NCBI GenBank assembly: GCA_025057645.1
Contig: JANXBJ010000004.1
Span: 44,961 to 108,960 of the forward strand
Source: Anaerolineales bacterium
GTDB lineage: Bacteria; Chloroflexota; Anaerolineae; Anaerolineales; UBA4823
Length of the DNA: 64,000 nucleotides
Direction: 5' to 3'
The notes below the pieces were generated by a model. The model was not told the DNA's origin. It ran no database searches and saw nothing but the letters and a program-made list of their open reading frames with translations. This document shows, piece by piece, positions 1-64,000 of this stretch. Every line of letters begins with the position of its first letter. Positions within the stretch are counted from its first letter, which is position 1. The translations under genes were made by a program, and so were the position numbers.

Positions 1-994
1 AATGAGTAGGATTCTCGAGCATTGCCCGCTCGAGGACTTGAAACAGGTGCGATTGCTCCTCAGTTGAGCACAGATGCTCTTCTATGTGGGCTAGGGCAAA
101 CACAGCTTCCCGAAAGGCAAAAGTGAGTGCAGGGCCTACCTTGAGGATGGCGAAATGATCGCTCACCATCTTGCGCAGGTTCTCTCGGGTCTGATAATCT
201 GTGGAATGAGCTTCGAAGACAAGTGAGGGTTGTGCCTCAATCCAGCGCACTAGAGACCGGGTGTTTTGAGGCTGATAACTAAAGATGAAATCATCGCCAA
301 ATTCCACCCCCGGTTGGACAACTAGGGCAACGACTTGATCGAGCAGAGCCGCAAGACCAGCTCTTCGGAAAGCCGATTGAACGGCAGAGAAGCTCTCCTG
401 GAGATTCGCAACCTCTGTCACAGCGATACCCGTCTCTGCCACAGGAGCACCGCCCGGGGGAGGGACTTCAGAGCCGATCACGAAACGCAGGCGGTTTAGG
501 CTTTCTTGATCCGGGGCAGCTTGAACAGCGGCCAAAGCGAGTTGGGCTGTGCGTTCGGCAATAATCTCAAGTGGCAAGGGTTGGGTGAGATCATCATCTC
601 CTAAGGGCATGCTGGCGTCGAGATGGATTTTTTGATAGCCAGCCTGCACAGAAGCGCGGACAAGCTCTTGGGCCTTTTCCATAGCGCGCTCTGCGCCTTC
701 TCTGCGCCAGGGGTAGGGCCCAAGGTGGTCACCACCTATTAGAAGCCGCTCCTTCGGGAAGTCCTCTTGATCTGCGAGAGAACCGAGATAAGCGACAAAC
801 TCAGCCGGTGTCATGCCAGTGTAGCCGCCCTCTTGATTGACCTGATTGCAAGTGGACTCGATCAGTAGAGGCTTATCCAAGGGAGCATAGGCGCGCAAGG
901 CCGTCCTCAGCACCCAGGGGTGGGAAGAACAAATCGAAGGGATGCCGAGGGCAATTTCTCGGTGCTGAGCGGCAACGATTTCATCTAGAAACAT
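1..994 (-). CDS. D-tagatose-1,6-bisphosphate aldolase non-catalytic subunit family (GatZ/KbaZ-like), partial at left edge
   Basis: Open frame missing from the ORF track because it runs off the window. Reverse translation from ATG at 994 gives MFLDEIVAAQHREIALGIPSICSSHPWVLRTALRAYAPLDKPLLIESTCNQVNQEGGYTGMTPAEFVAYLG..., with the characteristic STCNQVNQEGGYTGMTP motif. Confidence 0.88.
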   Translation of the reverse strand, partial: MFLDEIVAAQHREIALGIPSICSSHPWVLRTALRAYAPLDKPLLIESTCNQVNQEGGYTGMTPAEFVAYLGSLADQEDFPKERLLIGGDHLGPYPWRREGAERAMEKAQELVRASVQAGYQKIHLDASMPLGDDDLTQPLPLEIIAERTAQLALAAVQAAPDQESLNRLRFVIGSEVPPPGGAPVAETGIAVTEVANLQESFSAVQSAFRRAGLAALLDQVVALVVQPGVEFGDDFIFSYQPQNTRSLVRWIEAQPSLVFEAHSTDYQTRENLRKMVSDHFAILKVGPALTFAFREAVFALAHIEEHLCSTEEQSHLFQVLERAMLENPTH

Positions 995-1904
995 ATCGCA
1001 ATGCCTCCTCAAGTGTAGGTTGAGCGTTCACCCCGCCGGCAGCCCGGGTGGAAAGCGAGCCATAGACAACGGCAAGCTCGAGGGACTTCCTCAAGGGGAA
1101 GCCTGCTAAATAGCCGTATAGGAAACCTGCGTTGAAGGAATCGCCGGCCCCCACGGTGTCGACCACTTGCACCGGTAGCGCCGGCACGACGACGGTTTCG
1201 TTGTCGCAGCGGGCGATGGCACCTTTCTCCCCTAATTTAACCACAATTATGGGGCACCTCTGCCCGAGGAGATCCAGCGCCTGGGGGAGATGGGCAGCAG
1301 AGGCGATGGCCAAAGCTTCTTGTTCGTTGGGCAAAAAGACATCCACTTGAGCGATCAAGTCCAAGACACCCTCCCATTTTCCACTTGGGTCCCAGTTCGT
1401 ATCTAAGGAGATCGTTAGACCGAAATTGCGGGCGCGGCGGAAGAGCGAGGGCAATCCGGGGCGCAAACGGCTCTGGAGAAACAGGCTGCAAACGTGAAGG
1501 TGGCGCGCTCGGGCAAGCAAAGCATCGGGGATCTGGTCGGCCTCCAAAGCACTTATACACCCTAGGTAAGTTAGGATAGCGCGATCGCCGCTGCGGCTTA
1601 GAATGACGCTTACCCCAGTCTTTTGGTGAGGTGAGACAAGGATGGAAGAAGTATCCACATTGCGTTGGCGCAAAGCCTCCTGCATGAACCTGCCCAGCGG
1701 GTCATCGCCCACTACACCAATGAGCGCAATTTTGAGGCCGAGCCGAGCCGCTCCGCAGGCGAAGATCGCCGAAGAGGAGCCGATGGTCATCTCGAAGTCT
1801 TGCACCAGAACCTCCCGCTGTCCAAAGCGCGGCTCAAGGTTGGGGTCGTTAAGGATGAGGTCCGGGTTGATCTCGCCGGGGACAAGGATGTCGATATTTC
1901 TCAT
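981..1904 (-). CDS. PfkB-family sugar kinase
   Basis: N-terminal NPD-type start and C-terminal DTVGAGDSFNAGFLYG signature; overlaps the start of the GatZ-like gene. Confidence 0.9.
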   Translation of the reverse strand: MRNIDILVPGEINPDLILNDPNLEPRFGQREVLVQDFEMTIGSSSAIFACGAARLGLKIALIGVVGDDPLGRFMQEALRQRNVDTSSILVSPHQKTGVSVILSRSGDRAILTYLGCISALEADQIPDALLARARHLHVCSLFLQSRLRPGLPSLFRRARNFGLTISLDTNWDPSGKWEGVLDLIAQVDVFLPNEQEALAIASAAHLPQALDLLGQRCPIIVVKLGEKGAIARCDNETVVVPALPVQVVDTVGAGDSFNAGFLYGYLAGFPLRKSLELAVVYGSLSTRAAGGVNAQPTLEEALRYVSR

Positions 1905-2108
1905 ACCCCTCCGCCTGCCTAAGGAAAGTTCAATCTTAGCTCTAACAAGTATCTTCCTCAGTCCACAAAAACAAAAATAGCCCTAACGGAAAGGTCGAAC
2001 AACTCTCCTGAAAACTAAAAAAACCAATCAAAAAGCTTCGAAAAGACCCTTGAAAATTTGTCGATTTTATGTTTTAATGAGATTGGTTAATATCTTTTTT
2101 GATCTTTA

Positions 2109-2981
2109 GTGCATCAAATTATAACACATAAAAGATTGTTTATGAGTGGATCAAGCAACCTTTCAAATATAGAACGACAAGAACAGATTGTTCAACTACT
2201 CTCTCGCCAGAAGCGCGTCACGGTTAATGATTTATGCGAGGCTTTCTCCATCAGCAAAGCAACCGCAAGACGAGACTTGGAAGTTCTAGCCAGTCAAGGG
2301 AAAATTCAGCGTGTTCATGGGGGGGCTATCCTGGTCAGCTCAGCTCCGCCGGAGATGCCCATCCTCCAACGCCAAAGCGAGCAGGCGGAAGAAAAGAGAC
2401 AGATCGGAATTGCTGCCGCTCAATTGGTTTCCGATGGCTCAACGGTCTTCCTCGGGAGTGGCAGCACTGTTCTAGAGGTCGCCAGAAACCTGCGGGATCG
2501 CAGGAACCTCACTGTAGTTACTAATTCATTACCCGTAATTAACATCTTTGCCGATGTCCAAGATATCACCCTAGTAGTGATCGGAGGTCTATTCCGAAAA
2601 AGCGAACTTTCTTTCATTGGACATCTCACGGAGCAAGCACTAAGAGAAATTAATGTCGATCAGGTCATCATGGGGGCACGTGCAATCAGTCTCACCCATG
2701 GACTGACAAACGATTATTTACCCGAAACGATGACCGATCGAGCCATTATCCAAATCGGTCGAAGGGTAATCTTGGTGGTTGACCACACGAAATTCGGACG
2801 GATTTCCACCGCTTTTTTAGCTCCTTTGGACGCTATCCACGTGGTCGTTACGGATTCCCGGACCCCTCGCTCTTTTTGTGAGGGTCTAGAGGCAAGGGGA
2901 ATCCAAGTTATAAGAGCCGGTAGTGAACGAACAGAAAAGGGAAGAGTAGAGGAAGGAGGTGAAGAGCCAGGTCCTTTGTAA
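2109..2981 (+). CDS. DeoR-family transcriptional regulator (true start may be the internal ATG at 2142)
   Basis: RQEQIVQLLSRQKRVTVNDLCEAFSISKATARRDLEVLASQGKIQRVHGGA HTH followed by DeoR sensor domain. Confidence 0.92.
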   Translation: MHQIITHKRLFMSGSSNLSNIERQEQIVQLLSRQKRVTVNDLCEAFSISKATARRDLEVLASQGKIQRVHGGAILVSSAPPEMPILQRQSEQAEEKRQIGIAAAQLVSDGSTVFLGSGSTVLEVARNLRDRRNLTVVTNSLPVINIFADVQDITLVVIGGLFRKSELSFIGHLTEQALREINVDQVIMGARAISLTHGLTNDYLPETMTDRAIIQIGRRVILVVDHTKFGRISTAFLAPLDAIHVVVTDSRTPRSFCEGLEARGIQVIRAGSERTEKGRVEEGGEEPGPL

Positions 2982-3044
2982 ATCAAAAACGAGCGAGATC
3001 GACAAATATCACCCTAATAAACCTTAGTCTTAACGAGAGGAGAG

Positions 3045-4169
3045 TTGAAAATGAAAGCAATAAGATTGATTCTTTACTCAGTGATAATCCTTACCCTTCT
3101 TGTGAGCTGTGCTCCAGCAGCGACAGAAGCCCCTTCGGCACCTGCGAAGACGGAAGCCCCTGCTGCTCCAGCCCAAACCGAAGCCCCACAGGTTCAAGAG
3201 CCAGTTAGCGGAGCCCCTACTGGAAAGAAGCTCACTTACTGCTACATTACTCCCGGTCCCGATACGTGGTATAAGAGAGATGTTGAAGGCTTCCAGTATG
3301 GAGCTAGCCTAGATGGAGTGGAAGTGATTGTGGTGAATTCCGATTATGATGTTGAGAAGGAACTAGCCAATATTGAATTTTGCATTAACCAAGGCTCGGA
3401 CGGCATTAGTGTCTTCTCGTTCAACGAAAACGGGGCTATCATTGCTGCTCGACGAGGTCAAGAGGCCGGAATCCCTGTCGTGGCTACGGACTCGGTAGGT
3501 TCGGTCGCAGCCTCGGGACAGGAAATTGTGGCAGAAATCGATTTTGACTGGACTGCCATGGGAGAAACGTATGCCCAGTGGATGGCAGATAACTATCCCG
3601 GCGAAGATTTTGTAATTATTACGGGTAACTTCGAGTCCATCCCCTGCCAGAAAATCAACGAGGCTATGAAGAGGAAGTCCGAAGAATTGGGTAAGAACAA
3701 ACTCCTTGACATTCGCGATGCTGACTACAACCCCAACAAGGCGGTGGAAGTTGCCCAAGACCTACTTCAGTCGGGCTTGGACTTCAAGATTATGTTTATC
3801 ATGGACGAAGACATGGCAGCGGCTGTTATCCGCATGTTGAAGGACCGGGGTGTCCTAAACAACCCAATAAAGGTTATCGCTCAAAATGGATCTCCCGCTG
3901 GCATTCCGTTGGTTAAGTCCGGCGAGCTAAAATTCACCATCAGTAGCTCTCCAGGTTGGGAAGGTTACATCGCCTACCTAGCTCTCCACAACTATGTTAT
4001 CGGCAAGATCAGAAAAGTGAACCAGCATATATTCTTGCCTATTATGCCAGTTACTGAAGAAAACATTGATGATCCAATGCAAGTCGTCCCCTGGGAAGTA
4101 GTCCCGGACGTGTATGAGAAACTAACGCAACAATACTTCCCTGAATTATTGGAATACCGAAAACAGTAA
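3045..4169 (+). CDS. sugar ABC transporter substrate-binding lipoprotein (RbsB-like)
   Basis: Lipobox LLVSCAP; periplasmic-binding fold; followed by RbsA/RbsC-like genes. Confidence 0.88.
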   Translation: MKMKAIRLILYSVIILTLLVSCAPAATEAPSAPAKTEAPAAPAQTEAPQVQEPVSGAPTGKKLTYCYITPGPDTWYKRDVEGFQYGASLDGVEVIVVNSDYDVEKELANIEFCINQGSDGISVFSFNENGAIIAARRGQEAGIPVVATDSVGSVAASGQEIVAEIDFDWTAMGETYAQWMADNYPGEDFVIITGNFESIPCQKINEAMKRKSEELGKNKLLDIRDADYNPNKAVEVAQDLLQSGLDFKIMFIMDEDMAAAVIRMLKDRGVLNNPIKVIAQNGSPAGIPLVKSGELKFTISSSPGWEGYIAYLALHNYVIGKIRKVNQHIFLPIMPVTEENIDDPMQVVPWEVVPDVYEKLTQQYFPELLEYRKQ

Positions 4170-4183
4170 ACTATCACGCCAAA

Positions 4184-4213
4184 GTGGGGTATGAGTCTGA
4201 ACTCATACCCCAC
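4184..4213. repeat. Perfect 13-bp intercistronic hairpin GTGGGGTATGAGT-CTGA-ACTCATACCCCAC
   Basis: Direct reading; lies in the SBP-ATPase gap. Confidence 0.9.
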
Positions 4214-4274
4214 ACCGTATTCAGGACACCTTCTGTGCAGGTGAGAGAGATAGAGTAGAGGCGAGGTAGCAGGC

Positions 4275-5813
4275 GTGGAAGAGAGAGAAAGAATTCTAAT
4301 CTTGAGCCATATCACAAAGGATTTTCCAGGCACACGAGCGCTGGACGATGTCAGTTTTGACCTCTACGCTGGAGAGATTCATTGCTTAGTCGGTGAAAAT
4401 GGCGCGGGAAAATCAACCCTCATCAAAATCCTCTCTGGCGCAGAAAAGCCGGATCAAGGAGAGATCATACTATTCGGGAAGACGTATCGACACCTAACCA
4501 CCAAGCAAGCCATCGATCTAAAAATCGCCACAATTTACCAAGACGTGGATCTAGTGGATAGCTTGACGGTGGCAGATAATATTTTCTTAGGAGTGGAATT
4601 GCGCGATCGCCTTGGGGTTGTTGACACAAAAAAGCAAGAAGAAATTGCGCAAGATATCATGAGGCGCCTGAATATCCACATCGATCCTCGGTTGTTAGTG
4701 GAAGAGCTATCTCCGGCTCAAAAGCAAATCCTTCAGCTTATTAAGGCTCTACACCGAGATGCGCGCATCCTGATTATGGACGAACCGACGTCCTCATTAG
4801 GCATAGAGGAGACACGGGCTCTTCTTGAACTAGTCAGAACACTATCTAGCCAAGGGATTGGGATCATTTACATCTCACATTACCTTCAGGAGGTTACTCA
4901 AATTGGAGACAGAATTACTGTCCTGAAGGATGGCAAGACAGTTGCCTGCTACCGCAAGTCAGAATTTACGATCGAGCAATTGATTCGAGACATGGTAGGA
5001 AGAGAGGCGAGTCTTTTCTATCGCAAGGATCCTGTGCCTATAGGGGAGGTGGGCTTGAGAGTTGAAAACTACTCTGGGAAGAGTTTGGTCAAGAACGTCT
5101 CTTTTGAGGTGCGTCATGGGGAAATCTTTGGCCTCGGGGGCATGGTAGGCTCTGGGAGGACGGAACTCGTCAATCTAATCTTCGGAATAGACAGGAGGGA
5201 TTCGGGTGAACTGTATTTGGACGGACAAAGAATTACTCCCAATTCCCCTCGTCAAGCAATTCGGCATCGAATGTGCCTAATTACTGAGGACCGAAAGGGA
5301 AGTGGAATTTTCCCCTTCCGATCTGTCAAGGAGAACATATCGATTGCTCGAAATGAGCAGGAGAACAAAGTCGCACTTCGCCTTTCGGCTGAAAGGCAAC
5401 GGGTTGAAAAGATTATAAAAGCCCTTAAAATACAATTAGCCTCGATTGAACAAGACATAAACAGTCTAAGCGGCGGAAATCAGCAGAAAAGTATTTTGGG
5501 GAGATGGTTGCTAAACGAAGCAGACGTTTTCATCTTTGATGAGCCAACGAAGGGAGTGGATATTGGGTCGAAAGAGGAAATTTACCGTATCATGACAGAT
5601 CTCTGCCGTCAGCAGAAGTGCATTATTATGGTCTCGTCCGACATGCCTGAATTAATTTCTATGAGTGATCGAATAGGGGTGATGCGGGATGGGAGGCTGA
5701 TTGCAATTGTCAATGCGCGTGAGATCTCTGAAGAAGAATTGTTGCGGATTTATTTAGGTTACTATGTTGAGGAGAAGAGCAATGGTAGATATGTCGAGTA
5801 CGTCTCTCAGTAA
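4275..5813 (+). CDS. sugar ABC transporter ATP-binding protein, two ABC domains (RbsA-like)
   Basis: GENGAGKSTLIKIL Walker A, LSPAQKQ and LSGGNQQK signatures. Confidence 0.93.
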   Translation: MEERERILILSHITKDFPGTRALDDVSFDLYAGEIHCLVGENGAGKSTLIKILSGAEKPDQGEIILFGKTYRHLTTKQAIDLKIATIYQDVDLVDSLTVADNIFLGVELRDRLGVVDTKKQEEIAQDIMRRLNIHIDPRLLVEELSPAQKQILQLIKALHRDARILIMDEPTSSLGIEETRALLELVRTLSSQGIGIIYISHYLQEVTQIGDRITVLKDGKTVACYRKSEFTIEQLIRDMVGREASLFYRKDPVPIGEVGLRVENYSGKSLVKNVSFEVRHGEIFGLGGMVGSGRTELVNLIFGIDRRDSGELYLDGQRITPNSPRQAIRHRMCLITEDRKGSGIFPFRSVKENISIARNEQENKVALRLSAERQRVEKIIKALKIQLASIEQDINSLSGGNQQKSILGRWLLNEADVFIFDEPTKGVDIGSKEEIYRIMTDLCRQQKCIIMVSSDMPELISMSDRIGVMRDGRLIAIVNAREISEEELLRIYLGYYVEEKSNGRYVEYVSQ

Positions 5814-6783
5814 ACCAATTGAGCGCCCTCACATTCCTACGTGGCGGAGGATTATCGAGAATCAATGGTTTTTATTACTGATTGTCGTGTTTTTGATCTC
5901 AGGAGTTACCGGCTACGTAAACCCCCGCTATTTTATGCAGCAGAACCTAATGAATATTCTTGAGCAAATTTCCGTTCTAGGACTAGTCGCTGCTGGAGCA
6001 ACGATATTAATCATAGCTGGAAATTTTGATATTTCGGTTGGCTCCATGATCGGGCTCTCTGCCTGTATTATGGCGATTCTCATTAACAGGGGTGTGAACG
6101 AATTTTTAGTTGGCGTCATAGGAGTGTTGGTTTGTATTCTCTGTGCCACACTAAACGGTGTGCTCTCAGTTGTCTTTCGCACACCTTCTTTTATTATTTC
6201 CCTCGCAATGATGGGGGTCTATCATGGCATTGCGCTTGCTCTAACCCAAGGCGTGATCCAAACAATCTATGGACGATTTGAATTTATTGCTAGCACAAAA
6301 TTGCTTGGGTTTTTCCCTCTCCTATTCTTCATCAGCATCTTGGGTTATCTGTTCGTTCACATTATCCTAAAATATACCCAAATCGGGAGAAGGGTCTTCG
6401 CCATAGGCAACAATCCCCGTGCTGCATTCCTTGCGGGTATAAACGTTCCCCTGAATACTATTCTATTCTTCTTCCTCAATGGAATTTTAGTCGGGATGGC
6501 CTCCGTGTTAATACTCTCCCGCTTGGGAGCTGCTCTACCTTCAACTGGCTCTGGACTCGAATTAAGAGCCATAGGGGCAGTGGTTATAGGAGGCGTTCCG
6601 ATAACTGGAGGAAGGGGAAATATCTTAGGCACTTTCCTCGGGGTTCTTCTAATGGGAGTTATTTCAAACAGTCTGAACATGATGCGGGTCAACCCTTATT
6701 TTCAGGAGGTTGCGTATGGTTTATTGATTATCTTTGCAGTAGCAATTAGCTCGATTCGCTATCGGTGGCTGGGAGCACGATAA
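5782..6783 (+). CDS. sugar ABC transporter permease (RbsC-like)
   Basis: Hydrophobic, GNFDISVGSMIGLSA and AIGAVVIGGVPITGGRGNILGT motifs; start refined to ATG 5782 (ORF track begins at 5764). Confidence 0.9.
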   Translation: MVDMSSTSLSKPIERPHIPTWRRIIENQWFLLLIVVFLISGVTGYVNPRYFMQQNLMNILEQISVLGLVAAGATILIIAGNFDISVGSMIGLSACIMAILINRGVNEFLVGVIGVLVCILCATLNGVLSVVFRTPSFIISLAMMGVYHGIALALTQGVIQTIYGRFEFIASTKLLGFFPLLFFISILGYLFVHIILKYTQIGRRVFAIGNNPRAAFLAGINVPLNTILFFFLNGILVGMASVLILSRLGAALPSTGSGLELRAIGAVVIGGVPITGGRGNILGTFLGVLLMGVISNSLNMMRVNPYFQEVAYGLLIIFAVAISSIRYRWLGAR

Positions 6784-6864
6784 AAAAACCTTGGACTTGA
6801 TGGGACTTTGCTGGATATTTGGATATGTCTGGACATAACCTGATCCTAGAAAGGAGAGAGTAAA

Positions 6865-8292
6865 ATGCCCAAAATCGCAATTATCGGTGCAGGCAGTATT
6901 GTCTTTTGCAAGACCTTAATTCTTGATATCCTCAACAGCGGCCTTGAAGATCTTGAATTTGCCCTAATGGCTCCTTCAACGCTTAAGACAACCTGGGTGA
7001 AAGAATTTGCCGAGCGCGTGATAGAGGCCAATCGCTTAGACGCAAAGGTCTTTGTAACAACGGATCGCCGCAAGGCGGTGGACGGAGCAAAATACATTAT
7101 CTCCACCTACCAAATTGGAGGGCTTAAGGCAACCACACTAGACTACGAAATCCCGATGAAGTATGGTGTGGATCAGTGTATTGGGGATACCTTAGGACCG
7201 GGTGGCATCTTCCGTGCATTGAGAAGTATTCCCGTTGCTTTAGAGTTGGCTAAAGACATAGTCGAACTAAGCCCAGATGCATATCTTCTGAATTACGTGA
7301 ATCCAATGTCTATGGTGTGCTGGAGCCTAGGCACAACACCGGTTAAGTTCGTGGGCTTGTGCCATGGTGTCCAAGTCTCTTTAGACTTAATTAGTAGCTA
7401 CACGGGTGTTCCCAAGAACGAGATTGTGTTCTTAAGTGCCGGAATAAACCATATGGCATGGTTCCTAAAGTTGGAGCATAAGGGACGAGATCTGTATCCC
7501 TTACTACGAGAGCGATTCGAACTCCCCGAATTTTACGCAAATGAGAAGGTGCGCGGTGAAGTCTTTCGGCATTTTGGCTATTTTATGACTGAGTCAACCG
7601 GCCATCTCTCAGAGTATTTGCCCTACTTCCGCAAGAACAAGAAGGCTCTTGAGCTCTACTGCAATGAGCCCATGTTTGGCGGAGAGAGCGGTGCCCACGT
7701 GCGATGGTCAAAAATTGTGGCTGAGAAATACGGTTCAGAAAATATCCTGAAGGACGAGCCTTCTACTTTGCCGCCACGCAGCATTGAATATGGCTCCTAC
7801 ATCATCGAAGCTATTGAGAAGAATATTCCCTTTCACTTCCAAGGGAATGTTATCAACGATGGGATGATCTCAAACTTGCCTCAAGACGCGTGCGTTGAGG
7901 GTCCGATGATTGCTGATGGAAGTGGGCTTCATAAAATTATTGTTGGTGAACTTCCTCCACAATGTGCCGCGCTGAATCTCACTAACATTAATGTGCATCG
8001 CCTTACAGTCGAAGCAGCGATTAGTGGTGATCCAGAAAAGATTGTCCATGCTTGTGCTCTGGACCCTTTGACTGGCGCCGTACTAACTCTCAAAGAAATT
8101 CGAGAGATGGCCTCGGAAATGCTCGAAGCCCAAAGAGAATGGTTGCCTCAATTTGCAGGAAAGAGAATCCAACCGAAGCCTACAATTATAATCCCACCCG
8201 ATGTAAAGCGTGCAGAAGTTCCTCTTGACCCCGCCCTAGCGATTGCAGCCCGCTTTGGTGAGCTCAGCGCCCCGGCGAAACAAACCCCCTAA
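6865..8292 (+). CDS. glycoside hydrolase family 4 (alpha-galactosidase/glucosidase-like)
   Basis: MPKIAIIGAGSIVFCKTLILDIL NAD-binding start, NYVNPMSMVCW, GLCHGVQ and AGINHMAWF motifs typical of GH4. Confidence 0.92.
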   Translation: MPKIAIIGAGSIVFCKTLILDILNSGLEDLEFALMAPSTLKTTWVKEFAERVIEANRLDAKVFVTTDRRKAVDGAKYIISTYQIGGLKATTLDYEIPMKYGVDQCIGDTLGPGGIFRALRSIPVALELAKDIVELSPDAYLLNYVNPMSMVCWSLGTTPVKFVGLCHGVQVSLDLISSYTGVPKNEIVFLSAGINHMAWFLKLEHKGRDLYPLLRERFELPEFYANEKVRGEVFRHFGYFMTESTGHLSEYLPYFRKNKKALELYCNEPMFGGESGAHVRWSKIVAEKYGSENILKDEPSTLPPRSIEYGSYIIEAIEKNIPFHFQGNVINDGMISNLPQDACVEGPMIADGSGLHKIIVGELPPQCAALNLTNINVHRLTVEAAISGDPEKIVHACALDPLTGAVLTLKEIREMASEMLEAQREWLPQFAGKRIQPKPTIIIPPDVKRAEVPLDPALAIAARFGELSAPAKQTP

Positions 8293-8334
8293 GAAAATGC
8301 AGACTTTCGCATGAACTTCTAGGCTTTTTAGAAG

Positions 8335-9378
8335 GTGCTCATGGAACATGTTTACCACACCCATACTGAAACCTTCTCCCAGACCGAAGCCTGGATAGAC
8401 GCCCTAGAGGTGGTGGAAGCCAATCGAACGGCGCTGGAGGCGCTTTTCCGCAAAGACTTTTCTCAAGTTTTATTGATCGGCTGTGGCTCTACCTATTACC
8501 TTGCCCTTTCGGCCGCTGTCCTCTTCCAGGACATAACCGCCCGATTCGCCCGAGCGATCCCGGCCGGAGAACTGTGGATGAATCCCAACTTTGCTACCCT
8601 AAACGGCAACTTGCGCCATAAGACACTGCTGATTGCCATCAGTCGTTCTGGGTCAACCACCGAAACGGTGCGGGCTGTGGAAGCTTTCAAGGCACTGAAC
8701 GGAGGCGCTGTGCTGACCTTAACCAACTATCCCGGACAACCGCTTGTGCAGATGGCAGACCTGGCTCTGGTCATCGAGAAAGGCAAAGAACAGAGCGTGG
8801 CACAGACTCGATCCTTTGCCTCGATTTACGTCGCTACGACTGCTCTGGCCTTGATCGCTGGCAACCATCAAGCCCAATTGAGCGAATTGAGACGCCTGCC
8901 GGAATTGGGCAAGCGTCTGCTCATGGAGTATGAGTCTTTGGCCCAAGACTGGGGGGAAAACCTGGGCTTGGATCGATTTTACTTCCTAGGCTCAGGACTC
9001 CGCTATGGGCTGGCTTGTGAAGCCAGCCTCAAGATGAAGGAGATGAGCCTCACCCATACCGAACCTTTCCACTTTCTGGAGTTTCGCCACGGGCCTAAAA
9101 GCATGGTGACCGATACTACCGCTATTGTCGGTTTGCTCTCTGATTCCAACCGCGCTCTCGAGCAGCGTGTCCTGGATGAGGCAGAAGGTTTGGGCGCAAA
9201 AGTGCTTGGTTTGGCAGAACGAGACGCATCGATCAGTTTTGATAGCGGCTTACCGGAAACTCTGCGGGGCGTTTTATACCTCCCCGTCCTACAGGCAATG
9301 GCTTACTATCGTTCCCTGGCAAAAGGGTTGAATCCGGACCAACCAAGGAACTTGACCGCAGTCGTGACGCTGGATTAG
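8335..9378 (+). CDS. SIS-domain sugar isomerase/deaminase (AgaS/GlmS-isomerase-like)
   Basis: LLIGCGSTYYLALSAA, SRSGSTTETVRAVEAFK and HFLEFRHGPKSMV motifs; ATG at 8341 is an alternative start. Confidence 0.85.
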   Translation: MLMEHVYHTHTETFSQTEAWIDALEVVEANRTALEALFRKDFSQVLLIGCGSTYYLALSAAVLFQDITARFARAIPAGELWMNPNFATLNGNLRHKTLLIAISRSGSTTETVRAVEAFKALNGGAVLTLTNYPGQPLVQMADLALVIEKGKEQSVAQTRSFASIYVATTALALIAGNHQAQLSELRRLPELGKRLLMEYESLAQDWGENLGLDRFYFLGSGLRYGLACEASLKMKEMSLTHTEPFHFLEFRHGPKSMVTDTTAIVGLLSDSNRALEQRVLDEAEGLGAKVLGLAERDASISFDSGLPETLRGVLYLPVLQAMAYYRSLAKGLNPDQPRNLTAVVTLD

Positions 9379-9509
9379 CGGCAAGGGAGCGCAAGCGAGA
9401 CGGGATTGGGTGAAGTTCGCCCAGGGGAGTAGTGCAACACAGGAGGACACGTTCGCCGTAACTAAGCTCTGATCAGCAAAGTAGCCCCTCAACCAAGGAA
9501 CTCACCCGG

Positions 9510-10172
9510 TTAACCCTCTGCTGTCCCTCCCTGCACCTCTTCGAGGTGCTGTATCACAGCGCGCTTGGCTATCTCGGGGTCACGGGTTGCCAATGCCTCA
9601 ATCACCGCTTGATGACGCGCCGCAAGCTCTTCCAAACTGATCGGAGTGCGCTGCATAGTGATCAGGATATATTGACCCAACTGTAAATTGTCATAAATGC
9701 GCTGTAAGAGAGTATTGCCCGATAAGAGAACGATCTGGAGGTGAAATCGCCGGTCGTAACGAGCCGCCGCAAGATAATCGCCCGCTTGTGCTGCTTGGAT
9801 CATTTTCTCCATAATGCTGCGCAGCTCTGCCAGGTCTTGGTCGGTCACCTTTTGGGCTGCTTGTTCTGCCGCAAGAGCGTCCAGCACTGCTCGCAGGCTA
9901 TGAATCTCTTGCATATCCTTATCTGTTAATGAGCGCACCACCGCCCCCTTATGCGGCTCGCGCTCTAGGAAACCCAAACTCACCAGATCACGGATCGCTT
10001 CCCGCACTGGCGCCTGGCTAATGCGCAACTGGCGAGCAAGTTGACTCTCCACCAACCGCTCGCCCGGCTGTAACTCGCCGCGCTCAATAGCATCGAGGAG
10101 ATACCGCTTCACTTGGTCGCTCAGGACCGTCCTACTGATCCCGTCCATGGGTCCAAGTCTCTGATCTACCAA
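9510..10172 (-). CDS. GntR-family transcriptional regulator (FadR/FCD type)
   Basis: GELQPGERLVESQLARQLRISQAPVREAIRDLVSLGFL HTH and FCD-like C-terminus. Confidence 0.92.
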   Translation of the reverse strand: MVDQRLGPMDGISRTVLSDQVKRYLLDAIERGELQPGERLVESQLARQLRISQAPVREAIRDLVSLGFLEREPHKGAVVRSLTDKDMQEIHSLRAVLDALAAEQAAQKVTDQDLAELRSIMEKMIQAAQAGDYLAAARYDRRFHLQIVLLSGNTLLQRIYDNLQLGQYILITMQRTPISLEELAARHQAVIEALATRDPEIAKRAVIQHLEEVQGGTAEG

Positions 10173-10618
10173 CCTCGCTTCCTCGGCGACGAAAATCTAA
10201 ATCTCTCTGACGATTTTACCCCAATTTAGTCGGATTCGCAGGAGTGTGGTAAAGCTGCAACGGCAACAGCCCTCAGCCCGAGCGCACGGGAAAGAAGACC
10301 CGGAGGCCTAAAGCCCACTTATCACGCAGGCTGAAGCATATTGACGAGATCGAGCTGAGGAGATGGCTCTCGCTGTAATCGGAGGAGTTTCTCCTCTTCA
10401 CTCAACCGGACGTCTTTTCGCCGCAGAAGGTTGCCAGAACCTCGCTCGCCTCAAGCACGGGATTTCGCCCTTGGAGTGGCACGCCGGCTGGGACGCAAAG
10501 AGAAGCTTATATAGGGTCGAACAGGTGTTTACGTCGGGGCCTAGGACCACAAGGATACAGCAAGATCAAGAGTGCATCGCAGCGACAAACTGTTAACATT
10601 TTTCTTACCCGAACAACC

Positions 10619-10646
10619 TTGCATCTTGGGTAATATATAGTATAAT
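10619..10646 (+). promoter_or_regulatory. Candidate sigma70-type promoter TTGCAT-N16-TATAAT for SOD gene
   Basis: Motif spacing read directly, about 75 bp upstream of ATG 10719. Confidence 0.55.
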
Positions 10647-10718
10647 TATCTTAATAATCCGATTAATCACACCCCCTTTGCGGGTGGGAAAATCCAAGGC
10701 AAAGAAAGGAACAGAGCT

Positions 10719-11339
10719 ATGACCAAGCAATTCGAACTTCCCGAACTAGGTTACCCATTTGACGCCCTTGAACCCGTCATCGATGCGCTCACCATGGAAA
10801 TCCATCATGATAAACATCACGGCGCCTACGTTACCAACCTAAACAAAGCCCTAGAAAGCGCTCCCGAATTCTTTGAGAAGCCCATCGAAGAAATTCTCCG
10901 GAATATCCAAAGCGTGCCGGAGAGCATTCGCACTGCGGTGCGCAACCACGGAGGCGGTCACGCCAATCATACCCTGTTCTGGAAGGTAATTGCCCCCGGC
11001 GGCGCCAAGCAACCTTCCGGTGAACTCGCCAGAGAAATCGAGAGCGCTTTTGGCTCCTTTGACGCCTTTGTCGAAAAGTTCAGCTCGGTCTCGGTTGCCC
11101 ACTTTGGCTCCGGCTGGGGCTGGCTAGTGCTTGATGGTGAGGGTAAATTGCAAGTCTACTCCCTACCCAACCAGGACAGCCCCTACATGCAGGGCCACAC
11201 CCCGATCTTAGGGTTGGACGTCTGGGAACATGCCTACTACCTAAAGTACCAGAATCGCCGCGCTGACTACGTCAAGGCCTTCTGGCAAATTGTCAACTGG
11301 ACCCAGGTAGAAGAGAATTTCCGTAACGCAAAAGGGTAG
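10719..11339 (+). CDS. sodA: superoxide dismutase (Fe/Mn family)
   Basis: [31 protein letters not shown] and [19 protein letters not shown] motifs. Confidence 0.95.
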
Positions 11340-11386
11340 CAGACAAACTCTCCTTTCTTTTCGCGGGTTCCTCCCTCCCCCAATGG

Positions 11387-11422
11387 GTTCCCTCCTTTCG
11401 GTAAAGGAGGGAACTCTTTTTC
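11387..11422 (+). terminator. Rho-independent terminator after SOD
   Basis: GTTCCCTCCTTT-CGGT-AAAGGAGGGAAC, 12-bp perfect stem followed by TCTTTTT. Confidence 0.9.
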
Positions 11423-11582
11423 AGAATTCCGTCAATTTTATCTAAACAAACACTATGATATTTGTCATAATTAAAGTGTGATCGGATCGGTGGCAATATC
11501 TACGAAAGTTGGAGTAAAATACAGGCAAATGGTCCGTTTTTCAACTAGTTTCACCCTTTCATTCTAACAGGAGGAATTCCCT

Positions 11583-11984
11583 ATGACCCACATCATCACT
11601 AGTTTATGCCTGCGGGATGGCAGCTGCGTTGAAGTGTGCCCTGTAGAGTGTATTGTGCCGGGAAAGCCCATCGAGGAGTGGCCATGGTACTATATCGATC
11701 CGGACACATGCATTGACTGTGGCGCCTGCGTCCCCGAATGTCCTTACGAGGCGATTTTCCCCGAGGATGAAGTTCCTTCGGCATATGTCGCCAAAGGTGG
11801 CGAGTACCAGAACAAAGTCGGTTTCACCGGACACTATGAAGGCGTCAACCATCACGGTGAGAAAGTCGTTCTCGACACCGTCCGTCAGCTGGAAAAAGGC
11901 GAGGTTGTTGACCTGACCCCCGACATCAAAGACAATTACCGTTATTTCCAAGAGGGTCCGGGCTATAAAGCCCTCGAGATGTAA
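11583..11984 (+). CDS. ferredoxin family protein (4Fe-4S dicluster type)
   Basis: Cys motifs CLRDGSCVEVCPVEC and DTCIDCGACVPECPYEAI. Confidence 0.92.
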   Translation: MTHIITSLCLRDGSCVEVCPVECIVPGKPIEEWPWYYIDPDTCIDCGACVPECPYEAIFPEDEVPSAYVAKGGEYQNKVGFTGHYEGVNHHGEKVVLDTVRQLEKGEVVDLTPDIKDNYRYFQEGPGYKALEM

Positions 11985-11992
11985 CTCGAACT

Positions 11993-12028
11993 AAGAGAGC
12001 CAGACATCCGGTCGTGTCTGGCTCTCTT
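11993..12028 (+). terminator. Hairpin/terminator after ferredoxin gene
   Basis: AAGAGAGCCAGACA-TCCGGTCG-TGTCTGGCTCTCTT, 14-bp perfect stem, short T run. Confidence 0.7.
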
Positions 12029-12093
12029 GATGGCTCAAATCTGCGACTACTCTTCTGCTTGAGCAGGCAATCTTTCAGCCCGGGGAGGCGATA

Positions 12094-13155
12094 ATGCAGA
12101 TTACGCGCGCTGAAGTTGTCCCTGTTGAGCTCTCGCTCCACCAAGCAATCCGTATGGCGCACTTGCCGCCAATCCGATCCGTGACCGCAATTTTCGTCCG
12201 TTTGGAGACGCGTCAAGGCCAAAGTGCCTGGGGTTGTACGATTGCTCATCCGCAGTTAAGCGGATTCCAACCCGACCAGGTGCTCCAAGTTTGTCAGGAG
12301 TGTGCTGCGAAGGCGGTAGACCTCCATCCACTTAACCTAGAGAATGCCCTCGCCGAGCTCGCCCCGCTGTGTGCCGATTGTCCGCCGGCGCTTTGTGCCT
12401 TCGATCTGGCCTTTCACGATCTGTTGGGTCTAGCTGCCGGCCTCCCTCTTTACCGCCTGTTAGGCGGGTACCGTAACCGTATTCAGACTTCGATCACTAT
12501 TCCTATTGCCTCGGTTGAAGAGAGCGTAGAGCTGGCCCGCCAATTTGCCGAGCGCGGCTTTCGGATCTTTAAGGTTAAGGGCGGAGTCGATCCCGATCTG
12601 GACGTGCAACGCATTCAGGCCATTCGTCGCGCTTGTCCGGACTTTACCCTGCGCCTAGACGCAGATGGCGGATACTCCGCCCAAACAGCCCTCGAAGTGG
12701 CACGCGCCTTAGACGGTGTGTTGGAGTTCCTTGAGCAACCCACTGCGGCTAACGATTTGCAAACCCTGCGCGAGGTCACCCACCTGAGTCCGGTGCGCAT
12801 TCTCGCCGACCAGAGCGCTTGTGGCGCTGAATCAGCCCTACAAGTGGCTGCCCAACGTGCTGCGCATGGAATAACGCTCAAGCTGGCCACTTGCGGCGGC
12901 ATACGCGCCGCCTACCAAGTGGATGCCATCGCCCGCGCAGCAAGGCTGGCCACCATGGTCAGTTGTCTCATTGAGCCAGCCCTGCTGATCGCCGCTGGAT
13001 TGAGCGTTGCACTTGCCAGCCCCAATGTCCAATACGGCGATCTAGATGGGCATTTGGTGCTGAGCAATGACCCCAGCCGAGCCGGCTTTGTTTTACAGGA
13101 CGGCTGGCTGATCGCCTCCGAAGTGCCAGGCCTAGGCTACACGGTCGATTTGTGA
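12094..13155 (+). CDS. mandelate racemase/muconate lactonizing enzyme family (possible dipeptide epimerase)
   Basis: FRIFKVKGG, LRLDADGGYS, EFLEQP and ILADQS enolase-superfamily motifs. Confidence 0.88.
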   Translation: MQITRAEVVPVELSLHQAIRMAHLPPIRSVTAIFVRLETRQGQSAWGCTIAHPQLSGFQPDQVLQVCQECAAKAVDLHPLNLENALAELAPLCADCPPALCAFDLAFHDLLGLAAGLPLYRLLGGYRNRIQTSITIPIASVEESVELARQFAERGFRIFKVKGGVDPDLDVQRIQAIRRACPDFTLRLDADGGYSAQTALEVARALDGVLEFLEQPTAANDLQTLREVTHLSPVRILADQSACGAESALQVAAQRAAHGITLKLATCGGIRAAYQVDAIARAARLATMVSCLIEPALLIAAGLSVALASPNVQYGDLDGHLVLSNDPSRAGFVLQDGWLIASEVPGLGYTVDL

Positions 13156-13230
13156 TCGATCCCGCCCGGTTTCCCCTCCAGGGCGGGCCGAGACCGTGAA
13201 TTTTGACAATTTTCGAGTAAAATTACGCCC

Positions 13231-14049
13231 ATGGCGGCGCTGATCCTGATCCGTGGCGCTGGCGAGATGGCAAGCGGAGTAGCATATCGCTTACATCGCG
13301 CCGGCTTAAGAGTGGTGATGACCGAACTGCCCCAGCCGTTAGCGGTACGGCGGTGGGTTTGCTTTTCCGAAGCAGTCTACGAAGGGCAATGGACTGTCGA
13401 GGGCATTGAGGCGCGGCGGGTGAAAAATCCCACCGATACCCTGAAAATCCTTCAGGTCATGGCGAAGGGGGTTATTCCTGTGTTGATCGATCCCGAAGGG
13501 GAATCCATCTCTGCCCTGCACCCCACAGTGGTCGTTGACGCTCGTATGCTAAAACAGCCTGTCGAGCTAATTCCCCAGCGGGTCAGTCTAATCATCGGTC
13601 TAGGGCCCGGCTTCACGGCAGGCAAGAACTGCCACGCTGCTATCGAAACTAACCGCGGGCATACGCTAGGAAGAGTCTACTGGGAGGGTTCCCCCCAAGC
13701 AGATACCGGCATCCCCGATGCGGTGGGATCGATACGCGAACAGCGCGTCTTACGCGCACCGGTTGGCGGCATCTTTCTGCCCAAAGCCTCGATCGGTGAC
13801 TCGGTCGAAGCAGGAGAAGTGATCGCCGAGGTGAACGGTCGCCCAATAATAGCTCCCTTCAAGGGCGTCGTGCGCGGTTTGTTGCGTGCCGGCATGGAAG
13901 TGACCCCAAACCTGAAGGTGGGCGATCTAGACCCGCGCAACGACCCTTCCTATTGCAGCCTGATCTCCGATAAGGCCCTTGCGATCGGCGGTGCGGTCCT
14001 TGAAGCGATTCTTTCCAAGCCTAACTTGCGCCCTCACTTGTGGGCCTAA
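13231..14049 (+). CDS. yqeB: YqeB-like protein (selenium-dependent molybdenum hydroxylase system, EF2563 family)
   Basis: ILIRGAGEMASGVAYRLHRAGLRVVMTELPQPLAVRR... GLGPGFTAGKNCHAAIETNRGHTLGRVYWEG. Confidence 0.85.
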   Translation: MAALILIRGAGEMASGVAYRLHRAGLRVVMTELPQPLAVRRWVCFSEAVYEGQWTVEGIEARRVKNPTDTLKILQVMAKGVIPVLIDPEGESISALHPTVVVDARMLKQPVELIPQRVSLIIGLGPGFTAGKNCHAAIETNRGHTLGRVYWEGSPQADTGIPDAVGSIREQRVLRAPVGGIFLPKASIGDSVEAGEVIAEVNGRPIIAPFKGVVRGLLRAGMEVTPNLKVGDLDPRNDPSYCSLISDKALAIGGAVLEAILSKPNLRPHLWA

Positions 14050-14278
14050 GAGGAAAATCCCGGCATTCTGCATGGAAAGCTTCCCAGAAAGACGGTTGAT
14101 TCAATCTAATGCCCAAACGAGAATGCTCTGCTCGCCCTGGGGTGTTGTAGAGCAAAGCTCCCTCTGGTGCCGCAATCCGCAAGCAGGGTTTGCGACTCAG
14201 GGGGAGGCCCGATACACGGCAACATTCGATGCTCCAGAATAGCCACGCCAACATTCCTACCCTTTAGCAGTTAAATCC

Positions 14279-15679
14279 TTGAATGCAACGAGCCTGACCC
14301 TTCTGCAAGCTCTCCGTTTATCCTCCACCTCAGCGATCGCCCTCGTTGGCGCAGGGGGGAAAACCACAGCCCTCTATCAGATAGGGAGGGAGTACCGCCA
14401 AGGAAAACCGCTTGTTCTGCTCACGACCTCCACCCATCTCGGATATGACCAAGTTCTTGCCGCAGAATTTCACCTGGTTGTCCACCGTGGTAGCGTTGAA
14501 GAGACCTTAAGACGGTTGCCTTCGGACCAAGGTCTGATCTGCTTGACTGCTGATTGGGACAATCAGACCCAACGCTGGCGAGGACTCGACCCGGAGATGC
14601 TTCAAATGGTCGCCCGATATGCGCACGAAAGGAGCATCCCCCTAATCGTTGAAGCCGACGGAGCGCGTGGTCGCTCGCTCAAGGCGCCTGCCGAACACGA
14701 ACCGGCCCTTCCCTCTTTCTGTGATCCGATCCTCGTTGTCGCCGGCTTAGCCGCCCTCGGCAGACCACTGAGCGAAGAGTGGGTGCACCGTCCGCAACGG
14801 TTCGCAGAGCTGAGCGGTCTTAGGCTGGACGAAACGATCTCAATTGAAGCTGTGCAACGCGTCCTAAGCCACCCCTTAGGGGGGCGCAAGAATATCCCTA
14901 CCACCGCCAAGAGCCACGTTTTGCTCACCCAAGCCGAAATGCCCGAAGCGCAAGCGGCGGCAAAAAAGTTGAGCCTTTCTTTGTTAGAGCGGTTTGATTC
15001 TGTGATTGTCGCCTCCAAAGGACAGCCCTTTCGACCGTCCACCGCAGTGGATTTCCGCCATCCCTATCGCATTCTCGCCGCATACGAGCCTGTTGCGGGA
15101 GTAGTCCTAGCCGCAGGGGCATCTTCGCGCTTTGGTCAACCAAAACCTCTGCTCGCCTGGCAAGGGGAGACCCTCGTCCACCGCGCTGCCCGTCTGGCCC
15201 TTGAAGCCGGGCTACGGCCGGTGCTTGTCGTGTGCGGTGCGGAGGGAGATCGAGTCGCTGCTGCCGTGGCCGACTTGCCTGTGCAAGTGGTTTGGAACAC
15301 CGCTTGGGAGAGCGGTCAGAGCACCTCTATCCGCGCTGCGGTTCAGGCGCTGGGGGAGAAGACCGGCGCAACCCTCTTTCTTTTGGTGGACCAACCCTTT
15401 GTCTCAACTCGGTTACTGCAATCTCTAGTGGAGACCCATGCTCAAACCCTAGCGCCGGTAATTGCGCCGCAAGTGGGCGGTCAACGCGGTAACCCGGTGC
15501 TCTTTGACCGTAGTACCTTCCCGGATCTGCTGCGTCTCGAGGGGGATGTGGGGGGTCGAGGCATTTTTGCCCGTTACCCGCTCCAATGGTTGCCTTGGCA
15601 GGATGAGCGATTGCTCTTCGACCTTGATACCCCCGAAGATTACCAAAGATTGCTACAGATGGACGCAGAGGATGCATAG
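14279..15679 (+). CDS. Fusion: YqeC-like P-loop domain + MobA/MocA-like nucleotidyltransferase
   Basis: N-terminus ALVGAGGKTTALYQIGREY...VEADGARGRSLKAP (YqeC); C-terminus VAGVVLAAGASSRFGQPKPLLAWQGETLVHRA (NTP transferase); TTG start. Confidence 0.85.
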   Translation: MNATSLTLLQALRLSSTSAIALVGAGGKTTALYQIGREYRQGKPLVLLTTSTHLGYDQVLAAEFHLVVHRGSVEETLRRLPSDQGLICLTADWDNQTQRWRGLDPEMLQMVARYAHERSIPLIVEADGARGRSLKAPAEHEPALPSFCDPILVVAGLAALGRPLSEEWVHRPQRFAELSGLRLDETISIEAVQRVLSHPLGGRKNIPTTAKSHVLLTQAEMPEAQAAAKKLSLSLLERFDSVIVASKGQPFRPSTAVDFRHPYRILAAYEPVAGVVLAAGASSRFGQPKPLLAWQGETLVHRAARLALEAGLRPVLVVCGAEGDRVAAAVADLPVQVVWNTAWESGQSTSIRAAVQALGEKTGATLFLLVDQPFVSTRLLQSLVETHAQTLAPVIAPQVGGQRGNPVLFDRSTFPDLLRLEGDVGGRGIFARYPLQWLPWQDERLLFDLDTPEDYQRLLQMDAEDA

Positions 15680-16307
15680 CTCCGCTCCGTCAAAGCCTGT
15701 CGAAGCAATTGTATTAGCAGCCGGGCGGTCGTTGCGCATGGGGAGGCCGAAGCTGACTCTGCCTTGGGGAAAAACGACCGTGCTCGGCGCCGTGATCCAA
15801 GCCTTAGCGGACGGAGGAGCGACATTGGGCCTGCAGGGGATTCTTGTCGTCACCGGCGGTCACCACTGGCTAGTGGAAGAGCTTTTGCGCCAACTTCCTT
15901 GCCCAATCCCCATACGCTGGACCTACAACCCGAACTATGAAGGCGAAATGCTCCTCTCTCTCCAAGAGGGCTTGAGACATACCCTATCAACCACCCAAGC
16001 TGCCTTGGTGACTCTAGGAGATCAACCCCAAATTCTTTCTTCTACCGTACAAGCTATCCTTCAATGCTATCAAGAAGAGGGACATTGGTTAATTGCCCCC
16101 AGCTACCAAATGCGTCGTGGTCACCCATGGCTGGTTGCCCGCCCCCTGTGGAAGGACTTGCTCGCCCTCTCGACCTCCCACACGTTACGGGACTTCTTCC
16201 GCATTCATGCGGGAAAGGTGTACCACCTAATGGTTGAGACACCCACCGTGCTCAAGGACCTTGACACCCCTGAGGACTATGCGCGCGAAAGACCCCAAGA
16301 AGAATAA
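15672..16307 (+). CDS. MobA/MocA-like molybdenum cofactor nucleotidyltransferase (second copy)
   Basis: VEAIVLAAGRSLRMGRPKLTLPWGKTTVLGAVIQAL; start refined to ATG 15672, overlapping the upstream stop. Confidence 0.83.
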   Translation: MHSSAPSKPVEAIVLAAGRSLRMGRPKLTLPWGKTTVLGAVIQALADGGATLGLQGILVVTGGHHWLVEELLRQLPCPIPIRWTYNPNYEGEMLLSLQEGLRHTLSTTQAALVTLGDQPQILSSTVQAILQCYQEEGHWLIAPSYQMRRGHPWLVARPLWKDLLALSTSHTLRDFFRIHAGKVYHLMVETPTVLKDLDTPEDYARERPQEE

Positions 16308-16824
16308 ATCGGCACAGGAGTCCTGTCCGCTCTGGCCGGGCAAGAAACAACCTGCCCAAGTTTTTCAGCGAAATCCTCTAAATACGTTTATAATTCTACC
16401 CACCCGATCTTCCTAGCTAACGTTGGAGAAGTGCGAGATCGAATGCTGTCCAAACCGCTTGGATTGTTAAGGACAAGAACAACCCAGCCAGGTGTGTGTC
16501 AAGACAGTGTGCCTTTACGATCATCAAGCTGATTATGCCCGCTCAACCCGGAAAGTTCCCAGTCTTATCAGCCAACGGAAGCCAGACCTTGTGCTCCCGC
16601 ATATTGCTTTCCCCTACATTGGCTATGGCTAATGGCTGCGCAGCGTTTGTGTTGATAAACGATTTGACGCTATATGACCAACCCCTCTTATCTCGGAGAA
16701 TATTCAACTTAGCGGGATTAAGAAAGGCCTATCTTCGGGGGCTTCGGTTATTTGCCGAAGCGGGTTGCTTTCTGGAATCGGAAGGAACGATCGAAAGGTT
16801 GCTCCAACGCCACGCCTCTCCCTT

Positions 16825-17424
16825 ATGAGTCAAGTGTTGCGCGCCTTTATTGCAATTGAGCTTCCCTCTGGAGTTCAGCAAAGACTGGGCAGAGTGATCC
16901 AAAGATTGCAAGATCAATTGCGGGGTGTAGCCATTCGCTGGGTAAAGCCTCAGAACCTGCATCTCACCTTAAAATTCTTGGGTGAGGTTTCTCTAAACAA
17001 TCTTGAACTAATTAAGGAGATTTTGGCTCGAGAAGCAGCACAGGTTCCCTCCTTTGAGTTTAGCATCGGGGAGCTCGGAGCCTTTCCCAACGCAAAGCGT
17101 CCACGAGTCCTCTGGCTCCATGTCACTGCACCCCCACCGCTGCTCGCCTTACAACGCAGTCTTGATTTGCAAACTGCCAGGCTCGGTTACCTCTCTGAGG
17201 AACGGGAGTACTCACCTCACCTCACCATTGGCAGGGTCAATCGTCAAATTAGCCAGACAGAACTTAACCGCATCACTCTTTTATTACAAGAAGCTCACCT
17301 AGGCCTAGACGAAGTAGTCAGTGTGACTTTCCTCACCTTGTTTCGCAGTGACCTGCACCCGGATGGCTCGGTGTACACTCCCCTTGCCGTTGCGCCGCTC
17401 AAGAAACCCTTACAGGAGAGGTGA
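16825..17424 (+). CDS. thpR: RNA 2',3'-cyclic phosphodiesterase (ThpR/LigT)
   Basis: RAFIAIELP start; HLTLKFLGE and HLTIGRV HxTx motifs; start refined to ATG 16825. Confidence 0.92.
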   Translation: MSQVLRAFIAIELPSGVQQRLGRVIQRLQDQLRGVAIRWVKPQNLHLTLKFLGEVSLNNLELIKEILAREAAQVPSFEFSIGELGAFPNAKRPRVLWLHVTAPPPLLALQRSLDLQTARLGYLSEEREYSPHLTIGRVNRQISQTELNRITLLLQEAHLGLDEVVSVTFLTLFRSDLHPDGSVYTPLAVAPLKKPLQER

Positions 17425-17427
17425 ACT

Positions 17428-17772
17428 CTGGACACATTAGCACTTGCCCGTGAATTAGTTAATGTTCTAGAAAGCAAAAAGGGAGAGGACATCCTCCTGC
17501 TAGACTTGAGGAACATCGCTCCCTTCACAGACTTCTTCATCCTTTGCACCGGCACCAGCGATCGGATGATCCAAGCCTTAGCAGATGCTGCGGTCGAGTG
17601 GATGGATAAGAGTCACGACTACAAAGGCCGCATTGAGGGCGAGGGCATTGACGGGTGGATTTTGGTGGATTTTGGTGACGTCATCCTCCATGTCTTTGCC
17701 CCTGAAAAGCGCGCTTACTATAACTTGGAAGAACTCTGGAGCGCAGGTAAGGTCCTGCTGCGTCTGCAGTAA
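17428..17772 (+). CDS. rsfS: ribosome silencing factor RsfS
   Basis: LDTLALARELVNVLESKKGEDILLLDLRNIAPFTDFFILCTGTSDRMIQALADAA...GWILVDFGDVILHVF. N-terminus extends in frame to CTG 17428 (in-frame TGA just upstream). Confidence 0.9.
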   Translation: MDTLALARELVNVLESKKGEDILLLDLRNIAPFTDFFILCTGTSDRMIQALADAAVEWMDKSHDYKGRIEGEGIDGWILVDFGDVILHVFAPEKRAYYNLEELWSAGKVLLRLQ

Positions 17773-18095
17773 GCCGTTCTCTGAACCTGCGCGCCTCCCT
17801 CTCTGTTGTCAAACTTAGCCTTAGCGGGTCATAACCTCTCTCCTCATTGCAGTCTCAACGGCGGTCTGACTTCGATGTTTTTCAGGATGTCCCGCCTCCT
17901 TCTTTAGGAATTCAAGGGACAACCCTCAGCATCCTAAACCGAGGGTTAATTTTTAGCGACCAGTTTCCCCCGGCCACTGCTTCCGAAACCTTCCGGCCGG
18001 GCAGGGGAAATTTCGCACCCAAAATGTCCATATCGGGGTTAAAATAGGCAAGCATATGCTGTCACCGAGAGCTCAAAAATCAAGAGGTTGCCCGG

Positions 18096-19328
18096 ATGAG
18101 TGAGAACCAACTCGAAAAGCCTGTTCACTTTTTTGACCGCCCTAACGTGGAGGTCGAGACGTTGCCCTTCGGAGAAGGCGTCCCGGTCGGTATTGAACAA
18201 GTTTATAACCCCAAGGTCGGCATTGGTGGCGCCTATGCCGGCTGGGGTGTTGCGGTCGACAATCAATCTTTGCCCCGCCGCCTTGAGGAACGCTTGGGAG
18301 AGGAAATTACCCGCAGCGAGGTGGGTTCTCTGGATGAATTGGGTTTCTACAGTCGCCATCACCTACCCGACCTCAGCCCTCAGGAGCATCTGGACCTCGA
18401 AGTGGAAGTGGGTGCAAAGCTGCTTCAAAAGGCAGTCGCTGCTAATGGCTGGCAACCCGAAGAAGTCGAGGGAGTGTTGATCGGCATAAGCAGTCCAGTT
18501 TGCGGAGACTACCTAGAAAGAATCTGCCAGAAAGCAGGCATTTCCCCGAAGGCGCTCAAAGTCAGCGTTCACAAGGCCTGTGACGGCTCGGTGGGCAGCC
18601 TCCAACTTGCCCTCAATCCTTTTCTGGCTCTGCCGGCGAAGATCAATATCGCCGAGGAACTCTTCGGTAAAAAGGTTTTAGTTGGAGGAATTGAGGGATT
18701 GAGCCGCTTTCTTTTCAAATCCAGAGACGTGAATGCTTTGCAGCTCTTCGGGAACGGTGCGGGGGTGATCGGCATTATTCCCGGTGAGACCATGCAATTC
18801 CTTACTGGCGCAACGCGTGAGGCCTATGACGAAGAAGGTGTTTTACAGGTTAAGATGACCTACCCTCATTCGCGCGAAAGTATGCTAGAGGTCACCCAAG
18901 TCAACCCATTCCATCTGCGCGTGGCTGGCTTAATGCACGAACCTGAAGGGGATGCTCCAATTGCCATGGCCGGGATGATGGGCATGGTGAAGTTGTTCAT
19001 CCGCAACGGGGTGCAAGTGGTGGTTGAGGTGTATCGGGCTTACCGAGAGCTGATGGAGAAACTGGGTCAACCGGGCAAGCAACTGGCCGTTGCAATCGCC
19101 CATCATGCTAACTATAAGATCAACAAGCTTAAGGAGAAGCAGATCCAGGGCGCTGGCATTTCGGTGAACTTCCCTTGGTTACTGCACGATTTTGGCAATG
19201 TGAGCGCAGCTTCGAACATGATCGCCTTTCTACGTTACCTTCCTAATCTCCGCCCGGGTGACCACATCTTGTTCGATGGATTTGGCGCCGGCACTTATTA
19301 TGACTCCTTGACCGTTGCCCTGCCCTGA
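18096..19328 (+). CDS. 3-oxoacyl-ACP synthase III family (thiolase-fold) protein
   Basis: KVSVHKACDGSVGSLQLAL active-site-like Cys region; AIAHHANYKIN; FDGFGAGTYYDS C-terminus. Confidence 0.8.
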   Translation: MSENQLEKPVHFFDRPNVEVETLPFGEGVPVGIEQVYNPKVGIGGAYAGWGVAVDNQSLPRRLEERLGEEITRSEVGSLDELGFYSRHHLPDLSPQEHLDLEVEVGAKLLQKAVAANGWQPEEVEGVLIGISSPVCGDYLERICQKAGISPKALKVSVHKACDGSVGSLQLALNPFLALPAKINIAEELFGKKVLVGGIEGLSRFLFKSRDVNALQLFGNGAGVIGIIPGETMQFLTGATREAYDEEGVLQVKMTYPHSRESMLEVTQVNPFHLRVAGLMHEPEGDAPIAMAGMMGMVKLFIRNGVQVVVEVYRAYRELMEKLGQPGKQLAVAIAHHANYKINKLKEKQIQGAGISVNFPWLLHDFGNVSAASNMIAFLRYLPNLRPGDHILFDGFGAGTYYDSLTVALP

Positions 19329-19570
19329 GATGGAGCACTGCGCCGTGAATTCTGGTGAGGTGCGTAGCTGGCCTTTTTTTCTACCGCAATCAAGTGAAGC
19401 CCGGCGATGGCGAAGTTCTGATCCACCGCTCAGGCCTTCTTCACCTCTCTCGTCCTGTGAGAGTCTGTGAGAAGCCCGCTCAACCTCTGCTCTAAATCGG
19501 TTTTCCTTGTGGAAAGTCCCCCCTTTTCCACCTCCTAAATGACACCACACGGGCCGATCAGCCCGAGAGT

Positions 19571-20617
19571 TTAGGCTCTCAACCTTGCCAGCCCTTCCTC
19601 CACGTAAAGCAGTCCGCCATCTTTCTGGAGGACTACTCCCATCTCGCTTGCCAAGGCAGCCGCCCCTTGCGTCACATCCCGCCCCGCAGCCACAGGCAAC
19701 ACCCGCAACCCTGCTTTACTCAGCAGATCGGCTCGCCGCCTAGCCCGCTTCACATCGTTCTGATCGACCAACCCAGATACTTCCACAGCCAGCCAGAGTT
19801 CCGTAAAACCCATGCGTTCCATCAACAGCCGACTTAGCTTTCCATAAATAAGCAGGTCTAAGGCAAGCAAGTCCTCGCGCTCTTCTTCGCCTAGGTTGGG
19901 CTCAATATGCTCCTCCCAGATTTCCTGCAGGTCCACCACTTGAGCGCGCGAAATGATTTTCCCGAAGTAACTGAAAGCGCGCTGGCGATAACGCACTTCG
20001 AGCATATCGCCGCGCAACTCGTCGACCTGAATGGAGATTACGTCAACTCGCTCCGTCAGTTTTTGCAACTTTTCTTCGGTTTTTCTCTGCGCTTCCGCCA
20101 GTTTGGCCATGTTCTGTTCTAGAAGTGCCAGACGTTCCTCACTGCGCTTCTGCGCTTCGACCAATTCGGCCACGGCCTGCTCCAAACGGGTCAACCGCTC
20201 TTCGGCATACACTAGGCGTTCTTCAGTATTTACCAGACGCTCTTCGACGCGCACCAGACGTTCTTCGACATCTACCAGACGCTCTTCAACACGCACCAAA
20301 CGTTCTTCAACATCTGCCAGACGTTCCTCAACACGCACCAAACGTTCTGCAACGTCTGCTAGACGCTCTTCAACACGCACCGAACGTTCTTCAGCGTCCG
20401 CCAGACGTTCCTCACTGCGCTTCTGCACCTCGATCAACTCTCGCATCTGTTGTTCGGTGCGTTTCTGCGCTTCGGCGAGTTCCCGCACAATTTGGGGAAG
20501 CTCGAGTACATCTGGCGAAAGCAGCAAATGGCGCAGCTCCTCGCGCCATTCGGGATGTTGCTGGAGCAAACGCACTAAATCATGATAATCTTCGACTTGA
20601 AAAGCCATTTGACACAC
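19571..20617 (-). CDS. Coiled-coil heptad-repeat protein with C-terminal PD-(D/E)XK-like domain (DUF3782-like)
   Basis: (EERLVRV/EERLADV)n repeats followed by ELWLAVEVSGLVDQNDVKRARRRADLLSKAGLRVLPVAAG. Confidence 0.75.
   Translation of the reverse strand: MCQMAFQVEDYHDLVRLLQQHPEWREELRHLLLSPDVLELPQIVRELAEAQKRTEQQMRELIEVQKRSEERLADAEERSVRVEERLADVAERLVRVEERLADVEERLVRVEERLVDVEERLVRVEERLVNTEERLVYAEERLTRLEQAVAELVEAQKRSEERLALLEQNMAKLAEAQRKTEEKLQKLTERVDVISIQVDELRGDMLEVRYRQRAFSYFGKIISRAQVVDLQEIWEEHIEPNLGEEEREDLLALDLLIYGKLSRLLMERMGFTELWLAVEVSGLVDQNDVKRARRRADLLSKAGLRVLPVAAGRDVTQGAAALASEMGVVLQKDGGLLYVEEGLARLRA
20197..20430. repeat. 21-bp (42-bp higher order) coding tandem repeat, about 10-11 units
   Basis: Repeated TTCTTCRACRYSYACCARACG units encoding 7-aa heptads. 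Confidence 0.85.
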
Positions 20618-20837
20618 CTTTTCTGCAGCAAATTATATTCGAAAGCGAAAGGATTAACCGGCCCCAAAACTTCGTTGACAAGCATAGCCCCGATTTACTG
20701 CGCAGGTTGTTTCAGAGTGCTTTTCTTTTACCCCAGTAAGAAGCCACTTTAGACTCCTCGCCTCCCTGAGTCTTGAGGAGTCAAAATCCCAACGCAACTT
20801 GGAGGCCTGAACAGGGCGTTTTTATGATACAAATAAG

Positions 20838-21587
20838 TTGATGGAGTTTCCGCGCAAACTGCTCGAGGCTCTCCGTCAAGCGCAACGGATAGCCGCTCTC
20901 ACCGGCGCAGGGGTGTCGCAAGAGAGCGGGCTGCGCACCTTTCGCGAGGCTCAAGACGGCCTATGGGCCCAGTATCGCCCAGAGGACTTGGCTACGCCCC
21001 AAGCGTTTCAGCGTAACCCCAAGCTGGTCTGGGATTGGTATGCCTGGCGCAGAGAAAGAGTCTACCAGGCAAAGCCAAACCCCGCTCACTATGCCCTCGC
21101 TGAACTCGCAAGGCTGGTGCCTCACTTCACCCTGATCACCCAGAACGTGGACGGTTTACACCAAGCCGCAGGCAGCCCCAACGTGATCGAACTGCATGGC
21201 AACATCCGGCGCGTGCGCTGTTCGGTTTGCGGGCAAGTTTACACGCAATGGGAGCAACACGCAGAGGAAGTTCCTCGCTGTAGGTCTTGCAACGGCCTGC
21301 TGCGTCCGGACGTGGTTTGGTTTGGAGAAAACTTGCCCCCGGCAGAACTGGAAGCTGCCTTCGAAGCAGCGCGAACATGCGAACTCTTCTTCTCCATCGG
21401 CACCTCTGGAGTGGTCCAACCTGCCGCTTCTCTGGCTTACCTAGCTCGGAGGGAGGGTGCACGCATTGTCGAGATCAACGCCGAAGCAACTCCGCTTACC
21501 CCTTTCGCCGATTTTGCCTTCCAAGGGAAGGCGGGAGTCATTCTGCCGGCTTTAGTGCAGGCTGCGTTTTTCAACCCGCCTCACTAG
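20838..21587 (+). CDS. cobB: NAD-dependent protein deacylase, SIR2 family
   Basis: [29 protein letters not shown], Zn ligands CSVCG/CRSCNG, YAWR pair, GTSG. Confidence 0.92.
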
Positions 21588-21821
21588 TTCCGCCTTCCCT
21601 TATACGCTATACGCAAGCGCTTGAAGACCTTGCCAAGCCCAATCAATTGCAGGAGCTCGGTATCTCGAAATTGCCTAAGCGAAGGACGGATTTTGCGTCT
21701 GCGCGGCAAGCCCAATTTACCCAATCTCAAGCGCTTTTCTCCAAAGACGATTTCCTGCACAGACGAGAGACCGTTTGCGAGTGCACTCTGCTCGAGGCAT
21801 TTTTGAATCAGGCCTCCGTAT

Positions 21822-22808
21822 CTAGGGAAGCAGCTCAGAAGTGAACGCCTGGCTTACCTCCACTGCTCTAGGCAAAGCCTGGTAGCGTAACAACATGTCT
21901 GCCAAGGCCTGCCATTGCTCCAACCGTTGTGCCCCATAACCCTCGGCGGTATCTGCGTCCTTTAGCTCGCTTTCTAACATATAGCGCATGTGTTCTGGAT
22001 CGCTCTCGGGACCGCTATACTTGAGCACAATCTGCACCGCCTCGTCCACGTTCTGAGAGGCATATTCGATGCCGCGCAGTGCGGCACGTAGGAAACGTCT
22101 GAGGACGTCCGGTTGAGCAGCGATGAAGTCCTCGCTGGAGACGTAGGCCAATCCCAGGGTGGGCACTCCGTAATCGGCAGCGTCCCACAGCGTGATCTCG
22201 TATCCCCATTTGCGGATCAGATAGGGTTCATTAGACTTAAAGAGTGGATAGACGTCCACTTTCCCTTCAGTCAACACCCGCGGGTCAAAGCCGACGTTGA
22301 TCAAGGTGACCTTTTCGGGGTCAGCTCCAGCAGCGCTCAGCAGGGCAAACAGATCAGGGGGTGGTGTCCCTTTGTATCCTACCGTTTTTCCTTCCCAATC
22401 CTTGGGGGTCTTCATCCCTCGCTCCGCCAAGGCAGCATACGCCTGCTGACCACGCTGACCGATCAGAGCGATCGAAACCACTGGCAACCCCGGCTCAGCG
22501 CGGCGTTGGAGGATGGTAGCGGCATCCATCGTGGTCACCTGAACCTTGCCGGCCGTCAGAAGCTGCACGTGTTCTCCCTGGCCGGCTGAATGCTCGATGG
22601 TCACTCGCAGCCCTTCTTGGGCAAAATACCCCTTTTCCTGGGCCACATAAGCGCCGACAAAAGGCAGGTTCGCTTGGGGCTTATAGCCTGCCATGAAGGT
22701 CAGCGCAAACGGTTCGGGCGTGGGCGTAGGGGTGCTAAGATTCATCGATCCGCAGGCGACCAAAAAGAGAAACCCCAAAGCCAAGCCTAGGCGAAAGAAC
22801 CTATTCAT
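21822..22808 (-). CDS. NMT1/THI5-like ABC transporter substrate-binding lipoprotein
   Basis: Lipobox LFLVACGS; YVAQEKGYFAQEGLRVTIEHS; GYKGTPPPDLFALL. Confidence 0.87.
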   Translation of the reverse strand: MNRFFRLGLALGFLFLVACGSMNLSTPTPTPEPFALTFMAGYKPQANLPFVGAYVAQEKGYFAQEGLRVTIEHSAGQGEHVQLLTAGKVQVTTMDAATILQRRAEPGLPVVSIALIGQRGQQAYAALAERGMKTPKDWEGKTVGYKGTPPPDLFALLSAAGADPEKVTLINVGFDPRVLTEGKVDVYPLFKSNEPYLIRKWGYEITLWDAADYGVPTLGLAYVSSEDFIAAQPDVLRRFLRAALRGIEYASQNVDEAVQIVLKYSGPESDPEHMRYMLESELKDADTAEGYGAQRLEQWQALADMLLRYQALPRAVEVSQAFTSELLP

Positions 22809-22832
22809 CGAAACCTCCTTGAAAGAAAAAGT

Positions 22833-23597
22833 TTACTCCACAGGCGGTGTCCGCCAGGGCATAGCCCGCTCTTCAATCCACACGATCAGCAAGTAGATCA
22901 GGGCGCTGACCGTGGAAACAACAAAGATGGCCGCAAAAAGGGGAGGTAAGTTCAAGTTAGCGTAAGCCAACCACATGATGTGTCCCAAGCCGTTGCCTGC
23001 CCCGGTCCATTCGGCGATAACCGCCCCCATCAAAGAGAGCGGCGCAGCTACCCGTAGGGCGGCAAATAAATAGGGGAGCGCCAGCCAAGCCCGCAAATGG
23101 CGCAGGGTTTGCCACGACGTGGCCCGATGGAGGCGCATCAAGTCGAGCATCTCCCCATCGGCGCTCTGTAAACCTACGAGGGTGTTCACCAGCACAGGGA
23201 AGAAAGTCAACAGGGCGGTGATAATCATCTTGGGTAGAACACCGAATCCCAACCAAATGGTCAAGAGCGGAGCGATGGCCGCCAGGGGCATCGACTTGAT
23301 CAGCAAAGCCAAGGTCATGACACCGCTTTCCAAACGTGGCCGTAAGGTGACTCCCACAGCCACGCCAATGCCGGCCAATAACCCCAGAGTCAGACCTCCG
23401 AGCGCTTCGCCAAGGGTGATCCACAGAGCGTCCAAGTAATAAGTCGGATTCACCCAAAAGGTCTGCCAAACCTGGCTGGGAGCGGGCAAGAGGTATACTG
23501 GAGTGCGGCTCACTCGCACCCCAGCTTCCCAGGCGGCCAGGGCAGCGGCCAAAAGGACGAAGGCGGTCCAAAGGTCATGCTTGGGGTTGAGCTTCAT
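22833..23597 (-). CDS. ABC transporter permease (SsuC/TauC-like)
   Basis: [30 protein letters not shown]; start refined to ATG 23597 giving ATGA overlap with the upstream stop. Confidence 0.87.
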
Positions 23598-24715
23598 GAA
23601 CCTAAAGGGAGTCCTCTCCACCCGCGTAAGGAAATAGGCTGAATGCGGAATGCCTGCCAGGAGCGTCCCTTAGGGCGCTCTGAAAAGCCTGTGCCCAAGT
23701 AGCGCTGGCGCAGACGGGCCACTAAGGCCTGAGTGCCACCAGGATAGTCGCTTTCCCTCAGTTGCACCGCTTCACCTCTGGCAACAACGCGCCGCAAGGG
23801 AGACCACGGCTCATCGATGGTCAAGGAGACTGAAGGGTTACGTTGAAGATAATCAGCCCATTGAGACCCCTCCCACGCAGCTACATAGAAGAAATGCCCA
23901 TCCCACTCCTGCCACACCGGCACCACATGGGGCTTTCCCTCACGGTTGAGGCAGGCCAAGCGAGCTACGAGCGGCATGCGTAAGAATTGTTCGATATCCT
24001 CGGCGCTCAGGGGACTTTGCTCGACAAAGGCCAGGGTCTCCTGCGTTCGGTACGGGGCGTAGAAAGTTGCACCCAAACGGTAAGAAAGGCGCATCGCCAT
24101 TTCTCGCAGCGGGGCGAGAAAGGTCAACGCCAGCGAAGCCTCTGCCCGCAACCGAGGGACACTCAACAGCAGAGCAGCCGCTGCATTCCGACCATCACGA
24201 CAGATCGGTAAGGCCAGTTCCACTAGTTCCCGCCCCTCAAACAAAGCATACCCCTGCTGAAGGGTTCGTTCGTCGAGCCAAGGGGGGAAGAGTCGTGGGG
24301 CCGCCGAGTCAGCGATGGAGAGCACCTCACCAGCATGGAACAATGGCTGCAGACGGTGCTTTGCCGGCAGAACTGCAAGAACTTGAGCCCCCTGAGGGTG
24401 GGGTAAGGCTAGAGCCAGAGTCTCCTCTAGAGCACAGGAGAGAGTTTCCTGCTCGAAAGCTTCAACCCAGTCCCGCCAACGCGGCAAGGAAAGTCCCGCC
24501 CATGCCAGCCATCGTCTTCCGAGAAGGTAGGGCCCGCGTGGATGAAGTTGTTCCACATACTCCTCTTCTTTGAGGAGGCTGATCAAGTTGAAAAAAGAAC
24601 TGCGCGCCATGCCCAACTGATCCATCAGCTGGGTTGCAAGGCAACCGCCGGGGTTTTGACGCAAAATCTCTAACAGATGCAAGGCCTTCCGGAGAGTTTT
24701 GGTGGTCTCGGTCAT
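23594..24715 (-). CDS. IclR-type HTH regulator fused to a pyridoxamine 5'-phosphate oxidase-like (split-barrel flavin-binding) domain
   Basis: N-terminus [52 protein letters not shown]-terminus [54 protein letters not shown]. Confidence 0.82.
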
Positions 24716-25475
24716 TCCACCTCCGCCACACTGAAATCCGAACCTAGTCTAGTTTTTTGGATTATAGTCTAAATATATGAACTGTCAACTCCTCCGAACT
24801 TTCGGCGCCCTACTCTTCGGCGGAAAGTCAGCTGCCATTTTTTATCCGACGTCCATCCCACCGAACGCAAACCTAAAGCGGGTTCGATCTTCTCCTAAGA
24901 ACTCCTAAAGCCCGACCTCTTTGCCCGTGACTCGGCCACCTGTATCTGTGCTGTGGAAAAGGCTGCAGCACTGGGGAAAGACCCATGGGAAAAATCCTTT
25001 GAGATCCTTGTTGCTTCCCTGGATCGGGCTTCTCGGTTCGCCCTACCTTGCACCCGCTTACCCCTCGTTCCAGATCCTTTTGGCTGTGTTTGCCCCCAAC
25101 GTCTCCTGAACTCTCTCATGAGTCTTGTGTTCCCTGCTTACGAACCAAGTCCCGATCCGCTTCTGCGAGCACGAACTCCTAAGAGCGAGAAGCGCTTACT
25201 TATCCCTTTTATCCGGCCGGGAACAATGGTCGTTTCCTTAGAGCTATTTTTGGGGCCTCATTCAGTCCATCAAGCACAGCTACCCTCCGAGACAGCTATC
25301 GAACCCCGGCCGAAGGGGCAGAGCAATCATTCGGTTTCCATCCCCTGCCCTATCTCACAGGTCGGGAGCATATTAACCAAAAAATGAGGATAGACGTCCA
25401 TTGAACTTTGTTTCTACCAAGGATAAGCTAGATTACAAGGGCACCTTGGTTCTCATACGGGGAGAGGAGATAAAA

Positions 25476-25601
25476 ATGCAAGGAATTGCAGCCAAGATCA
25501 GCAGCGGAGCGCAGAAAAATCGTCTGCACCGGCAGATGCGCTCACTAGAGGGGAATCCGGTTCAGATGCTTGTCTCAAGTGAGGAGGGGGATCAACGATG
25601 A
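25476..25601 (+). CDS. Small ORF (41 aa), translationally coupled to next gene, unknown
   Basis: GGAGAGGAG upstream of ATG 25476; stop overlaps ATG of 25598 gene (ATGA). Confidence 0.4.
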   Translation: MQGIAAKISSGAQKNRLHRQMRSLEGNPVQMLVSSEEGDQR

Positions 25602-26083
25602 AAGTGACCCAACGGTGTCTCTTTATTCATGGTCTGGATAGCAGCAGTCAAGGGGTCAAAGCAAGCCATTTGCGCCAACTTTTCCCGGAGATTCTCACCC
25701 CCGACTTCCGGGGTTCTCTGGAAGAACGGATGTTTCAGTTGAATCAGATCATTGGACGCAAGCGGGATTGGACGCTGATCGGCTCCAGCTTCGGAGGTTT
25801 GATGGCGACGTATTTCGCTTGCTGGCATCCTAGGCAGGTGCGCAAAATGATCCTGCTCGCTCCCGCTTTGACCTGGCCCGATTTCCTCGCTGCGCCCCCA
25901 CCGCCGATCGACGTGCCGGTAGTGCTCTACCATGGACGCCTCGATACGCTGATCCCTCTCGAGCAAGTAAAGCCCATTGCTCGGCAGATTTTTCGCAACT
26001 TGGATTTCCATGTGGTTGAAGACGACCACAGCCTGCTCAGAACTTTCTTTGAGATCGATTGGCGCGCTCTGGTTTTTCACTAA
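25598..26083 (+). CDS. YqiA/YcfP-like alpha/beta hydrolase
   Basis: CLFIHGLDSSSQGVKASHLRQLFP, LIGSSFGGLMATYFA, VEDDHSLL. Confidence 0.82.
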   Translation: MKVTQRCLFIHGLDSSSQGVKASHLRQLFPEILTPDFRGSLEERMFQLNQIIGRKRDWTLIGSSFGGLMATYFACWHPRQVRKMILLAPALTWPDFLAAPPPPIDVPVVLYHGRLDTLIPLEQVKPIARQIFRNLDFHVVEDDHSLLRTFFEIDWRALVFH

Positions 26084-26144
26084 CGAGGAGCCTCCATCTG
26101 GTGGATGAGGGTCTATTACGACTTTTGGGTTTCGAAAACCTTCC

Positions 26145-26173
26145 TTGACACGTTTTGGGCTTCTATATATAAT
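26145..26173 (+). promoter_or_regulatory. Perfect consensus sigma70-type promoter TTGACA-N17-TATAAT upstream of tRNA-Asn
   Basis: TTGACA 26145-26150, TATAAT 26168-26173, 17-bp spacer. Confidence 0.9.
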
Positions 26174-26186
26174 ACAAGAACAGTAT

Positions 26187-26260
26187 TCCTCGATAGCTCA
26201 ATTCGGCAGAGCAGGCGGCTGTTAACCGCAAGGTTCCAGGTTCGAGTCCTGGTCGAGGAG
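26187..26260 (+). tRNA. tRNA-Asn (GTT)
   Basis: TCCTCGATAGCTCAATTCGGCAGAGCAGGCGGCTGTTAACCGCAAGGTTCCAGGTTCGAGTCCTGGTCGAGGAG cloverleaf; CCA not encoded. Confidence 0.96.
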
Positions 26261-26265
26261 CCTTG

Positions 26266-26562
26266 ATGGTCACTCTGATTGTTTCCCTCCATGTCAAGCC
26301 CGAGTTTATCGAAGCCTTTAAGGAAGCCACACTGGAAAATGCGCGCCACAGCCTGGAAGAACCCGGGGTCGTGCGCTTCGATGTGCTCCAACAAACGGAC
26401 GACCCGACGCGCTTTCTCCTGATCGAGGTCTATCGCACTCCAGAAGACCCTGCCAAGCACAAAGAGACGCCTCATTACAATAAGTGGCGCGAGGTTGCCG
26501 AGCCCATGTTGGCCGAGCCGCGCACGCGCGCCCTCTATCACCATCTCTTTCCCGGCGAGTAA
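26266..26562 (+). CDS. antibiotic biosynthesis monooxygenase (ABM) domain / putative quinol monooxygenase
   Basis: MVTLIVSLHVKPEFIEAFKEATLENARHSLEEPGVVRFDVLQQTDDPTRFLLIEVYRTPEDPAKHKETPHYNKW. Confidence 0.9.
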   Translation: MVTLIVSLHVKPEFIEAFKEATLENARHSLEEPGVVRFDVLQQTDDPTRFLLIEVYRTPEDPAKHKETPHYNKWREVAEPMLAEPRTRALYHHLFPGE

Positions 26563-26790
26563 CACCCCCCAATTAGACAACCCGGTCTACCCGCCGTGCC
26601 TGCAAGCCTCACTTGCGGCTAGGCCTTTGCTTCCCCATGCTGCTCAGGAATGAGTTTGGCACCAACCCGAGCGCAGCCCCTGCGGCAGAGAAAAGCCCTC
26701 GCTCCGCAACTGATTTTCCCTTTGGTAGAGTGAGGGATGTGTTCTCCGCCACGAGATTGCTCAAAAATCCTGCAAAATCAGTGCAAAATA

Positions 26791-26818
26791 TTGACAAAAT
26801 TTGTATAATGTGTATAAT
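26791..26818 (+). promoter_or_regulatory. Candidate promoter TTGACA-N16-TATAAT upstream of folE
   Basis: Direct motif reading, about 45 bp upstream of ATG 26861. Confidence 0.75.
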
Positions 26819-26860
26819 CTGATCACAGGACTCTGAATTGGCATAGGAAGGAGAATACAA

Positions 26861-27508
26861 ATGGATCATCAACCTTTTGAGACCTCCCAATTGTTCGCCG
26901 CCCCCCAGCCCTTCATTCTGATCGAAGGCGAGATCAAGCCCGCCGACAGCATCCAGCAGGCTGTGCATCAAATCCTGCTCGAGATCGGCGAAGATCCCAC
27001 CCGAGAGGGTTTGCTCCACACCCCCGAACGTGTTGCCCGGATGTATGAGGAGCTCACCAGTGGCTACCGCATCGATCCCGACCAACTGATCAACGGCGCG
27101 CTGTTCGACATCGACTATGCTGATATGGTTTTGGTGCGCGAGATCGACTTTTACTCCTTATGCGAACACCATCTGTTGCCCTTCTTCGGCAAGGTGCACG
27201 TTGCCTACATCCCGGATAAGAAAGTGATCGGCCTGAGCAAAATCCCGCGCATCGTTGAGATGTTTGCCCGCCGCCTCCAAGTGCAAGAACGCATGACCAA
27301 CCAAATTGCCGACCTGCTGGAAGCGAAACTTCAACCGAAAGGGCTCGCGGTGATGGTTGAAGGCTCTCACCTGTGCGCTATGATGCGCGGCGTGAAGAAG
27401 TCTCAGGCTACTATGACCACTACCACGATGCGCGGCCTCTTCAGGACGGATGCTGAACTACGACGCGAGTTCTACACTCAACTCGGTCTTCACAGCAACG
27501 AGGAATAA
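26861..27508 (+). CDS. folE: GTP cyclohydrolase I
   Basis: REGLLHTPERVARMYEELTSGY; IDFYSLCEHHLLPFFGKVHVAYIP; MTTTTMRGLF. Confidence 0.97.
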   Translation: MDHQPFETSQLFAAPQPFILIEGEIKPADSIQQAVHQILLEIGEDPTREGLLHTPERVARMYEELTSGYRIDPDQLINGALFDIDYADMVLVREIDFYSLCEHHLLPFFGKVHVAYIPDKKVIGLSKIPRIVEMFARRLQVQERMTNQIADLLEAKLQPKGLAVMVEGSHLCAMMRGVKKSQATMTTTTMRGLFRTDAELRREFYTQLGLHSNEE

Positions 27509-27591
27509 GGACGAGGACGTGGATGTCTCGCCCTTTTTTAGGTGAACAGAAAAAGGCATAGATACTAACCATTCGAATTGAAGCAGCACCC

Positions 27592-28320
27592 ATGCAAGTC
27601 CAGAACGTTTTGATCACCGGGGCTGGTCGGCGCATCGGTCGCGAGCTGGCTCTGGCTGCAGCTCAGGCTGGTGCTAATGTGGCTCTCCATTATTACACTT
27701 CAGCAGAAGGCGCTGAGCAAACCGCTCAAGAAATCCGCTCTCTGGGCAGAGAAGCTACCACCCTGTGTGCCGACCTCACGCAAACGAGAGAGCTTTCGAA
27801 CTTGATCAAACAAGCCGAGAGAGAGCTTGGCCCGCTCACTGCCTTAGTCAACAATGCGGCGATCTTCGAACCGCTGGATTGGGAGAGCACCACTCTCAGC
27901 GAGTGGGAGCGCCACCTGCGTCTCAATTTGACTGCCCCCTTCTTGCTCAGCCAAGCTTTTGCCCGCCGTCTTACCCCCGGCGCCAGCGGGCGGATCATCA
28001 ATATCCTCGATTGGCGCGCCCTGCGTCCTGGTGCAGATTACCTGCCCTATACCATTAGCAAAGCTGCTTTAGCTGCACTCACCCGCTCGCTTGCTCAAGC
28101 CCTGGCTCCGCACATCACCGTAAACGGGCTGGCCTTGGGGGCCATCTTGCCCCCTGCCGAGCCAAACGCCAACAAAAACCCATCTGTGCTGGCAAACCTC
28201 CCCATTCCTCGTTGGGCAAGCATGGATGAAGTCACTGCAGCGTTTGTGTTCTTGCTCTGCGGGCCCACCTATATCACTGGCGAGATCTTGCACGTGGATG
28301 GTGGAAGACACTTAGTCTAG
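27592..28320 (+). CDS. SDR oxidoreductase (pteridine reductase/FolM-like by context)
   Basis: VLITGAGRRIGRELALAAAQAGANVALHY; LVNNAA; YTISKAAL; folate gene neighbours. Confidence 0.85.
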   Translation: MQVQNVLITGAGRRIGRELALAAAQAGANVALHYYTSAEGAEQTAQEIRSLGREATTLCADLTQTRELSNLIKQAERELGPLTALVNNAAIFEPLDWESTTLSEWERHLRLNLTAPFLLSQAFARRLTPGASGRIINILDWRALRPGADYLPYTISKAALAALTRSLAQALAPHITVNGLALGAILPPAEPNANKNPSVLANLPIPRWASMDEVTAAFVFLLCGPTYITGEILHVDGGRHLV

Positions 28321-28350
28321 CTAATCGTAGCTGAGAACCGAGGAGAGAGG

Positions 28351-28719
28351 ATGGACAGAATCTTAATCAGAGACCTAGTAGCGCGTGGGATCATCGGGAT
28401 CAACGAGTGGGAACGGAAAAATCCCCAAGAGATTCTGATCAACCTCATCCTTTTCTGCGATACCCACCAGGCCGCTAAAGAAGACTCAATTGAACACTCG
28501 GTAGATTATCGCGCCATCGCCAAACAAGTGCTTGCCCATGCCGAAACTGCGGCTCGCTTCACGGTCGAAGCCCTTGCCGAAGACTTGGCCGAGCTCTGTC
28601 TGAGCCACCCGAGGGTCAGCAAAGTGCTCGTCCGGGTGGAAAAACCGGGCGCAGTGCGCTTTGCCCGCTCGGTCGGGGTCGAGATCGAACGCAGCCGCGA
28701 GGAAAAAAGCCAAAAGTAG
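28351..28719 (+). CDS. folB: dihydroneopterin aldolase
   Basis: MDRILIRDLVARGIIGINEWERKNPQEILINLIL; SVDYRAIAKQV; VLVRVEKPGAVRFARSVGVEI. Confidence 0.94.
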   Translation: MDRILIRDLVARGIIGINEWERKNPQEILINLILFCDTHQAAKEDSIEHSVDYRAIAKQVLAHAETAARFTVEALAEDLAELCLSHPRVSKVLVRVEKPGAVRFARSVGVEIERSREEKSQK

Positions 28720-28747
28720 CTTTCGCATCCTTTTCCTAAAGATAAAC

Positions 28748-29233
28748 GTGGAACACATAGCGCATATTTCCTTGGGATCGAACATCTTACCCCATGTGCA
28801 CCTGCCCAAAGCGATTGAAACATTGAGCCGACAGCTCGCTCTACTGGCTATCTCTTCAGTCTATGAGACTCTCCCGGTGGGCAGCAGCGGACCGAATTTC
28901 CTCAACGCTGTAGCAGTGCTCCGAACCCCCCATCTCACCCCCCACCACCTTAAGGAAAAGACCTTGAGGCCGCTCGAAGCGGCACTCGGACGACAGCGCA
29001 CAGCCGACAAGTTTGCCGCACGCACTATCGATCTGGATATTCTAGCTTGGGACGGAAAGATCCTCGACAGAGACGTCTTTCGCTACGCCCACCTTGCCGT
29101 GCCCTTGGCCGAAGTTCTAGGCCTTTATCCTCTAAGGCACGCCAACCGTCGCATCCAGCGGCTGGCTGAGCAGTTCCAACGTCAACGTCCCCTGCTTCCC
29201 CTCTCGCTTGCTGGATTTTGCGGAGCTAAGTAG
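28748..29233 (+). CDS. folK: 2-amino-4-hydroxy-6-hydroxymethyldihydropteridine diphosphokinase
   Basis: ISLGSNILPHVHLPKAIETL; SSVYETLPVGSSGPNFLNAVAVLRT; TIDLDILAWDG; start refined to GTG 28748. Confidence 0.92.
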   Translation: MEHIAHISLGSNILPHVHLPKAIETLSRQLALLAISSVYETLPVGSSGPNFLNAVAVLRTPHLTPHHLKEKTLRPLEAALGRQRTADKFAARTIDLDILAWDGKILDRDVFRYAHLAVPLAEVLGLYPLRHANRRIQRLAEQFQRQRPLLPLSLAGFCGAK

Positions 29234-29963
29234 AGTAACCCCGAGCTCTCAAGTAGGGAGCAAAAGTTTGGTTTAGGATTTCCAATTCCCTTTCACCGAA
29301 AACCTGACGGTGACGACCGACTTTTCCTTGACGGAAGTGAAGCCCTATTTGATCTTTTCGGGCACTTCGAGGTTGATAGCGCTCGATCACCGCTTGAATC
29401 GGCGCCTTAGCGGCATCCACTCCTAAGAAATGCGCCAAGCGGTTGGCTTCGATAGGATACTCTTCCAAAAGATCTTCGTAACGTGTGGAGAGCACCCACG
29501 GAATAGCCAGCCACTGCTCCGAAATAGCAACGTATTGACGCATAAATCGCAATGCATGCTCAAAATCGATCAATTCGGCGAAAGCATTACGGTTGCCTCG
29601 TTTGCGGGCACGCTGGCCGTTTTCGTAGGCCGAGAGCAGAGCATCCCGCGGATCGCGGTAGATATAAGCAGCCTTCATCCAACCCCACCTCAGAAGCCAC
29701 TTCGCCAAAAGAGTCGGAGCAGCGTGGGCCTTGAGCACATAAGTGTGCCCGAACACCGAAGGCAAGAGAGAAAGCAACAGACGACGTGGGGTCAGCGCAC
29801 CGAGGTTGCAATTCACCTCAGTCAGGATAGACTCTAGGTGGTAGCGGGAGCGGATTTGGCGCGCATCAGTGCCGCCCGCAGCGACCACCAGATCGTGCAT
29901 GAGGTTATAGTACCAACCCGAACCAGCGCGCGGCATTCCAACCGATAGAATCAGCATAGGCAA
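29226..29963 (-). CDS. sulfotransferase family protein
   Basis: GMPRAGSGWYYNLMHDL P-loop-like 5'-PSB motif; YIYRDPRDALLSAYENG 3'-PB-like motif. Confidence 0.8.
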   Translation of the reverse strand: MPMLILSVGMPRAGSGWYYNLMHDLVVAAGGTDARQIRSRYHLESILTEVNCNLGALTPRRLLLSLLPSVFGHTYVLKAHAAPTLLAKWLLRWGWMKAAYIYRDPRDALLSAYENGQRARKRGNRNAFAELIDFEHALRFMRQYVAISEQWLAIPWVLSTRYEDLLEEYPIEANRLAHFLGVDAAKAPIQAVIERYQPRSARKDQIGLHFRQGKVGRHRQVFGERELEILNQTFAPYLRARGYST

Positions 29964-30092
29964 AAGGATTATATCATTACCGCTTGCGACACAGGCTGCA
30001 ATCCATGGTGTCCCTGGGAGTTGAGAGCAGACAGGTCAAGGCCTCTGCTTCCGAGAGAGGCCCACGATCCCAGCAAAGCCGGGGAATTTGTC

Positions 30093-30605
30093 TTACCTGC
30101 TTTCGGCCCTTTGCCCTGCGCTAGACTCCTCCAAGTACCCGATCAGCAGCACCAGAAAGCCAGTTAGGTTGGCAAGGTCGGCGACGTTGAAGGCATTGGG
30201 TAAGAGGATAACGAGAATATCCGTCACATACCCTTGCCACAGACGGTCGATCAGGTTTCCTACGAAGCCGCCCAAGAGAAAGCCAAAAGCCCAGCGCATG
30301 TAGGGTTCAGCCACTGCAATGCGCGGGTAGAAGAATAAAATCAAGCCGATCGCTGCAAACCCAAAGGCAACGATGAACGGCGCTCCTTCTTCCCCTAAGA
30401 GACCGAACGCCGCAGCAGCGTTATCGAAGTGCACGATGCGCAGGGAGTTGCCCAAAGCTGGGATCGGCAGCCGGGACTCGCTCAGTGGAATAGTCGCCCG
30501 CACCCAAGCCTTGGTTAGCTGATCAAGCAGGATCACGGCTAGAGGGGTGAAAACCAAGGCTTTTCTGGCCTGCCAGATGTTCTGAAGTGCGGATGCCGGT
30601 TGCAT
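30093..30605 (-). CDS. lspA: signal peptidase II
   Basis: DQLTKAWV; GGFVGNLIDRLWQGYVTDIL; FNVADLANLTG catalytic Asp motifs. Confidence 0.92.
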   Translation of the reverse strand: MQPASALQNIWQARKALVFTPLAVILLDQLTKAWVRATIPLSESRLPIPALGNSLRIVHFDNAAAAFGLLGEEGAPFIVAFGFAAIGLILFFYPRIAVAEPYMRWAFGFLLGGFVGNLIDRLWQGYVTDILVILLPNAFNVADLANLTGFLVLLIGYLEESSAGQRAESR

Positions 30606-30623
30606 CGTCCTGTTTAGCTCCGC

Positions 30624-31565
30624 CTACTGAGGGTTGGATTGCAAGAATTGGATCCAATCCTGAGCCTCGGCATCGAGATCAGCGTCTTCACTCAGCTCGA
30701 TCACCTTTTGTAAATCGGCAATAGCGTTTTCGATCAGGCGTTTCTGAGAGTAGATCAGCCCGCGCAAAAAGTAGAACTGGGGCTCATCGGGCAGCAACTC
30801 AATCGCCTTATTGACCTGAAAGAGAGCAGTATCGAGATCATCTAACTCAGCATAAGTAGCCGCAATACGATAGTAACCATAGGGGTCATTTGGAGCGAGT
30901 TCCAGGTACTTTTTGTAATCCTCTAAGGCCTTATCAAACCTCTCTAGCAAAGCATAGGCGGTGCCGCGATTATAATAGGCACTCGCCAAGTCGGGTTTCA
31001 ACTCAATGGCTTTGTTGTAATCCGCAATGGCTTTCTCAAATTCTCCGGTTTCGGCATAAACGTTAGCCCGGTTCACGTAGGACGAAGCATAATTGGGATC
31101 GATCAGGATGGCTTGGTCGAAATCCGAGAGAGCCTCCTCGTAGCGCTCCTGACCGGCAAAGAGATTGCCGCGCGCATTGAACGCTGCGGGGTCATCGGAA
31201 CGCAATTCGATGGCCTTATTTAGGTCCGCAAGTGCTCCCTCGTAATCGTTTAGGAAGCTCTTCGCCAGGCCGCGCTTTAGGTAAGCCAGAGCATTTTGAG
31301 GCTCAATTGCAATAACCTCGTTGAATTTCTGGATCGCTGCTTCTTCGTCTCCTGCGTCAAGGAGATCTATCCCCTCTTGGAGGAGACGATCAAGGGTGTT
31401 AGTAGTGGGCGTGCTTGTCGCCACCGGTGGAGTCGGCGAGGGGTTTACGGTCGCAGTAGGAGAAAAAGTCGGAACACTCGTTGGGGTCGGCTGAGGGGCG
31501 CAAGAGAAGACCGTTAGGAGCACCCCTGCAATCCACACGAGTTGCCAACGCTGTTTGTTCCACAT
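30624..31565 (-). CDS. TPR-repeat lipoprotein
   Basis: Lipobox VFSCAP, P/T-rich linker, multiple 34-aa TPR repeats. Confidence 0.92.
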   Translation of the reverse strand: MWNKQRWQLVWIAGVLLTVFSCAPQPTPTSVPTFSPTATVNPSPTPPVATSTPTTNTLDRLLQEGIDLLDAGDEEAAIQKFNEVIAIEPQNALAYLKRGLAKSFLNDYEGALADLNKAIELRSDDPAAFNARGNLFAGQERYEEALSDFDQAILIDPNYASSYVNRANVYAETGEFEKAIADYNKAIELKPDLASAYYNRGTAYALLERFDKALEDYKKYLELAPNDPYGYYRIAATYAELDDLDTALFQVNKAIELLPDEPQFYFLRGLIYSQKRLIENAIADLQKVIELSEDADLDAEAQDWIQFLQSNPQ

Positions 31566-31616
31566 GGTCTCCGTTTTCCTTTCGTTGGAGGATGTCGCAT
31601 GGCGGGAAATTATACC

Positions 31617-31650
31617 AAAAAAGCCCCACTCCGCCGAGTGGGGCTTTTTT
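31617..31650. terminator. Bidirectional terminator AAAAAAGCCCCACTC-CGCC-GAGTGGGGCTTTTTT
   Basis: 15-bp perfect stem with flanking A/T runs. Confidence 0.93.
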
Positions 31651-31674
31651 GATCAACTTGTGACCGAAGCTAGC

Positions 31675-32124
31675 TTACGGCAGCTCGTAAATGAAGCGGA
31701 AAGGTCGCTTCCCTGCGTTTCTAGGCTTGTCGTCGAACACGAAGCCCTGGAAGAAGTTGGGCTTCTCCATCCGCGGCTCACCCCAGAACTTGTCAGCCAA
31801 ACGGCGCATAGCAGTGCAGCTAACGAAGTTTAGCATCACATTCCTGCGCAGGTCGAGCGTCGCAGATGTAGTGGTGGTGCCGCATGCGGTTACAGTTGCG
31901 CTATATTGTCGGCGGGTGACCTCGAAGACAGATTTGCGGTAGTCGTCGGTGTTCCCCTTAGGAGTGGCGGTAAGGAAGTACTTTTGCTCACCGCGATACC
32001 TCAGGGTGAAGTAGATGTTATCGCCGGTGTAGTTCCAAACCGTCAGTTTCGCCGGCCAGGGATCGGCTGCCGACAGCAACAAGGCTGCGAGCAGAACACC
32101 TAGGATGATCAGACGCTTGTTCAC
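31675..32124 (-). CDS. Small secreted protein of unknown function
   Basis: Signal peptide MNKRLIILGVLLAALLLSAA; GGAGG upstream of start. Confidence 0.6.
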   Translation of the reverse strand: MNKRLIILGVLLAALLLSAADPWPAKLTVWNYTGDNIYFTLRYRGEQKYFLTATPKGNTDDYRKSVFEVTRRQYSATVTACGTTTTSATLDLRRNVMLNFVSCTAMRRLADKFWGEPRMEKPNFFQGFVFDDKPRNAGKRPFRFIYELP

Positions 32125-32257
32125 GATTAACCTCCTTCAAAAAGATTTTTTGGTTTTGCAAAATTCGCCTTATAGCTTCTCCACAACTTAATCTTCGCTA
32201 GGCAACACCTCCTTTCACGGAGAACGTCCTATAGAAGATTAATTTTGGATTAGTGAC

Positions 32258-32286
32258 ATTATAACTTAACTCCCGATGAGAGTCAA
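32258..32286 (-). promoter_or_regulatory. Promoter TTGACT-N17-TATAAT for the 31675-32124 gene
   Basis: On minus strand: -35 at 32286-32281, -10 at 32263-32258. Confidence 0.8.
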
Positions 32287-32317
32287 GGGTTTTTGGCTCA
32301 TGGAAGATTAATATTTT

Positions 32318-33586
<1,269 letters not shown>

Positions 33587-33639
33587 TTAGCTCAGAGGGA
33601 TGTCTTGTAAGTCCCGGGCTTGGGGGTGCCAAGCCTGTC

Positions 33640-34635
33640 TTACCGCAGGAGTGCACCTGCGCTGGGGTCTCTTCCGGGGTTGAGGAACACTTCTAATTTC
33701 CCTTGGTCATCGAAGATTTGGCGAAAGCGTTGCACAAACTCGGCCGGGGTATAGCGGTGAGTCTGGGTGCCGTAATGCTCCAAGCAATAGGTTGCTGCTA
33801 GGGCACCCACCCTACCACAGGTCTCCCAATCCAGACCGCGCCCATAAGCCGCCAGAAACCCGCCCCGGAAGGCGTCTCCGACGCCGGTGGGGTCGGCGAC
33901 CCTCTGAGGAGGAACGGCAGGAATATGAAGGTGTTGTCCTTCAGCGTAAAGCTCCGCCCCGCACTCCCCGCGCGTCACCACTGTGAACTGCACCCGTCGA
34001 GCAATCTCTTCAATGCTGTAGCCGGTCATCTTTTGGATCAAGGCGAACTCATATTCGTTGACGAAGAGCGCTAAAGCATGATCGATTCCGTGGCGGAGTT
34101 CCTCCCCGGTAAGACGCACAATCTGTTGACTCGGGTCGTAGAGATAGGGAATCTGCAAAGCGATGCATTCATCCACATACTGTTTCATCGCCTGCGGATC
34201 ATTGGGGGAGATAAGCACTAGCTCGGGTTTCTCGCCGTCCAGCTCGGTCAGATGCAATTGGGAGGCATACGCCATTGCGCCGGTGTAGAAGGTAGCAATC
34301 TGAGCATTGGCGCGGTCGGTGTTGGCAAAAAACGAAGCGGTGAACGTGCCGGGGATCACTTTGGCGCCCCGCGTATCGATGCCGTTCTCCTCGAGCCACT
34401 GTCGATATTCCTCAAAATCTTCACCGACTGCGGCCAGCAAGCGCGGTCGTTCGCCAAACAAGGCCAGAGTATAGGCGATGTTAGGGGCTACACCACCGCG
34501 CCGCTTTTCCATCGTCTCAACCAAGAAGGACAAGCTGATGTTTTCAATGTGTTCGGGGAGAATATGGTCTTTGAAGTAGCCCGGAAAACTCATCAAGTAA
34601 TCATAGGCGACCGAGCCTGTAATCAGGATATCCAA
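33640..34635 (-). CDS. PfkB-family kinase, possibly adenosine kinase by context
   Basis: GSVAYDYLMSFPG...RGGVAPNIAYTLALFGERP; DPTGVGDAFRGGFLAAYGRG; downstream neighbour is ahcY. Confidence 0.85.
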   Translation of the reverse strand: MDILITGSVAYDYLMSFPGYFKDHILPEHIENISLSFLVETMEKRRGGVAPNIAYTLALFGERPRLLAAVGEDFEEYRQWLEENGIDTRGAKVIPGTFTASFFANTDRANAQIATFYTGAMAYASQLHLTELDGEKPELVLISPNDPQAMKQYVDECIALQIPYLYDPSQQIVRLTGEELRHGIDHALALFVNEYEFALIQKMTGYSIEEIARRVQFTVVTRGECGAELYAEGQHLHIPAVPPQRVADPTGVGDAFRGGFLAAYGRGLDWETCGRVGALAATYCLEHYGTQTHRYTPAEFVQRFRQIFDDQGKLEVFLNPGRDPSAGALLR

Positions 34636-34797
34636 GGCTGCCCTCCCTTACTTGAGTTTGTGTCTTGATCTCTTCAGGCCTCCATCTTTGTGCACCCAAG
34701 GCATTCACCCGGCTATATTAGAGGAGATGCACTCCACTTATTAAAACACAATTATATTCGACTTCCTCAGCTCGAGGAGGGGATCTCGGTTTGCAGG

Positions 34798-35907
34798 TTA
34801 TTGAGTCAGCTTCTCGACCAGTTCCATTAATTGCCTCATCCCTTGGCGCAAGGGGGAAGCGTGAATCATTTCGTGAAGGGTATGCGCCTTTTCTCCGTAG
34901 GTTAGCCCAATCCCAATTGCGGGGTAGCCATAGCTAAGCGGAATATTGGCATCGGTCGAGGCGACGTTGAGAACGGGCTGGATACCCCCTCGCTTGAGCG
35001 CTTCAACGGCCAATTGCACGAGCGGATGACGTTCAGAAATTGCGCCGGCCGGACGGTCGCCGATCCTTTCTGCGCTCACCTTGACCCCATCGCGTTGGCT
35101 CTGATGAATAAGCTGAGAAACTTGCCGCTCTAGCTGAGCGAGGGACGCAGCATCTTCTGAACGCAGGTCGAGCTCGGCGGTAGCACTCGCAGCGATGGTG
35201 TTGACCGAAATTCCCCCCGAGATGACTCCTACGTTCAACGTGGTGCGCGGCGAACGAGGGAGCGGCAGAGCGTCCAAAGCCACTATGAGCTTCGCCAAGT
35301 GATGAATAGCAGAAGGGGTACCAAAGTCCACCCAGGAATGTCCACCAGCAGTCTCAACCTTGAGGCGGTAGCGCCGCACCCCTAGGGCACGATGATAGAC
35401 CTGCCCCAAAGCCATGCCCTCTAAGACTAAATAAGCCCGCACTCGTCCCCTAAAGCGCTCCACTACGGCTCGCATGCCCCGTAGGTCCCCCAAACCCTCT
35501 TCACAAACGGTTGCAATCAACCAGAGGTCACTCTCTTGTGAGAAGGGATACTCCTCTAATGCCCAGAGCACTCCGAAGAGAGCAGCGACCCCCAGCGCAT
35601 TGTCCCCAATTCCCGGCCCGTGGATGTAGTCCTCCTTCCGTATTGCAGCCTTATTGAGCTCGGCAGGAAAAACGGTGTCCAAGTGAGCGCTGACCACTAA
35701 GGGAACTCCCTGCGTTTGCCCTTGGCGCAGAGCATATACATTCCCAACCGCATCGGAGAAAACCGCATCGAGCTTCTCCTCTCGAAATCGCTCGAGAACA
35801 AACTGTGCCCGTTGCTGCTCCTGAAAGGTGGGTGCGGGGATGCACTGGATTTGGATAGCGAGGTCCAAGATGCGCTCTAGGAGATGCGCAGGTAAATCCC
35901 ACTTCAT
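34798..35907 (-). CDS. M20-family metallopeptidase
   Basis: VVSAHLDTVFP; GPGIGDNALGVAALFG; start refined to ATG 35907. Confidence 0.85.
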   Translation of the reverse strand: MKWDLPAHLLERILDLAIQIQCIPAPTFQEQQRAQFVLERFREEKLDAVFSDAVGNVYALRQGQTQGVPLVVSAHLDTVFPAELNKAAIRKEDYIHGPGIGDNALGVAALFGVLWALEEYPFSQESDLWLIATVCEEGLGDLRGMRAVVERFRGRVRAYLVLEGMALGQVYHRALGVRRYRLKVETAGGHSWVDFGTPSAIHHLAKLIVALDALPLPRSPRTTLNVGVISGGISVNTIAASATAELDLRSEDAASLAQLERQVSQLIHQSQRDGVKVSAERIGDRPAGAISERHPLVQLAVEALKRGGIQPVLNVASTDANIPLSYGYPAIGIGLTYGEKAHTLHEMIHASPLRQGMRQLMELVEKLTQ

Positions 35908-36917
35908 AGTTTTCGCACCGCTTGACGCAACGCTTCCAGACGCGCCCGAGGCAAACGCGGTTCGCAATCCAAAGCGTAAAACACACCAATGCCCTCTGAG
36001 GCAATCGAAGCCGCCACATGGCCGTACAACGCAGATTCCAAGGGATCAAAGGTCTGGCAAAAGCCGGCCAGAAAACCACCGCAGAAAACGTCCGCTGTTC
36101 CGTGAAGAGTAACCGTGCGCGCCGGGTAGGAGGGGACAAACCAGCGTTTGCGTCCAAGAGCATCATATACCAACTGACCAAGGCCACCGGTGCGCACAGC
36201 GATGATCTCAACGAACTCCCCCAACTCTTCGATCATTTCCCAAATATCCTGTGTGCGCTCCTTGAACAAAGAACGCAAGTCCTTCTCGCTGGGTAGGAAA
36301 GCCGTTAGGCCGTGCAAAACCTGGGGAATCTCGCTCCAGAAAGATGGATGCATATACCCCGGTGAGGGGGACAGGGTGAGAGTGGTGACCAAGCCCTGCC
36401 GCAGCAAGGTGGGCAGTAAATTGTGAGTAAGGTAATCTACCGGAGCGAGATGGGCTGCCCTCGCTTCCAAGTACTCTCGGGGCAGGTCAGTGGAACGCAA
36501 AGAGAAGGGTTGGGTTTGAGTACGGCTGTCGAGAGAAGGAGGCGAGGGGCGATACCCCAATAGCGTCCGAGGAAAAGGCAAGCGGTGGCGGGCATAGTGG
36601 AGAATAGCGTCCTCCTCAGTGAAGCTCTCCGAATCGGTGTAGGCGTAGAATGCCCGAAGGTCTATTTGCCGATTTGCGACGCGGATTCCTCTAATATCGA
36701 TCCCCTTCTGCGAGATTTGCTGCAGCCACTCTTGCGGGTAATCCTCACCAACCTTGGCAAGGATACCCGCAGGTTGATCTTGCTGCCAAAGAAGCCATCC
36801 CACTGCTGAATAGAGAGCATTTCCTCCCATCTGATCTTCAAACGCCCGCCCGTCCGGAAGGAGCACGAACTCTCGTTGCAGGCGACCGGCAAAAACAGCA
36901 TACGGGGAAGGACTCAT
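35904..36917 (-). CDS. PfkB-family kinase
   Basis: GGNALYSAVGWLLW; HGTADVFCGGFLAGFCQ (divergent DTxGAGD-type motif). Confidence 0.75.
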   Translation of the reverse strand: MSPSPYAVFAGRLQREFVLLPDGRAFEDQMGGNALYSAVGWLLWQQDQPAGILAKVGEDYPQEWLQQISQKGIDIRGIRVANRQIDLRAFYAYTDSESFTEEDAILHYARHRLPFPRTLLGYRPSPPSLDSRTQTQPFSLRSTDLPREYLEARAAHLAPVDYLTHNLLPTLLRQGLVTTLTLSPSPGYMHPSFWSEIPQVLHGLTAFLPSEKDLRSLFKERTQDIWEMIEELGEFVEIIAVRTGGLGQLVYDALGRKRWFVPSYPARTVTLHGTADVFCGGFLAGFCQTFDPLESALYGHVAASIASEGIGVFYALDCEPRLPRARLEALRQAVRKL

Positions 36918-37331
36918 AGACCTACGCAGAAAGCGAAACGGTCCATATCAAGTGCTTTGGCTTTTGAATTATAGCAAATTTCCCTTTTACGCACGGACGA
37001 GAGAAGTCCTCTCATAGCGAGCGATGAGGGTGGGTTGGAACGGCTCTTTGAGAGCTGATCTCGAACTAAGTCAGGGGCATGGGATTTCTGGGCGATGGGA
37101 AGCATCGAAAGCGGAAAGCCCGCCGGTAATCAGATAGAGTTGGGGGAGAGTGTAGTGCTTGACTTTTGGCGGAGGCCACGTCCGCTAATCCTGCCTTACC
37201 CGGGGTATAATTGAGAAAAGCTGGGCTTCGGCTAACGTGGGCTAGGGGCAAGAAAAGTTTCTCTACGGCCTTTGGCTCGTTCCCCAACCTGCTATCCCGT
37301 CGGCCGAGGAAAGAGCAAAAAAGGAGCCGGT

Positions 37332-38708
37332 ATGTCCGAAAACCGTGAGGTAGCACTCCACTACGTTGAGAACCATCTCCCCCGGTTCTTGGAAGAATTG
37401 AAAGCCTTTGTGCGCATTCCCTCTATTTCGACAGAGAGCGATGCCCAAGTGCATATGCAAGCCGCTGCCAACTGGGTAGCCGATCAACTGCGCTCGCTGG
37501 GGGCAGTCAATGTCGCCCTTTATCCCACCGAGGGGCATCCGGTAGTCTGTGGGGAGTATCTTTGCGGCGATGAAAAGGCGCGGACTCTGCTGATCTACGG
37601 CCATTATGACGTCCAGCCTGCCGATCCCTTGGAACTATGGCAGAGTCCACCTTTTGAACCCACCCAAAGAGGAGACTACCTCTATGGTCGTGGGGCCTCA
37701 GACATGAAGGGACAACTGGTTGCGGGGCTTAAAGCCCTTGAATCGATCCTCCGAACCGATCAACTCAACCTCAACTTGCGCTTTCTTATCGAAGGGGAAG
37801 AGGAGCTGGGCTCCCCTCACCTTGGCAAGTTCATAGCCGAAAATCCGGAGCTGCTGCGCGCCGATGTGGCTATCAACCTCGATGGGGGCATCCTCGCCCC
37901 GGATTTTCCTACAATCACTGTTTCGTTGCGCGGTCTGGCCTATTTCGAGCTGCGTGTCTATGGCCCGTCCACTGATTTACATTCGGGGCTTTTCGGGGGC
38001 ATCGTGCACAACCCCGCTCAGGTGCTGTGCGAGTTAATCGCCGGCATGCACGACTCAAAGGGCCGAGTGACCCTGCCCGGGTTCTACGATCGGGTGCGCC
38101 CATTAAGCGAGACCGAGCGGGCAGAATTAGCCCGCCTCCCGCTTGGTGAGGATTATTTCCTCAAGACCACCGGAGTACTTGCCCTTTATGGCGAGGAAGG
38201 ATATACACCGCTCGAACGCCTCGGTGCCCGCCCCACGCTGGAAGTTAATGGGCTGTATTCTGGCTATGTCGGAGAAGGCTCCAAAACGGTCCTGCCGGCC
38301 TACGCCATGGCAAAGCTCTCCTGTCGCCTAGTCCCCGACCAGGATCCCAAAGAAGTCTATCAACAACTCCTGGACTACCTGAAGGCTTGCGCTCCTACTA
38401 CAGTGCGCTGGGAGGTAATCCAACATGCCGGCGCCCTTCCGGCGATGATCGAAACCAAGCGTCCAGAGGTGGCTGCCCTCAGTCGGGCTATTGAACAGGT
38501 CTGGGGGAAGAAGCCTGCTTTCAAGCGAGAGGGCGGAACGATCCCTGTTGTAGCTCAACTTAGGGAAATCCTAGGGATGCCTACCATCCTAACCGGGTTC
38601 GGCTTGCCGGACGATAACCTCCATGCCCCGAATGAGCGGTTACACCTTCCGACGTGGCAACGGGGGATTAGGACTCTGGTTTATTTCTTCTATCACCTCA
38701 TGGAGTAG
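37332..38708 (+). CDS. M20 family dipeptidase
   Basis: LLIYGHYDVQPADPLELWQSPPFEP; GRGASDMKGQL; GEEELGS; start refined to ATG 37332. Confidence 0.92.
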   Translation: MSENREVALHYVENHLPRFLEELKAFVRIPSISTESDAQVHMQAAANWVADQLRSLGAVNVALYPTEGHPVVCGEYLCGDEKARTLLIYGHYDVQPADPLELWQSPPFEPTQRGDYLYGRGASDMKGQLVAGLKALESILRTDQLNLNLRFLIEGEEELGSPHLGKFIAENPELLRADVAINLDGGILAPDFPTITVSLRGLAYFELRVYGPSTDLHSGLFGGIVHNPAQVLCELIAGMHDSKGRVTLPGFYDRVRPLSETERAELARLPLGEDYFLKTTGVLALYGEEGYTPLERLGARPTLEVNGLYSGYVGEGSKTVLPAYAMAKLSCRLVPDQDPKEVYQQLLDYLKACAPTTVRWEVIQHAGALPAMIETKRPEVAALSRAIEQVWGKKPAFKREGGTIPVVAQLREILGMPTILTGFGLPDDNLHAPNERLHLPTWQRGIRTLVYFFYHLME

Positions 38709-38821
38709 CAAGGCGAGCCATAAGCCAGAACGTCTCCTAATCAGTTCTTAGAGTTCGTTGCTCAGGCAAGTTGATCAACGCTTCGCAGGAGATATAGCAC
38801 TCTTACCGGTAGAGGTCAGCT

Positions 38822-39706
38822 ATGGACAAGTTGAGAATGCCTACATACGGCGGGCAGGCGGTTATCGAGGGAGTGATGATGCGGGGGCGTAACGCGGTTG
38901 CCATCGCTTTGCGTGCCCCGAACCGAGAAATTGTCATTCACGCCGAGCCACTGGGCTCGATTTACCGCAGCCGCTGGATGAAGATTCCTTTTTTGCGCGG
39001 TGTGCTTTCCTTGTGGGATGCCCTAAGCTTGGGAATGCGCGCCCTCACTCTTTCGGCCAACCTTCAGAGCGGAGAGAGCGAAAAGCTCGAAGGAGCGCCG
39101 TTATATTTGACCCTCTCTGCTTCGCTGGCGATCGCCATAGGTCTGTTTTTCCTTGTCCCCGCCTTCCTCGGGCAGTTGGGCGAGCGGGTGTTACAGTTGA
39201 ACGCCTGGCAGGGCAGCTTTGCGGAGGGATTGACCCGCTTGGCCTTGCTGGTGGGATATATTGTTGCTGTGGGCAGAATTCCGGAGATCAGGCGCGTGTT
39301 TGCCTATCATGGGGCGGAACACAAGACCATCAACGCCTTTGAAGCTGGCGCAGAGCTAACCCCTCAAGAGGTCGCTCGTTTCCCCCTGGAACACCCCCGT
39401 TGCGGGACCTCATTCTTGCTCACCTTGGTTGTTCTCTCGATCCTGGTCTTCTCCCTGCTCGGCCCTCTAGAGCTTCATATGCGCTTGATCACCCGCATCT
39501 TGATGATCCCCGTGCTTGCCGCAATCGCCTACGAGTACATCCGCTGGACTGCAGCCCACATCCAGAATCCTTGGGTGCGCTGGATGATTGCTCCTAACTT
39601 AGCCCTACAGCGGCTGACCACGCGCGAACCCAGCCTAGATATGATCGAGGTCGCCATTGCTGCCTTTTGTGCCATGCGTGCTAAAGAGCAGGAATTCGGT
39701 CTCTAG
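38822..39706 (+). CDS. DUF1385 family membrane protein
   Basis: YGGQAVIEGVMMRG; YHGAEHKTINAFE; HPRCGTSFL. Confidence 0.92.
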   Translation: MDKLRMPTYGGQAVIEGVMMRGRNAVAIALRAPNREIVIHAEPLGSIYRSRWMKIPFLRGVLSLWDALSLGMRALTLSANLQSGESEKLEGAPLYLTLSASLAIAIGLFFLVPAFLGQLGERVLQLNAWQGSFAEGLTRLALLVGYIVAVGRIPEIRRVFAYHGAEHKTINAFEAGAELTPQEVARFPLEHPRCGTSFLLTLVVLSILVFSLLGPLELHMRLITRILMIPVLAAIAYEYIRWTAAHIQNPWVRWMIAPNLALQRLTTREPSLDMIEVAIAAFCAMRAKEQEFGL

Positions 39707-39720
39707 CCCGCCTCGGGCGC

Positions 39721-40140
39721 CTACTCTCCGATGATTTGCACAACTAGCTCGCGGCGACGAGCATGAATGTCGAAGTCAATAAAAACAATCTGCTGCCAGG
39801 TGCCGAGGGTCAGGCGCTGATTGACGAAGGGGATCGTCAAGGAAGGTCCTAACAACGCAGCCCGCACATGGCTATGACCGTTGCCATCCCCCCAGCGGCT
39901 GTTATGAGCATACGGCTGTCGTGGATCGACAATCTGATCGAAAAGACGACGCAGATCACTCAAACAGCCGCTCTCGAACTCAATAGTGGTCACTGCGCTA
40001 GTAGAAGATGGACAGAAGACCGTGACGATCCCATTGGATAATCCGCTTTGCAAAACGAGGTCTTGCACAGCATCCGTTAGGTCATGGATGTCGGCATTGC
40101 CGCGCGTGCTAAGATTCAGAGCCATGGTCTTGACCGCCAT
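39721..40140 (-). CDS. YjbQ/UPF0047 family (secondary thiamine-phosphate synthase-like)
   Basis: GIVTVFCPSSTSAVTTIEFE; HSHVRAALLGPSLTIPF; GTWQQIVFIDFD. Confidence 0.9.
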   Translation of the reverse strand: MAVKTMALNLSTRGNADIHDLTDAVQDLVLQSGLSNGIVTVFCPSSTSAVTTIEFESGCLSDLRRLFDQIVDPRQPYAHNSRWGDGNGHSHVRAALLGPSLTIPFVNQRLTLGTWQQIVFIDFDIHARRRELVVQIIGE

Positions 40141-40651
40141 CGGTGCCTCCTTTCTTAGAGTTGATTATAGCATTCTCCCTCTACCTCTCCGAGATCCCAG
40201 CGTGCGCTCAAAATTGTTGGAAAAAGTGTAGAAGAGTCAGAACCTAAGACAAAAGTTTTGGAAACAGTCACCCGAGCGGCCTTGGCGGACAATGAGCCTG
40301 ACTCGAAGCCACAAAACAAGCCCCTAGGGGACAGGTGAGCAGGGCGGAAGCAGTGATGCAGGCTTGCCAAGCTTTGTGCCTTCATGGCTGCCCCCTTTCA
40401 GATTGCTTCAGAGGACGTGAACCAGACGAGAGTTCTCGTGAGTTTAGGTACGTTTGCCCTAACAATCTTCCTCTTGTTCCTTGTGTAAAACGATACTTGT
40501 TGGTAAAATTTTTTATATACTTCCCGATCAATCGCACGGTTGGGACCTTCTCAAAAAGCTTGAATCTAAGTAAGGAGGTGTGAAAGGAGAGAGCCTTCAA
40601 CTGAATAGACTCCCTCGCTACTATCCAAGACCAATTCTTTTTTGGAGGAGC

Positions 40652-41797
40652 ATGAAGATGTCAAAAAAATTCTTCGCTCTCGCTAGCCTTTTGATCATCC
40701 TCAGTCTTACTTTGGGTGCATGTGCTCAGCCTAGGCCCGCAACCCTAAAGATTGCCATCCTAGCCCCCCTGAGCGGTGCCGTGCCCACCTTCGGCGTTTC
40801 CACTCGAGATGGCGCTCTATTGGCAATTAAGGAGTGGAACGCAAAGGGTGGGGTCTTAGGCAGACAAATTGAGGCGATTGTCGAAGACAGTCAGTGCGAA
40901 GCCGATCCGGCTGTGAATGCCGCTAACAAAGTAATCAACCAAGACGGGGTCAAGTTCATCGTTGGCGAAGTCTGCTCCAAAGCTTCGATCCCGGTTTCCG
41001 AAATTGCCGAGGAGAAGGGTGTAGTCCAGATCAGCCCGACCTCCACCAATCCCAATGTCACCGTGAAAGCAGATGGCACGACCAAGCAGTATGTCTTCCG
41101 TGCCTGCTTTATTGATCCGTTCCAGGGGTTGGTTGGCGCTTCGTTTGCCATCAATGAGCTCGGGGCTAAGACCGCTTTCATTCTCCTCGATCAGGGGAAC
41201 GACTATGTGCGCGGTTTAGCCGAGAACTTCGAGCAAGCCTTTGTCGAAAAAGGCGGTCAGATCGTCGGCAAAGAGACCTACACCTCCTCAGATACCGACT
41301 TCTCGGCTATTCTGGCGAAAGTAGCCGAAGCTAAACCGGATATTGTCTACCTGCCCGATTACTACAACATCGTCAATCTCGTCACTGCCCAAGCCAAGGA
41401 AAAAGGCATCACGGCGCCCTTCCTCGGTGGGGATGGTTGGGACTCCGCTGACCTCGACCGTGCTGCTGCGGACGGTGGCTACTTCACCAACCACTACTCC
41501 GAGCAGGATACACGCCCAATCGTCCAACAGTGGGTCAAGAACTATCAGGCAGAATATGGCTCGGTCCCCGATGCTTTGGCCACCCTCGCCTATGACGCAA
41601 CCAACCTGCTCCTCGCTGCCATTCAAAATGCTGGCACTGATGATCCGGCTAAAGTTAAGGATGCCATGGCAGCCATCAAGTGGGAAGCCGTTTCGGGGAC
41701 GATCACTTTCGATCAGTATCACAACCCGATCAAACCTGCCGTCATCCTTCAGGTTAAGGATGGGCAGATTCGCTACGTAACCACCGTTGCCCCATAG
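40652..41797 (+). CDS. livK: branched-chain amino acid ABC transporter substrate-binding lipoprotein
   Basis: Lipobox TLGACAQ; KIAILAPLSGAVPTFG; start refined to ATG 40652 after GGAGGAG. Confidence 0.9.
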   Translation: MKMSKKFFALASLLIILSLTLGACAQPRPATLKIAILAPLSGAVPTFGVSTRDGALLAIKEWNAKGGVLGRQIEAIVEDSQCEADPAVNAANKVINQDGVKFIVGEVCSKASIPVSEIAEEKGVVQISPTSTNPNVTVKADGTTKQYVFRACFIDPFQGLVGASFAINELGAKTAFILLDQGNDYVRGLAENFEQAFVEKGGQIVGKETYTSSDTDFSAILAKVAEAKPDIVYLPDYYNIVNLVTAQAKEKGITAPFLGGDGWDSADLDRAAADGGYFTNHYSEQDTRPIVQQWVKNYQAEYGSVPDALATLAYDATNLLLAAIQNAGTDDPAKVKDAMAAIKWEAVSGTITFDQYHNPIKPAVILQVKDGQIRYVTTVAP

Positions 41798-41813
41798 GGT
41801 TGTGTAAGAGCGC

Positions 41814-41837
41814 TGGGGGGCGAGGTTTCGCCCCCCA
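41814..41837. repeat. Intercistronic hairpin TGGGGGGCGA-GGTT-TCGCCCCCCA
   Basis: 10-bp perfect stem, tetraloop, in SBP-permease gap. Confidence 0.9.
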
Positions 41838-41861
41838 ATCCTGTACTCCAGAGAAGGCGAA

Positions 41862-42971
41862 ATGAACGCTCAGCCGCCAACTTTACTGGAACGTATTCTC
41901 AAGGGAAAATGGATCGGTAAAGGATTTCTGCTCCTTGTGGGTTTGGTGGTCGTGTGGTGGGTCGGAGGAAAAGCTCTTCAAAGTCCGTCGTTGTTCTTGC
42001 AACAAATTATCAACGGAATCCAGTTGGGCTTTGTATATGCTCTCATCGCCCTGGGTTATACCATGGTCTACGGCATCGTGCGCTTGATTAACTTTGCCCA
42101 TGGCGATGTGTTCATGTTCGGAGCTTTTGTAAGTTACTTTTCTGTAGGGCTCTTCCAACTTCACCTCTGGCCGGTTCGGGTCTTCCCCGGTCTCTCCCCA
42201 ACGGCTGCGATTATCCTCGGCACGGTCTCGGTGATCCTCCTCTCCATGGTCTCTTGTGCCATTCTGGCAATCACCATTGAGCGAATCGCCTATAAACCTC
42301 TGCGCGATGCCCCGCGCATTTCGGCCCTAATCACCGCCATTGGGGTCTCTTTCTTTTTGGAGTACTTTGGGGCTCTTCCCTTCGTCTTTACCCCCAATTT
42401 CATCACCTATAAACGCCCCTTCGAGATTGTAACTTGGTATGTCAAGGATGGGATTCATCGTTTAGAGATCGGCACCGAAGCGCCACCGGGAAGCGTGATC
42501 TTCTCCAATGTCCTCATCATCATCATTATTGTCTCCCTGATTCTCCTTGTGGGATTGAACTACATTGTGCGGCGAACTAAGATCGGCAAAGCGATGCGCG
42601 CTACTGCCTACGACAAGCCCACCTCCCGTCTAATGGGCATCAACGTTGACGGGGTGATCTCGACCACGTTCGCCATCGGGGCTTCTTTGGCCGGTGCAGC
42701 CGGGGTGCTTTATGCCACCGCCTACCCTCAAGTGGTCTTCTGGATGGGGATCATCCCCGGTCTGAAAGCTTTTGTGGCAGCCGTTCTGGGTGGGATCGGC
42801 AGTATCCCCGGCGCCTTTGTCGGTGCTCTGATCATGGGGCAGGCCGAGGTGATCTCTGCAGGCTACATCTCTACTCCGATGCGCGATGCCGTTGCTTTTA
42901 CGATTCTGATCCTGGTGCTGTTGATCCGACCCACCGGTATCTTCGGCGAACCCGAGCGTGAGAAGGCCTAA
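41862..42971 (+). CDS. livH: branched-chain amino acid ABC transporter permease LivH
   Basis: QLGFVYALIALGYTMVYGIVRLINFAHGDVFMFGAF. Confidence 0.94.
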   Translation: MNAQPPTLLERILKGKWIGKGFLLLVGLVVVWWVGGKALQSPSLFLQQIINGIQLGFVYALIALGYTMVYGIVRLINFAHGDVFMFGAFVSYFSVGLFQLHLWPVRVFPGLSPTAAIILGTVSVILLSMVSCAILAITIERIAYKPLRDAPRISALITAIGVSFFLEYFGALPFVFTPNFITYKRPFEIVTWYVKDGIHRLEIGTEAPPGSVIFSNVLIIIIIVSLILLVGLNYIVRRTKIGKAMRATAYDKPTSRLMGINVDGVISTTFAIGASLAGAAGVLYATAYPQVVFWMGIIPGLKAFVAAVLGGIGSIPGAFVGALIMGQAEVISAGYISTPMRDAVAFTILILVLLIRPTGIFGEPEREKA

Positions 42972-42986
42972 GCAGGAGGAAAGACT

Positions 42987-44258
42987 ATGAGAATTGACCG
43001 CCATACGCTCGGCTTCTGGGTTGTGCTTCTGGGGCTGATTATCCTCGTTCAAGTCCTCGTCAGCTTAGGAATTCTCAGCCCCTTCTGGGAGACACTGCTC
43101 AAGATCGGCGCAGTGATGGCCATCGTCAGCTTGGGATTAAACCTGATCTACGGGTTCAACGGGCAATTCTCGCTTGGGCAGTGGGGTTTCTACGCCATCG
43201 GGGCCTATGCCGCTGCGGATGTGACCTATCGCTGGACACAAATGAACAACGCCTCCGGGCTGACGGTGCTCTTTGCTGCGGTAGCTCTGGTTGGGGTTGC
43301 TTTTTTCCTAACCGCCAAATTGGTGGCTCGCCTGCGCGGCATCGATCCCCTTTCTGCGTTTGCGCTCTATATTGTAGCGACATTGATCGCTGCAGTAATC
43401 GGGGTGCAGATCGGCATTGCGCTGATTGCCCCGGTCACTCAACTCTTGGCTACTCTGCCGCCCGGGCTTGCGCTTCAAATTGTTTATCTTATCGCTGTGC
43501 TCCTCGGAGGATGCCTAGCCGCCGAGGTTAGCTATCTCTTCGGCTTACCGGTTCTCACCCTCGGCTCGGATTACTTTGGTATCGCCACCCTCGGCTTTAC
43601 CATCATCGTCAAGGTGCTGCTCGATAACTCGGACACTCTGCTGGGCTTCGAGGAGATGAAAGGCGCCCGTGGCATGGTCGGCATCCCCAAGACAACCTCG
43701 TGGTTCTGGGTGGCTCTCTTTCTAGTGATCGTCATTGTCCTCTTGCGTAATCTGCTACACTCCAGCCATGGGCGGGCGATTGTCTCGGTGCGCGAAGACG
43801 AAATCGCCGCCAAAGCAATGGGGATTGACGTCGGCCAGCAGAAGACCCTTGCTTTTGTTTTAGGGAGTTTGTTTGCCGGCCTGGCAGGCGGCTTGTATGC
43901 TCATATCAATGGCTTTCTGCACCCCAACACGTTTAATTTCATCCGATCGTTCGACCCGATGATCATCGTTGTGTTCGGTGGCTTGGGTAGCGTCTCCGGA
44001 ACGATCATCGCTGCGTTTACCTGGGCGCTGGTCTTAGAGGGATTTTTGCGCATCTTGCTGCCAACCGGGTTCGAGACCTGGCGGTTCGTGGTCTACCCGC
44101 TTTTCCTGCTGGTCATGATGCTCTTGCGTCCACAGGGTTTGTTCGGCGGTTTCGAGTTCCCTTACTTGCGCCCAGTTTTGCCCAGGCCTTACGTGCCCGA
44201 AACTGAGGAACAAGTTGCGTTGGTTCATGCTGTCGAAGAGGCGACAGAAGGAGATTAG
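42987..44258 (+). CDS. livM: branched-chain amino acid ABC transporter permease LivM
   Basis: LGLNLIYGFNGQFSLGQWGFYAIGAY; SVREDEIAAKAMGIDV. Confidence 0.94.
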   Translation: MRIDRHTLGFWVVLLGLIILVQVLVSLGILSPFWETLLKIGAVMAIVSLGLNLIYGFNGQFSLGQWGFYAIGAYAAADVTYRWTQMNNASGLTVLFAAVALVGVAFFLTAKLVARLRGIDPLSAFALYIVATLIAAVIGVQIGIALIAPVTQLLATLPPGLALQIVYLIAVLLGGCLAAEVSYLFGLPVLTLGSDYFGIATLGFTIIVKVLLDNSDTLLGFEEMKGARGMVGIPKTTSWFWVALFLVIVIVLLRNLLHSSHGRAIVSVREDEIAAKAMGIDVGQQKTLAFVLGSLFAGLAGGLYAHINGFLHPNTFNFIRSFDPMIIVVFGGLGSVSGTIIAAFTWALVLEGFLRILLPTGFETWRFVVYPLFLLVMMLLRPQGLFGGFEFPYLRPVLPRPYVPETEEQVALVHAVEEATEGD

Positions 44259-45137
44259 GTGATGAGCACTGTAACCTCTGCCCCCTCAACCTCAGCCACT
44301 ATTCGGGATGCCTCTGCAGAAAGACCGCTTCTGGAGATTCAAGGGCTGACCAAGGAGTTCGGTGGGCTTAAGGCCGTCAACAATTTCGACATTTCGATCT
44401 ATCCGGGTGAACTGGTTGGGCTGATCGGACCCAACGGCGCCGGAAAGACAACAGTCTTTAACCTGATTACCGGCATCTACACGGCGACCTCGGGCTCAAT
44501 CCGATACAAGGGGATCGAGTTGATCGGTCTGCAACCCCATGAGATCACCCGTCTGGGCATTGCCCGGACCTTTCAGAATATTCGTCTCTTTCCCAACCTG
44601 ACGGTGTTGGATAACGTGCGCATTGCTTACCATACCCATGCGGGTTATGGGATCTTTGATGCCTTCACCCATAATCACCGCTACCAAAAAGCCGAAAAAG
44701 AACTAACCGAACGAGCTCAAGAATTTCTCAGCGTCTTCAATCTCCACACCCGTCAGGGGGAGATTGCCAAAAACTTGCCTTACGGTGAACAGCGCCGTCT
44801 GGAAATTGCCCGCGCCCTCGCCGCTTCGCCGGAGCTGCTGCTGCTTGACGAGCCGGCTGCCGGAATGAACCCCAAGGAAGTCGCTTCGCTGATGGACCTG
44901 ATCCACTTTATTCGCGAACGCTTTAACCTGACGATCCTGCTCATCGAACACCAGATGCGGGTGGTGATGGGGATTTGTGAGCGCATTACGGTAATGGACT
45001 TTGGGGAAGTGATCGCGCGCGGAACGCCCCAAGAGATTCAGAACAACGAAAAGGTGATTGAAGCCTACCTCGGTCGAGGTGCGACTGCCCTATCCCAAAA
45101 ACTGCAGGAGAAACGCGGTTATGCTACTGGAAGTTAG
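44259..45137 (+). CDS. livG: branched-chain amino acid ABC transporter ATPase LivG
   Basis: GPNGAGKTTVFNLITG; GIARTFQNIRLF; LLLDEPAAGMNP. Confidence 0.95.
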   Translation: MMSTVTSAPSTSATIRDASAERPLLEIQGLTKEFGGLKAVNNFDISIYPGELVGLIGPNGAGKTTVFNLITGIYTATSGSIRYKGIELIGLQPHEITRLGIARTFQNIRLFPNLTVLDNVRIAYHTHAGYGIFDAFTHNHRYQKAEKELTERAQEFLSVFNLHTRQGEIAKNLPYGEQRRLEIARALAASPELLLLDEPAAGMNPKEVASLMDLIHFIRERFNLTILLIEHQMRVVMGICERITVMDFGEVIARGTPQEIQNNEKVIEAYLGRGATALSQKLQEKRGYATGS

Positions 45138-45831
45138 AGACCTGAACGTCTATTATGGGGCTATCCACGCCCTGCAAGGGATCAACTTCTGCCTAGAAGA
45201 AGGGGAAATCGTCACCTTGATCGGCGCCAACGGGGCAGGAAAATCAACTACCCTGAACACGATCTCCGGGCTATTGCGTCCGCGGCGAGGTCAAGTGCTG
45301 TTCAGGGGAAAAGATATCACTTTCACTCCCGCAGAAGAGATCGTGCGCATGGGGATCTGCCAGGCACCCGAAGGGAGGAAGATCTTTGCCAACCTTACCG
45401 TAATGGAAAACCTTGAGATGGGCGCCTACACCCAGAGCGATAAACAGGAAATTCAAAAAAACCTTGAGCGCGTCTTTCGCAGTTTCCCTCGCCTCAAAGA
45501 GCGGCAGAACCAACTAGGCGGCACGCTTTCAGGCGGTGAACAACAGATGCTCGCTATTGGGCGGGCCTTGATGTCTCGCCCTCAGCTACTCTTGTTGGAT
45601 GAGCCTTCTATGGGGCTTTCGCCAATTTTGGTCGAGGAAATTTTCAACATTATTCAAGAGATTAACGCACAGGGCACCAGCATTCTCTTGGTGGAACAGA
45701 ACGCCCAAATGGCTCTTTCGGTAGCTCATCGGGGGTATGTGCTTGAGACCGGGAAGATCGTCTTAGAAGGGGACTCAAGCGATTTGCTGGATAACCCAAT
45801 GGTCAAGAAAGCCTATCTGGGCGCCCATTAG
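45121..45831 (+). CDS. livF: branched-chain amino acid ABC transporter ATPase LivF
   Basis: GANGAGKSTTLNTISG; QAPEGRKIFANLTV; LSGGEQQMLAIGRALM; start refined to ATG 45121. Confidence 0.95.
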   Translation: MLLEVRDLNVYYGAIHALQGINFCLEEGEIVTLIGANGAGKSTTLNTISGLLRPRRGQVLFRGKDITFTPAEEIVRMGICQAPEGRKIFANLTVMENLEMGAYTQSDKQEIQKNLERVFRSFPRLKERQNQLGGTLSGGEQQMLAIGRALMSRPQLLLLDEPSMGLSPILVEEIFNIIQEINAQGTSILLVEQNAQMALSVAHRGYVLETGKIVLEGDSSDLLDNPMVKKAYLGAH

Positions 45832-45932
45832 TCCTGCTCGTATTCAGGAGAGCCTCCGTTGGCAGAGGTTTCGGCAAGCCAAGGGATGAGGTCTATGCCT
45901 AGGCCTGTAAGGGCTTTTGATAGTTTCGTGTT

Positions 45933-45973
45933 CTCTGCTCACATCGCAGGCCACCCCTGCGATGTGAGCAGAG
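45933..45973. repeat. 18-bp perfect inverted repeat CTCTGCTCACATCGCAGG-CCACC-CCTGCGATGTGAGCAGAG
   Basis: Direct reading; about 100 bp after livF, no U-tract on either side. Confidence 0.95.
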
Positions 45974-46111
45974 CATTCCTGCAGAACATTGCGATCCTCG
46001 GACTTTCCGCAAACTTGCCCCTTGAGTGGGCTTGAGTCTCGGCTGCTCTTTGCTGCGGAGTAGACCTTGGCGCCTATTCTATAATGTCTCCGCTCGTCTG
46101 GGAAGAAGCCG

Positions 46112-47578
46112 ATGGCATTTCGAGACCTAAGAGAGTTTATTCAGGCCCTCGAGGAACAGGATGAACTGGTGCGTGTGCGTGTACCGGTCTCGCCTCACTT
46201 AGAGATCACGGAGATCGTTGATCGCGTCTGTAAAGGGAAAGCCAAGCGCAATGTCGCTCTGCTCTTTGAAAAGGTTACGGGATATGAGATCCCGGTGTTG
46301 ATCAATGCCTTTGGCTCGGCGAAGCGGATGGCTTTGGCCCTGGGAGTGGCAAACCTCGATGAGCTTGGGCATAACCTGGGCAAACTGATCGACCCTCGCC
46401 TGCCCGGTTCTCTGGCAGAGCTGATCGCCCGCGGCCAGGATTTACTTAGGGCGCTTCGATCGATCGGCCTGGGACCCAAAAAAGTGCGCCGTGCGCCGGT
46501 GCAACAAGTCATCCTGCAAGGGGAACAGATGTCATTGGCGAGACTTCCTATCCTGAAATGCTGGCCTAAAGATGGCGGTGCGTTTATCACGCTCCCTCAA
46601 GTGATCACCCGTGACCCCCAGACCGGGGTGCGCAATGTAGGGATGTATCGCCTGCAAGTGGTCGATGAACGCACCTTGCTTGTGCACTGGCAGCGCCATA
46701 AAGGGGGCGCGGAACACCAGCGCATCGCTCAAGTCCAGCGCAGGGATCGCATTCCCGCTGCGGTGGTCTTGGGGGGTGATCCCGCCAGCATGTGGTGCGC
46801 TTCGGCACCCCTGCCGCCTAATATTGACGAATACCTGCTGGCTGCTTATTTGCGCGGTGCGCCGGTCGAGTTCGTCAACTGTGTCAGCCAACCGCTGGAA
46901 GTTCCTGCCCGGGCTGAAATCGTTATTGAGGGATACGTTGACCCCAACGATCAACGTCCGGAAGGTCCTTTTGGAGATCACACTGGCTACTACACGCCTG
47001 TAGAAAACTTTCCCGCTTTCCATGTCACCGCTATTACTCATCGCCGTGATCCCATTTACCCCGCCACGGTGGTCGGTATCCCACCGATGGAGGATGTGTG
47101 GATGGGTAAGGCCACCGAACGGCTGTTTCTGCCCCTAATGCGCCTCTTCTTGCCCGAGATTGTCGATGTGTGTATGCCCGCCGAAGGAGTCTTTCACAAC
47201 TTGGTGTTGGTCTCGATCCGTAAGCGCTATCCTGGCCATGCCCGCAAGGTCATTTTCGGTTTGTGGGGCTTAGCGCTGATGTCGTTGGCTAAAGCGATCG
47301 TGGTGGTAGATGAATGGGTGGATGTCCAAAATCTCTCGCAAGTCGCTTGGCAAGCTCTGGGGAATGTGGATTGGAGTCGCGATGTAGTCGTGGTGGATGG
47401 GCCGGTTGATCACCTTGACCATGCCTCTTATCACCACTCCTTTGGTGGCAAAATCGGCATCGATGCCACGGCCAAGCTCCCTGAAGAAGGCTACCTGCGC
47501 ACCTGGCCGCAAGTCGCTCGTATGGACGAAAGCGTGCGGGCGCGCATTGACCAAATTTGGCATCAACTCAATCTCTAG
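46112..47578 (+). CDS. UbiD-family decarboxylase
   Basis: MAFRDLREFIQALEEQDELVRV; NVGMYRLQ; EGPFGDHTGYY; PEIVDVCMPAEGVFHN. Confidence 0.94.
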   Translation: MAFRDLREFIQALEEQDELVRVRVPVSPHLEITEIVDRVCKGKAKRNVALLFEKVTGYEIPVLINAFGSAKRMALALGVANLDELGHNLGKLIDPRLPGSLAELIARGQDLLRALRSIGLGPKKVRRAPVQQVILQGEQMSLARLPILKCWPKDGGAFITLPQVITRDPQTGVRNVGMYRLQVVDERTLLVHWQRHKGGAEHQRIAQVQRRDRIPAAVVLGGDPASMWCASAPLPPNIDEYLLAAYLRGAPVEFVNCVSQPLEVPARAEIVIEGYVDPNDQRPEGPFGDHTGYYTPVENFPAFHVTAITHRRDPIYPATVVGIPPMEDVWMGKATERLFLPLMRLFLPEIVDVCMPAEGVFHNLVLVSIRKRYPGHARKVIFGLWGLALMSLAKAIVVVDEWVDVQNLSQVAWQALGNVDWSRDVVVVDGPVDHLDHASYHHSFGGKIGIDATAKLPEEGYLRTWPQVARMDESVRARIDQIWHQLNL

Positions 47579-48757
47579 GTGATGACGATGAGAATATACT
47601 CGACTCTTGCTCAACTCCTCGTACTCTTTATCCTGATCCCCGCCTGCGCACCCCAATCAACAGGTCAGCCTCCGGCTGCTGCAGAAACCGGCCAGGTGGC
47701 CATTCCTGTGCTCTCCGGCGAGGGACAAGCTCCGGGTGAGCCCTACCCCGCTCCGGCCGAGGTCTTCCAACCGACTCCCGCTGCAGATCAGCCCTACCCG
47801 GCGCCGGGTTCTCCGGTCGTCCCACCGGCTTCCTCCAGCGGCGCTTACCCGGCACCGGGTGAGACGGCCCTCCCGGTGCACGGCGGCGGGGAGAGGTTGC
47901 GCATCGCCATCTTGCCCGTTGTGGATAGCCTCCCCATGGTCGTTGCTCAGCGCGAAGGTTTGTTTGCCAAGTATGGGGTGCAAGTTGAGTTGATCCCGGT
48001 CGCCTCGGCCGCAGAGCGCGATCAGGTGATCACCGCCGGCCAGGCCGATGGCATGATCAACGACCTCATCTCGACCCTGCTATATAATAAAGAGGGCATC
48101 CAAGTGCAAGTTGTGCGCCTTGCTCGGGTCGCTACACCTACATCGGCGCAGTACCACTTAGTTGTCTCCGCAGCAAGCGGGATCGACGAAGTCAGCCAGC
48201 TCAAGGGCGTGCCGATCGGCATTTCGCAGGGCACGATCATCGAATACATTACCGACCGCCTGTTAGAGCGGGAGGGCTTCCGAGCGCAGGAAATCCAGAA
48301 GATCGCTGTGCCTAAAATCCCGGACCGCCTAGCCTTGCTCAGCTCCGGAGAACTCAAGGCTGCAACTTTGCCTGATCCCTTTTCCTACTTGGCGGTACAA
48401 CAAGGCGGGCGTTTTTTGCTGCAGGACTCCAAATATCCTGAGTACGGACACAGCACCTACGCATTTCGGAAAGCCGTGATCGACCGGAAACCTCAGGCGG
48501 TCCGGGCATTTTTAGCGGCGATCGAAGAAGCGGTGGCGCGAATTGCGCTCTCCCCTGACCAGTATGTCGGTGTATTGGTGGAGGAAAAACTGATCCCTGC
48601 GCCGCTGGAAGGCAGCTACCAGGTGCCGCCTTTCCCACCCAAGGGCATTCCCGATGAATGGCTGTGGAATGATGTATTGGCTTGGGCAACGGCAAAGGGG
48701 ATTGTTGCTACAGCCGTTTCGTATGCTGACTCGGTCACGAGTGCACTTTTACCGTGA
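47579..48757 (+). CDS. NMT1/THI5-like ABC substrate-binding lipoprotein with Pro-rich YPAP-repeat linker
   Basis: Lipobox LIPACAP; LPMVVAQREGLFAKYGVQVELIPV; PYPAP repeats. Confidence 0.85.
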   Translation: MMTMRIYSTLAQLLVLFILIPACAPQSTGQPPAAAETGQVAIPVLSGEGQAPGEPYPAPAEVFQPTPAADQPYPAPGSPVVPPASSSGAYPAPGETALPVHGGGERLRIAILPVVDSLPMVVAQREGLFAKYGVQVELIPVASAAERDQVITAGQADGMINDLISTLLYNKEGIQVQVVRLARVATPTSAQYHLVVSAASGIDEVSQLKGVPIGISQGTIIEYITDRLLEREGFRAQEIQKIAVPKIPDRLALLSSGELKAATLPDPFSYLAVQQGGRFLLQDSKYPEYGHSTYAFRKAVIDRKPQAVRAFLAAIEEAVARIALSPDQYVGVLVEEKLIPAPLEGSYQVPPFPPKGIPDEWLWNDVLAWATAKGIVATAVSYADSVTSALLP

Positions 48758-48908
48758 TCCCACCACGATTTGCAAGTGCCCTCGCCTGCGAACGTGGCGA
48801 ACGAGGTCGTCCGCCCCCCGCAGGGCGGGCGTTCGTGCCTGCGATCATCAGCGGACGGGGAGACCCGCCGTCTGACCGAGATAAAGAGATTTGCCGTCCG
48901 GCCGGACT

Positions 48909-49670
48909 ATGATTGAAGTCGAATCGATCACTTTTGCTTACCCTTCCGGAAAACCGATTTTCCTCGACTTCTCTTGGCAGGTTGCACGCGGCGAGATTTG
49001 GGCTGTTCTGGGGCCTTCCGGTTGCGGGAAAAGCACCCTGCTCTACCTGCTGGCCGGGCTGCAATTCCCGCAAAAAGGGCAAGTGCGCATCGATGGCAAG
49101 CCACTCACCCGTCCCCGTCCGCAGACCGGGTTAATTTTGCAGGACTACGGGTTGCTGCCCTGGGCAACGGTGCGTCAGAACGCCGAACTAGGGTTGAAAA
49201 TCCGTGGCTTTTACGGCCCGGATGGCAAGCACGCCCCAACGCAAATGGATTGGGATCACAACGTGATCCCTTGGTTGGAAAGACTGGGTATTGCCGCAGT
49301 CGCCGACCGCTACCCTTCCCAGATTTCCGGGGGACAGCGCCAGCGCACTGCTATTGCCCGCACATTGGTTTTGCATCCCGATTTACTGCTCATGGACGAA
49401 CCGTTCTCCTCGCTGGACGCTCCCACCCGCGAGGACTTGCAAACGCTGATCCTGCAGTTACAACTCGAAAACCGCTTGACCTTGGTGATTGTCACCCACA
49501 GCATCGAAGAAGCTGCCTTGATGGGCAGGAAAATTCTCCTGCTCTCCCAGCCGCCGATTCACCAGGCCATGATCTTCGAAAACCCCGGTGCGGGCTTGGA
49601 GCCCTACCGCAAGAGCGAAGCCTATCTAGCCCTGTGTGAGCGCTTGCGCTCCCAACTCGATCGGGCATGA
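48909..49670 (+). CDS. ABC transporter ATPase (SsuB/TauB-like)
   Basis: GPSGCGKSTLLYLLAGLQ; ISGGQRQRTAIARTLVLHPDLLLMDEPFSSLD; start refined to ATG 48909. Confidence 0.92.
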   Translation: MIEVESITFAYPSGKPIFLDFSWQVARGEIWAVLGPSGCGKSTLLYLLAGLQFPQKGQVRIDGKPLTRPRPQTGLILQDYGLLPWATVRQNAELGLKIRGFYGPDGKHAPTQMDWDHNVIPWLERLGIAAVADRYPSQISGGQRQRTAIARTLVLHPDLLLMDEPFSSLDAPTREDLQTLILQLQLENRLTLVIVTHSIEEAALMGRKILLLSQPPIHQAMIFENPGAGLEPYRKSEAYLALCERLRSQLDRA

Positions 49671-50401
49671 AACGCCGCTTAGACCTCTTGATCACCCTTT
49701 TCATTCTCCTGCTTCTCTGGCAGCTTGCTGCTTGGTGGGTCAATCGTCCCATTCTGCCCGAGCCGCGGACAGTCTTCCTCGCTTTTCTGCGCGAAACCCG
49801 AGATGACCTTCCATTTCACTTTGCTGCCAGCCTGTGGCGCGTGCTTGCTAGCACTGCTTTAGCCATTGCCACCGCTGCGCCGGCCGGTCTGCTTCTCGGT
49901 CAATCCCAGCGCCTAAACCGCCTTTTTTCCCCTCTGATCTATCTGCTCTACCCGATTCCGAAAGTTGTTTTTGTTCCGTTGGTGTTACTCTTCTTGGGCT
50001 TAGGGGATGCGCCCAAGATTCTGATCATCTATCTTATCCTGTTTTTCCAAGTTCTGGTCTTGGTGCGCGATCAGGCCGCAGCGTTACGTCCCGAGCTTCT
50101 GCTCAGCGTGCGCAGTTTAGGCGCCGGGCGGCGGGCTTTGTTTCGCTTTGTCTACTTACCTGCCAGCCTGCCGGCCATCCTGACCGCCTTGCGCCAATCG
50201 GTTGGCACTGCTGTGGCGGTGTTATATGTCGCCGAGCTGTACGCTACCCAGCGTGGGTTGGGCTACTACATCTACATAAACGGCAGCACGTTTTTCGATT
50301 ACCCGGCGATGTATGTCGGGATTCTTGCCATGGGCTTGCTGGGAGTGGGATTATATACCGGGGTGGATTACCTGGAGAAACGGTTATGTCCGTGGAAGTA
50401 A
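49667..50401 (+). CDS. ABC transporter permease (SsuC-like)
   Basis: YPIPKVVFVPLVLLFLGLGDAPKILIIYLILFFQVLVLVRD; overlaps ATPase stop. Confidence 0.88.
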   Translation: MKRRLDLLITLFILLLLWQLAAWWVNRPILPEPRTVFLAFLRETRDDLPFHFAASLWRVLASTALAIATAAPAGLLLGQSQRLNRLFSPLIYLLYPIPKVVFVPLVLLFLGLGDAPKILIIYLILFFQVLVLVRDQAAALRPELLLSVRSLGAGRRALFRFVYLPASLPAILTALRQSVGTAVAVLYVAELYATQRGLGYYIYINGSTFFDYPAMYVGILAMGLLGVGLYTGVDYLEKRLCPWK

Positions 50402-50832
50402 CCCGCTTCCCTCATCCATTGGATAGAACGGGCAGAGTCTCCAACCTGAGCCGTCGTTTGAGCCTGTCAAACTAGCAGCCTAGGGAAAACGGCTTTCGAT
50501 GAGCAGCGCTTCCAACTCCCCGAGCTGTGCAGGTGGAGTGGGGTGAGAGCTTGTGTCAGGACTTGCGCCCGTCCCCTCTTCTTGCCTTGGAAAGGGAACA
50601 GAGATAAGGGCCTCGGAAGGCAGACGAACATGTGCCATGCTTGGGGATGTTCTTAGCTGCGAGTCCATGAGCTGTGTAGGAAGACCCATTGCGATTAGGT
50701 GTGCTGAGCAGGCAGTGCCTAGGGGTGTCACTATGGGGGCGCTTTTTACGTGACAACCCTTGGCTCCACACGGTGACAAATTTCACATTGACTTCCCCTG
50801 CTGGGCTGGTTATAATCGAGGCGACAATTGAA

Positions 50833-50962
50833 GATACCTTCGGGGCAGGGTGCGGTCGGAGACGACCTATTCCCGATCGGCGGTAAAGCCCGCGAGCGCG
50901 AGGGAGCGCACGATTCGGTGAAACTCCGAAGCCGACGGTATAGTCCGGATGGAAGAAGGTCA
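50833..50962 (+). promoter_or_regulatory. FMN riboswitch (RFN element)
   Basis: Conserved blocks CTTCGGGGCAGGGTG, TTCCCGATCGGCGGTAAAGCCCGCGAGC, GATTCGGTGAAACTCCGAAGCCGACGGTATAGTCCGGATGGAAGAAGG. Confidence 0.97.
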
Positions 50963-51004
50963 CTTTGCCAGAACTCAGGCGCGCGAAAAACGCGAGCATA
51001 CGCG

Positions 51005-51041
51005 AAGCCCCGAAAGCCTTTGGTTTTCGGGCTTTTTCTTT
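51005..51041 (+). terminator. Riboswitch expression-platform terminator
   Basis: AAGCCCCGAAA-gcctttggt-TTTCGGGCTT followed by TTTTCTTT. Confidence 0.85.
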
Positions 51042-51071
51042 AGAGAGCGCCTGGGTTGGGTAGGCTCACTT

Positions 51072-51101
51072 GCCCCGAATCCGATCCGATTCGGGGCTTT
51101 A
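51072..51101 (+). terminator. Second hairpin GCCCCGAATC-CGATCC-GATTCGGGGC + TTTATATT just upstream of permease start
   Basis: 10-bp perfect stem plus short U-rich tail. Confidence 0.75.
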
Positions 51102-51118
51102 TATTACGGCGAGAAACG

Positions 51119-51943
51119 ATGAACCTAATCGAGATTCCCAAACGACTTCCTTTTCAAAGGCGACTCAGCCTTGCCGAGCATACGCTAACCGCCTTCATTT
51201 CGCTCGCAGTTATGGTGACCGTCTGGCACGGGGTCACCCAAATTTGGAGACTGCCCCCTTTCATTTTGCCCTCCCCGGCGTTAGTCTGGGAGCGCTTCCT
51301 CCGGGTGCTAGGGGACGGCAGCCTGCTTCGCCACAGTGCCTACACCCTCTTTGAGGTGCTCTGTGGGCTGAGCCTAGGCGTTCTCACCGCAACCCTGCTC
51401 GGCTACCTACTGGCCAAATCGCATTGGTTTGAGCGTCTTTTATCCCCGTATATTGTTGCCAGCCAATCGATTCCGATTGTGGCGATTGCGCCCCTGTTGG
51501 TCATTTGGTTCGGGCCGGGGGTTTTCTCCAAAATTTTGATCTGTGCCTTGATCGTCTTCTTCCCGGTTTTGGTCAACACCGTTGTTGGATTGCACTCCGT
51601 GCCGGAGGAATTGACCGACCTAATGCGCTCCTTGAAGGCCGACCGTTGGCAAACAGTTCGGTTCTTGGAGATCCCGGCTGCCCTACCGGTCTTCCTCGGT
51701 GGGTTGCGAATCGGTGCCACTCTGTCGGTGATCGGCGCCGTGGTAGGCGAATTTGTCGGCGCCGACCGCGGTCTCGGTTTCCTGATCAATGTCGCCCGTG
51801 GCAGGTACGATACCCCTCTGGTCTTTGTTGCGGTTTTTACCCTAATCGCCATGGCCTTGCTCCTCTATACCAGTGTCCTTGCCCTTGAAAAGCGGTTGCT
51901 CGCCTGGCGACAACCCCAAGAAGAACCCCATTCCATTCCATAA
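51119..51943 (+). CDS. ABC transporter permease, putative riboflavin transporter RibX-like
   Basis: [49 protein letters not shown]; downstream of FMN riboswitch; start refined to ATG 51119. Confidence 0.88.
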   Translation: MNLIEIPKRLPFQRRLSLAEHTLTAFISLAVMVTVWHGVTQIWRLPPFILPSPALVWERFLRVLGDGSLLRHSAYTLFEVLCGLSLGVLTATLLGYLLAKSHWFERLLSPYIVASQSIPIVAIAPLLVIWFGPGVFSKILICALIVFFPVLVNTVVGLHSVPEELTDLMRSLKADRWQTVRFLEIPAALPVFLGGLRIGATLSVIGAVVGEFVGADRGLGFLINVARGRYDTPLVFVAVFTLIAMALLLYTSVLALEKRLLAWRQPQEEPHSIP

Positions 51944-51953
51944 GGAGACTTCC

Positions 51954-52958
51954 ATGCCCCGTTCAACTCTCTCCCTCTTTCTTTTGCTTTGGCTCGGCCT
52001 CACAACCTTTGCCTGTGCCCCTCAGATGGGCGGCTCCCAAACGCAGAGCCCCCCTACAAAAGCCGTGGACAGGGTGCGTTTGCCCATGGGCTATATCCCG
52101 AATGTGCAGTTTGCTCCCTTCTATGCCGCCCAAGACTTCGGCTACTTCTCGGACGAGAACATCGCCATCGAATTCGACTACAGTTTTGAGACCGATGGCA
52201 TTGCGCTGGTTGGGGCGAACAACCTGCAGTTCACCATAGCTTCGGGTGAGCAGGTCCTGCTCGCTCGTGCCCAAGGCTTGCCGGTCGTGTATGTGATGGC
52301 CTATTACCACGACTACCCTGTAGGGGTCGTTTCGTTCCCAGAGCAGAATATTAAAACCCCGGCTGATCTGAAGGGCAAGAAGATCGGTGTACCCGGCCTA
52401 TTCGGCGCCACCTATATCGGCCTGCGCGCTCTGATGAAAGTGGGCGGCGTGGGCGAAGCCGAGGTGATTCTGGATTCGATCGGCTACAACCAAGTGGAAG
52501 CCTTGATCGCCGGGCAAGACCAAGCTGTGGTGGTCTATGCTAACAACGAGCCTATCCAACTGGCCGCTCGGGGGTATACCGTTGACCTGATCAAGGTCGC
52601 AGATTACGTTCAGTTAGCCTCGAATGGCTTGGTGACCAACGAAAAGACCCTTTCTGAAAACCCCGATTTGGTGCGCCGCATGATTCGCGCCATTCTGCGC
52701 GGCATGAACTACGTTCTTCAAGACCGCGATCAAGCCTATGAGATTTGCACCAAATATATCCCCGGCCTGACCGAAAGCGATGAGCGCGTTCAGCGCGAAG
52801 TCCTGCGGGCCACAATCGAATACTGGAAGGCAGAAAGAATCGGTCATTCGGACCCGCAGGCTTGGCAGAACATGCACGATCTGCTCTTGGAAATGGGATT
52901 GCTTCCCAGTCCACTCCCGGTAGATCAAGCCTTCACCAATCAATTGCTCACGCCCTAG
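51954..52958 (+). CDS. ABC transporter substrate-binding lipoprotein, putative RibY-like
   Basis: Lipobox TTFACAP; RLPMGYIPNVQFAPFYAAQDFGYFSDENIAIEFDYSFETDGIALV. Confidence 0.88.
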   Translation: MPRSTLSLFLLLWLGLTTFACAPQMGGSQTQSPPTKAVDRVRLPMGYIPNVQFAPFYAAQDFGYFSDENIAIEFDYSFETDGIALVGANNLQFTIASGEQVLLARAQGLPVVYVMAYYHDYPVGVVSFPEQNIKTPADLKGKKIGVPGLFGATYIGLRALMKVGGVGEAEVILDSIGYNQVEALIAGQDQAVVVYANNEPIQLAARGYTVDLIKVADYVQLASNGLVTNEKTLSENPDLVRRMIRAILRGMNYVLQDRDQAYEICTKYIPGLTESDERVQREVLRATIEYWKAERIGHSDPQAWQNMHDLLLEMGLLPSPLPVDQAFTNQLLTP

Positions 52959-52973
52959 GGAAAAGGAGGTGCT

Positions 52974-53789
52974 ATGGCCAAGTCCCCTCCCGAGGTCATC
53001 CCAACCTCCAAGGCTAAGGCAACGGAAACCGAGGAAGCGCGAGTGGCTATTGAGGTGCGCAATCTCAGCGTCACCTTCCGCAACGGCAATGGTGGATTGC
53101 GCGCCATCCAGGGAATCTCCTTTTGCATCCGCGAGCGCGAATTCGTCTGTGTTTTAGGCCCCTCGGGCAGCGGCAAATCCACGTTGCTGCGTGTGCTGGC
53201 TGGCCTCCTGACCCCTACGCAGGGAGAGGTTTATTTCTACGGCGAACCGCTCAAGGAACCGCGGCGTGAAATCGGCCTGGTTTTCCAAAAGGCCAACCTG
53301 ATGCCTTGGCGAACTGCGCTGCAAAACATCGTGCTGCCTTTGGAATTGCAAAACGTGCCCAAGGCGGAAGCGCGCCGCCGAGCAATGGAGCTGATTGAAT
53401 TGGTCGGTTTGCACGGCTTTGAGGACACTCTCCCGCGCGATCTCTCCGGCGGCATGGCGCAGCGGGTGGCTATTGCCCGCGCGCTAGTCCATGACCCCCA
53501 GGTGCTTCTCTTGGATGAACCTTTTGGCGGGCTGGATGCCTTGACTCGCGAGCGCATGGGCGACGAATTGCTGCGCATCTGGCAAGCGCGGCGCAAGACG
53601 GTGGTCATGGTGACCCACTCTATTCCGGAGGCGATCTATCTCTCCGATCGCGTTTTGGTCTTCACCCCCAGGCCGGGCCGCCTCAGGCTGGACCTGCCGA
53701 TCTATCTCCCTAGGCCGCGCACAGAGGAGATCCGTTACTCACCAGCTTTTGGGGAATTGGCAAGGCGCCTGCGAGCGGAGATTGGCTAG
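52974..53789 (+). CDS. ABC transporter ATPase, putative riboflavin transporter ATPase
   Basis: GPSGSGKSTLLRVLAGLL; LSGGMAQRVAIARALVHDPQVLLLDEPFGGLD. Confidence 0.92.
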   Translation: MAKSPPEVIPTSKAKATETEEARVAIEVRNLSVTFRNGNGGLRAIQGISFCIREREFVCVLGPSGSGKSTLLRVLAGLLTPTQGEVYFYGEPLKEPRREIGLVFQKANLMPWRTALQNIVLPLELQNVPKAEARRRAMELIELVGLHGFEDTLPRDLSGGMAQRVAIARALVHDPQVLLLDEPFGGLDALTRERMGDELLRIWQARRKTVVMVTHSIPEAIYLSDRVLVFTPRPGRLRLDLPIYLPRPRTEEIRYSPAFGELARRLRAEIG

Positions 53790-53972
53790 AATCGCCTTCC
53801 CGCCCTGCCCAGCGGCCTCATTGGGCATGCTCAAACGTCTCGCTTTGAGATGAGGCTCGGCATCTCTTGATGCGCCGCTCGTTTGCCCGATTCCCCCGGG
53901 TGTGGCCGCAATTCCTGAAGGACTCTCTTTTCAGGTATACTTAGGCAAAAACCATTCAAACCGAGGGAACCA

Positions 53973-55628
53973 ATGACCAAACTGGATGCTGAGTTGCAGC
54001 GTTGGGAGGAAGCTGTACTCAAACCGACTCTGTCCCGTTTTCCGGAACGAAAAGCAGAGTTCAAGACCTCCTCGGGCATCCCGATGCCCCGCTTTCTCCT
54101 CCCTACTTGGGAAGATGAGAGTTATTTGGAAAAGCTTGGCTTTCCCGGCGAGCCGCCCTTTACGCGCGGTATCCAGCCGACTATGTACCGCGGCCGCCTG
54201 TGGACAATGCGCCAGTATGCCGGCTATGCAACCGCCGAGGAGTCCAACCGCCGCTATCGCTACCTGCTCAAGCAAGGTCAGACCGGCTTGTCGGTTGCTT
54301 TCGACCTGCCCACCCAGATCGGCTACGATGCCGATGACCCGATCGCCAGCGGCGAAGTGGGGAAAGTGGGAGTCTCGATTTCCTCTTTACAAGATATGGA
54401 GACGCTATTTCGCGACATCCCACTCGATAAGGTCTCAACCAGCATGACCATCAATGCCCCGGCAGCGATCTTGCTGGCGATGTATATTGCTGTCGCCAAG
54501 AAACAAGGGGTGGAAATCCGCCAGTTGCGGGGCACGATTCAAAACGACATCCTCAAGGAATACGTGGCGCGGGGCACATACATCTTCCCCCCCAAGCCCT
54601 CCATGCGCCTGATCACCGATGTCTTCCGGTTCTGTCATGCCGAGATGCCCCATTGGAACGCAATCAGCATCTCCGGTTACCACATTCGCGAGGCTGGCTC
54701 GACCGCCGTCCAAGAGGTTGCGTTCACCCTAGCCCACGCCATCGCTTATATCGAGGCAGCGATCCAAGCCGGACTCAACGTAGACGAGTTCGCCGACCAA
54801 ATCTCTTTCTTCTTCTGCGTTCACAACCACTTTCTGGAGGAGATTGCCAAGTTTCGCGCCGCACGACGCTTATATGCCAAAATTATGCGTCAGCGTTTTA
54901 AGGCACAGAACCCGCGCTCATGGATGCTGCGCTTTCACTCCCAGACTGGCGGTTCTACCCTTACTGCCCAGCAGCCAGAGAACAACATCGTACGCACTGC
55001 CCTGCAAGCTTTGGCGGCGGTCTTGGGCGGCACCCAGTCGCTGCACACCAACAGCATGGACGAAGCCCTCTGGCTGCCTACCGAGACCTCGGCGCGCATT
55101 GCTCTGCGCACCCAGCAGATCATCGCCTACGAGTCGGGCGTCGCTGATACTGTCGATCCGCTAGCTGGTTCTTATTTGCTCGAGTACCTGACCGATGAGA
55201 TCGAACGACGCGCTCAGGTTTATCTCGACCACATCGACGCTCTAGGCGGCGCACTTATGGCGATCGAACAAGGGTACATTCAGAACGAAATCCAGAACGC
55301 AGCCTATGAAACCCAAAGGGCGATCGAGCGTGGGGAACAAATCGTGGTCGGCGTGAACTGTTTTCAAATAGAAGAAAAGCTCGAACTGGAGCGCTTAAAG
55401 GTCGACCCAGCTATTGAAGTAACCCAGCGCCAGCGTCTGGCAGAGTTGCGCGCCAAACGCGATCATGCTCGTGTTCAGGAACTATTGGCGCAGTTGGAGA
55501 GCACGGCTCGGGGAGAGGGCGCGCTGATGCCCCTCTTCATCGAGTGTGTGGAGAATTCCGTCACCCTCGGTGAGATTTGTAATACCTTGCGCCGCGTTTG
55601 GGGCGAATACCGACCACCTCAATTTTAG
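53973..55628 (+). CDS. methylmalonyl-CoA mutase family, large (TIM-barrel) subunit
   Basis: [65 protein letters not shown]; no C-terminal DxHxxG B12-binding domain. Confidence 0.94.
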
Positions 55629-55636
55629 GAGACTCA

Positions 55637-56050
55637 ATGCCTACCATCCGCAGAATTGACCACTTAGCTGTTGTCGTCTCTGACTTGGAAGCCTCCCTCG
55701 CCTTCTGGCGGGATGCGCTGGGCATCCCACTCGCCGAAGTGCGCCAAGTGCCTGCAGAGGCTGCCGAAGTGGCGTTCCTGCCGGTTGCCGATTCGGAGAT
55801 CGAACTCGTGCGTCCGACCACCGAGGAGAGCGGTTTGGCCAAATATCTCGTCAAGCGCGGGCCGGGCATGCACCATATTTGCTTGGAAGTGGACGACTTG
55901 GCGGGAATGTTGCAACAGCTCAAGGCCAAAGGGATTCGTTTGATCAACGAAGAACCCCGTGTGGCAACCGATGGGAAAAAGTATGCTTTCATCCACCCCG
56001 AGAGCACGCATGGCGTGTTGGTCGAGCTGTATGAGCTTGCCAGACCGTAG
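55637..56050 (+). CDS. mce: methylmalonyl-CoA epimerase
   Basis: RRIDHLAVVVSDLEASLAFWRDALGIPL; GPGMHHICLEVDD; HPESTHGVLVELYE. Confidence 0.92.
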   Translation: MPTIRRIDHLAVVVSDLEASLAFWRDALGIPLAEVRQVPAEAAEVAFLPVADSEIELVRPTTEESGLAKYLVKRGPGMHHICLEVDDLAGMLQQLKAKGIRLINEEPRVATDGKKYAFIHPESTHGVLVELYELARP

Positions 56051-56095
56051 CTTCATCGTCGCCAACAATTCTGCGAAGTCGAGTGGAGTGCTTTC

Positions 56096-56539
56096 TTGAA
56101 AACCGGGCGTTGGATGTATTTCTTTTCTGCAGTTCTCGCTATTCTCGGAAGTGTGGCCTATCACCATTTTGTGAAGCGCATCTCACCGGCGATCCACCCT
56201 ATCGTCTCCATCGTGGGAATCTACGTGGGTGTTCTTTTGCTGAGCGGCAGCCTATTGCTGGTGTTTCCGCCCGCAGAGGGCTACCGGCATCATTTTCGTC
56301 AAATCAATTGGGTGCAGCTTGCCGTAGCGATCTCGGTCTTCCTCATTGAGCTAGGATTTGTGCTGATGTATCGGGCCGGTTGGAATCTGAGCACTGCAAA
56401 CTTGGTAACCGGGGTTGTGATCAACATCCTCTTGGTTGCGCTCGGCCTGTTGCTATTGCGCGAGAAAGTGAGCCTGATCAACGCTATCGGCATTGTGCTC
56501 TCGATAATCGGAGTGGCAATGATCAGCTACCGTCCCTAA
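56096..56539 (+). CDS. Small multi-TM protein, EamA/DMT half-transporter-like
   Basis: TTG start; 4-5 hydrophobic segments; LREKVSLINAIGIVLSIIGVAMIS ending typical of DMT proteins. Confidence 0.65.
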   Translation: MKTGRWMYFFSAVLAILGSVAYHHFVKRISPAIHPIVSIVGIYVGVLLLSGSLLLVFPPAEGYRHHFRQINWVQLAVAISVFLIELGFVLMYRAGWNLSTANLVTGVVINILLVALGLLLLREKVSLINAIGIVLSIIGVAMISYRP

Positions 56540-56587
56540 GGCCAGCAGGTCGAATGCAAAGAGGAAGTTGCCGAAGGGCCTAGAAGC

Positions 56588-58177
56588 ATGACGGTCGAAC
56601 TGCGCACGTTTTATCTCCTGTTTCTCTTTAGCTCCACGGGGGTTGTTCTTCTCTTGTCCTTGCTCACCTGGCAGCGCCTTGCCTACCTAGGGAGGATGGG
56701 GGTGTACTTCTTGCTCTGCCTGCTGTTTGTGTCGATTTATAACTTTGGTTATGCTATGGAACTCTTGCAGAGCAGCCTTGACGGAATGATGTTTTGGCTA
56801 CGTTTCGAACATTGGGGAATTCAGTGGTTAGGCCCGACCTGGTTGTTGTTTGTGCTGGCCCTTAGCGGGAACGAGCGTTGGATCACTCTCGCAAGAGGTA
56901 CGGTGCTATACGGAATTGCGGCCTTCTTCCTCGCTACTACTCAGACTCTCGGTGGGTCAAATCTCTTTCACCAAAATCCTCGCCTCAACACCGGCGGGGA
57001 TTTTCCAACCTTCACCTACGATCGAACTTGGGTGACTTATCTGGCTCTTTCTTATTATTCGCTGTGTGTGTTTCTTACTCTCTTTCTCTTCACGCGCACG
57101 TTCCTTCGTTTGCCATCGCCCTTTCACGCTCAGGTTGTTCTGTTTTGGATTGTCTCTCTCCTGCCATGGCTTGGGGGAGGCTTGTATGTTCTAGGAGTCA
57201 CCCCGCACTCCATCGATCCCACTCCGCTCACCCTCACCGTCAGTCTCCTGCTTTTCACCTTGGGCATCTTTCGCTTTGGCACATTGGACCTAATCCCCCT
57301 AGCTCGGGATGTGATCTTTGAGGGGATGAGCGAAGCGGCGTTAGTGCTGGACCATAAAAATCGAGTGCTCGATTTTAACCTTCGCCTGAAGGCGATCGTA
57401 AAAGAGGCCACACCGGGGATTATCGGGAGGCCCGTGCAGGAGGTTCTTCAAGACCATCCCGCTTTGGTTGAGATGATCGAAAAAGACCTGGCCGGGTCGG
57501 TCGAGTTCTCCGTTACCGATGAGAATCGCCTGTTCACTTACGAAGCGAAACAATCGCCGTTATATAAAATCGGTCAATCCCAAAGTGTTGGCAAGATCCT
57601 CATCCTCCACGACATCACTCCTCTCAAAGAACTGGTGCGGAAGTTGGAGGTCTTGGCAACCACCGACAGCCTGACTCAGCTCTATAACCGTCGTTATTTT
57701 CGAGAGCTGGCCCTCTCGGAGTTCTCTCGAGCGGAGCGTTACGGAGAAGAGCTTTCTCTGATGATCTTCGACCTCGATCACTTCAAGCTGGTCAACGATC
57801 GCTATGGGCATGGGGCCGGAGACGCTGCGTTGGTGCAGGTGGCTCAACTCTGCCGCCGCCTGACGCGGCAATCTGACATCCTCGCCCGCGTCGGGGGTGA
57901 GGAATTCGCAGCGCTGCTGCCCGAAACGTCGCTCCAAGCTGCGATCCAAGTAGCCGAAAGGCTGCGAGTTGCCTTTGAGCAAAATCCGATTGAGTATGAG
58001 GGAAAACGCTTTTTCGTGACGGCGAGTTTCGGGGTGAGCCATCGCTGTCTTCCTGAACGAGGCGATTTGGAGCAGCTCTTTAGCGCTGCCGACCGTGCCC
58101 TGTTTCAGGCTAAGGAGGCCGGGCGCAACCGGGTCTGGGCTGAGGGAATACTGCAAGGCAAGGAGGAGAAATTATGA
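56588..58177 (+). CDS. 7TM N-terminal domain + PAS-like + GGDEF diguanylate cyclase
   Basis: Hydrophobic N-terminus, PAS-like middle, LARVGGEEFAALLPE GGEEF motif. Confidence 0.9.
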   Translation: MTVELRTFYLLFLFSSTGVVLLLSLLTWQRLAYLGRMGVYFLLCLLFVSIYNFGYAMELLQSSLDGMMFWLRFEHWGIQWLGPTWLLFVLALSGNERWITLARGTVLYGIAAFFLATTQTLGGSNLFHQNPRLNTGGDFPTFTYDRTWVTYLALSYYSLCVFLTLFLFTRTFLRLPSPFHAQVVLFWIVSLLPWLGGGLYVLGVTPHSIDPTPLTLTVSLLLFTLGIFRFGTLDLIPLARDVIFEGMSEAALVLDHKNRVLDFNLRLKAIVKEATPGIIGRPVQEVLQDHPALVEMIEKDLAGSVEFSVTDENRLFTYEAKQSPLYKIGQSQSVGKILILHDITPLKELVRKLEVLATTDSLTQLYNRRYFRELALSEFSRAERYGEELSLMIFDLDHFKLVNDRYGHGAGDAALVQVAQLCRRLTRQSDILARVGGEEFAALLPETSLQAAIQVAERLRVAFEQNPIEYEGKRFFVTASFGVSHRCLPERGDLEQLFSAADRALFQAKEAGRNRVWAEGILQGKEEKL

Positions 58178-59061
58178 GCCAAGCATCGGTTCGGGTGCTG
58201 AGGAAGCGAGAGTTGCCTGCCCACGGATGGATTGGGCTTGCTCTTATGCTGGTCTTTTGGGTGCTCAACTGGGGGCTGAGTGGGTTACGCACCCATTACC
58301 TCTTCTTCGGGTTGTGGCTAGGCTTTTGCCTTGCGGTTGACGGGCTGACGGTTTGGCTCAGGGGCAGCTCGATGATCACCCGCAGTTGGCGGCGCTTCTT
58401 GGCTTTATTTCTGCTTTCTGCGCCGGTGTGGTGGTTGTTCGAGTTTTTCAATGAACGCTTGCAGAACTGGCATTATCTGGGCACGGAGAGCTTTACTGCG
58501 CCGATCTTCCGTCTGTGGGCGACCTTGAATTTCAGCACGGTCATCCCGGCCGTCTTTTGCGCTGCGGAGTTGGCCGCCGGCTTTCGCTGGATTCAACGTC
58601 TGGGGCGCGGTCCCGTGCTTCGGCCTACGCTTGCCACAACGCTTGCTTTTTTTGTCGCCGGCTGGGTGATGTTGGCCCTGTTGCTGCTCTGGCCGCGTTG
58701 GTTCTTCCCCTTCGTGTGGATCTCGCTCTATTTCATTTTGGAGCCGGTCAACATCTGGCTGGGCAACCGCAATCTGGCGCAGTGGACGGCACAAGGAGAT
58801 TGGCGTCCGGTGGTTTCTTTGTGGGTGGGCGTGCTGATCTGTGGGTTTTTCTGGGAACTGTGGAACTATTATTCCTACCCGAAGTGGATTTACACCATTT
58901 CCTACGCCGATTGGTTGCGCATCTTTGAAATGCCCTTGCTCGGCTACGGTGGCTACTTGCCCTTCTCCCTCGAACTCTACGCCATGACCCACTTGATTGC
59001 GGGGCTGCTGGGGAAAAAAGACCTGCACTTCGTGGCGATCGAGCCGGTCGAGAAAACTTAG
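58174..59061 (+). CDS. Integral membrane protein of unknown function
   Basis: 8-9 hydrophobic segments; start overlaps the GGDEF gene stop (ATGA). Confidence 0.75.
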   Translation: MSQASVRVLRKRELPAHGWIGLALMLVFWVLNWGLSGLRTHYLFFGLWLGFCLAVDGLTVWLRGSSMITRSWRRFLALFLLSAPVWWLFEFFNERLQNWHYLGTESFTAPIFRLWATLNFSTVIPAVFCAAELAAGFRWIQRLGRGPVLRPTLATTLAFFVAGWVMLALLLLWPRWFFPFVWISLYFILEPVNIWLGNRNLAQWTAQGDWRPVVSLWVGVLICGFFWELWNYYSYPKWIYTISYADWLRIFEMPLLGYGGYLPFSLELYAMTHLIAGLLGKKDLHFVAIEPVEKT

Positions 59062-59634
59062 GGGGTGACTTCGCCGGACCGGTGTGTTAAGGTCCCTGTG
59101 AGATCACCGGCGCTGAGCCGCTTGGAAAACGGCGAGGGGCGACGGGCTCTCAAGCGAACACCGACCGCTACTCTCTCGGCCTCCTTCACTGAGGGCATTG
59201 TTTGGATTTGAAGCTCAGTGCGAACCCATTTGCCCAATGCGGGTTGTTGACCAATATCCTACCGAAGAACCTCTGGAAAATATCGCCGGCCTGCCTTTGA
59301 AGACGATGCGTCCCAGTGACCGGCTCGGCTCAAAGGCTTAGAACAAGTTGCATGGGAAGGGCGTATGGAAATGGAGGCGGCGGTCAAGCGCAACCCACGC
59401 TCAGGCTCGGAGGGCCGGCCGGGCAGGGGCTTGGGTTTCTCGATGGCGCGCCGAGATGCGCCTTAATCAAGTCTCTTCCGCTCTGTGGCAGAGGATGTCC
59501 TCGTCAGGCTAAAGGGCGCAATTCGTTCTCCGCTTCCCCTGAAGCATGCTCGCCACCTGTGCGGCCGGCGGGGATCGCTGCCCGTGCGTCGCTCACGGAC
59601 CGGGAGGGATCGGTTAGCCCCCATAAATCATAGG

Positions 59635-59707
59635 CGCCCCCGGCGAGATTCGAACTCACAACCTTCTGATCCGAAGTCAGATGCTCTGTCCATTGAGCTA
59701 CGGGGGC
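59635..59707 (-). tRNA. tRNA-Arg (TCG)
   Basis: Reverse complement GCCCCCGTAGCTCAATGGACAGAGCATCTGACTTCGGATCAGAAGGTTGTGAGTTCGAATCTCGCCGGGGGCG folds as cloverleaf with anticodon TCG. Confidence 0.95.
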
Positions 59708-60195
59708 GTGCGTCCAAATATTTAGGACGAGGCATGGGAGCGCCGGTGCAGGTGGAATTTTACTCTCGGTATCCCTACTTTGGCAAGAGATTCGTGGAAA
59801 TGTCTGAGCAAATTTTTCGGCGAGCTTGGAGTATCGTTTGCGATTCTGAGGACTAGCCTTCTTTGGGCAAGGGCAGAATCCTCAGGACTTGGCAAACGCA
59901 TGAAGGCGTCGCCATAATCCGCAGAGCATTGGGTGTTTTGAATTCGTGGATTAGGAGTTTCCCCCGAATGTAAACTACAGTTTGCCGAATCGAAATTTGG
60001 TCGAAAACTCTACCCACTGCTTTTCATTTGCGTTTGCATCGACAGGGCAAAAAACCCGCATTCTTGACCCCACCTCTGTCCTCGCAATTTCACTGGCGTT
60101 GCGTTGGGGCGCCTTACCCCCTATTCGGCTGCCTGTCGACGCGCCATTCACGCCATTGAGGAGAGGAATGGATCGGTCAAGGGGTTGAGGTTGTC

Positions 60196-60507
60196 GTGCC
60201 AGATTTGTGGGATTACGAAGTGACGTCGGCTTTGTTTTGGCTTTGCGCTCACGGTGAGTTGACGCGTCAAGTTGCCTTAGAAGGCTTGCGGGCGCTATTT
60301 CGCCTGAATCTGCGACATGTTCCGGCTTCGGCGGAGTTATGCTACCGAGCATCTCTGTGGGCGGAGCGGTTGGGACGGCAGCGTGCCTACGATTCCCAGT
60401 ACATCGCCCTAGCCGAGATGTTTCAAGCCGATTTTTACACCGCCGATAAAAAACTCTTTGGTCGCTCTCGTGAGGAAAGGATAGGGTTCGTCAAGTTGTT
60501 GGAATAG
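60196..60507 (+). pseudogene. PIN-domain (VapC-like) toxin remnant lacking its N-terminal catalytic strand
   Basis: VEVVVPDLWDYEVTSALF...AYDSQYIALAEMFQADFYTADKKLF typical of PIN middle/C-terminus; in-frame TGA upstream and no DxS/A first Asp motif. Confidence 0.65.
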
Positions 60508-60888
60508 CCGTGTCGGTGTTCTCTTGTAGCTCTCACTTGGCATAAATTTGCAAGGTTTTATCTGTTCACGGATTTGGGAAAAGCTATTTTCGTCCATAGG
60601 CAGGGCCGCTCGAATCACGTGAGCGAAGCGACGCCAGTCCCTGCGGGTGGGATGCCTGCGACTCCAAGACGCAGCTGTCGGGGAGGCCTGTGATTGTGGG
60701 GCAGGGCAGGCAGGGAGGTTCGCAGTGCCGGCTTTCGCCGAGGGGGGTTGGTGAGAAGACGACTTTTCCGCTGCTCTATGGGGGAGGAGTGAAGCGAGGG
60801 AAATGAAAGAAAATCCCTAAGTGCAGGTCAGGCAAAGTATAAACAATGAAGTTTTCTAAATATGGGGAAATATTTCGGCCTTCCGCCG

Positions 60889-60927
60889 ACCCGAAGTCAG
60901 GCGCTCTGTCGATTGAGCTACGGGGGC
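60889..60927 (-). pseudogene. tRNA-Arg 5'-half fragment (acceptor 5' strand through anticodon loop)
   Basis: GCCCCCGTAGCTCAATCGACAGAGCGCCTGACTTCGGG on minus strand, about 90% identical to the intact tRNA; no T-arm or 3' acceptor strand. Confidence 0.85.
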
Positions 60928-60947
60928 GAACCGCCTCGTGTACCGCG

Positions 60948-62435
60948 TTATCGGGGGATGTTGTAATAGTTATAGACCGCCCGCGAGAGATCGGCGACCA
61001 GCTTCGATGCCGGCTCCCAGATCAGTTGTTGGGGATGGTAGAGAAAAATCACCAAGACGTAGTTCCCCCCAGGGGTATAGACAATGCCGGCATCGCTGAT
61101 GGTGTTGATAATGCCGTTCACCGAGACCCAACCGTGCTTGTGCGCTACCCGAGTGCCATCGGGCACACCTGCTTCGATCAGAACCCCAATGTTATTGCGG
61201 GCCAGCACTTCGATCATCTGCTGGCACTCTTCTTGGGTGATCTGTCCGGGGAACACCGCCATCAGCGATCCACCGCCGTTCTCGGCGCACAGGTAAATGT
61301 CTTCCAGCAACATTCCGATCTCGGAGGGAGTAGTCTGGCTGTAAGGGTCAGGGTCGGTGAAGACGTCGGTGCGCTGGTTGGCGGGGGTCTTAATCACCTC
61401 TAGCAGGGGAGCTCCGGCATAAAAGTAGCCTGCCAAAAAAGTGTTCGGCAAACCTAAAGCGCGCATATCCTCTGTAACGGCAAGCGGACTGCGGTTGGAC
61501 GCTATTACCCGGTCCATTAACCAGTCCGCTGCCTCATTACCCGATTTTTCGATCATATCGCTGATCAATTTCAGCGTTTCAGGGTCGGGTTGCTCTCCTA
61601 TACGTCGAAAGACCGACACCAAAATCGGGATTTTTATGAGACTTGATGCCGTGAAGGCAATGTCCGTTGGCTTTACAGCGATGCTCTGCAATTGGCGGTA
61701 GCCAAAGTGGATTTCCGCCATGTTTTGGAGATCGAGCAGGTATAGACCGGTGAGTCCATCAAAACCCGATAGATCAATGGTCTGCTTAAGCAGGATTTCT
61801 AAGTTCTGAAAAGCTGGGCGGGAAGCCCGCGTGGTGATGATAGGCAACACCACCGTGCGGTTATCCAGCGAATACAAGGCCCTTGCGATGGGCGGAATTG
61901 CCGCCTCTATATCTAAGACTCGGCCGGGTTGGCCCGGTTCGAAATTGACCGTGCCCACAATCGGCCTAGGTGGGATGGGAGGAGAGTCGTAGCGAGGAGC
62001 GATCTCCTGCTGCAGGTAGGTGCGTAGGCGTTGCTCGGAAAAGGTTGCCCGTAAGGGAATCTCCTCGCTGGGTGTCTCTCGATTCCAAAGGTAATCCCAG
62101 AATCCAACCCAAAAGGATTGCTGGACTCGTTGGAGTTCCGCCGCTGCTAGCATTGCCTCGAGGTCGAGTTGAAAATCAACCACCGAGGGATCGAGATGAA
62201 TGATCGCCTCCCCATAGCGCAGTTCGACCGGCAAGTCATAGGCTTCAATTAACCGTTGCGCAGCTTGCTGACGGTCTAAACCGCCCACTGGCACGCCAGC
62301 GATCACCTGCTCCGGCGCAAACACACTCCGGGCGCGGCTATAACTGACCAGCTCGACACTGGTCAACCCCACCGCTGCAAGGAGGAATAGGACCGAAAAC
62401 CACCGTAAGGGTGAAAAAAGGCCTCCGTTGTTCAT
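60948..62435 (-). CDS. Serine hydrolase (class A beta-lactamase/PBP-like) with N-terminal TM and VanW/PGB-like domains
   Basis: FTASSLIKIPILVSVF SxxK motif; NNGVL...HKHGWVSV; VPVGGLDRQQAAQRL. Confidence 0.82.
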   Translation of the reverse strand: MNNGGLFSPLRWFSVLFLLAAVGLTSVELVSYSRARSVFAPEQVIAGVPVGGLDRQQAAQRLIEAYDLPVELRYGEAIIHLDPSVVDFQLDLEAMLAAAELQRVQQSFWVGFWDYLWNRETPSEEIPLRATFSEQRLRTYLQQEIAPRYDSPPIPPRPIVGTVNFEPGQPGRVLDIEAAIPPIARALYSLDNRTVVLPIITTRASRPAFQNLEILLKQTIDLSGFDGLTGLYLLDLQNMAEIHFGYRQLQSIAVKPTDIAFTASSLIKIPILVSVFRRIGEQPDPETLKLISDMIEKSGNEAADWLMDRVIASNRSPLAVTEDMRALGLPNTFLAGYFYAGAPLLEVIKTPANQRTDVFTDPDPYSQTTPSEIGMLLEDIYLCAENGGGSLMAVFPGQITQEECQQMIEVLARNNIGVLIEAGVPDGTRVAHKHGWVSVNGIINTISDAGIVYTPGGNYVLVIFLYHPQQLIWEPASKLVADLSRAVYNYYNIPR

Positions 62436-62611
62436 CGGAGCGGATCATACCACAGCCTGGTCGGCTTTTGATAGAGGGGGCTTGAAAAAGAATAATGCTT
62501 CTTTTGCACCTCCCCTAAGCCCTGAGAGCACTCCTTCGACGCAAAGGAGCCTCCAGAGTGTGTGCAAGGAGCCCAGTTCGAGCGGGGGTTGCATAAGGGA
62601 AATGCGACAAC

Positions 62612-64000
62612 TCAGCGCGACAACGTGAGCTTAATCAGTCTTCCCCTTTCATCCAACGTCAGGCGGGCATATTGGGTGTAGAGGTGTTCCTTTCGCCGTT
62701 CTTGGCGGGTGAGGATAATGATTTTGCGCACTTGTGGTTGCTTCCCTTTCGCCTGTTCGGCGGGAGTACACCGGGCCGCTTTGCCTTCTTCGGGGTGACA
62801 AAGCGGACAAATTTGCTGTGGCTGCTTTTCGCTCAACACTTCGATTTTTGAGAACTCCATTCCCGGCAAATGCTGAGCCACCAGCTTCTTGACCAAGCTT
62901 TCCAACTGGGGGGTCAATTCCTCTGGGCGAGCTTGGTAAGCATGATCACAGGTAGAGCGAAGAGCCACCGCTGCCGTTTTGGAGTGGCGCAAGACCTGAG
63001 GAGAAAGCTTGACCGGGTGGACTTGAGCCAGTGGGTCTCCGTATAACACAAAGGAAGTTAGCGTTTTCTGATCTTCTCCGTCTAAGTGCCCGTATGCGCT
63101 GGTGAGCTCTTGAGCCATCTTCAACTTCGCCTGACGCAACGCCTCCCCCGCAGGTAGACCTTGGCGCAGGAATTTCCAAAATTCATAGGCCAGCAGGTCC
63201 GCAGCTAAAAGCGGAGTAGCATTCGAGCCGTAGGAAGTGCAGGTCGAACCGACAAAGGCGCGGCATCCCTTTTGGAGAAAGGCGAGAGCAATGGAAGTTG
63301 AAACGTCCTTGCCGAAAGTGTGGGCGCCAAAACAAGCCTCGGTGAAGACGAACTCGATTCGAGCCTTCGGATTAAGCAAGAGATCTCCGGGCTGCAGGGC
63401 AATGGGATGATCGGAGGTGGCCACTAAGTTGCCCTCGCCTTCGCTGGGATCGCTTTGGCCGAACCACTCAGGCGAGTCGGCTAAGCCGTGCAGGTTGAAA
63501 TAACCGGCTGTGGCGCAAGGCAGGGTGACCTGCTCCGTTCTGGTTAGCCCGCGAGTCGCAGCGGAAGCCTCCACTCTCGCTTCTTCAAGCACTCCGATCA
63601 CCTTGGCGTGACGCACTAAACGCTGCTTTGCGGCCTCTGCAGAGCTAAGTTTTTTGATCAATTGGGGAGAGATCAACATCGACCGTGGATCGCCGATCTG
63701 GCGGAAGACCGCAAAGGAGGCCAATCGCCATGCCGCAGCGGTATAGCCAAACGAAGAAAAGGTGTAGCTTGTGGGTTGGAACAAGGAAAGGAGATACCGA
63801 AGCCAACTCCATAGGAAGGCTAAGGACTTGGGATAGCTTTGGACTCTTGGTGGCGCACTTTTGCTGCGGTAGGGAAGGGTGAGATTTTTGAGCACCCCCA
63901 GCCAATCCTCGGGGTGTTCGACGGAGCAAGGCAGCCTACCGACTGGCCAATCCATAACGAAATAGTTCTCATCTCGCGCTCCATAAGGGTTATCGCTGTA
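62612..64000 (-). CDS. Clan CD (C25/gingipain-like) cysteine peptidase domain protein, partial at right edge
   Basis: Frame continues beyond the listed start to the window end as DNPYGARDENYFVMDWPVGRLP; FNLHGLADSPEWFGQ (His) and IEFVFTEACFGAH (Cys); C-terminal CPLC motif. Confidence 0.8.
   Translation of the reverse strand, partial: YSDNPYGARDENYFVMDWPVGRLPCSVEHPEDWLGVLKNLTLPYRSKSAPPRVQSYPKSLAFLWSWLRYLLSLFQPTSYTFSSFGYTAAAWRLASFAVFRQIGDPRSMLISPQLIKKLSSAEAAKQRLVRHAKVIGVLEEARVEASAATRGLTRTEQVTLPCATAGYFNLHGLADSPEWFGQSDPSEGEGNLVATSDHPIALQPGDLLLNPKARIEFVFTEACFGAHTFGKDVSTSIALAFLQKGCRAFVGSTCTSYGSNATPLLAADLLAYEFWKFLRQGLPAGEALRQAKLKMAQELTSAYGHLDGEDQKTLTSFVLYGDPLAQVHPVKLSPQVLRHSKTAAVALRSTCDHAYQARPEELTPQLESLVKKLVAQHLPGMEFSKIEVLSEKQPQQICPLCHPEEGKAARCTPAEQAKGKQPQVRKIIILTRQERRKEHLYTQYARLTLDERGRLIKLTLSR

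Follow-up and report, generated by a model that had tools for sequence, protein, structure and literature searches.

The window, a stretch of 64,000 nucleotides, is derived from an anaerolineal Chloroflexota genome (assembly 3.1 Mb, completeness 95.75%) whose closest relatives are Anaerolineales genomes. Within it, a promoter is followed by one FMN riboswitch aptamer, two terminator-like hairpins and the genes of a putative riboflavin importer. The features are listed below, together with the switching strand S0 and its two targets, A1 and A2.

50788-50816, plus strand: sigma-70-type promoter TTGACT-17-TATAAT, 11 of 12 consensus matches
50832-50964, plus strand: FMN riboswitch aptamer (RFN element), RF00050, 95.1 bits
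50839-50849, plus strand: S0, switching strand UUCGGGGCAGG (P1 5' strand and adjoining conserved core), complementary to the 5' arms of T1 and T2
51007-51014, plus strand: A1, GCCCCGAA, 5' arm of T1 and candidate antiterminator target 1, complement of S0
51009-51031, plus strand: T1, putative intrinsic terminator hairpin of 10 bp, with the tail CTTTTTCTTT at 51032-51041
51069-51079, plus strand: A2, CUUGCCCCGAA, 5' flank and arm of T2 and candidate antiterminator target 2, 11-bp complement of S0
51072-51097, plus strand: T2, second hairpin, perfect 10 bp (7 G-C), with the tail TTTATATT at 51098-51105
51108-51113, plus strand: Shine-Dalgarno-like GGCGAG, outside T2
51119-51943, plus strand: RibX-type ABC permease, PF00528 (BPD_transp_1), E 1.1e-33
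51945-52958, plus strand: RibY-type NMT1-like substrate-binding protein, PF09084, E 1.9e-46
52974-53789, plus strand: ABC ATPase (RibZ-like in Chloroflexi usage), PF00005, E 1.5e-35

RibXY(Z) importers are defined by a COG0600-type permease and an NMT1-like binding protein under FMN control (PMC4418817), and this arrangement was found in the window. The domain matches and the analogy with Chloroflexus, where this type has been tested (PMC4418817), support the originally predicted RibX/RibY/ATPase cluster as a putative riboflavin importer. Among solved chains, pyrimidine (thiamin precursor) binding proteins are the nearest to the RibY-type protein. In an E. coli riboflavin auxotroph, RibXY of Chloroflexus aurantiacus rescued growth at low riboflavin (PMC4418817); an earlier study had reported that ribXY is FMN-controlled in Chloroflexi (PMC3766115). 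Both systems contain a permease and an NMT1-like binding protein controlled by an FMN riboswitch (PMC4418817, PMC3766115). They differ in that the window cluster includes an ATPase gene, as in a few Chloroflexi (PMC4418817), that the window organism is without the biosynthesis genes searched for, and that riboflavin transport has been shown for the Chloroflexus proteins only (PMC4418817).

Other genes flank the cluster. A second NMT1-like ABC importer lies immediately upstream, at 46112-50401, after a UbiD-type decarboxylase (menaquinone family, TIGR03701); its genes encode a binding protein (47579-48757), an ATPase (48891-49670) and a permease (49667-50401), and no riboswitch was found at 46112-50401. 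The downstream region 53973-56050 contains a gene resembling the methylmalonyl-CoA mutase large subunit and, after it, a short gene (55598-56050) for a putative glyoxalase-fold epimerase.

The flavin genes of the assembly were then considered. No ribB (DHBP synthase domain), riboflavin synthase or ribH was detectable in the 95.75% complete assembly; RibF (flavokinase/FAD synthetase) was found in it. The organism is probably dependent on imported flavin, with a slight caveat for the incompleteness of the assembly, and ribH was missing from 12 of the 13 genomes searched. The RF00050 match in the window is the single FMN riboswitch genome-wide. Since the three biosynthesis genes are not detected but RibF is present, the switch probably guards the sole flavin supply, and such control fits the biology of a host that is apparently unable to make riboflavin.

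The complete RFN consensus of the original prediction was checked by a covariance search. The RF00050 match scored 95.1 bits (gathering threshold 66.2, E 1.2e-20) and covered the model at full length (1-138 of 138), in sequence and structure. FMN riboswitches control genes of flavin synthesis or transport, and the RibX, RibY and ATPase genes are located downstream. The assignment as an FMN riboswitch, which would bind FMN, is supported. The promoter -10 region GGTTATAATC is retained in most members of the genus. The P1 5' strand and the adjoining conserved core contain UUCGGGGC (50839-50846, within S0), and CTTCGGGGCAGGG was found in this region in 127 of 139 leaders.

These leaders define the sample. 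Of 162 aptamer loci collected, 153 are followed by a RibX homologue; these represent 139 distinct ribX leaders of the class. The FMN riboswitch itself was present in 56 of 61 relatives and in 237 of 297 genomes of the class.

The presence of one aptamer and two terminator-like hairpins in the window leader was confirmed. T1 has the 10-bp stem and tail expected of the terminator predicted after the aptamer, and it is conserved across the genus. The second perfect 10-bp stem is also as predicted; its distance to the ATG at 51119 was revised from about 18 nt to 21 nt from the end of the stem, or 13 nt from the end of the TTTATATT tail. The two stems are separated by 40 nt. The U-tract score is 3.2 for T2 vs 4.5 for T1, and in the window genus the T2 tail is not a clean U-tract, so the efficiency of T2 is uncertain. 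The idea that the interval between the two stems contains the remains of a second aptamer was rejected, as it is only 40 nt long and there is no second RF00050 match. An extra stem around T1 in the window fold (50977-50983 with 51047-51053) was also rejected, as the linkers vary within the genus.

A scan for terminator patterns gave 3 sites vs 2.5 +/- 1.3 in shuffled sequences, which alone is no evidence, and the evidence for the hairpins is their conservation. T1 and T2 are both present in 6 of 6 genus members and in 2 of 2 members of the sister genus. In the alignment of orthologous leaders, the cores of T1 and T2 are almost unchanged within the genus, and the linkers differ freely; the second hairpin is neither absent nor unstructured in any of the six. 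Across the class, compensatory pairs were found at position 4 of the T2 stem (A-T 24, C-G 11, T-A 5, G-C 3) and at position 6 (G-C 14, T-A 12, C-G 4, A-T 4). The comparison indicates that T2 is a real, selected structure and no accident. Depending on the threshold, at least two such hairpins were found in 53-59 of the 139 leaders (about 40%), and one in 62-66. On the RibX tree the two-hairpin state is clustered, yet at least 15 changes are needed, which indicates that it was gained or lost repeatedly. With about half of the class leaders carrying a single hairpin, these repeated changes also indicate that T2 is dispensable. A locus labeled L102 and a few other leaders contain three hairpins with a GCCCCGA arm.

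That the tandem hairpins are functionless by-products of a recent duplication deserves hardly any credence: T1 and T2 do share an arm sequence and the two-hairpin state was repeatedly gained and lost, but both hairpins are kept in the genus and sister genus despite diverged linkers, and T2 carries compensatory pairs across the class.

The shared arm links both hairpins to the aptamer. T1 and T2 have a common 5' arm, GCCCCGAA, which is the reverse complement of UUCGGGGC. The 29 kb of leaders contain 89 copies of this 8-mer, vs one in the 55 kb upstream of the aptamers and none in 69 kb of ribX coding sequence. Among the terminators of FMN leaders, 114 of 179 (64%) contain its GCCCCG core, vs 1 of 407 other terminators from the same loci; on this low background, GCCCCG was rejected as a generic Anaerolineae terminator motif. 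The 5' arm is also retained regardless of the hairpin it forms: 101 hairpins have GCCCCG in the 5' arm with no CGGGGC in the 3' arm, vs 5 with the reverse. Of 50 hairpins whose helix begins within the C-run, 33 have GC as the two bases immediately outside it. In 13 of 51 T2 stems, a C is opposite an A at one position. This C.A mismatch, with GCCCC opposite GAGG or GGAG, was seen in L006, L088, L103, L106, L109, L112, L117, L129 and L131, although the ribX start codon is far away in these leaders. GAGG of the T2 3' arms was rejected as a general Shine-Dalgarno sequence because it is near the start codon in some cases only.

The arm also changes with the aptamer. Leaders with the aptamer variant UUCAGGGC have the arm GCCCUG (L048, L132, L168, L169, L172; at least 4 lineages). 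Among hairpins of leaders whose aptamer has G, the arm base is C in 148 and T in 3, the latter being counter-cases; the Fisher p value of 8e-8 is optimistic, since the rows are phylogenetically non-independent. L123 combines the aptamer sequence UUUGGGGC with the T2 sequence GCCCCAAA, which indicates that T2 itself, and not T1 alone, is tied to the aptamer. Together, the comparisons of these leaders indicate that selection acts on the arm through its pairing with the aptamer and not through the hairpin alone.

Folding energies, calculated without tertiary structure and folding kinetics, were compared along the order of transcription. As long as the first hairpin lacks its 3' arm, S0:A1 is preferred to P1 in 105 of 109 leaders, by a median of 9.6 kcal/mol. 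When the first hairpin is complete, S0:A1 and P1 are near balance (median 0.9 kcal/mol), as expected for a switch that can be tipped by ligand binding to P1. The duplex energies in the window are -24.7 kcal/mol for S0:A2 vs -21.1 kcal/mol for S0:A1; S0 pairs with 8 bases of A1 vs 11 of A2, which gives A2 a 3-base foothold. With T1 refolded, S0 is more stably paired with A2 than with A1 in 47 of 49 leaders at the point where A2 emerges (median 14.6 kcal/mol), and in 44 of 49 after T2 has been completed (median 8.2 kcal/mol). In the full-length window RNA, T1 and T2 together are 3.8 kcal/mol more stable than S0:A2 with T1, so the ON state must be kinetic. FMN riboswitches have been described as kinetically driven (PMC7573352).

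The covariation and the energies predict that T1 and T2 are mutually exclusive with S0:A1 and S0:A2, as in a transcription-attenuation platform. A probable reading is FMN-OFF transcription attenuation by two consecutive terminators under a single switching strand. With FMN, S0 (UUCGGGGC) would be held in P1, and T1 and then T2 would form and halt RNA polymerase, so that termination would get two chances from one signal. Without FMN, A1 would pair with S0 on emergence and T1 could not form. A2, on its own emergence, would then capture S0 from A1 by strand displacement; T1 would refold harmlessly behind the polymerase, T2 would be blocked, and ribXYZ would be transcribed. The hand-off of S0 from T1 to T2 is predicted by the energy model, and we infer FMN dependence at each terminator. 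For the second hairpin, a back-up terminator or a translational element had originally been proposed. A second, FMN-controlled terminator is supported, as the hairpin is conserved, covaries and has a 5' arm matching the switching strand; the translational part of the proposal is not supported in the window, as the Shine-Dalgarno-like sequence is outside T2. The 5' arm common to both hairpins, complementary to the aptamer strand, had no place in the original proposal.

An unlikely alternative is that T2 is a back-up terminator outside riboswitch control, which would always form and impose a fixed fractional cut in expression. T2 is a stable local hairpin, the folding model forms it in 45 of 49 leaders if S0 is kept on A1, and its weak U-tract in the window genus would make leak-through possible. 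However, a fixed terminator would have no reason to copy GCCCCGAA, when even GCCCCG occurs in 1 of 407 background terminators, to keep this arm opposite mismatched 3' arms (C opposite A in 13 of 51 T2s), or to change the arm with the aptamer, as in L123.

In an improbable third arrangement, the register would shift without FMN: S0 would occupy A1, the T1 3' arm released in this way (S1) would occupy A2, and both terminators would be blocked together. S1 and A2 are complementary (-9.3 kcal/mol in the window), and when S0:A1 is enforced, the model predicts at least 4 S1:A2 pairs for 32 of 49 leaders while T2 still lacks its 3' arm. When T2 is complete, however, the S0:A1 and S1:A2 chain survives in only 3 of 49 leaders, which favours the hand-off of one antiterminator strand; S0:A2 is also much stronger, and A2 of L123 fits the variant aptamer strand and not S1.

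Also improbable is T2 as a translational element that bars ribosomes from messages escaping T1. In both the genus and its sister genus, T2 ends 21-26 nt upstream of the AUG; elsewhere, the final hairpin is right next to the start codon or has GAGG in its 3' arm, like the dual platforms of PMC2258182. In those dual transcription-translation platforms, the terminator lies at most 10 nt from the start codon or the ribosome-binding site is inside the hairpin (PMC2258182). In the window, the T2 stem is 21 nt from the ATG, GGCGAG is outside it, and the predicted accessibility of GGCGAG is nearly the same in all states, so the model does not support T2 as a Shine-Dalgarno sequestor here. Some leaders of other lineages (e.g. 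L150, L153, L164) have their final hairpin directly at the start codon, which fits the dual platforms of PMC2258182, and it may exert translational control there.

The FMN-OFF attenuation reading with two terminators was also placed in its taxonomic context. The two-terminator form looks mainly anaerolineal, since the sampled leaders of other Chloroflexota classes have other platforms or a single terminator; phylum-wide generality of the tandem hairpins was rejected on the same leaders. For the wider claim, namely that one strand used twice would give two successive FMN-dependent decisions and that this two-checkpoint platform recurs across many Anaerolineae lineages, the chances are about even.

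Several different arrangements were observed among the other leaders. In other Anaerolineae families, with an aptamer-A variant (L175-L180), the FMN platform is of another type. It is often a terminator that carries the palindrome GGCGATCAGGCACGACCTGATCGCC, and this terminator (containing CACGACC) could pair with the P1 3' strand. Leaders L189, L191, L192, L194 and L201, from another Chloroflexota class, carry CTCCCTTA...CCCCCTGGGTTAGTTGAATTGAC...CCGAGGGAT before the start codon with no evident terminator, and are possibly a conserved translational FMN platform. A c-di-GMP-II-GAG riboswitch was found on the minus strand in L087 (2279-2383) and L089 (2249-2352), a few hundred bases from the FMN riboswitch and on the opposite strand.

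Riboswitch platforms are usually drawn with one aptamer and one decision. If the proposed mechanism is true, this widely conserved case of one aptamer and two terminators with a single antiterminator strand would show how a switch can become tighter or steeper with no additional aptamer. The leaders, about 50 of them with two hairpins and as many one-hairpin relatives to serve as controls, would also allow strand displacement during transcription to be tested on natural, defined sequences.

The aptamer, the OFF logic and the importer are of already known kinds. No description of two FMN-riboswitch terminators with a common switching strand was found in the open-licence literature, which is weak evidence of absence. 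Tandem riboswitches, including 31 FMN doublets, also have several expression platforms per leader; each platform there has its own aptamer, whereas the window leader has one (PMC9481103). The rimP leader likewise has two tandem terminators in one attenuator, but it is not an FMN riboswitch and has an inverse motif in its second terminator (PMC2965389). The Bc1 c-di-GMP-I riboswitch of Bacillus thuringiensis has a dual terminator, both parts of which work in vitro (PMC11218506); its authors state that a dual terminator within one platform is rarely seen, and they propose dual transcription-translation control, but Bc1 showed no response to c-di-GMP in vitro. Bc1 and the window leader both have two intrinsic terminators (putative in the window) after one aptamer, 28 bp apart in Bc1 and with 40 nt between the stems here. 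Bc1 differs in ligand and phylum, and no shared antiterminator strand was seen for it in the text consulted (PMC11218506). The typical attenuation-type FMN riboswitch (RF00050) is like the window leader in its full aptamer, its expected OFF logic, the competition of a P1 strand with a terminator, and its link to riboflavin uptake; the window leader differs from it in having two consecutive candidate terminators, whose 5' arms are complementary to the same P1 5' strand.
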